Source: Candidatus Nanosyncoccus nanoralicus
Lineage (GTDB): Bacteria > Patescibacteriota > Saccharimonadia > Saccharimonadales > Saccharimonadaceae
Length of the DNA: 47,213 bases
Assembly: GCF_004138405.1 (NCBI RefSeq)
Contig: NZ_PRLL01000002.1
Location: forward strand, 1-47,213
Direction: 5' to 3'
This document shows positions 1 through 47,213 of the stretch, piece by piece (within the stretch, counting starts at the first letter, position 1; each line of letters opens with the position of its first letter). A program made the position numbers and the translations under genes. The notes under the pieces were generated by a model. That model made no database searches. It was not told where the DNA came from and worked only from the letters and a program-made list of their open reading frames with translations.

Positions 1-458
1 GAGAGTTGTTAAATCTTGAAGGAATAGGGATTATTAAAAACGAAACCTATGATAACAAGGTTTATTATTCAGCAAATACGAAGCATCCCTTCTCAAAGCC
101 ACTAGTTATGCTGTTTTCTACACGTGCTGATGTGGTGGTTGACGTGACGGTGAAGCCAAACGTTTGGGAAGAATATGTGCGTTCAGTTAAGAATTACTTG
201 GACTGTTTAATTGTTACTAACCGACTACCTGGCCAAGAGGGTGTTGATTTATTGATAGTTGGGGATGATAAAACGAAGAAGCTGACGCATTGGGCTGAGG
301 TTGTTGAGAAGAAAGAGGGGAAACCTTTGAATTACGTAATCATGTCTCGTGATGATTTTCAGTATCGTTTAAATGTGAAGGATAGGTTCGTTTCGGAAGT
401 CTTGGAGATGTCGATATTGGAAAAAATTGATCCAGATGGAATATTGAATAGACGTTAA
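1..458 (+). CDS. winged-helix / nucleotidyltransferase-like regulator, 5'-truncated
   Basis: The reading frame is open to the window edge, so the N-terminus is missing and the apparent TTG at base 6 is probably internal. The first visible residues (L-x-x-x-GIIK, then a tyrosine pair and an HPF turn) look like the end of a winged-helix DNA-binding domain with its beta-wing. The rest resembles the nucleotidyltransferase-like fold that follows such helices in bacterial regulators: a strand with EGVDLLIVGDD in place of the usual S-x-VDLLVIG motif, then PLNYVIMSRDDF. The usual catalytic GS...DxD pattern is not intact, so activity is doubtful. A second small protein of the same winged-helix type lies at 38510-38809. 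The next gene follows after about 30 bases. Family assignment is by eye and moderate. Confidence 0.5.
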   Translation, partial: ELLNLEGIGIIKNETYDNKVYYSANTKHPFSKPLVMLFSTRADVVVDVTVKPNVWEEYVRSVKNYLDCLIVTNRLPGQEGVDLLIVGDDKTKKLTHWAEVVEKKEGKPLNYVIMSRDDFQYRLNVKDRFVSEVLEMSILEKIDPDGILNRR

Positions 459-489
459 AATAATTTGGAAAAAGAGGAAGGAGTGACAG

Positions 490-942
490 ATGTTTGAAAT
501 TGAGAGTAAGAATCCAAATGAAATTACAATTAAAACTGCGACAAAGACGGTGACGATTGATTTTGTTAATGGGGTGATTATGGCTGATCTAGCTGTAGGG
601 GAAATCGCAGGTCCTGGTGAGTTTGAGATTGGAGAGGCAACAATTAGAGGTATTAGTGTGGCTAAACATACTAAAACAATTTATGACGTAGAAGTAGGCG
701 GAGTTCATATCGGTATTATTGGTGATTTTGATGAGAACTTGGATGAGTTAGGTATTTCTGATATTCTATGTACGAGTTCAGTGAAGGCGATTAAGGATAT
801 TAATCCTAAAATAATTGTAGCTACGGGTAATATTGACGGTATGGTGACTGAATTAAAGCTTTCAAGTAGAGTGGAGAAGAAAATTAAGATTAAAAAGATA
901 GAGGATCTTCCTGCGATACAAGAAGTAATTGCTTTAAATTAA
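490..942 (+). CDS. degenerate metallo-beta-lactamase-fold protein
   Basis: A 150-residue protein starting at an ATG behind a good ribosome-binding site (AGGAAGGAG). The segment GPGEFEIGEATIRGI followed by short beta-strand pairs (VEVGGVHIGIIGD) matches the N-terminal beta-sandwich of UlaG-like metallo-beta-lactamase-fold proteins, in which a PGEYE-type turn precedes the strands. The zinc-binding HxHxDH motif of true hydrolases is absent, and the protein is shorter than the roughly 200-230 residues of active relatives. It is probably a non-catalytic relative; small proteins of this kind are common in candidate-phyla genomes. It sits just after the regulator-like gene and ends before a clear terminator, so the two may form an operon. 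Function unknown. Confidence 0.5.
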   Translation: MFEIESKNPNEITIKTATKTVTIDFVNGVIMADLAVGEIAGPGEFEIGEATIRGISVAKHTKTIYDVEVGGVHIGIIGDFDENLDELGISDILCTSSVKAIKDINPKIIVATGNIDGMVTELKLSSRVEKKIKIKKIEDLPAIQEVIALN

Positions 943-974
943 GATTAGTAAAAGATAGTGAGGGGGATGAATTT

Positions 975-1010
975 AAAAAAAGAGCTCAAAAGATAAAGGG
1001 CTCTTTTTTA
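975..1010 (+). terminator. intrinsic terminator
   Basis: The hairpin pairs AAAAGAGCt with gGGCTCTTTT and is followed by a T run, closing the transcript of the gene ending at 942. Confidence 0.8.
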
Positions 1011-1037
1011 AAAGTTACTATGAAAGTGAATTTACTT

Positions 1038-1125
1038 AAAAAATGTATTCAGAATAATAGGTTTTTGTATGCAATTTTTGGATAGAAAATCATCAAAAAT
1101 GATACTGAGTAAAAAATGTGTTCAG
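1038..1125 (+). repeat. two copies of a 15-bp repeat
   Basis: Copies of AAAAAATGTRTTCAG lie at 1038-1052 and 1111-1125, upstream of the M50 protease promoter. A third intergenic copy is at 12400-12414, upstream of gyrB. All three have the same orientation. No function can be assigned; a regulator site or short dispersed repeat is possible. Confidence 0.5.
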
Positions 1126-1188
1126 TAATCTAAATAAAATTGTATTGTTGAAAAATATGATGGTTAATTAATATGCTATAATTTTGAT

Positions 1189-1833
1189 ATGAATTTTGAT
1201 ATTTTTGCGATTATCATCGTATTTATTATTATTTTATTTTCAATGGTCCTACATGAGATGGCCCATGCTTATACTGCGTATTTTCTTGGGGATAATACCG
1301 CAAAAGAAGAAGGGCGATTGTCGTTAAATCCATTTTCACATATTGATCCGGTGATGTCGATAATTGTGCCGCTACTGCTATTTATTAGCGGTGGGCCGAT
1401 TTTTGGAGGAGCCAAGCCTGTTCCTGTAGCGCAGAAAAGACTTAAAGGAGGTGAATGGGGGATGGCGTTAGTTGCGTTTTCTGGACCTTTTGTAAATTTC
1501 TTGATTGCTCTTGTTGGGTTTTTAATCGGCTATCTAAGTGGCGGCTTGGTGGCCGGTGGATATATAGGATTATTCTTTAAACAGTTAGTTTTAGCTAATT
1601 TGGGTTTTATGATTTTTAATTTATTACCAATTCCACCACTCGATGGTTCGAGGATTGCCTATGCTTTGGCGCCTGACTTTATTAGAGATTTATTTGATAG
1701 GATTGAAAAGGGCATGGGGGTTTTCATGGTTTTGATTTTAGTGTATGTATTTGGAAATTCTTTGTCGATTTTTACTTCAAGTATAATGGTCTCTATACTG
1801 AAATTCTTTTATTTTATTGTGGGGGTAAAATAA
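1189..1833 (+). CDS. site-2 protease family (M50) membrane metalloprotease
   Basis: A 214-residue integral membrane protein. The zinc-binding HEMAH (HExxH) is near residues 22-26 at the end of the first membrane segment. The second conserved M50 motif, NLLPIPPLDGSRI (N-x-x-P-x-P-x-LDG), lies near residues 145-157 and supplies the third metal ligand. This layout matches SpoIVFB/YwhC-type intramembrane proteases, which cut membrane-anchored regulators or clear signal-peptide remnants. The start is supported by an extended -10 element (TGC then TATAAT at 1177-1182) that ends exactly 6 bases before the ATG and leaves no room for a leader, so the mRNA should be leaderless. No partner gene reveals its substrate. 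Confidence 0.9.
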   Translation: MNFDIFAIIIVFIIILFSMVLHEMAHAYTAYFLGDNTAKEEGRLSLNPFSHIDPVMSIIVPLLLFISGGPIFGGAKPVPVAQKRLKGGEWGMALVAFSGPFVNFLIALVGFLIGYLSGGLVAGGYIGLFFKQLVLANLGFMIFNLLPIPPLDGSRIAYALAPDFIRDLFDRIEKGMGVFMVLILVYVFGNSLSIFTSSIMVSILKFFYFIVGVK

Positions 1834-1848
1834 ATAAATAAGGTATGC

Positions 1849-1854
1849 TATAAT
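1849..1854 (+). promoter_or_regulatory. extended -10 promoter of the orphan RNA
   Basis: TATAAT preceded by TGC (1846-1848). The predicted start, about 7 bases downstream, falls at 1860-1861, exactly where the closing stem of the structured RNA begins. Confidence 0.7.
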
Positions 1855-1860
1855 TAAATT

Positions 1861-1998
1861 ACCCTAGTGGCGGCATGATTTTCCTGAATAGTCATGTTTC
1901 AGGGGTTTCGCGGTGTTATCTCCGTGGAGATACGCATAAGATTCTACCCACCTGTATTTATTACAGGGAAAAACAGGTCACTAGGGTTTATGATTTTT
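1861..1998 (+). ncRNA. orphan structured RNA candidate (about 130-140 nt)
   Basis: A 9-bp perfect closing stem joins ACCCTAGTG (1861-1869) to CACTAGGGT (1979-1987), followed by a T-rich tract. Inside are a hairpin at 1917-1932 (TATCTCC with GGAGATA, extended by GCG with CGC) and two regions with competing or interleaved pairings. CATGA (1874-1878) pairs with TCATG (1892-1896) while CCTGAA (1883-1888) pairs with TTCAGG (1898-1903). CCTGTA/TACAGG (1951-1967) excludes ACCTGT/ACAGGT (1950-1955 with 1973-1978). It has its own promoter. It is not recognisable as SRP RNA, 6S RNA or a known riboswitch by eye. It could instead be a leader for the downstream gene, but a separate TATGAT at 1989-1994 may serve that gene. 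Confidence 0.6.
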
Positions 1999-2008
1999 CA
2001 AGATATGA

Positions 2009-2890
2009 GTGGATATGAAGCAGAAAATTAGAATAGCTGGAATGATTCGGAAAGCGGATCATTTTTTGGTGTTAAAGAAGAATAAGGGACGTGCGGATAT
2101 ATCTACTGTCTGGGAGTTGCCGGTTTGCAAGATTCGAGTGGGGGAGCAGCCAGAAGAGGCGATAGCGAGGTTGGTAGATGAGGATTTATCACTGACTGTT
2201 AAGAAAATGAAGATTAGAGACGTAATCACATTTACGGAGTATGAAGATGCCTCAAAAATATATAGTTTATATATTATATATGATATTGACGTTGAGGATA
2301 ATGAAGCTAATAAGATTGAACTGAGTGATAAATATTCATCGTATAAATTTTTAGGATTCAATGATGATATCTTTTCTAACTTAAGTTTCGAGGAGGCCTC
2401 AGCTACAGTACTTGGAATTGAACTTGGAAAAACAGGTAACAGGCAGAATGGAGAAGTTACGGTGGGGCTTCGGGGTGCTGCTAATGGGCCAATTATTTAC
2501 ACGGATGGAGCTTCAAGGGGAAATCCTGGGCCATCGGGAATCGGATACGTGGTATATAGTGAGGAGGGCCAGGAGCTTAAAAGGGGTGGGGAGTTTATTG
2601 GATTTGCGACTTCTAGGGTGGCAGAATATTATGCTCTTAAAGAAGGATGTGAACAGGCAATTGAACTTGGCTTTAGGACGGTGCGCTTTGTATCGGATAA
2701 TTTAATGATGGTGAATCAAATGAATGGAATATATCAAGTTAAGAATAATGATATCCTGCCAATCTATAATGATATTAATAGACTTATTCAAAGTTTTGAC
2801 ACAGTGGCATTTACGCATGTAAAGAGAGAGCGAAATATAATAGCAGATAGCGAAGCGAATAAGGCGATAGATCGACACTTTGGATCCTAG
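2009..2890 (+). CDS. NUDIX-like domain fused to RNase HI-like domain
   Basis: 293 residues in two parts. Residues about 5-140 fold like a NUDIX hydrolase (start RIAGMIRKADHFLVLKK, strand VWELPVCKI), but the Nudix box is degraded: the R-E-U-x-E-E core reads RLVDED, so pyrophosphohydrolase activity is doubtful. Residues about 158-293 are a ribonuclease H type I domain that degrades the RNA strand of RNA-DNA hybrids. It keeps the acidic residues in IYTDGASRGNPG, RVAEYYAL, FVSDN and the final IIADSEAN. The start is a GTG at 2009 or an ATG at 2015; neither has a clear ribosome-binding site. RNase P RNA follows within 30 bases. The domain pairing is the unusual feature. RNase H function is well supported, NUDIX activity is not. 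Confidence 0.8.
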   Translation: MDMKQKIRIAGMIRKADHFLVLKKNKGRADISTVWELPVCKIRVGEQPEEAIARLVDEDLSLTVKKMKIRDVITFTEYEDASKIYSLYIIYDIDVEDNEANKIELSDKYSSYKFLGFNDDIFSNLSFEEASATVLGIELGKTGNRQNGEVTVGLRGAANGPIIYTDGASRGNPGPSGIGYVVYSEEGQELKRGGEFIGFATSRVAEYYALKEGCEQAIELGFRTVRFVSDNLMMVNQMNGIYQVKNNDILPIYNDINRLIQSFDTVAFTHVKRERNIIADSEANKAIDRHFGS

Positions 2891-2919
2891 CTTTTAGATG
2901 CAATTTATGATAGGATATT

Positions 2920-3330
2920 CAAGAGTCCGCAAGACAGTCGCTTGGTATAGCCAAGAGGAAAGTCCGGGCAGCATAGAACGCAGTAGTCGTTAACGGCGAC
3001 CGTTTGATCGTTTAGAAGTGTAGTGATACATCAAAAAACTTAAAAATAGGGAAAGTGCCACAGAGACAATACCGCCTTCGGGCAAGGGTGAAAAGTGTGA
3101 GGTAAGAGCTCACGGCGTACTATGGTGACATAGGCGATGGTAAACCCTACTGGCTGCAAGGAGTGCTAGAGAACCTTTGTTCGAGGATGCACGCTCACCG
3201 CTTGAACATTTTGGCAACAAGATGTCTAGATAGATGACTGTCGGCTTATCTAATATCCCCCCGTTATGGTTATCTTGTGATAGGGGATCGATAGAACATA
3301 AGTTACAGAACCCGGCTTAGTAAAGACTTA
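2920..3330 (+). ncRNA. rnpB: RNase P RNA (bacterial type A)
   Basis: The universal core GAGGAAAGTCCGGGC lies near 2956-2970 and the 3' signature ACAGAACCCGGCTTA near 3304-3318. The 5' strand (AAGAGTC, from about 2921) can pair with GACTT near 3325-3329 to close P1. The GACAGTCGCTTGG segment resembles P2/P3 of other bacterial RNase P RNAs. Length about 410 nt is normal. The RNA is the catalytic part of the ribozyme that removes tRNA 5' leaders. Ends are approximate. It is transcribed towards the convergent infC-rpmI-rplT-rpmB operon and shares a terminator with it. Confidence 0.95.
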
Positions 3331-3361
3331 AAAAATAGACCCTTTGTGGGCCTATTTTTTT
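3331..3361. terminator. bidirectional intrinsic terminator
   Basis: The hairpin AAAAAATAGaCCC / GGGcCTATTTTTT has A and T runs on both flanks. It can end rnpB on the plus strand and the rpmB operon on the minus strand. Confidence 0.85.
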
Positions 3362-3370
3362 GTTTTCTAA

Positions 3371-3562
3371 TTATTTAAGAAAACCTTTTTTCTTGAGGGT
3401 ACGAATAGCGGCAGCGCTAACGTTTAGACGAATCTTTTTACCATCGATGATGAGGGTTTTCTTTTGAATATTTGGTTTAAATACTTTACGGGTTTTATGC
3501 TGTGAGAACGAAACATTATGTCCGTACATCTTGCCTTTACCGGTGATTTCACAAATAGCCAT
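3371..3562 (-). CDS. rpmB: 50S ribosomal protein bL28
   Basis: 63 residues beginning [18 protein letters not shown], the typical bL28 start, with the SFSQHKTRKVFKPNIQ basic core. bL28 binds the large subunit near the E site. It is encoded as the last gene of the infC-rpmI-rplT-rpmB operon; its ATG overlaps the rplT stop by one base (TAATG), which implies translational coupling. Inclusion of rpmB in the IF3-L35-L20 operon is not the usual arrangement in model bacteria, where rpmB sits with rpmG. It ends just before the terminator shared with rnpB. Confidence 0.95.
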   Translation of the reverse strand: MAICEITGKGKMYGHNVSFSQHKTRKVFKPNIQKKTLIIDGKKIRLNVSAAAIRTLKKKGFLK

Positions 3563-3915
3563 TACTTATTCTCCTGTTTAGCTTTTTCGACAATAGCTTT
3601 GAAGGCAGAAGGTTGATTAACGGCAAGCTCGGCAAGGATTTTGCGGTCAACAGTGATGTTCTGTTTCTTCATAAGATTGATAAGCTGAGAATAACTTAGA
3701 CCAAGCTCGCGGGATGCGTTGTTGATGCGAGTAATCCAGAGAGCACGTAGATCGCGTTTGCGATTACGGCGGTCACGGTAAGCGTAGCGAAGAGCCTTGA
3801 TGACGCCTTGTTTGGCAAGACGGAAACTTCGTGTACGATAATGTTGCATACCTTTAGCGGCAGCTAGGATTTTTTTGTGTTTTGCGCGTGCAGCGACACC
3901 TCTTTTAATTCTCAT
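3562..3915 (-). CDS. rplT: 50S ribosomal protein bL20
   Basis: 117 residues, the normal length, with the diagnostic bL20 sequence: basic N-terminus [16 protein letters not shown], then [17 protein letters not shown] and LWITRINNA. bL20 binds 23S rRNA early in large-subunit assembly. In other bacteria it also represses translation of its own operon by binding a leader or intergenic mRNA structure. The gene starts 2 bases after rpmI and runs directly into rpmB. No obvious mimic of the 23S binding site was seen in the short leader here. Confidence 0.97.
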
Positions 3916-3917
3916 GA

Positions 3918-4112
3918 TTAAACTCCTAATGCACTCTTAATGTTTTTTGCAATTTTACCTTCGACTGCACCAGCAGTTTTCATATTGCGTTTTCTTGCTT
4001 TGGACTTCTTAGCAAGGATATGGTTACCAAAGGCGCGTTCACGGATTAATTTTCCAGTACCGGAAATCTTAATACGCTTTGCGGTGCCTTTATGGGTCTT
4101 TAATTTAGGCAT
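3918..4112 (-). CDS. rpmI: 50S ribosomal protein bL35
   Basis: 64 residues with the bL35 start [22 protein letters not shown] and the [13 protein letters not shown] segment. The start is supported by a ribosome-binding site (AAAAGGAAAA) on the minus strand about 5 bases upstream. It lies between infC, with a gap of about 83 bases, and rplT. Small basic large-subunit protein. Confidence 0.96.
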
Positions 4113-4195
4113 AGGTTTTCCTTTTAGTTATAGTTAATATTTGTACTCAGGCTAGCTGAGCTAAGGAGCGATCAGGGAACCGTGGAAGTAGGAAA

Positions 4196-4717
4196 TTACT
4201 TCTTCCGAACTCCGACTGATAAGTTGCGTCCAGCAAATTGTGGTTTTCCTTCAACGATGGCTACTTCAGCTAATTCAGCTAAAATACGATCAAGTAGAGT
4301 GCTACCAAGCTCTTTGTGAGCGAGCTCACGACCTCGGAAAGTGATCATGATTTTACAATGATCGCCATCATCGAGGAAGCTTTTAATTTTGCGGATTTTA
4401 ATATTGAGGTCATTGTCACTGATTTTGAGGCCAATCTTCATTTGCTTTAGTTCGGATTGTTTTTCACGAGCTTTTTTACGATTCTTGGCTTCTTCTTTCA
4501 TCTTCTGGTATTGAAATTTGCCCCAGTCGATGATTCTGACAACAGGAGGATTTGCGTTTCCAGCAATTTCAACTAGATCAACGCCATTTTCTCTTGCGAG
4601 GAGCTGAGCTTCGCGGCTTGACATAATGCCAAGTTGCTCTCCATTAGTTCCAATAACTCGCACAGATTCGTAACGGATTTCTCCATTGATTTTTGTACGT
4701 GAATTTTTGATACTAAT
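4196..4717 (-). CDS. infC: translation initiation factor IF-3, AUU start
   Basis: IF-3 checks start-codon pairing and keeps ribosomal subunits apart. A conventional start search would begin at the GTG at 4663, which cuts off the conserved N-terminal domain. The frame continues upstream with KINGEIRYESVRVIG, the family's standard N-terminus. The only well-placed start is ATT at 4717-4715, five bases after an AAAGGA ribosome-binding site, giving 173 residues. The AUU start is the classic autoregulatory device of infC in Escherichia coli and Bacillus. The C-terminal domain includes DDGDHCKIMITFRGRE. It leads the operon with rpmI, rplT and rpmB. Confidence 0.9.
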   Translation of the reverse strand: MSIKNSRTKINGEIRYESVRVIGTNGEQLGIMSSREAQLLARENGVDLVEIAGNANPPVVRIIDWGKFQYQKMKEEAKNRKKAREKQSELKQMKIGLKISDNDLNIKIRKIKSFLDDGDHCKIMITFRGRELAHKELGSTLLDRILAELAEVAIVEGKPQFAGRNLSVGVRKK

Positions 4718-4749
4718 GGTAGTCCTTTCTTTTAACCTTAATAGGTAGA

Positions 4750-4778
4750 ATTATATCAAGAATAACTGAGATTATCAA
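4750..4778 (-). promoter_or_regulatory. promoter of the infC operon
   Basis: On the minus strand, TTGATA (4778-4773) and TATAAT (4755-4750) are 17 bases apart, and a TGA extends the -10. The predicted start near 4743 leaves a leader of about 26 bases before the AUU codon. Confidence 0.8.
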
Positions 4779-4804
4779 GGGGTTAGGCTAAGCTTGCGGC
4801 CTGG

Positions 4805-6340
4805 TTATGGCTGGTTAAAACTAATGGCTTCCGATAGGTGTTGAATCTTAATATCGTTTGAGTGATCAAGATCGGCAATAGTGCGTGAAAGACGAATGAT
4901 TTTAAGCAAGGCACGGGCGGATAGTTGAAGTTTGCTGGAGGCTTGCTCAAGGTGCTTTTTTTCGGGGTCTTTAAGATGAATAAATTTTGTAATCTGCGAA
5001 GAAGAAAGTGTTCCATTAAAGAGCTGATCTGTTTGATAGCGGAATTTTTGATGCTCTAATGCCTCTTGTATACAATTTTTAATAACATGGTGGGTTAGGG
5101 GTTGTTCGTGGGTAGAGCTGAGAGTGGCCAGATTGAACTGATCGAGAATTTTTTGATTTCCTAAATATGGAACGTTAACTTTAATATCGATGCGATCTAG
5201 AATTGGACCACTAATCTTCTTTTGATAGCGCTGAATTTCGTTTGGAGTACAGGTGCAATGTTTGATTTGACTACCATAAAAACCGCAAGGGCAGGGATTC
5301 ATGGTGGCGACCAGGATGAAATTTGCGGGATAGGTGACCTTTTCTTTGGTTCTGGCGATTGTAATTTGATGATCTTCGAGTGGTTGGCGCAAGGCCTCTA
5401 TGACTTGACGGGAAAATTCAGGTAGTTCATCAAGAAAGAGGACGCCGTGATGTGCGAGGGAGATTTCTCCTGGTATGATGGGGTTACCACCACCTATAAT
5501 GGAGCAAGTAGAGCTACTGTGATGAGGTGAGCGGAATGGACGAGAATCTACGATATTGAGAGCCTTAGAGAGTTCTTTTAGTTTGGTAATTTCGAGAAGC
5601 TCATGGGTGCTGGGGCGAGGAAGAAGAGCTGGAATAGTTTTGGCAAGTAGGGTTTTGCCACTACCCGGAGGACCACTAAAAAGTATATTGTGATGGCCTG
5701 CTAAGGCAAGTGTGAGGGCGCGTTTGGCAAAATTCAGGCCATAAACTTGATCAAGTGTCGTGTCGAATTTCATAGTTGTTGATGAGTGGGCTGGTTGATA
5801 ATTCTGGGAAGTAACTGGAGTTATAAGCGTTTGGCCCTTGAGATGAAGAAATAGTTGACGTAGGTTTTGAACTGGAAAAAGCTTAATATTGTCTACGATG
5901 GCAGCGGAGTTTAAATTTTCGCTAGGAAGATAGATCTCGGTGAAACCAGCATCCCTGGCAGCTTCAACAATATTGATAATACCAAAGACGGGTCGAAGAT
6001 CGCCACTTAAAGAAAGTTCACCGACAAAGAATTTATGCATTATATTAAGTGGAGTCAGCTGCTTGCTGCCAGCAAGAATGGCGATGGCAATTGGTAGGTC
6101 GAGGGTGGACCCAGTTTTGGTTAGGTTGGCGGGAGCGAGATTGACAGTGACTTTTTGAAGTGGAAATGTAAGATCAGAATTTTGTATGGCGTTACGGACG
6201 CGATCCCTTGATTCAAAGATAGTTTTGTCGGCCATACCAACGAGATTGAATACCGGTAGGCCTTTGACAAAACTAGCTTCAACTTCGATGATTTTACCAT
6301 TGTAGCCGTAGGGAATAGCTGAATATACTTTTGTAATCAT
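4805..6340 (-). CDS. comM: ComM/YifB-type Mg-chelatase-like AAA+ ATPase
   Basis: 511 residues, the usual length. The N-terminal domain (about 1-170) has the S5-like ComM signature: VKGLPVFNLVGMAD and VNLAPANLTKTGSTLDLPIAIAI. The AAA+ core follows with Walker A GPPGSGKT near residue 222, Walker B LFLDELPEF and the MNPCPCG motif. A C-terminal Mg-chelatase domain ends the protein. In Vibrio cholerae ComM is a hexameric branch-migration helicase that extends integration of transforming DNA, so this gene fits natural competence. A TATATT box (6352-6347) ends 6 bases before the ATG, suggesting a leaderless mRNA. It is transcribed away from tmRNA. Confidence 0.92.
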   Translation of the reverse strand: MITKVYSAIPYGYNGKIIEVEASFVKGLPVFNLVGMADKTIFESRDRVRNAIQNSDLTFPLQKVTVNLAPANLTKTGSTLDLPIAIAILAGSKQLTPLNIMHKFFVGELSLSGDLRPVFGIINIVEAARDAGFTEIYLPSENLNSAAIVDNIKLFPVQNLRQLFLHLKGQTLITPVTSQNYQPAHSSTTMKFDTTLDQVYGLNFAKRALTLALAGHHNILFSGPPGSGKTLLAKTIPALLPRPSTHELLEITKLKELSKALNIVDSRPFRSPHHSSSTCSIIGGGNPIIPGEISLAHHGVLFLDELPEFSRQVIEALRQPLEDHQITIARTKEKVTYPANFILVATMNPCPCGFYGSQIKHCTCTPNEIQRYQKKISGPILDRIDIKVNVPYLGNQKILDQFNLATLSSTHEQPLTHHVIKNCIQEALEHQKFRYQTDQLFNGTLSSSQITKFIHLKDPEKKHLEQASSKLQLSARALLKIIRLSRTIADLDHSNDIKIQHLSEAISFNQP

Positions 6341-6434
6341 ATTTTTAATATAACGAGGTAGGTGAGGAAAGTCGAAGAATATGCACTTTTTGAATAAAAA
6401 AGATGGTTAAAAAATAAAACAACTGGGGTAAAAT

Positions 6435-6468
6435 GATATCTTGCTTATGATTGATATCTTGCTTATGA
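6435..6468. repeat. tandem direct repeat GATATCTTGCTTATGA upstream of tmRNA
   Basis: Two identical 16-bp copies (6435-6450 and 6453-6468), 18 bases apart start to start, end 7 bases before the -35 box of the tmRNA promoter. The same motif recurs as a pair at 17466-17502 upstream of the surface-protein gene. The placement suits a transcription-factor site. Confidence 0.65.
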
Positions 6469-6475
6469 TATAAAA

Positions 6476-6504
6476 TTGAAGAAAAACGGGGAATATGTTA
6501 GAAT
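6476..6504 (+). promoter_or_regulatory. tmRNA promoter
   Basis: TTGAAG (6476-6481), 17-base spacer, TAGAAT (6499-6504) with a TGT extension. The predicted start is near 6511, just before the mature 5' end. Confidence 0.75.
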
Positions 6505-6515
6505 CGGAATTAGTT

Positions 6516-6868
6516 GGGGCTGACAAAGCTTAGACGGATTATTAACAGATATCAGGCATGACGATTGATACCGTAAGTATTGAATAAGTGAAGAAACAAC
6601 TTCAAAGCACGTGCTTTACGCACCTGTTTACGCCTAATTTTTTATAGGCCGGTTTAGATATAGTTTCTCGGAAGATCTAAATTGTTATAAAGAAGAGAAT
6701 AGGGGTAACTAAGTGATGCAAGTTGCCTAGAAAAATAAATCATGGGTTCTAGAAGTTTTGTTCTATTGCAGCTTCTAGAAATAACCGAGATGAAACAAAG
6801 AACTATGCATGTAGAATGATATCATGGAGATTTTTCGGACCCGGAGGCAGTATCCGGCAGCTCCACCA
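6516..6868 (+). ncRNA. ssrA: tmRNA (transfer-messenger RNA)
   Basis: The 5' end GGGGCTG (from 6516) pairs with CAGCTCC, followed by encoded ACCA ending at 6868, giving the tRNA-Ala-like acceptor stem with a G3-U70 wobble. Length about 353 nt is normal. A tag frame can be traced to a UAA at 6635-6637, encoding a C-terminus LYAPVYA. The stop lies in a hairpin (GCCTA with TAGGC), as in the P5 helix of other tmRNAs. The resume codon near 6590 is uncertain. The T-stem CCGGA/UCCGG encloses GGCAGUA instead of a UUCRANY-type loop, which is unusual. tmRNA rescues stalled ribosomes and tags their products for proteolysis. Confidence 0.93.
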
Positions 6869-6882
6869 TAAAAGATTAGTTT

Positions 6883-6907
6883 AAAAGGCACCTCTGGTGC
6901 TCTTTTT
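6883..6907 (+). terminator. tmRNA terminator
   Basis: Stem AAAAGGCACC / GGTGCTCTTTT with a TCT loop and T run, shortly after the tmRNA 3' end. Confidence 0.85.
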
Positions 6908-6979
6908 GTTTACAGAGGGAGGTAAAAATGGGGTGTGGAAAAGAAGCTAAAATTCATAAATATTTTATTCAAAAAGTTG

Positions 6980-7008
6980 TTGACATAAGCGAAATAGAGA
7001 GGTAATAT
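6980..7008 (+). promoter_or_regulatory. consensus promoter of a small RNA
   Basis: TTGACA (6980-6985), 17-base spacer, TAATAT (7003-7008). Predicted start near 7015. One of the best sigma-70-type promoters in the window. Confidence 0.8.
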
Positions 7009-7014
7009 AGAGGT

Positions 7015-7130
7015 AGCTTTTGAATAAAAAAATTATTCAAAGCCAAAAACAAACAATATAGCCAAAAAACTCCACACTCTATAAGAAAAGTTCGGCATTC
7101 CTCGCAGTTTGGCCGACTTTTCTTTTTTTT
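7015..7130 (+). ncRNA. small RNA candidate, promoter to terminator (about 116 nt)
   Basis: No open reading frame is credible here. The predicted transcript starts with a hairpin (GCTTTTGAATAA from 7016 pairs with TTATTCAAAGC at 7033-7043). An unpaired A/C-rich segment of about 40 nt (7044-7082) containing CTCCACAC follows, and it ends in a 13-bp terminator hairpin (7083-7096 with 7112-7124) plus eight T. The layout of 5' hairpin, single-stranded seed and terminator is typical of trans-acting regulatory small RNAs. CTCCAC is complementary to GTGGAG, which occurs in some ribosome-binding regions such as that at 45335-45343. Target and role are inference. Confidence 0.65.
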
Positions 7131-7146
7131 ATGATATGAATACACG

Positions 7147-7171
7147 AGTCTCAAGTTGCTTGAGGCTTTTT
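7147..7171 (+). terminator. intrinsic terminator
   Basis: AGTCTCAAG (7147-7155) pairs with CTTGAGGCT (7159-7167), followed by T residues. The T-G wobble fits plus-strand RNA. It backs up the small-RNA terminator. Confidence 0.7.
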
Positions 7172-7294
7172 ATTAAAATATATAAATCTGGATAAATAAG
7201 GATGGCTGTATCAATGACAAAGATTAATGTTTTTGATAAGTAGAAAACTTTACGGCCTTAGTATTAATATTATTGAGTGTTTATTTCTGAAAAT

Positions 7295-7327
7295 AAAAAG
7301 CACAAGAGGGTGCTTGTAGTGCTTTTT
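7295..7327. terminator. terminator-like hairpin without a recognised gene
   Basis: AAAAAGCAC (7295-7303) pairs with GTGCTTTTT (7319-7327), symmetric enough to work on either strand. No coding sequence precedes it; 7172-7294 may encode another short RNA or be decayed. Confidence 0.6.
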
Positions 7328-7540
7328 GAGGCCGTGGTCTTTTTCTTTTTTATTTTTAGTAAAGAAATCCCAAAGAATCTATATTAAGAAGAGGGTTGAT
7401 TATGGTACAGAAAGATTCCTAGTTGTACGTGGTAGAATGACGATTTTAAATAAAAAAATAAACATAAGTTTCTTTGTATTTTGTTTATTAGAAATATGAT
7501 GACTTGTTGCTGACTAAAAGGTTTTTTGAATGATAGGAGA

Positions 7541-7570
7541 AAAAAGACGCAGCGAGAGCTATGCGTTTTT
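7541..7570 (+). terminator. terminator-like hairpin without a recognised gene
   Basis: CGC AGC, a GAGA loop, GCT and TGCG followed by TTTTT (7548-7570). No gene lies upstream between 7328 and 7540. Confidence 0.5.
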
Positions 7571-7576
7571 GCTCTT

Positions 7577-7776
7577 GTTGTAAAAATAATATATGTAAAT
7601 TACATGTGTTTGTTGTAATTATTTACAGTAAAAGTTACATCATTACATAAAATTTAGAATTTTTGTTGTGATTATTACAATTATACAAAATGAGTTAATA
7701 TATTCATTTATAGGTAAGAATTTTATATTTTTAATTACTGTTGTAGTAAATACATGTATAAATAGGGTATTTTGTA
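7577..7776. other. very AT-rich spacer with recurring TTACA/TGTAA words
   Basis: About 200 bases with no open reading frame and several partly palindromic TTACA/TGTAA elements, for example GTAAATTAC near 7590 facing GTAATTATTTAC near 7615. No DnaA boxes (TTATCCACA) were seen, so an origin is not supported. It may be a regulator-binding or DNA-unwinding stretch upstream of the next promoter. Confidence 0.35.
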
Positions 7777-7805
7777 TTGATTTAAAATGAAGCTTATGTT
7801 AGTAT
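7777..7805 (+). promoter_or_regulatory. promoter of the multi-hairpin RNA
   Basis: TTGATT (7777-7782), 17-base spacer, TAGTAT (7800-7805). Predicted start near 7811-7812, at the first hairpin. Confidence 0.6.
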
Positions 7806-7810
7806 AAGAG

Positions 7811-8086
7811 TGTCGAAAGACAAACATAAAAAATCAACAAATAAAAAGATTGTGAGAATCTAAATGTAAATTAAAAGGTTGGTTTTAAAGATATCTAAAC
7901 ATGCTTAATGTAGAGATATTTTAAAAAGCTATGAGGGGAGAGCTAAAGACGGATGCCCCACTATACGTGGAGCGGTCAAACAGTCTAGGTGGAGATGGTT
8001 GCGGTATTTATTTATGTTTTAGCGCCGGATAACCACCCACCTAGATTCCAGGGGAGAGTACATTATAGGATCTAGCTTGGCTAGAT
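7811..8086 (+). ncRNA. multi-hairpin structured RNA candidate (about 280 nt)
   Basis: Six hairpins follow one another from the predicted start: TGTC-GAAA-GACA (7811-7822, GNRA loop); AGATT/AATCT (7847-7861); a long stem of three helices (TTTTAA, ATATCT and ACAT with their complements, 7883-7926); CCAC/GTGG (7958-7970); TCTAGGTG (7984-7991) with CACCTAGA (8038-8045), enclosing TGGTT/AACCA; and ATCTAG/CTAGAT (8070-8086). GGGGAGAG occurs at 7935-7942 and 8051-8058. No reading frame is credible. The downstream membrane-protein gene has its own -10 box, so this is unlikely to be just its leader. No match to a known RNA class was recognised; ends are approximate. Confidence 0.55.
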
Positions 8087-8235
8087 GAGGTGTTTTGGAA
8101 AAAAGATAAAATAAGTTTTATTAATAAGACTTACTCGAGTTCATTTTTAGAATGATGAGAATCAGGGAATAAGAGTAGATGATTCTTATATAGGATTATG
8201 TTCTTTAAGTTTTTAAAATGACGTATAATATGGTT

Positions 8236-8595
8236 ATGATTAATCGATTAATTTTGATTTTATCACTAGTCGTATTGTCGATTATTTTAGCAATATTGTT
8301 TTTGACGTCGCCGGCAAATATAGGACCATTAGGAATATTGTTTTTCTTTGTTTTGGTTTATTTTCTGTCTTTTGGGATTGTTACTTTCTTTATGAAATTT
8401 TTTGTAAAGATTTTTTTTGCAAGAAATGTAATGATTAAGAAAGATTACATTAATGCGGGTATTATTGCGATCTTACCAATTACGGTATTGGTTTTAATTG
8501 CTTCGGGTGTGAGGAATTTAATAATATTGGTGTTAGGCCCAATTCTACTAGTAGCTGTTAATGTATTTTTGTTTACTAAAATTAGTGAAAATTAG
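8236..8595 (+). CDS. small hydrophobic membrane protein, unknown
   Basis: 119 residues dominated by hydrophobic segments: about 3-22, 31-55 and two close to the C-terminus (about 75-90 and 92-112), suggesting four membrane spans with a short basic loop (ARNVMIKKDY) in the middle. No family recognised. Three in-frame ATGs exist at 8218, 8230 and 8236. TATAAT at 8224-8229 ends 6 bases before the ATG at 8236, so that ATG is preferred with a leaderless transcript. It is separate from the RNA candidate upstream and is followed by a weak hairpin. The role cannot be inferred from context. Confidence 0.6.
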   Translation: MINRLILILSLVVLSIILAILFLTSPANIGPLGILFFFVLVYFLSFGIVTFFMKFFVKIFFARNVMIKKDYINAGIIAILPITVLVLIASGVRNLIILVLGPILLVAVNVFLFTKISEN

Positions 8596-8767
8596 ACCCG
8601 TAAGGGTTATTTTTTTATGTTGTAATGTTTTCCTTTATGCTTTGTTTTTTTAATATTTACAGGGGTGAAATTAGTGTAACGTTTGTGATTGAATAAAATA
8701 ATTAATTCATAAAGATGTTGAGTAAAAATAATACATTAAATTAAAGTGGATATGGTAAAATGGAGGT

Positions 8768-9274
8768 ATGGATAATGGTAACGTTGGGCCAGGGCAGATG
8801 ATGGGACAGTGGAATAATTTTGAGGCACCACAGTATAATCCTAATAGGCACAACCTTGATCCATTAATGAACCAGGAGTCAATGGAGGCGGGTATTGAGC
8901 AGCGCGTCGAACAGTTACCAAATAATATGAATCTTGTAAATCAAGGCCCACCAAATGCTTATGAGAATGCTAATATGATGGGAAATGCCGGATTGACTGC
9001 TACTGGTTTTCTATCATCAGAGGAGACCCCGCAGGCGCCACTGGGGGAAGTAGTGACAGTGGGCAATATGACTTTTGATGATGAAGGAAAAATCGTAGGA
9101 ACAGATTTACCTAAAGCAAAAGATATGGACGGATTGGAGCCGGAATTTATAAAGGCGGTTAGTGAAGCTATGAAGATTAAGGATCCGAACGAGAAATACC
9201 GAAAAAAGCGTGAATTAGCAGCCAAGCTTTTGCTTGATCGTTATGGAAGAGTACTTGGTCAGGGAAATGAGTAG
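8768..9274 (+). CDS. disordered N/Q/M-rich protein paired with the TraG-like ATPase
   Basis: 168 residues. The first about 75 are low-complexity, rich in N, Q, M, G and P, and probably disordered. Residues about 85-165 look folded, with a short beta unit (GEVVTVGNMTFDDEGKIVG) and then helices (LEPEFIKAVSEAMK, YRKKRELAAKLLLDRYG). No named family recognised. The -10 box TAAAAT (8756-8761, with TGG extension) ends 6 bases before the ATG. The GGAGGT in that gap would lie upstream of the transcription start, so the message is probably leaderless. The ATPase gene starts 8 bases after the stop, implying an operon and a possible accessory role. Confidence 0.6.
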   Translation: MDNGNVGPGQMMGQWNNFEAPQYNPNRHNLDPLMNQESMEAGIEQRVEQLPNNMNLVNQGPPNAYENANMMGNAGLTATGFLSSEETPQAPLGEVVTVGNMTFDDEGKIVGTDLPKAKDMDGLEPEFIKAVSEAMKIKDPNEKYRKKRELAAKLLLDRYGRVLGQGNE

Positions 9275-9282
9275 GCAGAATA

Positions 9283-12200
9283 ATGAACGGTGGTAACAGA
9301 TTAGAAAATTTGATTAGGGGTGGCAATCAACAACCTGTGGAGCAGGAATCAAATAGTCAGGTGATTGATTCGCCAAGTGCTGCTAGCACTCAAAGTCAGA
9401 ACCAGCAGGTTGGGCAAGGAACCGCTTCGCAGTCAAAAAATAATATGAGTACTAGAATTGATAGTAGTATTTTTGTTGGAATTGCGATTTTTGGTCTAAT
9501 AATTATAGCGGCGATTTTTGTAGTTATTAGAATGTTAAAACAAAAACGTAAGGCGAAAGAGTTTGAGCGTGCTCTAAAAATGATTCCGATGTTAATTCAC
9601 TTACCGCCATCAACTGACGATATCCAGGGTGGGGGTAGGGATGAGCGTGATGTAAATGATGAGGCGATTTCTCAAGCCACGATTATGTATACGATTATTT
9701 CATCTACTTTGAAAAAGGCTGGAATGAAGACTCACGTGTATGGACAAAAATATTTTTCCTTTGAAATCGTGGCGGTGGATGGGTTTGTAAAATATTATGC
9801 TGTGGTGCCGGCGGTTTTAACTGAAACGGTGAAGCAGGCAATTTTGACTTCTTATCCAACAGCTAGATTGGAAGAGACGGAAGTCGAGAATATTTTCAGC
9901 AGAGACGGTATGGATAATAGTGAGAATACGGGAAATCAGTATAATGCTGAAAATTTTGTATCTGGGGGCGAGCTAGTGATGAAGAAAGAAGTTGAGTATC
10001 CAATTTTGACATTTCAGGAAATGAAGTGGGATGCACAACTGGCTCTACTAAACGCCTTTTCCAAAGTTCGAATTGGTGAGGGGCTGGGGCTTCAGGTGAT
10101 GTTTAGACCACTAGATTCTAGTTGGTCTAAAAATGCAGAAACAAAGATCAAAAATATTAAATCTGGAAAAAAAGGTTTCAGTGGTAAGGGATCTAATTTG
10201 CCAATCCGAATACTTTATTTATTAACGGATATAATTAGGGCGCCATTTGAAGTTCCTGATGAACACAAAAAAGATAAGGATGAACACAATTCTGAATTAT
10301 CACAAAAGAAGCAAGAAGAAATTCAGGCGATTGACACTAAGGCAAAATTTCCTGCATTTGAATGTTTAATTAGAATTGTGGCGCATTCAAAATCAAAAGC
10401 TCGAAGTGAGGGGTTGGTCGGGGGTGTAGTGGCAGCTTTTTCGCAATTCGATTCACCAAATTCAAATGGTTTTAAATATGATTTGAGTAAGAAAGTTGAT
10501 CAATTAATTACTGATTATATTTTTAGGTTTTTCCCAGTATCGAATAAAAAAATTGTACTAAATACACAAGAATTGGCGACGATTTTTCATTTGCCTTCAC
10601 AGGCATCGATTCCGTCAAGTGGCGTTGAAAGACAGATGACGAAACAGGTTGATGGACCAGCGTCCTTGATTACCGATGGTGTGTTGATTGGGCGAAATGA
10701 ATATCGCGGTGCAATTAAAGAGATTAAATTAAGTGTAAATGACCGCAGGCGACATATGTACGTAATTGGTGCTTCAGGTATGGGTAAGTCGGTGTTTTTG
10801 AAGAATATCGCCTATCAGGATATGGTTGAAGGTAAGGGTTTTTGTTTTATTGATCCGCACGGTGATGTAACGGAAGAACTACTATCAATGGTGCCAGAGG
10901 ATCGCATTGATGACGTGATTTACTTTGATCCGTCAGATATGGAGTTCCCAATTGGTATGAATATGCTGGAGGCAAAAACTCCAGAGGAAAAGGACTTTAT
11001 TGTACAAGAGGGTATCAATATGTTGTATTCTCTTTATGATCCTGGACATACTGGTATTTTTGGTCCACGTGGTGAGCAGATGTTTAGAAATGCGGCGCTG
11101 CTTTTGATGAGTGATCCTAAGGGCGCTACATTCTTGGATATCCCGAGTCCATTCATTAATAAAGATTTAGTGATTGATAAATTAAAATATGTAACTGACC
11201 GTGATTTGTTTGATTACTGGACAAAAGAATTTCCAGCTTCACAAAAATCAAATGATGCGGGTGAAGTGATTACGTGGTTTGCTTCTAAGTGGAGTCCATT
11301 TAAGCAGAATACAATGATGAAGCGAGTACTGGGTCAGATCAAGTCAGGCTTTAATATCCGTGAGATTATGGATCAGCAGAAGATTTTACTAGTGAATCTT
11401 TCTAAAGGTAAGCTTGGCGAATTAAACTCGAAGCTGCTTGGTATGATCTTTGTGATGAAATTTCAGACGGCGGCAATGTCGCGCGTAGATACGCCGGAAC
11501 ATGATCGTAAAGATTTTTGTTTATTTGTCGATGAGTTTCAGAACTTTTCAACAGAATCTTTTGAATCGATTCTTTCAGAGGCAAGGAAATTCCGACTTAA
11601 TTTGATTGTTGCGAACCAGTTTATGACACAGCTGACCGATAAGATTCGTGAAGGTGTGCTTGGTAACGTTGGTACGATTGTGGCAGGACGCGTGGGTGTG
11701 ACGGATGCGGAAATGCTGGAAAAAGTGTTTACACCTGTGTTTAAAGCGGAAGATCTTCATAAGCAGCCAAATCATCATGCAATTACAACTGTTTTGATGA
11801 ATGGTATGCCGTCGGCGCCGTTTACAATGAATTTACCAGCACCAATGGGGAAGGAGGATCGCAAGGTATTCGAATCTTTGCGTGAGTACTCGGCAAAGAA
11901 GTACGGTCGTCCTGGTGCAGAGGTAGATAAAGAAATTGATGAGCGACTAAATATTAAGAACGAAGGAGAGAAGCCTGTAAAAGAGGTACCTAAGAATGAG
12001 GGGGGTGGTTTTATGTCAATGATTGGTGAAAAAAATAGTGGACAGGGAATAGATTTGGGGGTAGCGAAGGTGCCAGCAAGTCAGGCGATACCAGGTTCAC
12101 CAGAGGCGGCTAGAATAATTCAGCAGGCGAATGAGACACCTGCTAAAGAGTTGTCACTTGAAGAGATTGATGCAGAACTGGCGAAGTTGAGTCAAGAATC

Positions 12201-12348
12201 TAAGGATAATGATCTTGATTGGCTAGCAAGTGAAGAACCGAAAAAAACACCAGTAAAACAGGAAGAGATTACAAAGAATACGAAGATTGAGTCAGAACGA
12301 CCTGATTTCGGGCAGATGAGCTCTGGGGACGTAATAAATCTGAGGTAA
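9283..12348 (+). CDS. membrane-anchored TraG/VirD4-like (HerA/FtsK superfamily) ATPase
   Basis: 1021 residues. A disordered N-terminus (about 1-58) is followed by one membrane span (about 60-85), a basic stretch, and a large region of unknown fold. The motor domain has Walker A GASGMGKS near 496-503, the FIDPHGD segment after it, Walker B LFVDEFQNF near 747-755 and a TraG/TraM-recognition-like LIVANQFMTQL with VGTIVAGRVG. The acidic tail is disordered. Such ATPases drive DNA or protein transfer in type IV secretion. Members of this family are common in candidate-phyla genomes without a complete conjugation locus. No VirB or relaxase gene is present here, so substrate and partners are unknown. 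Confidence 0.82.
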   Translation: MNGGNRLENLIRGGNQQPVEQESNSQVIDSPSAASTQSQNQQVGQGTASQSKNNMSTRIDSSIFVGIAIFGLIIIAAIFVVIRMLKQKRKAKEFERALKMIPMLIHLPPSTDDIQGGGRDERDVNDEAISQATIMYTIISSTLKKAGMKTHVYGQKYFSFEIVAVDGFVKYYAVVPAVLTETVKQAILTSYPTARLEETEVENIFSRDGMDNSENTGNQYNAENFVSGGELVMKKEVEYPILTFQEMKWDAQLALLNAFSKVRIGEGLGLQVMFRPLDSSWSKNAETKIKNIKSGKKGFSGKGSNLPIRILYLLTDIIRAPFEVPDEHKKDKDEHNSELSQKKQEEIQAIDTKAKFPAFECLIRIVAHSKSKARSEGLVGGVVAAFSQFDSPNSNGFKYDLSKKVDQLITDYIFRFFPVSNKKIVLNTQELATIFHLPSQASIPSSGVERQMTKQVDGPASLITDGVLIGRNEYRGAIKEIKLSVNDRRRHMYVIGASGMGKSVFLKNIAYQDMVEGKGFCFIDPHGDVTEELLSMVPEDRIDDVIYFDPSDMEFPIGMNMLEAKTPEEKDFIVQEGINMLYSLYDPGHTGIFGPRGEQMFRNAALLLMSDPKGATFLDIPSPFINKDLVIDKLKYVTDRDLFDYWTKEFPASQKSNDAGEVITWFASKWSPFKQNTMMKRVLGQIKSGFNIREIMDQQKILLVNLSKGKLGELNSKLLGMIFVMKFQTAAMSRVDTPEHDRKDFCLFVDEFQNFSTESFESILSEARKFRLNLIVANQFMTQLTDKIREGVLGNVGTIVAGRVGVTDAEMLEKVFTPVFKAEDLHKQPNHHAITTVLMNGMPSAPFTMNLPAPMGKEDRKVFESLREYSAKKYGRPGAEVDKEIDERLNIKNEGEKPVKEVPKNEGGGFMSMIGEKNSGQGIDLGVAKVPASQAIPGSPEAARIIQQANETPAKELSLEEIDAELAKLSQESKDNDLDWLASEEPKKTPVKQEEITKNTKIESERPDFGQMSSGDVINLR

Positions 12349-12399
12349 GTTAGAATTCGGGGGCTAAGTATGTCGGAATTTTATAGGATAATTTTTGAT

Positions 12400-12414
12400 A
12401 AAAAATGTGTTCAG
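12400..12414 (+). repeat. third copy of the 15-bp repeat
   Basis: AAAAAATGTGTTCAG, identical to the copy at 1111-1125 and one base different from that at 1038-1052. Confidence 0.5.
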
Positions 12415-12525
12415 GCTATTTAGGGAAGCTGGAAGCAATAAAACTTTAATGCATATGATTGATATCAGGATGAGAAACAAAATGCCCTTAGAGGCCCTTA
12501 GAATGCGTTAAACGGGGTGTTTATC

Positions 12526-12554
12526 TTGACAGCTTGAAGAGGAAAGAGTAAACT
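12526..12554 (+). promoter_or_regulatory. gyrB-gyrA promoter
   Basis: TTGACA (12526-12531), 17-base spacer, TAAACT (12549-12554). Predicted start near 12561. Confidence 0.75.
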
Positions 12555-12681
12555 GGAGACAGATATCGAGTGAGGTGAACGATTTAGTTTAATCTTGAGT
12601 TTGACTTTTTATCAAGAGAGGATCGAATTTTACAGCGAGTCTTTGGTATCAGCATAAAAAACTTAATGAGGTATTTGTTTG

Positions 12682-14670
12682 ATGGCTGAAAAACAAAAAA
12701 TTGAGGAATACGATAGTTCCGAAATCCAGGTTCTAGAAGGTCTAGAGCCGGTTCGTGTACGTCCAGGTATGTATATTGGGTCGACCGGATACGATGGTTT
12801 ACATCACTTAGTAAAAGAAATTGCAGATAACTCAATTGATGAGGCGATCGCAGGTTTTGCGACTAAGGTATTGATTACATTGCAGAGTGATGGTGGTGTG
12901 AGGGTTGAGGATAACGGACGTGGTATTCCAGTAGATATTCATCCAAAAACACATAAGTCAACACTTGAGACAGTGTTAACTGTTCTGCATGCTGGTGGTA
13001 AATTTGGTGGCGGTGGATATAAGGTTTCATCAGGTTTGCACGGTGTTGGTTCATCGGTGGTGAATGCTCTTTCAACCAAGATGATTGCGGAAGTTTACCG
13101 AGATAAAAAAGTTCATCATATTGAATTTGAAACAGGTAAGCCAATTATGCAGCTTGATACCTCAAAGAAGACTGATAAGCAAGGTACCTGTATTACTTTT
13201 TACCCCGATCCAACAATTTTTAAAGAGACAACTACTTTTGATTATGATTGGGTGGCGCATTATGCAAGACATCAGGCATACTTAACTAAGGGAATTTTAA
13301 TTTCTGTATTTGATGAGAGAACCGGAGAAAGAGAAACTTTCTATTTTGAAGGCGGTATCAAGAGTTACGTAAAGCGTTTGAATGAAAGTAAGGAAGTGCT
13401 TTCTGACGATATTTTTTATGTTGATAAGCAGATTGAGGATGCAGAGGTGGAGATTGCAGTGCAATATAACGACACCTATGCGGAAACTATGAAGCCATTC
13501 GCAAATAACGTGTTGACCCCAGAAGGTGGAACACATGTGGTTGGTTTTAGGACGGCTCTAAATCGTACAATTAATGACTATGCAAGACGTAATAATCTGT
13601 TAAAGGAAAAAGAGGATAATCTAACTGGCGATGATATTAAGGAAGGTTTGACGGCGGTAATCTCTGTAAAAATTCCAAATCCAGAGTTTGAAGGCCAGAC
13701 TAAAAATAAGTTAGGTAACCCAGAAGTACGTGGTTATGTGGATAAGGTAATGTCAGAATATTTTGGCTATTACCTTGAAGAGAACCCAGCAATTGCGAAG
13801 AAGATTGTGGGGAAGGCAACTTTGGCAGCTCGTGCACGAAAAGCAGCGAGGGCAGCACGCGATAACGTAATTCGTAAGGGTGCGTTTGAAGGATTAAACT
13901 TGCCTTCAAAGCTAGCGGATTGTTCATCAAGAGATCGTACAGAATGTGAATTATTTATTGTCGAGGGTAACTCGGCGGCTGGTTCAGCAAAAGAAGGTCG
14001 TAATTCAAAGATTCAAGCAATTTTGCCGCTACGTGGTAAGGTGTTGAATACCGAACGTGCTAGATTGGATAAAATGTATGCAAATGCAGAGCTGGTATCT
14101 CTAATTAAGGCTTTAGGAGTAGGAATTGGGGATCAGTTTGATCTATCGGGTCTTCGCTACTACAAGATTGTTTTTATGACCGATGCCGATGTTGATGGTG
14201 CACATATTTCAACCTTACTTCTTACTTTCTTCTTCCGCTATATGCCAGAAGTGGTAAAGGGTGGACATGTTTATCTTGCGAAGCCACCACTATTTGGCTT
14301 AATTAAGGGTACGGGTTCAAATAGGAAGATCGATTATATCTATGATGAAGAGGCGTTGGAAGCAAAGATTGCCGCAAGAATTGAGGAGCGAAAGAAAGAG
14401 GGCTTAAAGATTAACCCTGAAGATGAGAGATTCAAACAGGCTGGATATACTGCACAGCAGCGTTTTAAGGGTCTTGGTGAAATGAATGCCCAACAGCTTT
14501 GGGATACGACAATGAATCCAGATAATCGTGTTTTGGTGAGAGTGAATATTGAAGATGCGGAAAAGGCAGATGCAATCTTTACGAAACTGATGGGTCAGGA
14601 GGTGGAACTTCGTAAAAACTTTATTCAGTCACGAGCTTCAACTGTTAAAATTGATGATTTGGACTTCTAG
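12682..14670 (+). CDS. gyrB: DNA gyrase subunit B
   Basis: 662 residues. The N-terminal GHKL ATPase has VRPGMYIGSTG, EIADNSIDEAIAG and the glycine-rich lid GLHGVGSSVVNALS. The transducer domain follows. The TOPRIM metal site reads LFIVEGNSAAGSAKEGRN and FMTDADVDGAHI, and the C-terminus has the QRFKGLGEMN motif. With GyrA it introduces negative supercoils using ATP. The ATG at 12682 is 10 bases after a GAGG and is preferred over the adjacent TTG at 12679. gyrA starts 11 bases downstream, so the two are co-transcribed. The position next to GyrA with a GyrA box, and the lack of any second type II enzyme here, support gyrase over Topo IV. Confidence 0.96.
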   Translation: MAEKQKIEEYDSSEIQVLEGLEPVRVRPGMYIGSTGYDGLHHLVKEIADNSIDEAIAGFATKVLITLQSDGGVRVEDNGRGIPVDIHPKTHKSTLETVLTVLHAGGKFGGGGYKVSSGLHGVGSSVVNALSTKMIAEVYRDKKVHHIEFETGKPIMQLDTSKKTDKQGTCITFYPDPTIFKETTTFDYDWVAHYARHQAYLTKGILISVFDERTGERETFYFEGGIKSYVKRLNESKEVLSDDIFYVDKQIEDAEVEIAVQYNDTYAETMKPFANNVLTPEGGTHVVGFRTALNRTINDYARRNNLLKEKEDNLTGDDIKEGLTAVISVKIPNPEFEGQTKNKLGNPEVRGYVDKVMSEYFGYYLEENPAIAKKIVGKATLAARARKAARAARDNVIRKGAFEGLNLPSKLADCSSRDRTECELFIVEGNSAAGSAKEGRNSKIQAILPLRGKVLNTERARLDKMYANAELVSLIKALGVGIGDQFDLSGLRYYKIVFMTDADVDGAHISTLLLTFFFRYMPEVVKGGHVYLAKPPLFGLIKGTGSNRKIDYIYDEEALEAKIAARIEERKKEGLKINPEDERFKQAGYTAQQRFKGLGEMNAQQLWDTTMNPDNRVLVRVNIEDAEKADAIFTKLMGQEVELRKNFIQSRASTVKIDDLDF

Positions 14671-14681
14671 TCTAGAAAGGA

Positions 14682-17375
14682 ATGATGATGAAAGAGAATA
14701 AAAACAATCCAGAGAATCTAGACAATGAAAAAGTGAGTAAGGTTGGCGGTGTGCCAGATGCGACTGACGATAAAGGTGTAGATGAGACTATGGGTAAAAC
14801 CCCAGACTTGAAAGAGAAGAGACTTGAGGCTGACGAGAATGAAGTAGATGAGACTGAAGAAACGGAAGCTGGTGAAACAGAAGAAGATGTTCATGTTGGT
14901 GGTTTAACGGCAAGGCGAGCTGAGGACGGCGTAGAGGAATTGACGGTTGAGAATGTGATGGAAGACTCCTTCCTGCGTTACTCGATGTCAGTAATTATTG
15001 ACCGTGCACTGCCAGATGTGAGGGATGGTTTGAAGCCAGTACATCGTCGTATTCTTTATGCGATGTATAAAAATGGCTGGAAGGCTCCACATGCTACAGT
15101 AAAATCTGCACGTATCGTTGGTGAGGTGATGGGTAAGTACCACCCACACGGTGATTCGTCAATTTATGATGCTATGGTAAACTTGGCGCAGCCATGGAAG
15201 ATGCGTTATACCCTAGTGGAGGGGCAGGGTAACTTTGGTTCGATGGATGGTGATGATCCAGCGGCTTCCCGTTATACAGAGGCACGGATGGATAAGGTGG
15301 GAGCGGAGCTATTGTCTGATATTGAAAAAGAGACGGTTGATTTTCGTGATAACTTCGACGGTACAGAGAAAGAACCAGTAGTACTTCCTGCAGCGCTGCC
15401 AAATATTCTACTTAATGGCCAGATGGGTATTGCGGTCGGTATGGCTACAAATATTCCACCACATAACCTTGGGGAAGTTGTAGACGCTACCGTGTCGTTA
15501 ATCGACAATCCTGATGCAACGCTCGATGATTTATTGAAGCATGTAAAAGGTCCTGATTTTCCAACAGGTGCTGAGGTTTATGGTGGAGCGCCAATGAAGC
15601 AGGCTTATGCAACAGGTAAAGGTTCCGTGACTATCCGGGCGATTGCGGATATTGAAGAGCGTAAAAATGGTCGCTTTAATATTGTAATCACTGAAGTGCC
15701 ATATGGTATGAGTAAGGAATCTTTTATCGAGAAAGTTCGTCAATTAGTATTGGATAAAAAAATGACTCATATTGCTGACGCTAGGGATGAATCGGCACGA
15801 GGTAAGATTCGAGTAGTAGTAGAACTAAAAAAGGATGCTTATCCAAAGAAGATTTTGAATCAGTTATATAAGATGACTGATTTGCAGACGACTTTCCATT
15901 ATAATGTTTTGGCGTTAGTTAATGGTATCCAGCCTCGTATTATGGGATTGAAGGAAATTTTGGCGGAATTTATTAAGCATCGCCAGAAGGTGATTCGTCG
16001 CCGTATGGAGTATGATCTAAGGAAAGCAAAAGAGCGTGCTCACATCCTCGAAGGTTTAAAGATTGCTCTAGATAACATTGACGAAGTGATTAAAACTATT
16101 CGTGAATCTTATGATGATGCGGATAAACGCTTGATGGAACGTTTTGGTTTGTCTGAAATTCAGGCTGCAGCTATTTTGGCAATGCAACTTCGCCGCTTAC
16201 AAGGACTTGAACGAGATAAAATTGAAGCTGAACTCCAAGAATTAATGGCAATGATTGCAAAATATGAAGAAATTCTTGCCGATGAAGCAAAGGTGCTTGC
16301 TGTAGTTAAAGATGAGCTGTTGGCCATGAAAGAGAAGTATGGCGATAAACGTCGCAGTAAGGTGTTTAATCATGAGCTTGGTAAGTTCTCAGAAGAAGAA
16401 CTGATTCCTGAAGAGGAGAGTGTCGTTCTCTTGACAGCAGAGAACTACATTAAACGTGTGTCACAGACCGATTTCCATCGTCAGAACAGGGGTGGAAAAG
16501 GTAAACGAGGTATGACTACGAAAGAAGAAGATGTGATTTCGCAGATTATTACGGCTAATTCACATGATTTCTTGTATTTCTTTACTTCACAGGGACGAAT
16601 CTTCAAAATGAAGGCCTATGAAGTGCCGCAGGCTTCGTTGACTGCGAAGGGGACTGCAGCGGTGAACCTACTTAATATGCATCCAGACGAGAAAATTACG
16701 GAGATTATTAAGCATAGTGATGGAATCGATCCTGAGACGGGCTATCTCTTTATGGCAACCAAAAAAGGTACGATCAAAAAGACTGAAACAAAGAATTATA
16801 TGAACGTACGTTCAAATGGTTTGATTACGATTAAGTTGGATCCAGGAGATGAATTGAAGTGGGTGAAGGCAACAACGGGGAAGAATGATATTATTATTTC
16901 AACTTCAGCCGGTCAAGCAATCCGCTTTAATGAGGAAGATGTAAGGGCGATGGGCCGTTCAGCAATGGGGGTGCGTGGTATTAGGTTGAGGCCAAAAGAT
17001 GAAGTAGTGGGAATGGACGTAGTAACGGATCCAAAGCAGACTCTAATTGCAGTGTCAGCTAACGGTTACGGAAAAGCAACACTAGTTTCTAACTTCCCAA
17101 CGCATAAGCGTGGCGGTGTCGGAATTAAGGTGGCTTCCGTAACGGAGAAGACTGGTCCAATTGTGGCAGTACACACCTTAGATCCAGAAGCTTCAGAAGT
17201 AATTATGATGTCTAGTTTGGGTCAGGCAATTCGTGTAGCAGTTAAAGATATTCCGGTATTAGGTCGCGCAACTCAAGGAGTCAGAATTATGCGACTTGCA
17301 GATGACGATACGGTTGCATCGCTTGGGATTGTCTTGCCAGAAGATAAAGAAGAGGAATCTGAGGAAGAAGAGTAG
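14682..17375 (+). CDS. gyrA: DNA gyrase subunit A with acidic N-terminal extension
   Basis: 897 residues. An acidic extension of about 85 residues (rich in D, E and T) precedes the normal start [20 protein letters not shown]. The quinolone-region motif [17 protein letters not shown] keeps the serine and aspartate associated with sensitivity in other bacteria. The catalytic tyrosine is near residue 198 in AASRYTEAR. The coiled-coil domain follows, then a six-blade C-terminal DNA-wrapping domain with the GyrA box QNRGGKG (canonical QRRGGKG), which distinguishes it from ParC. It ends in a second acidic tail. A good GAAAGGA ribosome-binding site precedes three consecutive ATGs; the first is given. 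A terminator follows. Confidence 0.95.
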
Positions 17376-17399
17376 AAATATTAATCTCTAAATATTTAA

Positions 17400-17428
17400 A
17401 AAATACTCCGGAAACGGGGTATTTTTTA
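17400..17428 (+). terminator. gyrA terminator
   Basis: AAATACTCCG, GAAA loop, CGGGGTATTTTTT: strong stem with a stable tetraloop and T run. Confidence 0.9.
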
Positions 17429-17465
17429 TGTAATTCATTGGAGGTATTGGCGTGAAAAAAGTATA

Positions 17466-17502
17466 GATATCTTGCTTATGCATTAAAATATCTTGCTTAT
17501 GA
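17466..17502. repeat. direct repeat pair ATATCTTGCTTATG upstream of the surface-protein gene
   Basis: Copies at 17466-17480 and 17487-17502, 21 bases apart start to start, matching the pair at 6435-6468. They end 20 bases before the presumed -35 box at 17523. Confidence 0.6.
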
Positions 17503-17522
17503 CAAAGTGAAAAAATGAAGAT

Positions 17523-17551
17523 TTTACCCCTGTAAAATAAAAAAATAAAAT
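17523..17551 (+). promoter_or_regulatory. probable promoter of the surface-protein gene
   Basis: TTTACC (17523-17528), 17-base spacer, TAAAAT (17546-17551). Predicted start near 17558, giving a leader of about 65 bases. Confidence 0.5.
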
Positions 17552-17622
17552 GGTAATGTTTGCGTATTTTGAGGACTCCGTGTTAAGGTGTGGGCAAAAG
17601 AAATCTAAGTGAGGTAAAGAAA

Positions 17623-19173
17623 ATGAATGAACACATCAGAAATACCAAAAAAGGCGCCACGGCGACAGCTGGTGTAATAAGGAGAAATTATATTGGTGCG
17701 GGGCTATTAACGGTGGCGACAAGCGCGGTAATGGCAATGAATTTTAGTGTACCGACAATGGCGACGAATAAAATGCTGTCAATGAATGCAAATGTGCCAA
17801 ATCAAGAACATCCAAATGTGCCAGAAGGAAATTGGGAGATTGAACCTCTAAAATCATTACCACCAAAATACGACGGACATATTCACTTGCCAGTGCCTTT
17901 TGTAGACGGGAAACTTGCGGTAAGTCTTGATCGAATTGATAGAACAAATAGCCAGATTGAGTTTTCAATTAGTAAGAAATGGCTAGGCCAGCATAAGATT
18001 AAGAGAATTGGATTTGCATCGGTTAGATGGTATGGCTTTGCAATTGATAATGCTGGTTTATATGAGGCGAATAAATTTGATGACGAATGGACGACAAAAT
18101 TATTAGCCAGTAAATTCGATTATGAAGAGATTAAAGATCGTCATGATACAGGCGAACGTTACTTTTGGATTAAACCAACCTTCGATCTATTTTATGAATG
18201 GTCAAATGATGTTGTGTTTATGGTGCAGTTAGATGATGGTCAATATTACAATGGTCGTGTTCTCTTTAAAGATGACTGCATGGGGGAATGGTACCCTGGA
18301 AAAGACTGTAGAGTTAAAAGTTTTGATACGACAAAGACATCGTGGAATGTGAGATATGCAGTGCATGATGCTCCAAGGAAATATCAAGAAGGGATGAAGT
18401 TAAAAGCAGAGGATGGCTATCTGAATAGTGATGCGGTCACTGAAAAGAAGGAAAATGAAACACGTCCAGAAGAGCCAAAAAAGCCTGATACTCCAAAGAA
18501 CCCTAATGGGAAGAAGGAGCCTGAGGGGTCAAAGAAACCTGATACTCCAAAAGTTCCTGACGAGAAGAAAATATCTGAGGAATCAAAGAAGCCTGAAAAA
18601 CAAGATGAAACTACAAAAAAGGAAAATTCAGGAGATTCAAAAGAATCTGAGAAAACGGATAAAAAGACAGAAGGGGAGCCTAAAAATAAGGCCGGTGAAT
18701 TAGCTGAGAAGAAAAAAGAGGAAGGGGGAGCTAAGAATAAGGAAGAAATAAATAAAGAAGATAAAGTAAATGAGCATCATGATGTGGTGGTAGAAAAACC
18801 ACAAACTAATCTTGGGGAAGTAAAAAATACAGATTACATAAAAGATAGAAAGAGAAACAATGTGTCGGTGTTAGCTGCGGAGAAGAACACTGAAGATGGA
18901 AATAATTCTGATACAGAAAATGATACGAAAACTGAGATAGAGGTAGAAAACGAGGCGGGCACTATATCTCAGGATGATAAGGATCAGAGTAAAGAATTAG
19001 GTAATAATAATGATAACAGCCTGAATGAGGTACCAAAATTAGGTGAAATTAAAAAGGAAAATACTGGAATCTCATTATGGTGGGCTTGGTTTATCGGAGG
19101 CACAGTCTTAGGTGCCATACTTCATAAGATCTTCTTCTCAATTCGTTCAAAAAAGAAATCTATTTCAAACTAG
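17623..19173 (+). CDS. secreted, C-terminally membrane-anchored surface protein with Lys/Pro/Glu stalk
   Basis: 516 residues from the ATG at 17623, placed 8 bases after a GAGG and preferred over the in-frame GTG at 17590. A basic N-terminus leads into a hydrophobic segment (about 22-42, YIGAGLLTVATSAVMAM) like a signal peptide. Residues about 65-265 form a folded region of unknown family, rich in aromatic and acidic residues, with two cysteines (CMGEWYPGKDC). From about 285 to 475 runs a low-complexity stalk with repeats of SKKPDTPK and KKPE. It ends with one membrane span (WWAWFIGGTVLGAIL) and a basic tail. No LPXTG is visible. The plan matches Gram-positive surface adhesins or stalk proteins, making it a candidate for host contact. 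Confidence 0.75.
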   Translation: MNEHIRNTKKGATATAGVIRRNYIGAGLLTVATSAVMAMNFSVPTMATNKMLSMNANVPNQEHPNVPEGNWEIEPLKSLPPKYDGHIHLPVPFVDGKLAVSLDRIDRTNSQIEFSISKKWLGQHKIKRIGFASVRWYGFAIDNAGLYEANKFDDEWTTKLLASKFDYEEIKDRHDTGERYFWIKPTFDLFYEWSNDVVFMVQLDDGQYYNGRVLFKDDCMGEWYPGKDCRVKSFDTTKTSWNVRYAVHDAPRKYQEGMKLKAEDGYLNSDAVTEKKENETRPEEPKKPDTPKNPNGKKEPEGSKKPDTPKVPDEKKISEESKKPEKQDETTKKENSGDSKESEKTDKKTEGEPKNKAGELAEKKKEEGGAKNKEEINKEDKVNEHHDVVVEKPQTNLGEVKNTDYIKDRKRNNVSVLAAEKNTEDGNNSDTENDTKTEIEVENEAGTISQDDKDQSKELGNNNDNSLNEVPKLGEIKKENTGISLWWAWFIGGTVLGAILHKIFFSIRSKKKSISN

Positions 19174-19303
19174 AACGATAGCCGGCGATAGCTCTCTCTT
19201 CATAGCAAAAATCTCTCAACATATCGTCGGTGAATTGAGAAGAAGTGCACCTTAAAAGATTCTATATCCTGCTATAGGTATTACACCTATAATCTTTATA
19301 GAG

Positions 19304-19338
19304 AATTATAGCCGTCAGTGATGATGGCTATAATTTTG
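19304..19338 (+). terminator. terminator of the surface-protein gene
   Basis: A 14-bp stem AATTATAGCCGTCA / TGATGGCTATAATT followed by TT, about 130 bases after the stop. The G-U pair fits plus-strand RNA. An additional hairpin TATAGG/CCTATA lies near 19273-19291. Confidence 0.75.
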
Positions 19339-19370
19339 GTTCAGAAGAAAATATGTGATAGAATAGGCTT

Positions 19371-19823
19371 ATGGAAAGCCTTTATGTTTTTTTGGCATTT
19401 ATCTTAGGTTGGTTTGTTGCTCAGATTTTGAAGTTAATTTTCTTTATTATTAAGAAGCGGGGCAGAACAACATTTCAGGATGTTATATATTATATGGTGA
19501 AATCTGGGGGTATGCCGTCTGGACATACAGCAAGTTTTACAGCAGTGACGATGACGATAGGTTATGTTAGTGGTTTTACTTCGACAATTTTTGCGCTTGC
19601 AGTATGTAATACCTTGATTATTATATATGATGCAATCAATGTAAGACATTCGGTTGGAGAACATGGGGAAGTGTTGAATAAATTAATTGCGGACAAGAAT
19701 AAAGCAGAGGGAAGTAAAATTAAGAAGCTTCGTGTGGTTGAGGGGCATACGATGGCAGAGGCTGCGGTGGGATTTATATTGGGAATTTCAATTGCAACGA
19801 TGATTAAAATCTTCTGTTTATAG
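19371..19823 (+). CDS. DUF212 (divergent PAP2, YuiD-like) membrane protein
   Basis: 150 residues, normal for the family. Motifs: SGGMPSGHTASFTAVT (the PSGHT of the PAP2 phosphatase site), YDAINVRHSVGEHGEVLN and VVEGHTMAEAAVGFILGI. Three or four hydrophobic segments place it in the membrane. Relatives resemble acid phosphatase/vanadium haloperoxidase enzymes and may act on lipid phosphates; the substrate is unknown. The extended -10 (TGA then TAGAAT, 19359-19364) ends 6 bases before the ATG, so a leaderless mRNA is predicted. It lies between the surface-protein gene and the 16S promoter. Confidence 0.88.
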   Translation: MESLYVFLAFILGWFVAQILKLIFFIIKKRGRTTFQDVIYYMVKSGGMPSGHTASFTAVTMTIGYVSGFTSTIFALAVCNTLIIIYDAINVRHSVGEHGEVLNKLIADKNKAEGSKIKKLRVVEGHTMAEAAVGFILGISIATMIKIFCL

Positions 19824-19894
19824 GCTAAAATGAGGGCTTTAAAGGTAAAAAGAAAGAAAAGTTAAAAAAATATAAAAAAAGTCCGAGAAATGTA

Positions 19895-19923
19895 TTGACA
19901 GTTTGGTTTAAGTAATCTATTAT
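19895..19923 (+). promoter_or_regulatory. 16S rRNA promoter
   Basis: TTGACA (19895-19900), 17-base spacer, TATTAT (19918-19923). Predicted start near 19930, about 185 bases before mature 16S. No other gene lies between 19824 and 20114. Confidence 0.85.
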
Positions 19924-19982
19924 TAGAGCATACAAATGCTGCGAGATAGATAAGATAACTCTGTGCTTTTGGAAAATGAAAT

Positions 19983-20004
19983 TTAACAATTCAGTTGTGC
20001 AATT
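19983..20004 (+). promoter_or_regulatory. 5' half of the pre-16S processing stem
   Basis: A 22-base segment complementary to 21779-21800 with one G-U pair and no mismatch. The two flank 16S rRNA and can form the long duplex normally cut by RNase III. Confidence 0.85.
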
Positions 20005-20114
20005 TGAAATGGTAAATATGTGTGATTTTTATAATCATACGAAATCCATTTCTTTCATCGTCAGTTTTATTTTTATTTGAGTTTTCAAATTTAATATTCA
20101 AGGTCTTTTGACCT

Positions 20115-21643
<1,529 letters not shown>

Positions 21644-21778
21644 AGAGAAGGATTTGATGAGCATTAAGTAGTAATATTTAATGTATCTAGGTCGGTCGTA
21701 ATTGTGTTAATTAAGCTTAGAACACAATATAGCTTACGTAAGTAAGATACGATTTACAGCTTACTGTTACTTTCGATG

Positions 21779-21800
21779 AATTGCACAACTGAGTTGTTAA
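21779..21800 (+). promoter_or_regulatory. 3' half of the pre-16S processing stem
   Basis: Pairs with 19983-20004 over 22 positions. It lies just before the transcription terminator, so the precursor is closed by its own ends. Confidence 0.85.
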
Positions 21801-21803
21801 GGA

Positions 21804-21828
21804 GAACCTCCGTAAGGGGGGTTTTTTG
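21804..21828 (+). terminator. 16S transcription unit terminator
   Basis: GAACCTCC, GTAA loop, GGGGGG and a run of six T. It shows that the rRNA transcript stops here without 23S or 5S. Confidence 0.85.
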
Positions 21829-21855
21829 ATTTTCTGTGTATGATATACTGTTTGT

Positions 21856-22536
21856 ATGATAGAGAAAAAGCTGCTAGAGCTAGAAGATTTTTTATTAGAG
21901 TTTTATGGGGAAGAAAATATAGAGCTAGTTATTTCAGAGGCGGCTAGTATTCTTGGGGTTTTGATTGGAATTAAGCCTGCTGCATTACTTGTAAACGATG
22001 TGATGGAAGACGGTCGGATGCTACTTGATGGCGGCACTCTAAAAAATATTTTAGAAGAGCTTGGAATAAAAATAACTATTGGCAATGTCAGTAAGTTTGC
22101 TGTTCATAAAAATAATAAAAGGATGGCAGACTCTTTGTATGAGGGGGATGAATTTATTTATATTTCGATCGATGATAGTTTATGCGATCAATTAAAGAAA
22201 AACTACTTAGTGGTGACTGATTTAACTGAAGACGGGGTAGTGGCTGAAAAAGATAGAAACGAGTGGAATGAGGCAAATCTTCGTGTGGGAAAATTGCTTG
22301 GATATCCGGAGACGGCGGTTCTAGAATATATTAAGACGTCTGGAGATGTATCTTATATGAAAAGTGAAAAGCGTCGGAAAAGGATGGCGCGTAATCGCTA
22401 CTATGCACATAGCGAGAAGTTTGAGGATGATGAATTCAGAAAATATGACCTACCGCTTAATCAAGCTATTTTGAAGTATCTGCCAAGAATTGCAAAGAGT
22501 ATGCAAGCGGACTTAAAAAAGAGATGGTTGGACTAA
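21856..22536 (+). CDS. hypothetical protein downstream of 16S
   Basis: 226 residues, no family recognised. The N-terminus is helical and acidic (ELEDFLLEFYGEENIELVI), the middle alternates strands and helices (DEFIYISIDDSL, KNYLVVTDLTEDG), and a basic helix (SEKRRKRMARNRYYA) near 172-186 could touch nucleic acid. There is no signal peptide or membrane span, so it is probably cytoplasmic. An extended -10 (TGA then TATACT, 21844-21849) ends 6 bases before the ATG, predicting a leaderless mRNA separate from the rRNA unit. About 55 bases separate it from the antiporter gene, which has its own -10 element. Confidence 0.65.
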   Translation: MIEKKLLELEDFLLEFYGEENIELVISEAASILGVLIGIKPAALLVNDVMEDGRMLLDGGTLKNILEELGIKITIGNVSKFAVHKNNKRMADSLYEGDEFIYISIDDSLCDQLKKNYLVVTDLTEDGVVAEKDRNEWNEANLRVGKLLGYPETAVLEYIKTSGDVSYMKSEKRRKRMARNRYYAHSEKFEDDEFRKYDLPLNQAILKYLPRIAKSMQADLKKRWLD

Positions 22537-22590
22537 TCTAATTTTCTTGTGGTAAAATAGTAAGAGTTTAAAGGGAGAATAAAAAATAAA

Positions 22591-23562
22591 ATGGGTCTTT
22601 TGATCAACCTGGCATTGCTGCTTATAGGCTTTGTCTTTCTAATTAAAGGGGCGGATATTTTTGTGGATGGGGCTAGTGATACGGCTAGAAAATTTCGTGT
22701 ACCAAAGATGCTGATTGGATTAACGATTGTTTCTTTCGGAACGAGTGCGCCGGAGTTTGCAGTGAGTATCCAATCTATTTTATCGGGGAAGGGTGATATT
22801 CTTTTGGGGAATGTAGTAGGTAGTAATATACTTAATATCTTATTAATTCTAGGAATATCCTCTTTGGTAGGAACCTTGAGAGTAAATACGGCAACCGTAA
22901 AGAAGGAGATTCCAGTACTAGTCTTAATTACGTTAGCATTTGCAGCGCTTCTATCAGATAAAATCTTTGGCTTAGCTGAGAATGTATTTACACGTCAAGA
23001 TGGTATTGTATTGTTGTTATTCTTCTGTATTTTTATCTACTATTTGATTGGGATGGCTCGTAAAAAAGATACTAATGAAGAAGAGAATAAGGACGAAAAG
23101 CCAGTTAAGTTGGTGAAGGCACTCTTGATGATCGTAATTGGGCTTTTTGGTATTGTTCTTGGTAGTGATTTTGTAGTTAAAGGGGCTTCGGAAATTGCGG
23201 CAACATTTGGCGTGAGTCAAAGGATTATTTCACTCACTATTGTGGCACTTGGCACCTCGCTGCCTGAGCTAGTAACTTCAGTAATTGCTACAAAGAAAGG
23301 TGAGTATGATATTGCAATCGGTAATATTGTCGGATCAAATATCTTCAATATTGGTATTGTAGCGGGCCTTCCGGTGGCAATTTTTGGTGGAGTAGGGGGT
23401 GGTGCATTCTCATATATTGATATTATTGCCTTAATCATATCAGCCGTAGTATTATTCTTCTTTGCTAGACATGGTGGAAGAATTGGATACAAGAAGGGAA
23501 TTATCTTTTTACTAATGTTTGCAGCATATTATGGATATGTGATGATGGGGAGTTTTGCATAG
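22591..23562 (+). CDS. calcium/sodium antiporter (CaCA family, YrbG-like)
   Basis: 323 residues with two homologous halves. Each has an alpha-repeat: GLTIVSFGTSAPEFAVS with GNVVGSNILNILLILG in the first, and SLTIVALGTSLPELVTS with GNIVGSNIFNIGIVAG in the second. The conserved acidic residues (E in PEF and PEL) bind the cation. About ten membrane spans with a charged cytoplasmic loop (RKKDTNEEENKDEK) between the halves. Such proteins export Ca2+ in exchange for Na+ or H+. A TAAAAT box with TGG extension lies before it at about 22553-22558, and AAAGGGAG serves as ribosome-binding site. The methylase gene follows after 3 bases. Confidence 0.93.
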   Translation: MGLLINLALLLIGFVFLIKGADIFVDGASDTARKFRVPKMLIGLTIVSFGTSAPEFAVSIQSILSGKGDILLGNVVGSNILNILLILGISSLVGTLRVNTATVKKEIPVLVLITLAFAALLSDKIFGLAENVFTRQDGIVLLLFFCIFIYYLIGMARKKDTNEEENKDEKPVKLVKALLMIVIGLFGIVLGSDFVVKGASEIAATFGVSQRIISLTIVALGTSLPELVTSVIATKKGEYDIAIGNIVGSNIFNIGIVAGLPVAIFGGVGGGAFSYIDIIALIISAVVLFFFARHGGRIGYKKGIIFLLMFAAYYGYVMMGSFA

Positions 23563-23565
23563 GAA

Positions 23566-24117
23566 ATGGAAGATTTTGAGCTTGATCCGACGCTTGATAC
23601 TCGAAACCTAAGAGATGAATTTAAGGGGTTGTCTAATGAGGCGGTGAAAAACAATTTAGACGAGAAACGGGTGAGCTTAGAAATTGCGATTGAGAATGTG
23701 GACCATGATTTTAATGTAGGGACAATTGTTCGATCGGCGAATAACTTTAATGTTCAGGCTGTACACATTATTGGAAAGAAGAAATATAATAGGCGCGGTG
23801 CAATGTGTACAGACAAGTATTTGACGATTAAATACTGGTCGGAAGTGAAAGACTTCATGGATGATCAGAGGAGGCGACACAGAGATGTGGTGGCAATTGA
23901 GAATAATACTGAACGCGCTAAGCCTATACATGATAAAAAATTTGTTCAAGAAACTACTTTAGTTTTTGGAAGTGAAGGGAATGGCATTAGTAGTGAATTA
24001 TTAGAAAAAGCTGATGATGTTCGTTATATAGAATCGCTGGGATCAACAAGATCTTTGAATGTGGGGGTAGCGGCTGGGGTAGCTATGTATGAGTGGGTTA
24101 GGCAGCAGGTTCTATAA
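23566..24117 (+). CDS. SpoU/TrmH-family RNA 2'-O-methyltransferase
   Basis: 183 residues. SPOUT-class motifs: motif 1 IENVDHDFNVGTIVRSANNF, motif 2 LVFGSEGNGISSELLEKAD and motif 3 YIESLGSTRSLNVGVAAGVAMYEW, which form the knotted SAM site. It transfers a methyl group to ribose 2'-OH in tRNA or rRNA. The exact target (TrmH G18, RlmB or other) cannot be told from sequence alone. It has no N-terminal RNA-binding extension of the RlmB type. The start is 3 bases after the antiporter stop, so the genes are probably co-transcribed and end at a hairpin near 24123-24150. Confidence 0.88.
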   Translation: MEDFELDPTLDTRNLRDEFKGLSNEAVKNNLDEKRVSLEIAIENVDHDFNVGTIVRSANNFNVQAVHIIGKKKYNRRGAMCTDKYLTIKYWSEVKDFMDDQRRRHRDVVAIENNTERAKPIHDKKFVQETTLVFGSEGNGISSELLEKADDVRYIESLGSTRSLNVGVAAGVAMYEWVRQQVL

Positions 24118-24122
24118 AATAA

Positions 24123-24150
24123 AATACTCGTCGATTTGATGAGTATCTTA
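24123..24150 (+). terminator. probable terminator after the SpoU methylase
   Basis: ATACTCGTC pairs with GATGAGTAT around a short loop, followed by a weak T-rich tail. Confidence 0.6.
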
Positions 24151-24168
24151 TTTGTTGGTAAGGATTAG

Positions 24169-24402
24169 TTACCTTTTGAATAAAAGACTAACGAGGATGG
24201 TAAGGAAGAAGGTGTGTAGGTTTGCGGTGACAGCAAGGCCTAATCCAACGCCAATAAGGCCCCAAAACTTTACACGATCATAAGAAGAGACACCACTAAG
24301 CATATTGTCGGAAATAACTTGATATTTAGCGACGACAAGACCGCTGAGAGTGGTAATTATGAGGCCGATGAGCATCCAACCAAAACTAAAATTCCATTGC
24401 AT
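24169..24402 (-). CDS. small two-span membrane protein, unknown
   Basis: 77 residues with two hydrophobic segments (about 8-28, FGWMLIGLIITTLSGLVVA, and about 47-72, FWGLIGVGLGLAVTANLHTF onwards) around a short polar loop. It is a predicted membrane hairpin. An upstream in-frame start at 24420 is rejected because TATAAT (24414-24409, with TGT extension) overlaps that frame and ends exactly 6 bases before the ATG at 24402, so a leaderless mRNA is predicted. It is convergent with the SpoU gene. No family recognised. Confidence 0.6.
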   Translation of the reverse strand: MQWNFSFGWMLIGLIITTLSGLVVAKYQVISDNMLSGVSSYDRVKFWGLIGVGLGLAVTANLHTFFLTILVSLLFKR

Positions 24403-24444
24403 GGGTAAATTATAACACAATGTAAAACTAATCTAGGTTTGATA

Positions 24445-24473
24445 TTGATTTTTCTGAATAGATAGGGTAGAAT
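24445..24473 (+). promoter_or_regulatory. tRNA-Ile promoter
   Basis: TTGATT (24445-24450), 17-base spacer, TAGAAT (24468-24473). Predicted start a few bases before the tRNA. Confidence 0.75.
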
Positions 24474-24484
24474 GGAGAGGTATT

Positions 24485-24561
24485 GGGGATATAGCTCAGC
24501 TGGTTAGAGCGCGTCACTGATAATGACGAGGTCTGTGGTTCAAGTCCACATATCCCCACCA
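24485..24561 (+). tRNA. tRNA-Ile (GAT anticodon)
   Basis: Full cloverleaf: acceptor GGGGATA / TATCCCC, D-arm GCTC...GAGC, anticodon stem CGTCA / TGACG with loop CTGATAA, T-arm TGTGG / CCACA with the canonical loop TTCAAGT, discriminator A and encoded CCA. Read by isoleucyl-tRNA synthetase, whose gene begins at the right edge of the window. Stand-alone gene with its own promoter and terminator, not inside the rRNA unit where many bacteria keep it. Confidence 0.97.
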
Positions 24562-24568
24562 CAGCAAT

Positions 24569-24590
24569 GGATCGCGAGAGCGATTTTTTT
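24569..24590 (+). terminator. tRNA-Ile terminator
   Basis: ATCGC, GAGA loop, GCGAT and T run. Confidence 0.85.
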
Positions 24591-24690
24591 GTTGCTTTAA
24601 TTTTTAGACGTAGAACAGATGACTGTTTTTTATACATTGAGAGAGTATATTGAAACTAATTTATAGATAGTAAAAGAGGGGAAGAAAGCA

Positions 24691-24714
24691 TAAAAAAAGA
24701 CCGAAACGGTCTAA
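24691..24714 (-). terminator. terminator of the tRNA-Ala/minihelix unit
   Basis: Minus strand GACCG, TTT loop, CGGTC and seven T, directly after the CCA-ended hairpin. Confidence 0.8.
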
Positions 24715-24719
24715 TTTTT

Positions 24720-24755
24720 TGGTGGAGTATTTAGCGGGGGGACGCTAAATACCCC
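24720..24755 (-). ncRNA. CCA-ended tRNA-Ala-like minihelix (36 nt)
   Basis: On the minus strand GGGGTATTTAGCG (24755-24743) pairs with CGCTAAATACTCC (24736-24724) over 13 bp around a 6-nt loop (T and five C), followed by ACCA (24723-24720). The only non-Watson-Crick pair is G3 with U at the position equivalent to 70, the main alanine identity element. The six outer pairs and ACCA match the adjacent tRNA-Ala. Length is close to an acceptor-T minihelix (12 bp plus loop). It lies between tRNA-Ala and the terminator, so it should be in the same transcript. Alanylation by AlaRS and processing by RNase P are inferences from known minihelix substrates. Confidence 0.6.
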
Positions 24756-24778
24756 ATGGCTGATTATTAATCAGGAAA

Positions 24779-24855
24779 TGGTGGAGTAACAGGGATTCAA
24801 ACCCTGGACCTCTGCCTTGCAAAGGCAGCGCTCTAATCAGCTGAGCTATTACCCC
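24779..24855 (-). tRNA. tRNA-Ala (TGC anticodon)
   Basis: Minus-strand cloverleaf: acceptor GGGGTAA / TTACTCC with the G3-U70 pair that marks alanine tRNAs, anticodon loop TTTGCAA (TGC), T-arm with canonical TTTGAAT loop, discriminator A and encoded CCA. A 23-base spacer containing a small hairpin (CTGATT/AATCAG) leads to the minihelix. Separate from rRNA genes. Confidence 0.97.
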
Positions 24856-24864
24856 AGTAGAAAT

Positions 24865-24893
24865 ATAGTAACAAAGAACTAGAAGGTTGTCAA
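24865..24893 (-). promoter_or_regulatory. tRNA-Ala promoter
   Basis: Minus strand TTGACA (24893-24888), 17-base spacer, TACTAT (24870-24865), start near 24858. Confidence 0.85.
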
Positions 24894-24940
24894 TAAAACT
24901 AGGAATAATATATTATACAATGTTTTTTAACTTTAGCATA

Positions 24941-24969
24941 TTGACAAAAAGCTGTGGTTATTATATAAT
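24941..24969 (+). promoter_or_regulatory. promoter of the KGG stress-protein gene
   Basis: TTGACA (24941-24946), 17-base spacer, TATAAT (24964-24969), a perfect consensus promoter. It is followed by a leader of about 100 bases. Confidence 0.9.
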
Positions 24970-25074
24970 ACAGAACATAGACCAAGGGGTGCGGATAAGT
25001 TGAGTATGACACTTCGCGGGATAGAGGGGGAGGAATAAAATTAATATTTTTCTGGTGGGCAGAAAGAAGGAATA

Positions 25075-25281
25075 ATGGCTGGAACAAAGCAAGGTGGCCT
25101 AAAAGCTGCTGCAACAAACCGTGAGAAATACGGTAAAGATTTTTACGCAAAGATTGGACAGAAGGGTGGCCGTTTAGGCTGTACTGGTGGCTTTGCTGCA
25201 AACCCTGCACTTGCTAAGATTGCTGGTGCTAAAGGCGGTCGTATTTCACGACGTGGCCCTGCAAAAAAGACAACTGAGTAA
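25075..25281 (+). CDS. KGG-repeat (YciG/con-10-like) small basic protein
   Basis: 68 residues with glycine-lysine repeats: GGLKAAATNREKYGKDFYAKIGQKGG, GGFAANP and AKGGRISRRG, which match the KGG motif of the YciG/GsiB/con-10 stress protein family. Such proteins are small, basic and probably disordered. In Bacillus GsiB and enterobacterial YciG they respond to general stress. The ATG follows AAGGAATA at good spacing. The perfect consensus promoter suggests strong expression, and the leader of about 100 bases contrasts with most genes in this window and could carry control. A terminator follows. Confidence 0.82.
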   Translation: MAGTKQGGLKAAATNREKYGKDFYAKIGQKGGRLGCTGGFAANPALAKIAGAKGGRISRRGPAKKTTE

Positions 25282-25302
25282 AATATCCACCTAGAAATAA
25301 CA

Positions 25303-25333
25303 AACCCCTCGCAAGAGGGGATTTTGTTTTTTT
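25303..25333 (+). terminator. terminator of the KGG gene
   Basis: CCCCTC, GCAA loop, GAGGGG, then a T-rich tail. Confidence 0.9.
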
Positions 25334-25444
25334 GAGTTGTTCGGTTTATGGAATAAAGACGAGACTAGAGTTTATTTAGGTGGTGATATTTTTAAGCGGT
25401 GATTAAAAGATATTTATGTTATGATGAATAAAAAGGAGGTGAAG

Positions 25445-25804
25445 ATGAATTTTAATGAATATCAGGAAAAAGCAGGTAAGTTCGATACGTTTTCGTATGA
25501 GGTCTTTGTGAGAGAGGGTGCAAAAGTTAGTCATTTAGGGATGTTGGAGAAAGTATTAGGGTTGGCTGGGGAGTCTGGAGAGGCTTGTGATAAAATCAAG
25601 AAGCTTATTAGAGATAATAATGGAGAAGTTTCTGACGAAAAGAGAGTGGAGTTAGCAAAGGAACTGGGGGATGTCTTATGGTACTTAGCGATGGTTTCAA
25701 AATATCTTGGAGTAGAATTTGAGAAAGTAGCTAAAATGAATATTGAAAAATTACAAGATCGCTTCGAAAGGAATAAGATCCACGGAAGTGGTGATAACCG
25801 TTAA
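25445..25804 (+). CDS. MazG-type nucleotide pyrophosphohydrolase
   Basis: 119 residues. The MazG fold signature is present: LGLAGESGEACDKIKKLI (E-x-x-E) followed after a linker by ELAKELGDVLWYLAMVSKYLG (E-x-x-D), which bind Mg2+. These enzymes remove pyrophosphate from canonical or damaged NTPs; one domain of this size forms a dimer or tetramer. The start at 25445 is chosen because AAGGAGGTGAAG lies just before it, against the ATGs at 25421 and 25424. Its last codons overlap the convergent metallopeptidase gene by 4 bases. Confidence 0.85.
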   Translation: MNFNEYQEKAGKFDTFSYEVFVREGAKVSHLGMLEKVLGLAGESGEACDKIKKLIRDNNGEVSDEKRVELAKELGDVLWYLAMVSKYLGVEFEKVAKMNIEKLQDRFERNKIHGSGDNR

Positions 25805-26298
25805 TAGAGATCGCAATGTGGACAAATCCATTGTTGTTTTTTGTCTTGAAACATTGTTAATCCGCACTTCTTACAGGTGGCTTTTTTATGTAGCCAATGA
25901 CGATAAGTGTCAAGTTGAGTTTCGGCGAAATCTTGATCAAAATCAAAATGGTATTTTTTAGGCCAATTCGAATGAGATTTAAAAATACGATGTGCGGAAA
26001 CCCAAGCCTCGGTTTCGATTTTAAGGCGGTCAACAGATAGGGAGTAATTATGGTGGTGCGATACGGCATGTCCTAGTTCGTGAAGCAGTTGGAGAAAATA
26101 GGGAGAGAGATTACGTGATCTGGGAGAGGGTAGTTCATAGTAAATAGTTTTCGGGGGACGAAAGCGGAAACGATTACTGGGTTTAAAAACGAAGTTTGAG
26201 TACTCTTTTTCTACTTCTTGTATAAATTGAATATAGATCGGCAAATTTGAATGGCTGGACGTTTTTTGGGGTGAAAGATTGTCGATTTTTGGGATCAT
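25801..26298 (-). CDS. zinc metallopeptidase-like protein with C-terminal zinc ribbon
   Basis: 165 residues. HELGH (near 94-98, in FLQLLHELGHAVSHH) is an HExxH zinc site, and ETEAW about 20 residues later can give a glutamate ligand as in ImmA/IrrE-like gluzincins. The C-terminus has a CxxC...CxxC ribbon (CKKCG and CPHC). The combination resembles SprT or IrrE-like proteins, but an exact family was not recognised. It is probably cytoplasmic. TATAAT (26310-26305) ends 6 bases before the ATG, so a leaderless mRNA is predicted. It is convergent with mazG with a 4-base overlap. Confidence 0.65.
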   Translation of the reverse strand: MIPKIDNLSPQKTSSHSNLPIYIQFIQEVEKEYSNFVFKPSNRFRFRPPKTIYYELPSPRSRNLSPYFLQLLHELGHAVSHHHNYSLSVDRLKIETEAWVSAHRIFKSHSNWPKKYHFDFDQDFAETQLDTYRHWLHKKATCKKCGLTMFQDKKQQWICPHCDLY

Positions 26299-26363
26299 AA
26301 AATGATTATAGGAGGGTGTGGGAAAAAGAAAAAGGATAAGAGGAATGTTTAGTGGTGCTTAAC

Positions 26364-26392
26364 TTTACAAACAGAGGTGGATTTGATATATT
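26364..26392 (+). promoter_or_regulatory. rpsA promoter
   Basis: TTTACA (26364-26369), 17-base spacer, TATATT (26387-26392). Start near 26399, giving an 86-base leader. Confidence 0.75.
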
Positions 26393-26402
26393 AAGAAGTA
26401 GA

Positions 26403-26466
26403 TTCGGGTTCGTTCAACTGGGGAGAAAGAATAAAATAATTTTCGATTTAGTTGAACGGGCCTGAA
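26403..26466 (+). promoter_or_regulatory. rpsA leader stem-loop, possible autoregulatory element
   Basis: Positions 26403-26419 pair with 26450-26466 over 17 consecutive positions, including three G-U pairs, around a 30-nt loop with a GGGGAG segment. The stem ends right at the ribosome-binding site (GAAAGGA, about 26467-26473) 12-18 bases before the ATG. G-U pairs retained on the coding strand favour RNA-level function. S1 represses its own synthesis in E. coli, so autoregulation is the obvious hypothesis. Confidence 0.65.
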
Positions 26467-26484
26467 GAAAGGAAAATATAAGTA

Positions 26485-27552
26485 ATGGCTGATGCCAAAA
26501 AAATCACAATGGATGAATTGTTAGCTTCTGCTAGTGATTCGATCAAAAAAGTAGTTGCTGGAGATACTGTCTCTGGTGTAGTACTTTCAGTAAAGAAGCA
26601 CGAGATCTTAATTGATCTTGGTGCGCAGGGTGTAGGTTTAGTACCACGCCGTGAAGCTTCATTTGCACGTAACCTTGAGGTTGGTCAGGAAGTTTCTGCT
26701 TCAGTAATCGATCCAGAAATGGAAGACGGTACTGTACTGCTTTCACTTCGTAAGGCAGTGAAGGATAAGGGCTGGGATGAGATCCAGGCTAAGATGGATG
26801 CTGCGGAAATCGTGGAGGTTACTCCATTTGATGCTAACCGTGGTGGTCTTCTGGTTGAATACGAAGGAATTCGTGGTTTCTTGCCAGTTTCACAACTTTC
26901 TGCAGAGCATTATCCACGTGTTGGTTCAGCAGACAAGGATGAAATTTTGCAACGTCTTAACTCTCTTGTTGGCAAGGGCATTAAGGTAAGAATCCTTGAC
27001 GCTAACAAGAAAGACAATAAGCTTATCTTCTCTGAGAAGGAAGCTGTGAAAGATGGTCTTGCTGCTCGTTTTGCTGAACTTCACGTTGGTGATGTAATTA
27101 AGGGCGTAGTAACTGGCGTAGTTGATTTTGGTGTCTTTGTTAATGTTGAAGGCATTGAAGGTTTGATTCATATTTCTGAGATCTCTTGGGAACGTGTAAA
27201 TAATCCATCAGACTATGTAAAAGTTGGCGATGAAATTGAGGCAAAAATTATTGCTATCGATAAAGAACGTCTAAGCCTTTCCATGAAGCAACTTGTTGCT
27301 GATCCATGGCTTTCAGAAGTCGAGAACTTAAAGAAGGGTTCAAAGGTTGAGGGAACTGTAACTCGCATCACACCATTCGGTGCATTTGTACAGATTTCAC
27401 CAGCCGTTGAAGCTTTGGTTCATGTTTCTGAACTTGGTGAAGGTAACGATGTTGATCCTGAAAAGATCTTTACTCTTAACGAGCGTAAGAGCTTCAAGGT
27501 ACTCGACATTGATCGTGAAGGTCGCAAGATTTCACTTTCAGTAGCTAAATAA
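26485..27552 (+). CDS. rpsA: 30S ribosomal protein S1 (four S1 domains)
   Basis: 355 residues with four S1/OB-fold repeats: about 18-85 (GDTVSGVVLSVKKHEILIDLG), 95-175 (divergent), 190-260 (GDVIKGVVTGVVDFGVFVNVEG, IEGLIHISEISW) and 275-355 (GSKVEGTVTRITPFGAFVQIS). E. coli S1 has six; four is common in Gram-positive and reduced genomes. Domains 3 and 4 look most canonical for RNA binding. In species with leaderless messages and weak ribosome-binding sites the role of S1 is of special interest. Start ATG behind AAAGGA, downstream of a strong stem-loop leader. Confidence 0.92.
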   Translation: MADAKKITMDELLASASDSIKKVVAGDTVSGVVLSVKKHEILIDLGAQGVGLVPRREASFARNLEVGQEVSASVIDPEMEDGTVLLSLRKAVKDKGWDEIQAKMDAAEIVEVTPFDANRGGLLVEYEGIRGFLPVSQLSAEHYPRVGSADKDEILQRLNSLVGKGIKVRILDANKKDNKLIFSEKEAVKDGLAARFAELHVGDVIKGVVTGVVDFGVFVNVEGIEGLIHISEISWERVNNPSDYVKVGDEIEAKIIAIDKERLSLSMKQLVADPWLSEVENLKKGSKVEGTVTRITPFGAFVQISPAVEALVHVSELGEGNDVDPEKIFTLNERKSFKVLDIDREGRKISLSVAK

Positions 27553-27570
27553 TTAGCGAAAGAACCTAAA

Positions 27571-27600
27571 AAAGAACCCCTGTTTTGGGGGTTCTTTTTG
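27571..27600 (+). terminator. rpsA terminator
   Basis: AAGAACCCC / GGGGGTTCTT with TGTTTT loop and T run. Confidence 0.9.
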
Positions 27601-27612
27601 TTGTTGAATAAA

Positions 27613-28290
27613 TTATTTATTCAATGGTTTGTGGCAGAGCCACCAGTCTTCGCAAGCGAATTCACCGGCTTTAGCAGCAGCTAGGCGTTCTTTAATAGTT
27701 GCAACATCCTTGGCTGGTGGAATGATGACGTCAGCACCAAAGAGTTCATTGTTTGGCCAGTTGGCAGGAAGAGCAACTTTGTGTTCTTCTGAAGTCTGTA
27801 AGCCTTTAACCATACGTAAGATCTCGTCCATGTTGCGACCAAGCTCTTGTGGGTAGTAAAGAATAGCGCGAACTTTGCCTTCTGGGTCAATGACGAAGAC
27901 GGCACGGACAGTGTTGGTGTCATGGTTTTTACCTGGATGGATAAAACCAAGTTTGCCGGAAACTAAGCCAGTGTCGGCAATGATTGGGAACTCGATTTCA
28001 GTATCGAAGTGCTCCTTGATCCACTCAGTCCACTTAATGTGGGAGAAGACCTGGTCAACGGAAAGACCGAGAAGTTCAGTATTCATCTCGCGGAATTTAT
28101 CATAATTCTTCTGGAAGGAAACGAATTCGGTAGTACAGACTGGAGTGAAGTCAGCTGGGTGGCTAAAAAGAACAAGCCATTTGCCAGCGTAGTCGCCAGG
28201 GATGGTTTTAGGACCATGAGTGGTTTGTACTTGCATAGTTGGTAGCATTTCACCAATAAGAGGGATATGCTGAATTTCATTATCGTTCAT
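27613..28290 (-). CDS. peroxiredoxin, Prx6-like (AhpC/TSA family)
   Basis: 225 residues. The active site [14 protein letters not shown] contains the peroxidatic cysteine, near residue 52. Length, the conserved tryptophan/PNNELFG region and the C-terminal arm with a cysteine pair (FACEDWWLC) match the long Prx6-type peroxiredoxins known from archaea and some bacteria, in which C-terminal cysteines resolve the sulfenic acid. It reduces H2O2 and organic peroxides. The start is an ATG behind AAGGAG. Upstream an inverted repeat (28355-28371) overlaps the probable promoter. Convergent with rpsA. Confidence 0.93.
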
Positions 28291-28354
28291 AAAAAATCTC
28301 CTTGTTAAGGTTTGTGTATTTTTGGTCGGGAAGACCCCTAATTTTTATCAAAGT

Positions 28355-28371
28355 TGTGTTATTAAAACACA
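28355..28371. promoter_or_regulatory. inverted repeat upstream of peroxiredoxin, possible operator
   Basis: TGTGTT, ATTAA, AACACA: perfect 6-bp arms with a 5-bp spacer, about 65 bases before the start codon. It does not match the PerR box. Binding of a redox regulator is inference. Confidence 0.45.
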
Positions 28372-28470
28372 GTTAATCAATTCCAAGGTCATATGCGACC
28401 ATTTCTATTGTAACATAGAAACAAATTGTAGGAAGAGGAATGTGATAGAATGAGGCTAGAAAAGGAAAAA

Positions 28471-29160
28471 ATGGGCAATAATAAAGAAAAAGATAAGAGT
28501 GGTAGGTGTAGTAGTTTAAGAAGATGGAGGAAAATCCTATTTTTTGGGTTTGGTTTTTTAATATTATTCGGGGTAGCATGGGTATTATATATGTTTAATG
28601 TAATACCACATCGACAATATATTAATGCGGATTTTGGGATCGAGACTTATAAAAGTCTAGTTGATAAAGATGGGGATGGTATTGATGACCAAACAGACTT
28701 CTTGCAGAGTGTGAGAAGGTATATTGCGACAAAGCCAAAATATAAAAGCAAATATTATAGGACGGGATATTCAGATGATGAGTTTGGTGTATGCACGGAT
28801 GTGATTGCAGTTGGTATGAAAGGCGCGGGGTATGATTTGAGGGAATTGGTGGATGCTGACATTAAAATGAATAAAAGATTGTATCAAGTTGATATTGTAG
28901 ATAAAAATATTGATTTTCGTCGAGTAAATAATTTAAGAATATTTTTTGAGCGTAATGCGAAATCTCTAACGACGGATTTAACAGATGTAAAAGAGTGGCA
29001 GGGTGGAGATATTATTGTATTTAAGACGCATATTGGAGTGGTATCAGATAAAAGAAATTTGAGGGGGATACCTTTCATTATTCATAATGGCGGGCTTTTT
29101 TATGAGGAGGATGTGCTGGAATATCGAACAGATATTGTGGGACATTTTAGGATAAGCTAA
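28471..29160 (+). CDS. DUF1287 (NlpC/P60-like) extracellular protein with Ca-binding loop
   Basis: 229 residues from the ATG at 28471, behind AAAAGGA; an in-frame ATG at 28450 overlaps the TAGAAT -10 box (28446-28451) and is rejected. A basic N-terminus and one membrane span (about 24-45, ILFFGFGFLILFGVAWVLY) anchor it with the rest outside. VDKDGDGIDDQ is an EF-hand/dockerin-like calcium loop. DUF1287 motifs follow: GVCTDVI with the putative catalytic cysteine, NIDFRRVNNLRIFF, WQGGDIIVFKTHIGVVSD with the histidine, and IIHNGG. The family is related to papain-like NlpC/P60 amidases, suggesting peptidoglycan or peptide cleavage. Confidence 0.82.
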   Translation: MGNNKEKDKSGRCSSLRRWRKILFFGFGFLILFGVAWVLYMFNVIPHRQYINADFGIETYKSLVDKDGDGIDDQTDFLQSVRRYIATKPKYKSKYYRTGYSDDEFGVCTDVIAVGMKGAGYDLRELVDADIKMNKRLYQVDIVDKNIDFRRVNNLRIFFERNAKSLTTDLTDVKEWQGGDIIVFKTHIGVVSDKRNLRGIPFIIHNGGLFYEEDVLEYRTDIVGHFRIS

Positions 29161-29191
29161 AAAGTGTGTCGTTTTTTATTATAATGAAAGT

Positions 29192-29956
29192 ATGGCAACA
29201 TATGAAATTATTTATGATGAGATACAGGATGCATATAATTGGTATAGTGCAATTAATCTTTTTCATCAGATTAATAAATTAAAAGATGAAGATGACTTGG
29301 AGATTGCTAAGAAAATTATTGGATTGAACTTTTCGCAAGCTAAGGAAATTTTAATTACATTTATTAGTAAACGTAATAAAAAAATTTCTATGCCACCAAA
29401 AAAATTCGAAAGAATCATGAGAGAGCAATTGGAGCAAAATTTTGAATTAGCAGTGAAGAAGTTAGAGAAAGTTGCTGGACATAAATTAGCTGTAAAAAAA
29501 TGTGCAAAAAATCGTGCAATCGAAATTGCTAAAATTGATAAGAGTGCGACTTGCTCAAAAGCAGACTTATTATTTTTGATTACAACTTTCCCGGCAATGA
29601 TCGTTTACTATGAAGAAGGGGTAATTTATACGTATGCAAAAATTGATGATGAATTATGGGGAATGCCACTTGACGGGATTTTGCATGAATTAATGCATTT
29701 TCAAACAGATTTCTATTATCGTCAGAATCCAGAATCACCAGTTGCAAAGTTATCAGAAGATGATTATTATGTACTGAAGGAATCTTTGCCGGCTCTTCTT
29801 GACGAATCTTGGAAGCCGATAATTACTTTACCTGATTGTAGTTACCCTGAGTATCAGGAATTAAGAGACAAGTTGGTTGATTTTTATAGGAGAAATGGAG
29901 ATTTTGACGAACTTATGAGGTTTGGAGCAGAAGAGGTAGAAAAATTCAATCGTTAA
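29192..29956 (+). CDS. HExxH protein of unknown family
   Basis: 254 residues. HELMH in ILHELMHFQTDFYY (near 166-170) is a zincin-type HExxH zinc site. The N-terminal half is helical and lysine-rich. No signal peptide, so it is probably cytoplasmic. A third metal ligand could be one of the glutamates after DDYYVLKESLPALLDE, but this is not certain, and no known peptidase family was recognised. TATAAT (29180-29185) ends 6 bases before the ATG, implying a leaderless mRNA separate from the DUF1287 gene although only 31 bases apart. Confidence 0.6.
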   Translation: MATYEIIYDEIQDAYNWYSAINLFHQINKLKDEDDLEIAKKIIGLNFSQAKEILITFISKRNKKISMPPKKFERIMREQLEQNFELAVKKLEKVAGHKLAVKKCAKNRAIEIAKIDKSATCSKADLLFLITTFPAMIVYYEEGVIYTYAKIDDELWGMPLDGILHELMHFQTDFYYRQNPESPVAKLSEDDYYVLKESLPALLDESWKPIITLPDCSYPEYQELRDKLVDFYRRNGDFDELMRFGAEEVEKFNR

Positions 29957-30044
29957 GAACTCCGAAGAGATCTTTTTTGGTCAAAGAGTCTTCACGGTGA
30001 ACCAACAAGTCTTTAAATTTCTTACTTTCTGATCTTAATGATTA

Positions 30045-30082
30045 ATAAAAAACGGTCCTCCCATCTCTGTTAGGACCGTTTA
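30045..30082 (-). terminator. tRNA-Asn terminator
   Basis: Minus-strand stem AACGGTCCT (30080-30072) with its complement (30059-30051), followed by a T run. Confidence 0.85.
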
Positions 30083-30113
30083 TGAGCTTGATAAATTGCT
30101 CTAAAATTCAAAT

Positions 30114-30188
30114 TGGCTCCCCCGGTCAGGCTCGAACTGACAACCTCGAAGTTAACAGCTTCTTGCTCCACCATTGAGCTACAGGGGA
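30114..30188 (-). tRNA. tRNA-Asn (GTT anticodon)
   Basis: Minus-strand cloverleaf: acceptor TCCCCTG / CGGGGGA, anticodon loop CTGTTAA (GTT), T-arm GTCAG / CTGAC with loop TTCGAGC, discriminator G and encoded CCA. Stand-alone with its own promoter and terminator. Confidence 0.97.
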
Positions 30189-30200
30189 ATCTATGGAGGA

Positions 30201-30229
30201 ATTATAGCGCATAAATTAGTGGAATGCAA
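30201..30229 (-). promoter_or_regulatory. tRNA-Asn promoter
   Basis: Minus strand TTGCAT (30229-30224), 17-base spacer, TATAAT (30206-30201). It is divergent from the sufC promoter, whose TATAAT is at 30250-30255. Confidence 0.85.
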
Positions 30230-30262
30230 GGGCCTGGGTTAGAAAATGTTATAATGGATAAA

Positions 30263-31000
30263 ATGTTGAGTGTTAAGAATATTACAGTATTGGCTGGCGA
30301 GGGGGAGAAATCAAAAAAGATTATTGAAAATTTGAGCCTGGAAGTAGCACAGGGTGAGACTGTGGTGATTTTGGGGCCAAATGGGGCTGGAAAATCGACT
30401 CTTGGTGCGGCGATGATGGGTGATCCAAAATTAAAAATCCCAGAGGGGGAAATTAGGTTTTTAGGTGAAAACATCACTAATATGAAAGTAGATGAGAGGG
30501 CGAAACTAGGAATGATGATGACGATGCAGAATCCGGTGGAGGCCCCCGGGATTTCGACGACAAATGTGATTCGAGCGGCGCTTAATGCGAGGGGGGAGAA
30601 TTTAAGTCTAGATAAAATACGTGAACAGATTTCAATAGTTTGTAAGAAATTAAAAACAAATATTTTCTTTGCAGAGAGAGAAATTAATTACAAGTTTTCT
30701 GGTGGCGAAAAGAAAAAGAACGAAGTTTTACAGGCTTTAGTATTGAAACCAAAATTGCTCATCTTAGATGAGATCGATTCGGGATTAGATGTTGACGCGG
30801 CAGACTTAATTTCGGAACTATTAAGTGAGTTGCAGGAGGAAAGCAAAACGACACTACTGATAGTTACGCATAATATGCGTATCTTGAGAAGTTTAAAAGT
30901 GGATAGAGTATGTATCTTAAAGTCTGGGCAGATTGTAAAAACTGGGACTACGGAATTGCTTGAATCGATTGAGAAAAATGGTTTTGAGGGGATTTTATAA
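30263..31000 (+). CDS. sufC: SufC, Fe-S assembly ABC-type ATPase
   Basis: 245 residues. Walker A GPNGAGKS, signature FSGGEKKKNEVLQ (SufC form of the ABC signature), Walker B LLILDEIDSGLDVDA and the H-loop VTHNMRIL. SufC powers the SufB scaffold in iron-sulfur cluster assembly. TATAAT (30250-30255, TGT extension) ends 7 bases before the ATG at 30263; the in-frame ATGs upstream lie in or before the promoter and are rejected. It leads a sufC-sufB-sufS-sufU operon; sufB starts 3 bases after the stop. Confidence 0.95.
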   Translation: MLSVKNITVLAGEGEKSKKIIENLSLEVAQGETVVILGPNGAGKSTLGAAMMGDPKLKIPEGEIRFLGENITNMKVDERAKLGMMMTMQNPVEAPGISTTNVIRAALNARGENLSLDKIREQISIVCKKLKTNIFFAEREINYKFSGGEKKKNEVLQALVLKPKLLILDEIDSGLDVDAADLISELLSELQEESKTTLLIVTHNMRILRSLKVDRVCILKSGQIVKTGTTELLESIEKNGFEGIL

Positions 31001-31003
31001 AAA

Positions 31004-32386
31004 ATGAAAAAGGAATTAAATAAAAAAGGTATAACTTCTGAATATATTTTGGCCTTGTCAAAAAAGAAACAAGAGCCAGAGTGGTTACTAGAACTAAGAC
31101 TAAAAGGTCTTGAATACTGGAATAAGCTAACGATGCCAAAATGGGCGCCAGATATTTCTGAGCTGGCTCTAGATGATATTTTGATGTATGTGGAAACTGG
31201 TAATGAAATGGTTTCGAGCTGGGATGAAGTACCAAAGAAAATAAAAGAAACGTTTGATAAGTTGGGGATTCCAGAAGCGGAGCAGGAGCATTTGGCGGGT
31301 GTAGGCGCACAATATGACTCCGAGGTGATTTACCATAATCTCAAAGAGAGGATTGCTAAGAAGGGCGTGATTTACCTACCTATGGAGGAGGCAATTCAAT
31401 TGACAAAGAAGAAGAAGGAAGAAGTGATTGCAAGATATGGGGTGGATGTAGGGGGAATTGTAAGAGAGCACTTCATGAAGTTGATTTCGGAAAAGGATCA
31501 TAAATTTGCGGCCTTGCATGCGGCGGTGTGGAGCGGAGGTTCTTTTATTTATATTCCAAAAAGAGTAAGCGTGGAGATTCCTATCCAAAGTTATTATCGA
31601 TTAAACGCGCCGGGAGCGGGGCAGTTTGAACATACTTTGATCGTGGTGGATGAAGACTCGGACCTACATTTTATTGAGGGGTGTTCGGCACCAAAATATA
31701 CGGTGTCGAATTTGCATGCGGGAAGCGTGGAGCTTTATATAAAGAAAAATAGCAGGCTAAAATTTTCAACCGTGGAGAGCTGGTCAAAAAATGTGTTCAA
31801 CTTGAACACTAAACGGGCGTATGTTGAAGAAGATGGGGTGATTGAGTGGGTAACTGGGTCGTTTGGGTCTAAAGTATCGATGCTCTATCCAATGGGTGTA
31901 TTGGCGGGGGCGCGTTCAAGAATGGAATATACAGGGGTGTCATTTGCGGGCGAGGGGCAGGTGCTTGATACGGGTGCAAAAGTTGTTCACTTGGCGGAAG
32001 ATACGTATTCGATGATAAATGCTAAGTCATTGAGTAGCGGTGGGGGCGTGTCGATGACGCGTACTTTAGCTAAAATAACAAAAAAGGCTTTGCGCGCAAG
32101 GTCATATACTGACTGTAAATCGTTGATTTTGGATAATCGATCGGTTTCTAATGCGATTCCAGAAGTAAAAGTGGAATGCAATGAAGCGGAGGTATCACAT
32201 GAGGCAAGTGTTGGTAAGATCTCAGATGAGGCGGTGTATTATCTACAAACAAGGGGGATTAGTGAAGATGAAGCTAGGGCTTTAATCGTACGAGGATTTA
32301 CAGGTGATGTTTCAAAAGAGTTGCCGATTGAGTATGCGATGGAAATGAATAATCTAATCAGAATGGAAATGGAAGGGACGGCCTAA
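31004..32386 (+). CDS. sufB: SufB, Fe-S cluster scaffold
   Basis: 460 residues, the size of SufB rather than SufD. N-terminal region with ELALDDI, PKKIKETFDKLGIPEAE and EQEHLAGVGAQYDSEVIYHN; core beta-helix with GSFIYIPKRVSVEIPIQ and FEHTLIVVDE; C-terminal SHEASVGKISDEAVYYLQTRG with the family's conserved acidic and histidine residues. It receives sulfur from SufS/SufU and builds clusters on a SufBC complex. No sufD is present, so a SufB2C2-type scaffold is likely. A cysteine occurs in the core (EGCSAPKYT). The sufS gene follows after 48 bases. Confidence 0.95.
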   Translation: MKKELNKKGITSEYILALSKKKQEPEWLLELRLKGLEYWNKLTMPKWAPDISELALDDILMYVETGNEMVSSWDEVPKKIKETFDKLGIPEAEQEHLAGVGAQYDSEVIYHNLKERIAKKGVIYLPMEEAIQLTKKKKEEVIARYGVDVGGIVREHFMKLISEKDHKFAALHAAVWSGGSFIYIPKRVSVEIPIQSYYRLNAPGAGQFEHTLIVVDEDSDLHFIEGCSAPKYTVSNLHAGSVELYIKKNSRLKFSTVESWSKNVFNLNTKRAYVEEDGVIEWVTGSFGSKVSMLYPMGVLAGARSRMEYTGVSFAGEGQVLDTGAKVVHLAEDTYSMINAKSLSSGGGVSMTRTLAKITKKALRARSYTDCKSLILDNRSVSNAIPEVKVECNEAEVSHEASVGKISDEAVYYLQTRGISEDEARALIVRGFTGDVSKELPIEYAMEMNNLIRMEMEGTA

Positions 32387-32434
32387 TTCCTTAGGGATTA
32401 AGTATTAAGGGCGAGTTAAAAGGGAGAGGAAGAG

Positions 32435-33622
32435 ATGTTAAGAGAAGAATTTGCGATTTTTGAAGAGGCACCGGCATTAATCGATCCAGTGTTACCGTTT
32501 GTGTATTTAGATAGTGCGGCAACGATGCAGAGGCCTAATCAAGTGATAGAAAGGGAAGTGGAGTATTACAAAACTCAAAATGCAAATCCATTAAGAGGTC
32601 TGTATAAATTAAGTGAACAGTCTACAGAAGTATTAAATCAAACAAGAATAAAGGTGGCGAAGTATATTGGTGCGGATCCAGATGAGGTTGTGTTTATCAA
32701 AAATGCAACCGAGGGGATTAATTTGATTGCGAATGGAGTGCGGGAAGTTATAGGGGAAAAAGATAAGATTCTAGTTAGTTTAGACTCTCATCATAGTAAT
32801 ATTTTGCCTTTTACAGAACGATACGGTAAACAAGTGGTGGTGACTGAGGATATTTTGGGGGAATTTAAAAGGGGCAAAGAGGCGGTGAAAATAGTAGCAT
32901 TAACCGGTCTAAGTAATGTGAGTGGAGAAGAACAAAATGAGTTGATAAGAGAGCTGCGAGAATCAGGCTATGGCGGTGCAATCCTGGTGGATGCGGCGCA
33001 GTTGGTGGCGCATAGGCGTATCGACGTAAAGAAGATGGACGTGGACTTTTTAGTGTTTTCTGGACACAAAATGGGTGCACCGATGGGGGTCGGTATTTTG
33101 TATATGAGGCGAGAATGGATGGAAAAAATAACCCCGCTTAATTATGGTGGAGAAATGGTGGAGGGGGTGGAGTGCCAGAATGGTGCAATAAAAAGTGAGT
33201 TTGCTTTTGGACCGCAGAAATTTGAGGGAGGAACGATAAATATGGGAGGGGTGGCTGGTCTTTCTGCAGCGATTGATTTTTGGCAAGAGCACAATAAAGA
33301 TAATAAGCTGTTTGGTGTAGTAGAAGAGCTAACTTCGTTTTTAAAGGAACAAATAGGGGAAATAGAAGATGCGGAGATGTATTATGCTAAAAATGGTATT
33401 GTTTTATTAAATATTAAGGGGGTACATGCGCATGATACAGCGCAGATCCTAAGCAATTACGGAGTGATGGTGCGTGCAGGTTGGCACTGCGCCGAGCCGT
33501 TTTTGACGGAGAAGAAAATTGGGCCAGCAGTAAGAGTAAGCTTGATGTTTTATAATACTAAAAATGAGTTAAAATATTTAACCTCAATATTAAAAAAAGT
33601 TAGAAGTGAAATGGGTTTATAG
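32435..33622 (+). CDS. sufS: SufS, group II cysteine desulfurase
   Basis: 395 residues. PLP enzyme of fold type I: YLDSAATMQRP at the start, HHSNILPF, VDAAQ before the PLP lysine in FSGHKMGAPMG, and the catalytic cysteine in RAGWHCAEPFL, where most SufS proteins have RAGHHCA. It takes sulfur from cysteine as a persulfide and passes it to SufU. The ribosome-binding site GGGAGAGGAAGAG precedes the ATG. The GGTINMGGVAGL segment is typical. It lies between sufB and sufU and is co-transcribed with them. Confidence 0.95.
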   Translation: MLREEFAIFEEAPALIDPVLPFVYLDSAATMQRPNQVIEREVEYYKTQNANPLRGLYKLSEQSTEVLNQTRIKVAKYIGADPDEVVFIKNATEGINLIANGVREVIGEKDKILVSLDSHHSNILPFTERYGKQVVVTEDILGEFKRGKEAVKIVALTGLSNVSGEEQNELIRELRESGYGGAILVDAAQLVAHRRIDVKKMDVDFLVFSGHKMGAPMGVGILYMRREWMEKITPLNYGGEMVEGVECQNGAIKSEFAFGPQKFEGGTINMGGVAGLSAAIDFWQEHNKDNKLFGVVEELTSFLKEQIGEIEDAEMYYAKNGIVLLNIKGVHAHDTAQILSNYGVMVRAGWHCAEPFLTEKKIGPAVRVSLMFYNTKNELKYLTSILKKVRSEMGL

Positions 33623-33627
33623 TTTTG

Positions 33628-34035
33628 ATGTATGATGAAATTTTATTAGAGCATAATTTATACCCAAAGAATCGAGGGAGCATTGAGGGGGCGGATATTG
33701 CTAAGGAATTAAAGAATGCTAGCTGTGGTGATAAAATAATTGTTCAGTTAAAACTCGAGGATGGAATTATTACGGAGGGGAAGTTTGAGGGGGTGGGGTG
33801 TGCGATTGCATTAGCGTCAGCGGATTTAATGATTGAATCAGTGAAGGGGAAGACGCTTGAGGAGGCAAAGAAAATGAGTCGATTATTTAGGACGATGATT
33901 TTAGATGAGGAAGAATTTGAGTCTTGTGGGGGAGAAAAACAGATGGGGGATGCGATTGCTTTAAAGATTGTTGGTCGAATGCCGGCAAGAGCAAAGTGCG
34001 CGGAGCTCGCGTGGCAGGTATTTTTAAATAAATAA
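33628..34035 (+). CDS. sufU: SufU, zinc-dependent sulfurtransferase
   Basis: 135 residues from the ATG at 33628; a TTG just upstream is in frame but weaker. Three cysteines at the family positions: NASCGDKI, GVGCAIALASADLM and KCAELAW, with an aspartate after the first (CGD) that completes the zinc site. The insert of about 20 residues (LFRTMILDEEEFESCGG) between the second and third cysteines marks SufU rather than IscU. It relays persulfide from SufS to SufB. It ends the suf operon; the next gene has its own TATAAT at about 34072. Confidence 0.93.
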   Translation: MYDEILLEHNLYPKNRGSIEGADIAKELKNASCGDKIIVQLKLEDGIITEGKFEGVGCAIALASADLMIESVKGKTLEEAKKMSRLFRTMILDEEEFESCGGEKQMGDAIALKIVGRMPARAKCAELAWQVFLNK

Positions 34036-34096
34036 ATTAAACGCTTGTGTTTAAACCCATTGCGAATTATAATGGAAAATAGTTTAGGAGGAATAA

Positions 34097-34669
34097 ATGA
34101 TAAAGGTGGATGATAGGTTCCTGGCGGAAGTGGGTTTGCAGAATTTACCCGAACCACAGAGAACTGCATTTATAACTGAAATCCAGGGTGAACTTGAGAA
34201 TCGAGTGGGCGAAAAGATGAGTGAGGGGATGACTCCCGAGCAGCTTGAGGAGTTTGACGGTATTATGCAGAAAGATCGCAATACGATGATTAAGTTTTTA
34301 ACAAAGCTCGGCGATTATAGGCAGGATGATATATATAAAAAATTATTGCAAAAATATAACACAACTGAGGGTACGCTGGAGATTTTAGGTGAGTATTTAA
34401 GCGTAAAATGGATTCAATTGAATCGTCCAGATTATGCAAGAGTAGCACAGGATATTGAGTCTGAATTTAAACAAGAAATCATTAAGGCGCATGATGAAAT
34501 AATGGAGATGGTACGACAGACGTCTGGGACAGAAGAAGAGGTCGTGGCGCGATATAATCCACAAAATTCAGCGCCAATACAGCCATCAGCACCAATGCAA
34601 CCAGTCGCACAACCAACGATGCAGCAGCCAATGTCTAATATTCAGCAACCAGCGCAGAATTGGGGATAG
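34097..34669 (+). CDS. DUF5663 domain protein with Q/P/M-rich tail
   Basis: 190 residues. The N-terminal part (FLAEVGLQNLPEPQRTAF, ITEIQGELENRVGEKMSEGMTPEQLEEF) matches DUF5663, a short helical domain widespread in candidate-phyla bacteria. A second helical region follows to about 150. The last 40 residues are low-complexity (Q, P, M, A) and probably disordered. TATAAT near 34072-34077 plus a ribosome-binding site GGAGG give it a short leader. It ends at a terminator shared with fmt. Function unknown; soluble, no signal peptide. Confidence 0.7.
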   Translation: MIKVDDRFLAEVGLQNLPEPQRTAFITEIQGELENRVGEKMSEGMTPEQLEEFDGIMQKDRNTMIKFLTKLGDYRQDDIYKKLLQKYNTTEGTLEILGEYLSVKWIQLNRPDYARVAQDIESEFKQEIIKAHDEIMEMVRQTSGTEEEVVARYNPQNSAPIQPSAPMQPVAQPTMQQPMSNIQQPAQNWG

Positions 34670-34673
34670 AAGA

Positions 34674-34708
34674 AAAATAAAGTCTAGAAGATAGACTTTA
34701 TTTTTTTA
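34674..34708. terminator. bidirectional terminator between the DUF5663 gene and fmt
   Basis: AAATAAAGTCTA / TAGACTTTATTT with a short loop and A/T flanks. The left part serves the plus strand; the T-run on the other side overlaps the fmt 3' end. Confidence 0.85.
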
Positions 34709-35498
34709 GATAGCCATTATAGAAGGATGTGGCGTCCATTGGTTTACGCCCAGCAGGCTGCAGGCGATCGATAATAAGATTTTGGTCCTTACAGGCCACT
34801 TTGATTTTAGCATGTTGGTCTTCGGGGGAATTTGTGTCGAGGTGTGCTTCGAGAATAATGCATTCTTGATTACCAAGCATTAATTTACTTTTAGGAAAAC
34901 CTTGAAACGCGCGTATTTGATTAAGCAAGTTGCTGGCGGGTTTCTGAGGGTCAAGAGTAGACATAGAGGTGTCAAACTTGGTGGTATAGGTGGCACTTTG
35001 ATCATCTTGTGGGACTGGAGTCGGAAGGTTATTTAGGTGACTAAGCAACCAATTTGTGGCATGAGTGGATAATTTGGTATAAATTTCGGACTTTGAAGGC
35101 TGTGGAGAGAATTGATCAGAGGTAAGAGTCTCTTGATAGTAAATTGGGCCAGCGTCCATGGCTTTGACTAATTTCATGATTGAAACTGAAAAATCCTGAT
35201 CGCCATTCAAGATGGCTGACTCAATGGGGGAGGCGCCACGATAAGCTGGAAGAAGGGAAGGGTGGATATTGAGGATGCCATAAGGTTCAAAGAGATCAAG
35301 TACGTCAGCTTTAATCAAAACGCCAAAGCTAGCAAGAATGCCAAAGATGGCGGGATCAGAGGCTTTTAGGGTTTTTACTTTCTCGAGGTCCTGTTTAGTC
35401 TTGGCATGAAAAATAATTTGGAAATCGGGATGTTGCTCAATAAGTGATTTGGCGATATCGGCAAGAGGGCCGTTGCCAAAAAAGATAATTTTAGTCAT
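34698..35498 (-). CDS. fmt: methionyl-tRNA formyltransferase
   Basis: 266 residues, a little shorter than the usual about 310. The start ATG at 35498 gives MTKIIFFGNGPLADIA, the family N-terminus; the open frame upstream overlaps def and is not used. Motifs: SFGVLIKADVLDLF, NIHPSLLPAYRGASPIESAILNGD (the SLLP loop and the histidine that bind 10-formyl-THF) and MDAGPIYYQE. It formylates initiator Met-tRNA. The start overlaps the def stop by 8 bases, so the two genes, which add and remove the same formyl group, are translationally coupled. Confidence 0.95.
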   Translation of the reverse strand: MTKIIFFGNGPLADIAKSLIEQHPDFQIIFHAKTKQDLEKVKTLKASDPAIFGILASFGVLIKADVLDLFEPYGILNIHPSLLPAYRGASPIESAILNGDQDFSVSIMKLVKAMDAGPIYYQETLTSDQFSPQPSKSEIYTKLSTHATNWLLSHLNNLPTPVPQDDQSATYTTKFDTSMSTLDPQKPASNLLNQIRAFQGFPKSKLMLGNQECIILEAHLDTNSPEDQHAKIKVACKDQNLIIDRLQPAGRKPMDATSFYNGYLKK

Positions 35499-36063
35499 CG
35501 GGGAATAACTCAGGGTTATTTTTGATACGCTTATCGTAATCAAGTGGCTTAAGGTCGCCGTCTTTGTCTAGTTCAAAGAAGGCTTTCTCTTCGTCTTTAA
35601 TGTGATCGATAAAGAGAACGCCATCGAGATGGTCGATTTCGTGGGCAAGGGTGCGAGCAAGATTGTCGTCAGCTTTAATGCGTACTTCGGTACCATCAAT
35701 GAGCTTAGCTTTAATACGAAGTTTTGAAGCGCGAGGGACAAGTCCATAGATAAAAGGTACAGAGAGACAGCCTTCGTAGTCGCTAGTAATTTTACCACTT
35801 GCCTTAATAACTTCAGGGTCGATAAGGGCAGTGAAGCTGGCGTTATTTTTATCATCAAGGTCGTCGCGAATAATAATGATACGTTTATTGATGCCAAGCT
35901 GAGGAGCAGCCATGGCGGCAGAAAGCTCGTGGGGATGTTGTTTTTCCCATTCAAGGCTAGCTTTAATCATTTGATCAACAATTTCTTTTGTTTCATCAGT
36001 AATGCGATTAACTTTTGTAGAGGGTTGTCTTAAGCGTGGATCAGGGACAGTAATAATTTTCAT
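35491..36063 (-). CDS. def: peptide deformylase
   Basis: 190 residues from the ATG at 36063 (MKIITVPDPRLRQPS). The three family motifs are present: AAMAAPQLGINKRI (motif 1, usually GLAAPQ), YEGCLSVPFIYGLVPR (motif 2 with the metal cysteine) and LAHEIDHLDGVLFIDHI (motif 3, HExxH). It removes the formyl group from nascent proteins. TATAAT (36075-36070) ends 6 bases before the ATG, so the def-fmt message should be leaderless. An in-frame ATG at 36102 lies upstream of the promoter and is rejected. Confidence 0.95.
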   Translation of the reverse strand: MKIITVPDPRLRQPSTKVNRITDETKEIVDQMIKASLEWEKQHPHELSAAMAAPQLGINKRIIIIRDDLDDKNNASFTALIDPEVIKASGKITSDYEGCLSVPFIYGLVPRASKLRIKAKLIDGTEVRIKADDNLARTLAHEIDHLDGVLFIDHIKDEEKAFFELDKDGDLKPLDYDKRIKNNPELFPDD

Positions 36064-36177
36064 AGGGATATTATAATATTTTTTAAGGGTTTTATAAAGC
36101 ATAAGAAGAGATAGAAAAGAAAATAAAGTGGCTATGGTTGTAAAAATAAAAAATAGTTTTACACTCTAGGTAGAGAG

Positions 36178-36385
36178 ACTAGAAATTAGAGATACGAGAC
36201 GAGAAGTCACTAGAATGTTTTCTAATGACTTAACCTGAGATGTGGAGGGGAGTTTTAGAAAAAGTTTTTAACTCTTTCTAAAGAAGGAAATGGAATATCT
36301 CTCAATTTAAAACTACCAAGGTAGTTTTAGCTCCTAAAAAAATAAATCATAGTTTCTGAATCGCCTCCACATCTTAGGTTTTATC
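36178..36385 (+). ncRNA. orphan structured RNA candidate between def and priA
   Basis: In a 363-base gap (36064-36426). AAGTCA (36204-36209) pairs with TGACTT (36226-36231). Next, 36232-36248 pairs with 36364-36380 over 17 positions, with one G-U pair on the plus strand that would be an A-C mismatch on the minus strand, so plus-strand RNA is favoured. Inside are TTTAGAAA/TTTCTAAA (36254-36282) and AAAACTACC/GGTAGTTTT (36309-36328). No credible reading frame. A weak promoter TTGTAA with TACACT lies near 36138-36171. The long closing stem with inner loops recalls 6S RNA only in outline; identity is not established. Confidence 0.5.
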
Positions 36386-36426
36386 TTAGTAGAAAGAAGA
36401 GTTTTTTGATGATTCTTTAGTTATTC

Positions 36427-38388
36427 TTAGAGGAGGGAAGGGGGATCGAGTGTGTATTTTAAATTGGGGAAGGTATGTACGGTTTTAATGGCGGAGAGGA
36501 TATTTTGACGGGAAGGGGATTTTAGAATGATTTGCCAAGTATGACCACTTGGTGAGAATTCATGGAAGGCTGGAGTAGGAGCAGATAGATAAATGCCTTT
36601 CAGGGGACGAAGAAGGGAGTATAATTCACGGATTTTACGGATGGTGGTTTGCTCGGTTTTTTGTGTAATATAAAGTTTGGCAAGATAGTAATAAGGGGGG
36701 AAATGGGCTTGTTGACGTTTTTTAATTAAATATTGATAGGCCCCGATATAATCATTTTGCATGGAGAAATGAATGATAGGGTGGTCTGGCTGGAAGGTTT
36801 GGATAAAAACAGAAGCTTCACTAAGGTGTCCACGGCCGACACGTCCAATGACTTGGGTAAGTAGATGAAAACTACGCTCCTCTGAAGAGTAGTCAGGAAG
36901 ACTAAGGCCGCCATCAGCTTGCACGATACCAACGGTAGCAAGTTTTGGAAGATCAAGGCCCTTAGCGAGAAGCTGAGTTCCAATTAGGATGTCGACGGCG
37001 CCGGATTTGATGTCAGTGTAGAGATGATTTAAGGAGCTACCTGTGGTATTGTCGGCGTCAAAACGAGCGATACGGGCGGTCTTAAAGAGTTTTTTAAGTT
37101 CAGACTCAAGAAGCTTGGTGCCAAATCCTTTATGAATAATTGAGGAATGTTGACAGACTGGACAAGACTTAGGTACGACTTCTTCATATCCACAAGTGTG
37201 ACAGGTGAGTTTAAACTTATCGCTATGAAGAGTGAGCGGCAAAAGGCAGTTGGGACAGAGCGCCTGCCAGCCGCACTGATCACAAATTGTAAGCGGAGCG
37301 GAACCACGACGATTATGAAAAATTAAAGTTTGCTGATGTTGTTCAAGGTTCTGAGTAATATTTTTAATCAGGGGATCGGAAAAATATCGATTCTTAGAGA
37401 AGAAGGAGGAATCTCTCAGGTCGATAAGGTGTAGATCAGGAGTAATAGCGGTCTCTTTGGCTTTCTGCAAGAGTGAAACGTAGGCGTGATTTTTTTGTGC
37501 AAGATAAAAATCTTCAATAAGGGGAGTGGCGGTACCGTAGATGCAATCAATATTTTTAGTGTTCGCTATGAAGCTAGCGAGCCGTAAGGTCGAATAACGT
37601 GGGGGGTTATCTTGATAATAAGCAGGATCGTGTGCTTCATCAATAATGATAAGGCCTAGATTACTCACTGGGGAAAAAAGAGCGGAGCGGGGACCAATGA
37701 TGATTAATGGATCGGTACTTTTTGCGATATATTGCCAAATTTGATGCCTAGTCGCTTCAGTTTGCTTAGAGTGGATGGTGATAACTGAGTTGGGAAAATA
37801 AAATTGAAATTGCTGAACTAACTGCGAGGTGAGAGAAATTTCTGGGACAAGAATAATACTAGATTGCTGTTTTTGAAACTGATTCATCGCAAGCGTGAGG
37901 TAGAGATTGGTTTTACCAGAGCCAGTAATGCCATGCAGGAGCTTGGTATGTGATTTTAGATTATTTAAGGCAGTGAGCGCGGTTTTTTGTGAAGAATTTA
38001 GTGGGATCGTTTTTGATATTGTTTTATTCTCTAGGGCTAGGCGAGTAGATTTTTTACGGCGGTCCTTAGTGATACCTTTTGGAATAAGTAGATTAGCAAT
38101 GATAGGTAGAGGAGTGAGATAGTATTGACTGAGCCAAGTTGCTGCTTGAAGGAGGTGGTTTGGGAGAGGGGGGAGGGGTAGAACTGAGCTAATTGGTTTG
38201 ATTTGGAAGGACGGATCCTTAGGAGGATTGGTAGAATGATGAATAATGCCGGGAATAATTGACTTTCCTAAGGGGATAAGAACGATTTGACCAGGTTTGA
38301 GCTCTTCGGGAAAAGAATATGTCAATAAACTCTCAAGAGCATGAAGATCCTGACGAAAGATTTTGGTAGGAATAACCTGGTAATACAT
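36427..38388 (-). CDS. priA: primosomal protein N' (PriA helicase)
   Basis: 653 residues, slightly short. An N-terminal DNA-binding domain is followed by a superfamily 2 helicase core: Walker A HGITGSGKTNLYL, LVPEISLTSQLV, DEAH box IIDEAHDPAYYQ and IYGTATPLIEDFY. The zinc region has eight cysteines (CDQCGWQALCPNC, then CHTCG and CPVC) inside the helicase. Then ARFDADNT and GTQLLAKGLDLPKLATVGI, GRVGRG. PriA restarts stalled replication forks by loading the helicase. TAAAAT (38401-38396, TGC extension) ends 7 bases before the ATG. The 3' end faces the orphan RNA region. Confidence 0.95.
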   Translation of the reverse strand: MYYQVIPTKIFRQDLHALESLLTYSFPEELKPGQIVLIPLGKSIIPGIIHHSTNPPKDPSFQIKPISSVLPLPPLPNHLLQAATWLSQYYLTPLPIIANLLIPKGITKDRRKKSTRLALENKTISKTIPLNSSQKTALTALNNLKSHTKLLHGITGSGKTNLYLTLAMNQFQKQQSSIILVPEISLTSQLVQQFQFYFPNSVITIHSKQTEATRHQIWQYIAKSTDPLIIIGPRSALFSPVSNLGLIIIDEAHDPAYYQDNPPRYSTLRLASFIANTKNIDCIYGTATPLIEDFYLAQKNHAYVSLLQKAKETAITPDLHLIDLRDSSFFSKNRYFSDPLIKNITQNLEQHQQTLIFHNRRGSAPLTICDQCGWQALCPNCLLPLTLHSDKFKLTCHTCGYEEVVPKSCPVCQHSSIIHKGFGTKLLESELKKLFKTARIARFDADNTTGSSLNHLYTDIKSGAVDILIGTQLLAKGLDLPKLATVGIVQADGGLSLPDYSSEERSFHLLTQVIGRVGRGHLSEASVFIQTFQPDHPIIHFSMQNDYIGAYQYLIKKRQQAHFPPYYYLAKLYITQKTEQTTIRKIRELYSLLRPLKGIYLSAPTPAFHEFSPSGHTWQIILKSPSRQNILSAIKTVHTFPNLKYTLDPPSLL

Positions 38389-38509
38389 TGATGTTATTTT
38401 AGCATAGTGGAGTGTATGCGGGACGGGGAGATAGGGGAGAATATTTCAGCTGTTGTGAGAAATACTGTTGTTTGGTATACTAAGGAGAAGAAGCAAAAGT
38501 GAGGTAAAT

Positions 38510-38809
38510 ATGTTGGATATATTCATTACATCTCGGGTCCGACGAAAGATATTGGTGGTTTTTGCGAAGTATCCAGACTTTAAGACGCATGTGCGCGCGT
38601 TGTCGAAGTTAATACATGAAGATCCGGGAAATATTCAGAGAGAGTTGAAAAGACTTGAAAAAGGGAATTTCTTGATTGTGACAAAAAAGGGGAATACAAC
38701 AATTTACCAAACAAATAAGCAATTTCCAATTTTAAAAGAATTGCAAGGAATCGTGATAAAAAGTAAACAAATGGCTCCTAGCTCAAAGCAGAGTAAAACT
38801 ATTCAGTAG
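38510..38809 (+). CDS. small winged-helix DNA-binding protein
   Basis: 99 residues from the ATG at 38510, 8 bases after GAGG; an upstream frame from 38468 overlaps the TATACT promoter and is not used. Helix-turn-helix: TSRVRRKILVVFAKYPDF, THVRALSKLIHEDPGNIQRELKRLEKGNFL, then a beta-wing (IVTKKGNTTIYQTNK). This is the ArsR-like fold that begins nucleotidyltransferase-type regulators such as the partial one at the left window edge, but here it stands alone. It lies upstream of recJ, with about 55 bases between and a separate recJ promoter. Confidence 0.72.
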   Translation: MLDIFITSRVRRKILVVFAKYPDFKTHVRALSKLIHEDPGNIQRELKRLEKGNFLIVTKKGNTTIYQTNKQFPILKELQGIVIKSKQMAPSSKQSKTIQ

Positions 38810-38864
38810 AATAATTTTAATAAAGATTCAATTTTGGGTGAAAAAAGAATAGGTAAGATATATC

Positions 38865-40475
38865 ATGGATGATATTTTTGATCAGCTAATAAAAAAGCGG
38901 GGTATTACAGAAGACTTTTTGTATCCAAAATATTTGCTGGGACTTGCGGATGAGTTGCCAGATATTAAAAAGACAAGTGAGCGAATTATTCAAGCAGTGA
39001 ATAATAAAGAGACAGTATTAATCTACGGTGACTACGATGTGGATGGAGTAACGGCAAGTGCTTTAATGTTTGACTGTCTTAAAATGAGTGGTGTCGAAAG
39101 GGTGGAGGTGATGTTGCCAGATCGTTTTATTGATGGTTACGGTATGGGTGGAAGAGTGAAGGAAAAGGCTAAAGAACTGGGGGCGAGTCTTATCGTGACG
39201 GTGGATTGTGGAAGTAATAATTCGGAGGTAATAGAAGAACTGTCTGCAATGGGGGTGGACGTGATTGTGACGGACCATCATGAAATTATGAAAGAGGTAC
39301 CTAAGTCGGCAGTGGCGGTGGTTAATCCTAAGAGGAATGAGAAATCGGAATTAAGAGAGCTCTGTGGTTGCGGGGTGGCTTTTTTAGTGATGCAGAAAAT
39401 GGTTTCTCTTGGATATATTGAGGCAGGAAGAGAGAAATGGTTTTTGGATCTAGTGTTAGTGGGAACACTTTGTGATTCAATGACACTTAACCCGATAAAT
39501 CGGATGTTAAGTTATTTTGGTATGAAAGTGCTGAAAAAGACGAAACGACCAGGATTGATCGAGCTTTTAAAGGTGGCGAGAGCGGAGAGAATTAGTTCTG
39601 AAACGATAGGATTTCAAATTGGCCCAAGGTTAAATGCGGGAGGTCGAATGGAATCGGCAGAGATTTCGTTGAGACTTTTAATGTCTAAAAACCACCGAGA
39701 GGCCTTTGAGTTAGCCATGAAGCTAAATCAACTAAATCAGGATCGTAGGAATAGTCAAAGGCAGGCAATGGAGGAGATTCCAGAGGTGAAGGATCCGGTG
39801 ATTGTAGTAACTGGCAAATGGCATGAGGGAGTGCTAGGGATTATTGCAGGTAGATTGGTGGAAAAATATCACAAACCGGCGTTCGTATTGGCGGAAACGG
39901 AAGAAGGAGTGTTGAAGGGCTCAGGCCGTTCGTTTGGTGATTTTAATCTGGCAGAGGCACTAAAAGCCTGCAAGGAACAGATTATCAGTGGTGGTGGTCA
40001 TGCGGCGGCGTGTGGATTAAAAGTTTCGAAAGATGGTTTGGATAAGTTTATCGAGTTGGTAAATAATTACTACCTAGGATTAAAGTTGCAGGATCAAGAG
40101 AAATATTTAGAGGCGAAAGAAGATTTGGAAATTGAGGAATTGGGGGGATTAAATTTGTCGTTAATGGAAAAGCTTAGAGCCTTAGAGCCATTTGGGATGG
40201 GAAATCCGGAGCCGATATTTTTGTTAAAAAATATGAAGGTAGAGAGGATCAATAAAATGGGAGCTGAAGGGCAGCATATGAGAATGACCTTGAAAGATGG
40301 CTTAGGGAAAGAGATAAAACTAGTGGCTTTTAACGCTCCGGAGGAGTGGATGGAAATTATGGAAGGGGAGAATCGAAATGTGTGGGTTAATCTGGTGGAG
40401 AATGAATGGCAGAATTACAGAAGCGTCGAAGGAAGAATTTTGCAGATTAAAGAAAGCTCTGTTGAAAAAATGTAG
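38865..40475 (+). CDS. recJ: single-strand DNA exonuclease RecJ
   Basis: 536 residues. DHH-family motifs: IYGDYDVDGVTASALMF (motif I), TVDCGSNN (motif II), VIVTDHHEI (motif III, DHH) and a later VNPKR. The DHHA1 domain has GRLNAGGRMESAE-like residues (PRLNAGGRMESAE) and GRSFGDFNLAEAL with GGGHAAACGL. The C-terminal OB fold ends with EPFGMGNPEPIF. It degrades 5' to 3' single strands in recombination and repair. TAAGAT (38854-38859) ends 5 bases before the ATG, suggesting a leaderless mRNA. rpsU follows with its own promoter. Confidence 0.95.
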   Translation: MDDIFDQLIKKRGITEDFLYPKYLLGLADELPDIKKTSERIIQAVNNKETVLIYGDYDVDGVTASALMFDCLKMSGVERVEVMLPDRFIDGYGMGGRVKEKAKELGASLIVTVDCGSNNSEVIEELSAMGVDVIVTDHHEIMKEVPKSAVAVVNPKRNEKSELRELCGCGVAFLVMQKMVSLGYIEAGREKWFLDLVLVGTLCDSMTLNPINRMLSYFGMKVLKKTKRPGLIELLKVARAERISSETIGFQIGPRLNAGGRMESAEISLRLLMSKNHREAFELAMKLNQLNQDRRNSQRQAMEEIPEVKDPVIVVTGKWHEGVLGIIAGRLVEKYHKPAFVLAETEEGVLKGSGRSFGDFNLAEALKACKEQIISGGGHAAACGLKVSKDGLDKFIELVNNYYLGLKLQDQEKYLEAKEDLEIEELGGLNLSLMEKLRALEPFGMGNPEPIFLLKNMKVERINKMGAEGQHMRMTLKDGLGKEIKLVAFNAPEEWMEIMEGENRNVWVNLVENEWQNYRSVEGRILQIKESSVEKM

Positions 40476-40490
40476 CGTATCTGATATAAT
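40462..40490 (+). promoter_or_regulatory. rpsU promoter
   Basis: TTGAAA (40462-40467), 17-base spacer, TATAAT (40485-40490) with TGA extension. The -10 ends 8 bases before the rpsU ATG, and the -35 lies inside recJ. Confidence 0.85.
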
Positions 40491-40498
40491 GCCGATAT

Positions 40499-40717
40499 AT
40501 GGCAATCAAAGTAACTAGAAAAGACCAGGGAGAGGCAAACGAAAACATCATTCGTCGCTTTAATCGTAAGGTGTTACAGAGTGGAATTATGCCACTTGCG
40601 AAATCACAGCTTCGTTTTTCAAAGCCAATTTCTAAACGCGAACGTCGCCGTAAAGCAATTCTACGCGAGATTCGTAAGGCTGAAAAAACAGAACGAATTA
40701 AACTTGGTTTAAAGTAA
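40499..40717 (+). CDS. rpsU: 30S ribosomal protein bS21
   Basis: 72 residues: AIKVTRKDQGEANENIIRRFNRKVLQSG and the basic C-terminus RERRRKAILREIRKAEKTER are diagnostic. bS21 sits next to the anti-Shine-Dalgarno region on the small subunit and affects start selection. The promoter -10 ends 8 bases upstream, so the message has at most 1-2 leader bases. A terminator follows, so it is a single-gene unit. Finding a leaderless rpsU next to so many leaderless genes is notable because bS21 influences Shine-Dalgarno use in some phyla. Confidence 0.95.
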   Translation: MAIKVTRKDQGEANENIIRRFNRKVLQSGIMPLAKSQLRFSKPISKRERRRKAILREIRKAEKTERIKLGLK

Positions 40718-40720
40718 TGA

Positions 40721-40748
40721 GAAGGCCCCTTTAATGGGGTCTTTTTTG
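40721..40748 (+). terminator. rpsU terminator
   Basis: AAGGCCCC / GGGGTCTT and T run, immediately before the next promoter's -10 box. Confidence 0.88.
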
Positions 40749-40765
40749 TGCTATACTATTTTTGT

Positions 40766-41314
40766 ATGAAACTATTATTTTTAGGGGGTCCTGGAACTGG
40801 CAAAAGTACAGTTGGGAATAGATTAGCAAATGATTTAAATTGGCCTTGGATTTCGTCCGGGGCAATTCTTCGAGAGAGCAAGGAACAGTGGGTGATTGAC
40901 CGGCTAAAAACTGCGCAATTATTTGATGATGAGATGGTGTCGGAATTAGTATTCTCTAGGTTAACTGAGACGGAAAATGCGATTATTGATGGGTATCCAA
41001 GGACATTACGTCAGGCAGAAATTATAATTGAACGAGGCCTAAAGATTGACTATATAGTAGAGTTGACGGTGCCGTTTGAAGAGGTGATGCGTAGACTATC
41101 GATGCGAGGACGCAGTCAGGATGTACCAGAAATTATTGAGGAAAGACAAGCTGATTACGAACGTAGCCGTAATGAAATCGTAGCGTATTTGTTAGGCAAT
41201 GGAGTAAAGTTGTTAACTGTTGATGGGCTAGGTGAAGTTGATGAAGTTTATAAGCGTACCGTTACTTTGATACGAAATGAAATTAGTGAATTAAATAATA
41301 AGGGAAACGCCTAA
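40766..41314 (+). CDS. adenylate kinase-like nucleotide kinase (copy 1)
   Basis: 182 residues. P-loop GGPGTGKSTVG, SSGAILRE (NMP-binding, arginine kept), IIDGYPRTLRQAE (the DGFPR motif with catalytic arginine) and RLSMRGRSQDV in place of the LID region. The LID is short, without the zinc-finger insert. It should transfer phosphate between ATP and AMP or a related nucleotide. The ATG at 40766 is chosen because TATACT (40752-40757, TGC extension) ends 8 bases before it; an in-frame GTG at 40748 lies upstream of the promoter. A terminator overlaps the stop codon. Confidence 0.85.
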   Translation: MKLLFLGGPGTGKSTVGNRLANDLNWPWISSGAILRESKEQWVIDRLKTAQLFDDEMVSELVFSRLTETENAIIDGYPRTLRQAEIIIERGLKIDYIVELTVPFEEVMRRLSMRGRSQDVPEIIEERQADYERSRNEIVAYLLGNGVKLLTVDGLGEVDEVYKRTVTLIRNEISELNNKGNA

Positions 41315-41327
41315 GGGGGCGTTTTTT
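41306..41327 (+). terminator. terminator overlapping the stop codon of copy 1
   Basis: AACGCC (41306-41311), loop containing the TAA stop, GGCGTT (41318-41323), T run. It partly insulates the two kinase genes. Confidence 0.8.
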
Positions 41328-41341
41328 CAGAAAGGAGAACT

Positions 41342-41869
41342 ATGATTTTAATTTATGGACCAGCCGGATCGGGGAAATCGACACAGGGGAGGATGTTGGC
41401 GGAAAAGATGGGTCGCACCTGGCTTTCAGCGGGACAGTTAATTCGTGATTCGCATCGATTCGATGAATACACGAGTAAGGGTACGATGATTCCAGAAAAT
41501 ATCTTAGTGGATCTTCTGTGGGAGAACATGAATGCTGTATTCAAAGATGGGGGTGAGGTAATTTTTGATGGTCAGCCAGGTTCAGTTGAACAAGTGGGTA
41601 TGTTGGAGGAAAAAGGAGTTTTTACGCATACAGAATTTGCGGTGCTACTAAAGGTACCAGAAGAAGAACTCTTAATAAGGTTGGCTGAGCGAGGAAGAGA
41701 GGATGATAATGTCGAAGTCTGGAAGCAGAAAATATCCTACTTTGAACAAAAAAGTTATTCATTTTTAACAGAGATGAAGTCGCGGGGGGTGCAGATTTAT
41801 GAAGTAGATGGCGTGGGGTCAATTAAAGAAGTAAATCAGCGTATTATGGAATTAGTTCAGAAAAATTAA
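41342..41869 (+). CDS. adenylate kinase-like protein (copy 2, missing the DGFPR arginine)
   Basis: 175 residues, a diverged paralogue of the preceding gene. P-loop GPAGSGKSTQG and SAGQLIRD are kept, but the DGFPR motif reads DGQPGS, so the conserved arginine that contacts AMP is lost. RLAERGREDDN replaces the LID arginines of copy 1. It may have a different NMP substrate or reduced activity. Start ATG behind AGAAAGGAG, with read-through of the terminator or a weak promoter needed for expression. Convergent with map, sharing a terminator. Confidence 0.8.
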   Translation: MILIYGPAGSGKSTQGRMLAEKMGRTWLSAGQLIRDSHRFDEYTSKGTMIPENILVDLLWENMNAVFKDGGEVIFDGQPGSVEQVGMLEEKGVFTHTEFAVLLKVPEEELLIRLAERGREDDNVEVWKQKISYFEQKSYSFLTEMKSRGVQIYEVDGVGSIKEVNQRIMELVQKN

Positions 41870-41876
41870 TTTAATT

Positions 41877-41907
41877 AAAAAAATCGGAAAAATGTTTCCG
41901 ATTTTTT
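41877..41907. terminator. bidirectional terminator between the kinase and map
   Basis: AAATCGGAAA / TTTCCGATTT with AATG loop and A/T runs on both sides. Confidence 0.88.
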
Positions 41908-41924
41908 GTTGGTAGAGAAAATAT

Positions 41925-42683
41925 TTATTCCTCAGGGCAGTTTGGTAAAGTCAGTACCTCGAAGCCAGTCTCGGTAACAAGAATAGTATGTTCACAGTGA
42001 CAGCCAATAGAGCCATCAGAAAGAACGACATCCCAGCCGTTTTCTGGGCTAACGTGATTGTATGGTTTACCAAGAGACGACATTGGTTCGATACATAGAG
42101 TATCTCCCGGCTGGAGTATGTAACCGCGACCACGTTTACCAAAGTTTGGAACTTCTGGTTCCATATGCATGGATTTACCAATAAAGTGGCCAACATAGTT
42201 TTCGATAACGCCTAGATGTCCGCGACGTAAAACGGTTTCTACGGCATAGCCAATATCGCCAAGATGTGTACCTGGAGCAACCGTAGCAATGCCAGCCCAG
42301 AGGCTTTTTTCGGTAGTTTTAATCATTTGCTTGACGGCAGGACTGGCTTTGCCAACTGTGGTAGTAAAAGCTGCATCTGTATGATAGCCTTTATAACCAA
42401 TTACGAGGTCAAAAGAAACTTTGTCGCCGTCTTGGAGGGCGTAATCGCTGTTGGGGGCGCCATGAACTAGTTCATCGTTAACAGAGATACAGATGGCGCC
42501 TGGGAATTTTTGGGGAAGTTGATCATAGGAAACTATGGCTCCGGCTTCTGTGATTTTTTTACGAACCCAAGTATCAAGTTGACGTTTAGTCATACCAACG
42601 TCAACATAATCTCGGAGCTCGGCGAGAATTGTACCTAAAATTTTGCCACCCTCGCGCATGGCGGTAATTTTTTGAATATCCAT
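41925..42683 (-). CDS. map: methionine aminopeptidase type I
   Basis: 252 residues, no N-terminal extension. The dinuclear metal site residues are in order: D in VSFDLVIGYKGYHTDAAF (two aspartates), H in VGHFIGKSMHMEPEVPNF, E in CIEPMS and E in HCEHTILVTETG. It removes the N-terminal methionine after deformylation and so works with def. TATAAT (42695-42690, TGT extension) ends 6 bases before the ATG, so the mRNA should be leaderless. The promoter is divergent from that of ftsA, with the two starts 58 bases apart. Confidence 0.96.
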   Translation of the reverse strand: MDIQKITAMREGGKILGTILAELRDYVDVGMTKRQLDTWVRKKITEAGAIVSYDQLPQKFPGAICISVNDELVHGAPNSDYALQDGDKVSFDLVIGYKGYHTDAAFTTTVGKASPAVKQMIKTTEKSLWAGIATVAPGTHLGDIGYAVETVLRRGHLGVIENYVGHFIGKSMHMEPEVPNFGKRGRGYILQPGDTLCIEPMSSLGKPYNHVSPENGWDVVLSDGSIGCHCEHTILVTETGFEVLTLPNCPEE

Positions 42684-42740
42684 GGATAAATTATAACACC
42701 GATATATTTTTTAAAATGTTTATGGTATAATACCAAGGAT

Positions 42741-43958
42741 ATGAATGACCAGTTACCTCGTTTTATGTTAGGAATCGATGTTGGAACACAGTACATTCGT
42801 GCGGTGGCGCTTTCTGAGTACCAAGGTGAAATATCCGTGATAGCTAACTCTGAGGTAAAAAATAATGGTGGAATGAGTAAGGGGGTGATTACAAATTTGG
42901 CTGGCCCGGTTGAGTCATTAAATAGAGCAATTGTAATGATTGATCAGACGAGCGGAAAATCTTTAAAGTCTGCCTATACCTCAATTAATGGTTCACAGGT
43001 TGGCGCGGTGCAAACTCAAGGCATGATTTCAATTATGGGTGGGGAGGCTATTTCGCCGAATGATTTGAAGCGAATTCAAGAGATGTCACTTGCGGGAGTG
43101 ATTCCAAATAATCGAGAAGTCTTAAAAGTGATTCCTACGAATTATATTGTGGATGGTCAGTCTGGCATTCGGGATCCTTTGGGAATGAATGCAATGAAGT
43201 TAGAAATGCAAGCGAGTGTTGTTTCAGCACTAGTGCCGTCTTGTTTAAATCTACGAAAATTGACTGAGAATGTTTCGATTGAGTCGCTAGAACTTGTGCC
43301 AACAGCCGTTGCTTCGGCAAGAGTTGTTCTAACTGAACAGCAAAAGGATAATGGTGTTGCGGTAGTGGATCTTGGGGCTTCTACGACAAGTGTAGCAGTT
43401 TTTATGGATGGTTTTTTGCAGCATTATGCGGTTCTGAATGCAGGTGCAAATAATATTACGAATGATCTTGCTATTGGGCTTGCAATTAATCCAGGCGTGG
43501 CAGAGGAAATTAAATTGCGCTATGTTTCAGCTGATTTTCCAGAGAGTGATAAAACAATCGTAACAAAGGTGGGCGACGAAACAGTAAGCTTCACAAAAGA
43601 TGAGGTGAACCAGATTGTAAGAGAACGTTTGATTGATATTTTTGAGCATGTAGAAAAGATTTTGAAACAGGCAGGTTATGCGCAGAAATTACCAGAGGGG
43701 TTGGTGATTGTTGGCGGTGGTGCAATGATGCGAAACTTAGATAAGTTTGTAAAAGATTTACTTGGTATGGCTGTGAGGATAGGAAGACCAACGGAAAAAC
43801 TTGGTGGGGTATTTGATCTTGTTGAGAATCCAAAATATACGACGGCTTTAGGACTAGCTCTGATGATGTATGATGATGAATTGACGGTTGGTGAAGTGAG
43901 CAATGAAACTCAAGAAGGTGGTTTGTTCTCGTTTTTGAATATTTTCAAGAAAAAATAA
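42741..43958 (+). CDS. ftsA: cell division protein FtsA
   Basis: 405 residues. Actin-like fold: LGIDVGTQYIRAVALSE (phosphate 1), the inserted SHS2-like 1C domain around 84-165, VAVVDLGASTTSVAVFMDG (phosphate 2), VIVGGGAMMRNLDKF (adenosine motif). The C-terminal amphipathic helix LFSFLNIFKKK is the membrane anchor. It tethers FtsZ filaments to the membrane. TATAAT (42726-42731, TGG extension) ends 9 bases before the ATG, leaving only 2-3 leader bases. ftsZ follows after 83 bases. The rest of the dcw cluster is absent. Confidence 0.95.
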   Translation: MNDQLPRFMLGIDVGTQYIRAVALSEYQGEISVIANSEVKNNGGMSKGVITNLAGPVESLNRAIVMIDQTSGKSLKSAYTSINGSQVGAVQTQGMISIMGGEAISPNDLKRIQEMSLAGVIPNNREVLKVIPTNYIVDGQSGIRDPLGMNAMKLEMQASVVSALVPSCLNLRKLTENVSIESLELVPTAVASARVVLTEQQKDNGVAVVDLGASTTSVAVFMDGFLQHYAVLNAGANNITNDLAIGLAINPGVAEEIKLRYVSADFPESDKTIVTKVGDETVSFTKDEVNQIVRERLIDIFEHVEKILKQAGYAQKLPEGLVIVGGGAMMRNLDKFVKDLLGMAVRIGRPTEKLGGVFDLVENPKYTTALGLALMMYDDELTVGEVSNETQEGGLFSFLNIFKKK

Positions 43959-44041
43959 ATTATTTAAGAAATTACTACTTAACTAGGGAGAAAAATGTGA
44001 TAAACTAGAAGTAGTTATTTGTTAGATAGTGAGGAAAAAAG

Positions 44042-45247
44042 ATGCCTGAAATTAAACCAACAGAGGTGGAAACAAAAGCAAGCATTAAAGTCGTGGGGGT
44101 TGGTGGTGCCGGTGGTTCTGCAGTTAATCGAATGAAAGAAGTTGGACTTTCTGGTGTAGAATTTATCGCAATCAATACTGATGCTCAGGCACTACATTAT
44201 TCAAATGCCGATACGAAGGTACATATTGGTAAAGGCTTGGGTGCTGGTGGTGATCCTGAAAAAGGCCAAACCGCTGCAGAGGAGAGCCGTGAAAATATCA
44301 AAGAGTCTTTGAAGGGCGCCGATATGGTATTTATTACCCTTGGTGCTGGTGGTGGTACTGGCTCTGGTGCTGGTCCAATTGTAGCTAAAGAAGCAAAAGA
44401 CCAGGGTATTTTAACCGTTGGTGTGGTGACTCGTCCATTTACTTTCGAGGGCGCCCAGAGAAAGCGTAATGCTGATAAGGCAATTAATGAGATGACTGAT
44501 GCGGTAGATGCACTGATTACAATTCCAAATGATCGCTTATTGCAAACAATTGATCCGAGAACACCACTACTCGAGACTTTTAAGATTGCCGATGATGTAT
44601 TACGTCAAGGTGTTCAGGGGATTTCAGAATTAATTACAGAACATGCATTAATTAACTTAGACTTTGCTGACGTAAAGGCAATTATGAAAGACGCTGGTTC
44701 TGCATTAATGGGTATCGGTCGGGCTTCAGGTGAGAACAGGGCAAAGTTAGCTGCTCAACAGGCAATTGAATCACCACTAATTGAGGTAAAAATCGATGGT
44801 GCTCGTGGCGTACTATTTTCAGTAGCTGGTGGATATGATATGTCGATGTCAGAAATCCAGGAAGCAGCAGAGGAAATTACCGGTGCTGTTTCACCAGATG
44901 CTAATATCATCTTCGGTGCATCTATTCGTCCAGAATTACAGGATGAGATCGTAATTACAGTAGTAGCAACTGGATTTGATTCAGATGTTTATCGTCGTAA
45001 GCGCGCAGAAGAAGAAGAAAAGAAGCGTACGGATGAGGCTTTAAATAGAGTAGAGAGTCTAAGAAACCAACAGCAAATTATTGAGTCTACTCCAAGTTTT
45101 GCACCAGAAGCTAATGAGCAGAGTAGTGCAGAGGAATTTACGGCAACACCAAAAGAAAATATTTGGGATAAAATTGGCCGTCAGGATGAAGAAGAGGATT
45201 TAGAAGTCCCGCCTTCTCTAAGAGCAAAACTACGCGGTAAGAAATAG
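44042..45247 (+). CDS. ftsZ: cell division protein FtsZ
   Basis: 401 residues. Tubulin-like GTPase: [15 protein letters not shown], tubulin signature [12 protein letters not shown] near 101-112, [11 protein letters not shown] and the T7-loop residues in [22 protein letters not shown]. After about 320 comes a charged flexible linker and a C-terminal helix ending [13 protein letters not shown], which resembles the peptide that binds FtsA but has diverged from the usual DIPAFLRRR form. Assembles the division ring. Start ATG at 44042 follows GAGGAAAAA. It shares context with ftsA. Confidence 0.97.
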
Positions 45248-45251
45248 TGAA

Positions 45252-45277
45252 ATATGGTCGGAGAAATCTGACCATAT
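45252..45277 (+). terminator. strong hairpin after ftsZ
   Basis: ATATGGTCGGA / TCTGACCATAT, 11 bp, capped by a GAAA tetraloop. The tail lacks a T run, so it may attenuate or protect mRNA ends rather than terminate fully. Confidence 0.6.
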
Positions 45278-45347
45278 ATAATCTTGAGGACCAGAGCTCC
45301 TTAAGGGGTAATTGAAAGAATTATCTAGATAAAAGGTGGAGGTAAAA

Positions 45348-45806
45348 ATGCAAATGATAGGTGTGAAGATTGGTGATAGTAAGGTGCTTGAAAGTCGTGA
45401 GACTCCTGACGGTTCAATGATTCGTCGTCGCCGTGTGACGGCAGATGGCTACCGCTTTACAACTTATGAGCGCATAGAAATGCCACCACTTGCGGTGATG
45501 AAACGTAGTGGGAATAGGGAGCCTTTTGATCGTGATAAACTGCATAAGGCAGTAAATCGCAGTGTGGGTAAATTTTTTAACTCAGAACTTGAAATTGAAG
45601 ATGTGGTGAATAAGGTGGTGGAGAGGGTGTATTCTCTTGGGCGTGATGTGGTCTATTCGAAAGAGATAGGACAGGCGATCTTGGATGTGTTGGCTAAAAT
45701 TAATGAAGTAGCTTACGTTCGATTTGCTAGTGTATTTTTACAATTTAAATCATTAGATGAATTTGAAAGAATTATTAGAGAACAAAGAGAGAAACGTGAG
45801 GATTAA
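45348..45806 (+). CDS. nrdR: NrdR-like repressor without zinc-ribbon cysteines
   Basis: 152 residues. SKVLESRETPDGSMIRRRR, RFTTYERIE, the ATP-cone (LAVMKRSGNREPFDRDKL to AYVRFASVFLQFKSLDEF) match NrdR, the ATP/dATP-sensing repressor of ribonucleotide reductase genes. In other NrdR proteins the N-terminus is MxCPxC...CxxC. Here these positions read MIGVKIG and VTADG, and the whole protein has no cysteine, so the zinc ribbon that grips DNA is gone or replaced. Start ATG at 45348 behind GGTGGAGGT. The next gene starts at the base after its stop. Confidence 0.85.
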   Translation: MQMIGVKIGDSKVLESRETPDGSMIRRRRVTADGYRFTTYERIEMPPLAVMKRSGNREPFDRDKLHKAVNRSVGKFFNSELEIEDVVNKVVERVYSLGRDVVYSKEIGQAILDVLAKINEVAYVRFASVFLQFKSLDEFERIIREQREKRED

Positions 45807-46073
45807 ATGCGAATTGTAATTGTAGTAAAAACACATTCAGAATATTTCAGAGAGGCTGAAGAGTGGGGCGTGGAATATCAGCGTGAGACTGGACGGGAAG
45901 TTGAACTGATTGATCCGGAGACAATTGAGGGGGAGATTTTTGCATCAACTCGAGATATTATGCAATATCCGAGTTTATTGATTCTGGGCGGGAGTGGCGA
46001 AATCGTAAAAAAATGGAGTGGCTCACCACTACCGCAGTTTGACCAAGTGTCTTATATGCTACGCAGCGTGTAA
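45807..46073 (+). CDS. small thioredoxin-fold-like protein
   Basis: 88 residues. A first strand (MRIVIVVKTHSEYFREAEEWGVEYQ) then a predicted strand-helix unit and YPSLLILGGSGEIVKKWSG, which looks like the cis-proline strand and following hairpin of thioredoxin folds. The CxxC active site is absent, so it is not a canonical redox enzyme. It begins immediately after the nrdR stop, so the two are probably translated together. Family not firmly identified. Confidence 0.55.
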   Translation: MRIVIVVKTHSEYFREAEEWGVEYQRETGREVELIDPETIEGEIFASTRDIMQYPSLLILGGSGEIVKKWSGSPLPQFDQVSYMLRSV

Positions 46074-46095
46074 AATATATTGTATAATAAGGGGG

Positions 46096-46839
46096 ATGAG
46101 TGAAATCAGGGAGAAAGCCTTAAGAATTTTTGCGCAAGCAAAAGAGATGCCTGGGTATTCTTTGTCATGGGAAAAACATTCTTTAAACGTAGCTAAAGTA
46201 GCGGAATCAATTACGAGAGTAGTGATGGAGAATGGAGCAAAATTGAGGTTCACGAAAGTCACAGGAGAAGGGCCGGAAACAGGCAGGGAACTGAGTGGTG
46301 AAGAAATGACGGATATGGCTTTTTCCGCAGGACTACTGCATGATATTGGCCGATGTGTGGAAGTAAAGGTTGGCTTACGTCATCCAATTTTGGGATATAA
46401 CCTATTGACGAACGAGGGGCTGGTGGAGCTAGCACAGGTCTCGATGACTCATACGTATTACGGATACAAACAGATAGAACGGGCTGAGTTTTGGGAAGAA
46501 CTGGACTCAAAAAGTTTAGAATTTACGCAGGACTATATGAAGGGGGCTGAGATTTCTGATTTAGATCTTTTGGTTCAACTAGCTGATAATATGGGACATC
46601 CAATGGGGGTGATGACGATATCGGATCGTTTTTCTGACGTATTAATTCGACATGGAATTCGGTCTGCAGGTGATCATCTCAGAGAATTGTTTAGAATAAA
46701 ACAGTATTTTGACAAAAAGGCTGGAATAAATATATATGAGCTGTTCAGGGATGAAATTATTAGAACGACAATGATGGAACCGAACGGGATGATGAGAGAA
46801 AAACAAAATGTAACAGATGAAACGGAGGAGAGTTTATGA
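46096..46839 (+). CDS. HD-domain hydrolase
   Basis: 247 residues from the ATG at 46096. Metal-binding HD pattern: H in WEKHSLNVAKVAESI, HD in GLLHDIGRCVEVK, further H in RHPILGYNLL and D in LLVQLADNMGHP. The fold suits a phosphohydrolase of nucleotides or cyclic dinucleotides; the substrate is unknown. TATAAT (46083-46088) ends 7 bases before the ATG, giving a leaderless message. Its last codons overlap ileS (ATGA), so ileS is probably translated from the same transcript. Confidence 0.82.
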   Translation: MSEIREKALRIFAQAKEMPGYSLSWEKHSLNVAKVAESITRVVMENGAKLRFTKVTGEGPETGRELSGEEMTDMAFSAGLLHDIGRCVEVKVGLRHPILGYNLLTNEGLVELAQVSMTHTYYGYKQIERAEFWEELDSKSLEFTQDYMKGAEISDLDLLVQLADNMGHPMGVMTISDRFSDVLIRHGIRSAGDHLRELFRIKQYFDKKAGINIYELFRDEIIRTTMMEPNGMMREKQNVTDETEESL

Positions 46840-47213
46840 AATACCAAGCAAACACAAGAAGAAGAGCGATTGAATACGAGAAGGCAATTGTCGACTTTTG
46901 GAAAAAGAACCGAGTTTTTGAAAAGTCAATCGAGCAACGAGATATTAATAATGGATATGTGTTTTATGACGGGCCTCCATTCATCACCGGTTTGCCACAT
47001 CATGGCACCTTACTATCTTCAATCGTAAAAGATGCTGTGCCTCGTTTTTGGACAATGCGTGGTAAGAGGATTGAGCGAAGATGGGGATGGGATTGTCATG
47101 GCTTACCGGCAGAGAACTTCGTGGAGAAACAACTAGGTATTACTGATAGGCGTGAGATTGGTACTAAGTGGCCACTTTCAACCTATATTACGAAGGCACG
47201 TGAGTCGATGGTT
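46836..47213 (+). CDS. ileS: isoleucyl-tRNA synthetase, 3'-truncated by window edge
   Basis: The first 126 codons are present. FYDGPPFITGLPHHGTLLSS contains the class I HIGH signature as PHHG, and RRWGWDCHGLPAEN is characteristic of IleRS. The start ATG overlaps the preceding stop (ATGA) behind GGAGGAGAG, so translation is coupled to the HD gene. IleRS charges the tRNA-Ile found at 24485. The rest, including KMSKS and the editing domain, lies outside the window. Confidence 0.93.
   Translation, partial: MKYQANTRRRAIEYEKAIVDFWKKNRVFEKSIEQRDINNGYVFYDGPPFITGLPHHGTLLSSIVKDAVPRFWTMRGKRIERRWGWDCHGLPAENFVEKQLGITDRREIGTKWPLSTYITKARESMV

Follow-up and report, generated by a model that had tools for sequence, protein, structure and literature searches.

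The tRNA-like domain of tmRNA mimics a tRNA and accepts alanine but has no normal anticodon arm, and the RNase P model hairpin pATSer is an artificial RNA derived from tRNA-Ser. Minihelices charged by aminoacyl-tRNA synthetases have served since 1989 as a laboratory tool and as a model for the origin of the code (PMC11221534, PMC9976931, PMC4033280); passages of the first of these papers present them as model substrates of both RNase P and alanyl-tRNA synthetase (AlaRS), and passages of the two others, which are reviews, treat them as constructs or ancestral models. Mini- or microhelices with the G3:U70 pair are described as being charged by AlaRS forms without C-Ala, the domain that binds the tRNA elbow (PMC10036535). 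In the bacterial cell wall, staphylococcal wall-bridge tRNA-Gly isoacceptors are withheld from translation so as to supply Fem enzymes, and Weissella FemX requires the G2-C71 pair of tRNA-Ala (both in passages of PMC4052509). Among the literature matches listed, no natural minihelix gene is described. Here we report a minihelix that is encoded next to tRNA-Ala in a member of the Saccharibacteria, and compare it with these systems.

A CCA-ended hairpin downstream of tRNA-Ala

The window, i.e. the whole stretch of 47 213 nt from Candidatus Nanosyncoccus nanoralicus that we analysed, looks like an ordinary Saccharibacteria chromosome, with gyrBA, FtsA/Z, Suf, PriA, 16S, RNase P RNA and tmRNA (RF00023). 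Its minus strand encodes, at 24755-24720, a 36-nt CCA-ended hairpin, GGGGTATTTAGCGTCCCCCCGCTAAATACTCCACCA, which lies between tRNA-Ala(UGC) (24779-24855, minus strand; ARAGORN and Rfam calls) and a terminator-like hairpin, and whose mature ends are predicted from sequence, fold and the conserved family. It consists of the 5' stem strand GGGGTATTTAGCG (24743-24755, with G3 at 24753), the 6-nt loop TCCCCC (24737-24742), the 3' stem strand CGCTAAATACTCC (24724-24736, with the partner U of G3 at 24726) and ACCA, i.e. the discriminator A73 and the CCA end (24720-24723). The stem has 13 bp, or 14 if U-1:A73 is counted, and its sole wobble is pair 3, G3:U70. Sequence and fold thus agree with the initial annotation, which had described a CCA-ended 13-bp hairpin with a single G3:U70 wobble beside tRNA-Ala. 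Together with its flanks the hairpin folds with a minimum free energy of -20.3 kcal/mol (z -6.9 versus 200 shuffles), and no second NCCA-ended hairpin with an uninterrupted stem of 12 bp or longer (loop 3-8) occurs in the window; of ten Markov-sampled control windows, nine contained none and one contained one. The repeat TGGTGGAGTA found at 24720 and 24779 is the acceptor 3' end common to minihelix and tRNA-Ala. The leader directly before the minihelix is CAT (24756-24758), YAU being usual at this place.

The minihelix starts 23 nt 3' of tRNA-Ala(UGC) and ends 7 nt 5' of the terminator-like hairpin, which is followed by a T run (24698-24712, minus strand); the interval between the two genes holds a 6-bp hairpin, CTGATT-AAT-AATCAG (24760-24774, minus strand). 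Before the tRNA lies a promoter-like -35/-10 pair, TTGACA-17-TACTAT, with TG before the -10 (24865-24893, minus strand). Both signals are pattern matches, and since they enclose the two genes it is plausible that tRNA-Ala and minihelix share one predicted transcript. On the plus strand, a 12/12 sigma-70 promoter match (24941-24969) lies 5' of the frame of a 68-aa KGG-rich basic protein (25075-25281).

Occurrence in Saccharibacteria

Loci of relatives were fetched by the TrmH-family protein adjoining the tRNAs, and the best 80 of 253 were retained; they contain 73 tRNA-Ala(UGC) genes. The minihelix occurs in five of these 80 loci, 3' of tRNA-Ala in three (one of them from oral taxon 351) and 3' of tRNA-Ile in two, so that it is not absent from all close relatives, though most of the loci lack it. 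Up to 400 nt from their tRNAs, the 80 loci were scanned for hairpins that have six outer pairs and end in CCA; the scan recovered the same five and found other hairpins in seven more. ACCA-ended hairpins of 28-30 nt in four of the seven (L037, L056, L061, L080) were set aside as a candidate A/T-rich second element. In five loci without a minihelix (L033, L037, L061, L071, L080) another recurrent structured element lies 3' of tRNA-Ala, approximately TAGGA..CGAG.GAAA, with a variable stem that in several loci is followed by another one, which ends in GTCGACCA.

Two covariance models were built, R1 from 6 sequences and R2 from 18, the outlier hairpin GAAATG...CATTTCAACA (L112) having been removed before the second. 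At E <= 0.01, R1 matched 33 of the 392 genomes sampled from the order, and the 19 loci that were read all proved to be minihelices. Matches of 79-80 nt to R1 for which loci were at hand were tRNA-Ala(CGC/GGC); every model match 79-81 nt long was assigned to tRNA-Ala, and wherever loci were fetched the identity was checked and was tRNA-Ala(CGC) or (GGC). Several weak matches to either model (below about 20 bits) were left unread. With tRNAs counted in, R2 had matches in 71 of the 198 genomes sampled from one family and in 27 of the 379 sampled across the phylum. The pattern TGGGGYRN{16,28}YRYTCCACCA hit 63 places in 60 of the 198 family genomes; 54 of them (in 54 genomes) were read as minihelices and nine as something else. 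Six more genomes (G072, G315, G284, G777, G172, G328) were added by the model alone, which brings the family sample to 60 of 198 genomes with a minihelix, 53 of them read with their surroundings. Rejected on sequence were hits in G365, G802, G223, G386, G361 and G158 and, in G752, G156 and G164, the hit at a second site; a perfect hairpin matched by the model in G196 was dropped as it ends CCATCA, and L133 is not a minihelix. A search of the genome contigs with the stem of the window hairpin as an exact pattern gave no match.

In the phylum sample, where 14 of 26 pattern matches were counted as non-minihelices on sequence alone, minihelices were read in 13 genomes, 12 of which are numbered within the order sample. 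The remaining one, G605, carries its minihelix 4 nt 3' of tRNA-Ile. Its 16S shares only 77.6-79.7% identity with that of the window and of three other minihelix-bearing genomes, which are 87.1-93.0% identical among themselves. This 16S gene (L258, 633-2282) has 1650 bases, and its length and divergence may reflect an insertion and a deep lineage. Viral contigs gave 24 pattern matches, none of which was accepted: 22 are one identical, weakly folding sequence that we read by eye as phage coding DNA, one (L229) is without outer pairing, and one (L230) folds and reads, again by eye, as coding.

To what extent the missing minihelices are real can be judged from tRNA-Ala. Among 36 family genomes without an accepted minihelix, a search for the tRNA-Ala(UGC) anticodon arm matched eight, of which six are real tRNA-Ala loci. 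Two arm patterns were run on 29 of the 36, and 23 of these showed no tRNA-Ala(UGC), a number to be read with the caveat that the patterns could miss unusual arms; many absences may therefore be missing contigs of the rRNA operon. Around the six real tRNA-Ala loci, which are from the sister family, the 350 nt on the downstream side and the 150 nt on the upstream side contain no minihelix; one of the six, L219, retains 3' of tRNA-Ala a relict hairpin of 31 nt that lacks G3:U70. The minihelix is likewise missing from L214 (G061). True losses of the minihelix exist. In L217, from a genome without the minihelix, a partial tRNA-Ile-like fragment, recognised by eye, stands before an intact tRNA-Ile 3' of tRNA-Ala.

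Conservation and covariation

Covariation was analysed on 34 unique 36-mers out of 49 unique minihelices, for which CCACCA had been required at collection. Pairs 1-3 are invariant (GC, GC, GU), pair 4 is GC in 33 and GU in one, pair 5 is UA in 31 and CG in three, pair 6 is GC in 29 and AU in five, and pairs 9-12 vary. Five measures were applied, two of which are weak. The percentage of paired cells is 97.1% (83.6% in shuffled controls), and there are 56 cells with both sides changed (12.3 in shuffled controls, the observed value being reached by none of 500 shuffles; 5-14 in slid controls). The weak measures are the number of pairs with both sides changed (7 versus 4.8, reached by 21 of 500 shuffles) and the number of pair types (16 versus 14.8, reached by 133 of 500). 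The hairpin that the initial annotation had expected in relatives is indeed found there, with compensatory changes and an unchanged G3:U70.

The earlier searches had been biased towards GGGG and CTCC, and a separate test therefore put no constraint on positions 3 and 70. In the 198 genomes the free pattern gave 94 matches; 55 pass a hairpin rule blind to pair 3, and 50 of the 55 are G:U. Two of the five other hairpins (L264, L265) lie in open frames, and the remaining three fold weakly, at -3.5 to -4.6 kcal/mol. After removal of one G:U match that is coding by its context (G752:C15) and addition of one that fails the pair-5 rule and adjoins tRNA-Ile (G317), all 50 accepted minihelices have G3:U70. 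The constancy of pairs 1, 2 and 4 is less well tested, because the test pattern fixed or half-fixed them. A73-CCA is present in all 34 unique 36-mers, CCACCA having been required by the searches. The YAU leader precedes 55 of 64 distinct minihelix loci, in searches that favoured YAU, and U-1 is found in 58 of 64 minihelices versus 89 of 136 tRNAs of the same loci, where most searches favoured T-1; six minihelices found by the model are without U-1.

The commonest minihelix has a 6-bp outer helix, a purine-rich internal loop (positions 7-8), a 6-bp inner helix, often GGC...GUC, and a stable tetraloop, again giving 36 nt. Stems mostly have 12-14 bp. Among 55 hairpins the tetraloop is UUCG in 18 and GAAA in 18, others having different loops, and in the window and in oral taxon 351 an uninterrupted stem carries the loop UCCCCC. 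What is preserved is thus the length and the acceptor end, but not the interior and the loop. Taken together, we regard it as virtually certain that the minihelix is a conserved RNA gene. Reading it as a micro-ORF (ATGGGG...) was dropped, the frame being apparently unconserved by eye.

Genomic placement

The minihelix occurs in the orders Ala-MH-Ile, Ala-MH-Ile-Val, Ala-MH-Val-Ile, Ile-Ala-MH, Ala-Ile-MH, Ile-MH-Ala and MH-Ala (MH, minihelix), and in five loci (L103, L106, L120, L257, L259) it lies inside a 16S-23S spacer. In five genomes (L253, L254, L255, L256, L261) the fetched stretch contains no tRNA-Ala, one of these stretches (L253) starting at a contig end. In all five, GGGG is preceded at a distance of exactly 11 nt by a -10-like box (TATACT, TATAAT, TATAAT, TATCAT and TATACT, respectively), and by eye a terminator-like hairpin and T run follow the minihelix in four, the exception being L256 with T runs only.

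One could suppose that the minihelix is a cis element, i.e. a spacer hairpin cut by RNase P that separates tRNA-Ala, tRNA-Ile and rRNA in the precursor. The position 3-14 nt 3' of tRNA-Ala in 28 of the 36 loci where the minihelix directly follows this gene would suit such a role, as would the several cases in the 16S-23S spacer. However, the five genomes have a minihelix with its own -10-like box and no tRNA-Ala near, other minihelices lie 3' of tRNA-Ile, 5' of tRNA-Ala or between the two, and processing alone would not fix G3:U70, so that we consider a cis element very unlikely. The initial annotation had also stated that the outer six pairs match tRNA-Ala, which is correct for the window and does not hold as a rule: over 55 loci, pairs 5, 6 and 7 equal those of the linked tRNA-Ala(UGC) in only 11, 12 and 12, respectively. 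Stand-alone units, varied orders and differing pairs 5-7 make both a spacer acting only in cis and a duplication scar poor explanations. Indeed, the alternative first offered for this locus, a scar left when tRNA-Ala was duplicated or when an element integrated at the 3' end of the tRNA, is refuted and has next to no probability left: the GGGG and CTCCACCA ends are common to minihelix and tRNA-Ala and the relict hairpin of L219 shows that decay occurs, but the minihelix recurs with a rewritten inner stem and covariation over dozens of genomes, in varied positions and in units away from tRNA-Ala, and its pairs 5-7 are not copied in concert with the local tRNA.

Predicted processing and charging

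Transcribed with tRNA-Ala, or elsewhere inside rRNA operons or apparently alone, the minihelix would probably be cleaved at its 5' end, behind the leader, by RNase P, whereas its 3' CCA is encoded. The window provides a candidate enzyme with a class A RNase P RNA (2922-3334, plus strand; Rfam), in which we take GGTAA at 3139-3143 to be the motif for pairing with the 3' CCA. The features of hairpin substrates are present in the minihelix: an acceptor-length stem, a 3' RCCA, a leader and G1:C72 (34 of 34). With U-1, YAU, G1:C72, ACCA and an acceptor-length helix it therefore fits an RNase P substrate, and maturation by this enzyme is what these features suggest.

The features of AlaRS minihelix substrates are likewise present, namely G3:U70, A73, CCA and an acceptor-length helix. 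In all four minihelix-bearing genomes scanned (L247, L248, L249, L252) AlaRS consists of tRNA-synt_2c and tRNA_SAD only, has 624-666 aa and ends after the editing domain; DHHA1 (C-Ala) is absent from it in all four. The open frames of AlaRS have 628-715 codons in genomes with and without the minihelix alike (match in 49 of 50), and no second full-length AlaRS was found among the 50 genomes searched. One minihelix-bearing genome, G129, encodes in addition to a normal AlaRS two AlaRS-like proteins of 430 and 382 aa with the catalytic domain only (L251, 895-2184, plus strand, and 4831-5976, minus strand); the family match to the first passes through one stop. Because G3:U70, A73 and G2:C71 are AlaRS elements, this AlaRS without C-Ala may well charge the minihelix by way of G3:U70, and we consider alanylation likely. 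An AlaRS that lacks C-Ala need not read the wobble, since charging by the alpha subunit of the split AlaRS of Nanoarchaeum is not specific for G3:U70 (in passages of PMC10036535).

Proposed use of the alanine

The minihelix has no anticodon and therefore cannot decode, so that its alanine would most likely be passed to a non-ribosomal acceptor. The best reading of the locus is an anticodon-free RNA that is matured by RNase P, alanylated, and probably a donor of alanine outside translation; judged from its sequence, an alanylated RNA working outside decoding is favoured by the balance of the evidence. The best available candidates for the receiving end are peptidoglycan aminoacyltransferases of the FemAB/FemX type, since they are usually multi-copy here and since Weissella FemX reads G2:C71 of tRNA-Ala. 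This pair is invariant in the 34 unique 36-mers, although the search patterns also fixed it. FemAB domains were found in 55 of 60 genomes (29 of 30 with and 26 of 30 without a detected minihelix), including six of six genomes that have tRNA-Ala and lack the minihelix (G338, G274, G120, G200, G061, G006), and G132, which has a minihelix, gave no FemAB match. We suggest only tentatively that the charged minihelix would feed FemAB enzymes. Use in lipid aminoacylation, which had also been proposed, is disfavoured as far as MprF is concerned: the domain LPG_synthase_C (PF09924) was above the cut-off in none of 46 genomes (35 with and 11 without the minihelix), with four weak matches. FemAB, AlaRS copy number and MprF were all considered as partners of the minihelix, and none separates genomes with the minihelix from those without. 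The full proposal, a natural, gene-encoded acceptor minihelix acting as a 36-nt alanine carrier outside decoding and spent on cell-wall or other non-ribosomal chemistry, we rate as close to an even call.

Alternatively, the minihelix could be a regulatory decoy that titrates AlaRS or RNase P, slowing charging or sensing uncharged acceptors, and whose alanine is not passed on. The conserved identity of the acceptor end and the YAU that usually precedes it are what AlaRS and RNase P read, and growth inhibition by sequence-specific minihelices is reported, to go by its title, in Hipps and Schimmel 1995. However, titration of RNase P only would not need G3:U70, and the placement in the rRNA operon (L103, L106, L120, L257, L259) suggests bulk supply instead of regulation. 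We consider a decoy unlikely.

Less probable still is a role of the alanylated minihelix on the ribosome, as an acceptor bound to EF-Tu or free, at the A site or the peptidyl transferase centre, where it might act in puromycin-like release, rescue or hibernation like the alanylated tRNA-like domain of tmRNA minus the mRNA part. The acceptor-T stack of tRNA has 12 bp, to which the usual minihelix stem comes near. The minihelix is also encoded with rRNA in several genomes, and work on EF-Tu with minimal substrates is mentioned in a passage of PMC11221534. Against this, the window already carries tmRNA, and there is no conserved loop for SmpB-like binding.

If the carrier reading is true, an aminoacyl carrier without an anticodon is at work in living cells, the 'operational RNA code' has a present-day use, and RNA architecture alone splits the supply of amino acids between translation and other uses. 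The minihelix would also add a new RNA family to a large, poorly understood bacterial group, and as this group includes cultured, transformable members (PMC10633639), the reading is directly testable.

Comparison with known systems

Neither ARAGORN nor Rfam calls the minihelix a tRNA, and as a single 36-nt hairpin without cloverleaf it is not one. Rfam 15 assigned no family to it, neither in the window and nine loci at the gathering score nor in five loci at E up to 1; sub-threshold overlaps were c-di-GMP-I-GGC (L155, E 0.61) and tmRNA_permuted (L106, E 0.38), the latter match extending from the tRNA-Ala to 1516. We regard the minihelix as categorically new as an RNA gene, with the function proposed above. 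With tRNA-Ala (RF00005) it has in common G1-G4, C69, U70, C71, C72, A73 and CCA, and often the operon; it has half the length, no D, anticodon and T arms, and usually different pairs 5-7. It is not tmRNA (RF00023) either, as an mRNA part, a T arm with its T loop and any extra domain are missing, and the CCA is followed by a terminator-like hairpin (in the window and, by eye, in L253, L254, L255 and L261). RNase P model hairpins of the pATSer type resemble it in their acceptor-length helix, simple loop, short leader and ACCA, whereas the minihelix is natural and has alanine identity. Laboratory alanine mini- and microhelices share with it the acceptor-length hairpin, A73-CCA and G3:U70 identity; they are constructs, whereas the minihelix is a conserved chromosomal gene and a predicted AlaRS substrate. 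The staphylococcal tRNA-Gly isoacceptors follow the same logic as we propose here, an acceptor RNA outside translation, but, as far as described in passages of PMC4052509, they are complete tRNAs with weak EF-Tu binding, whereas the minihelix would serve the same end without an anticodon.
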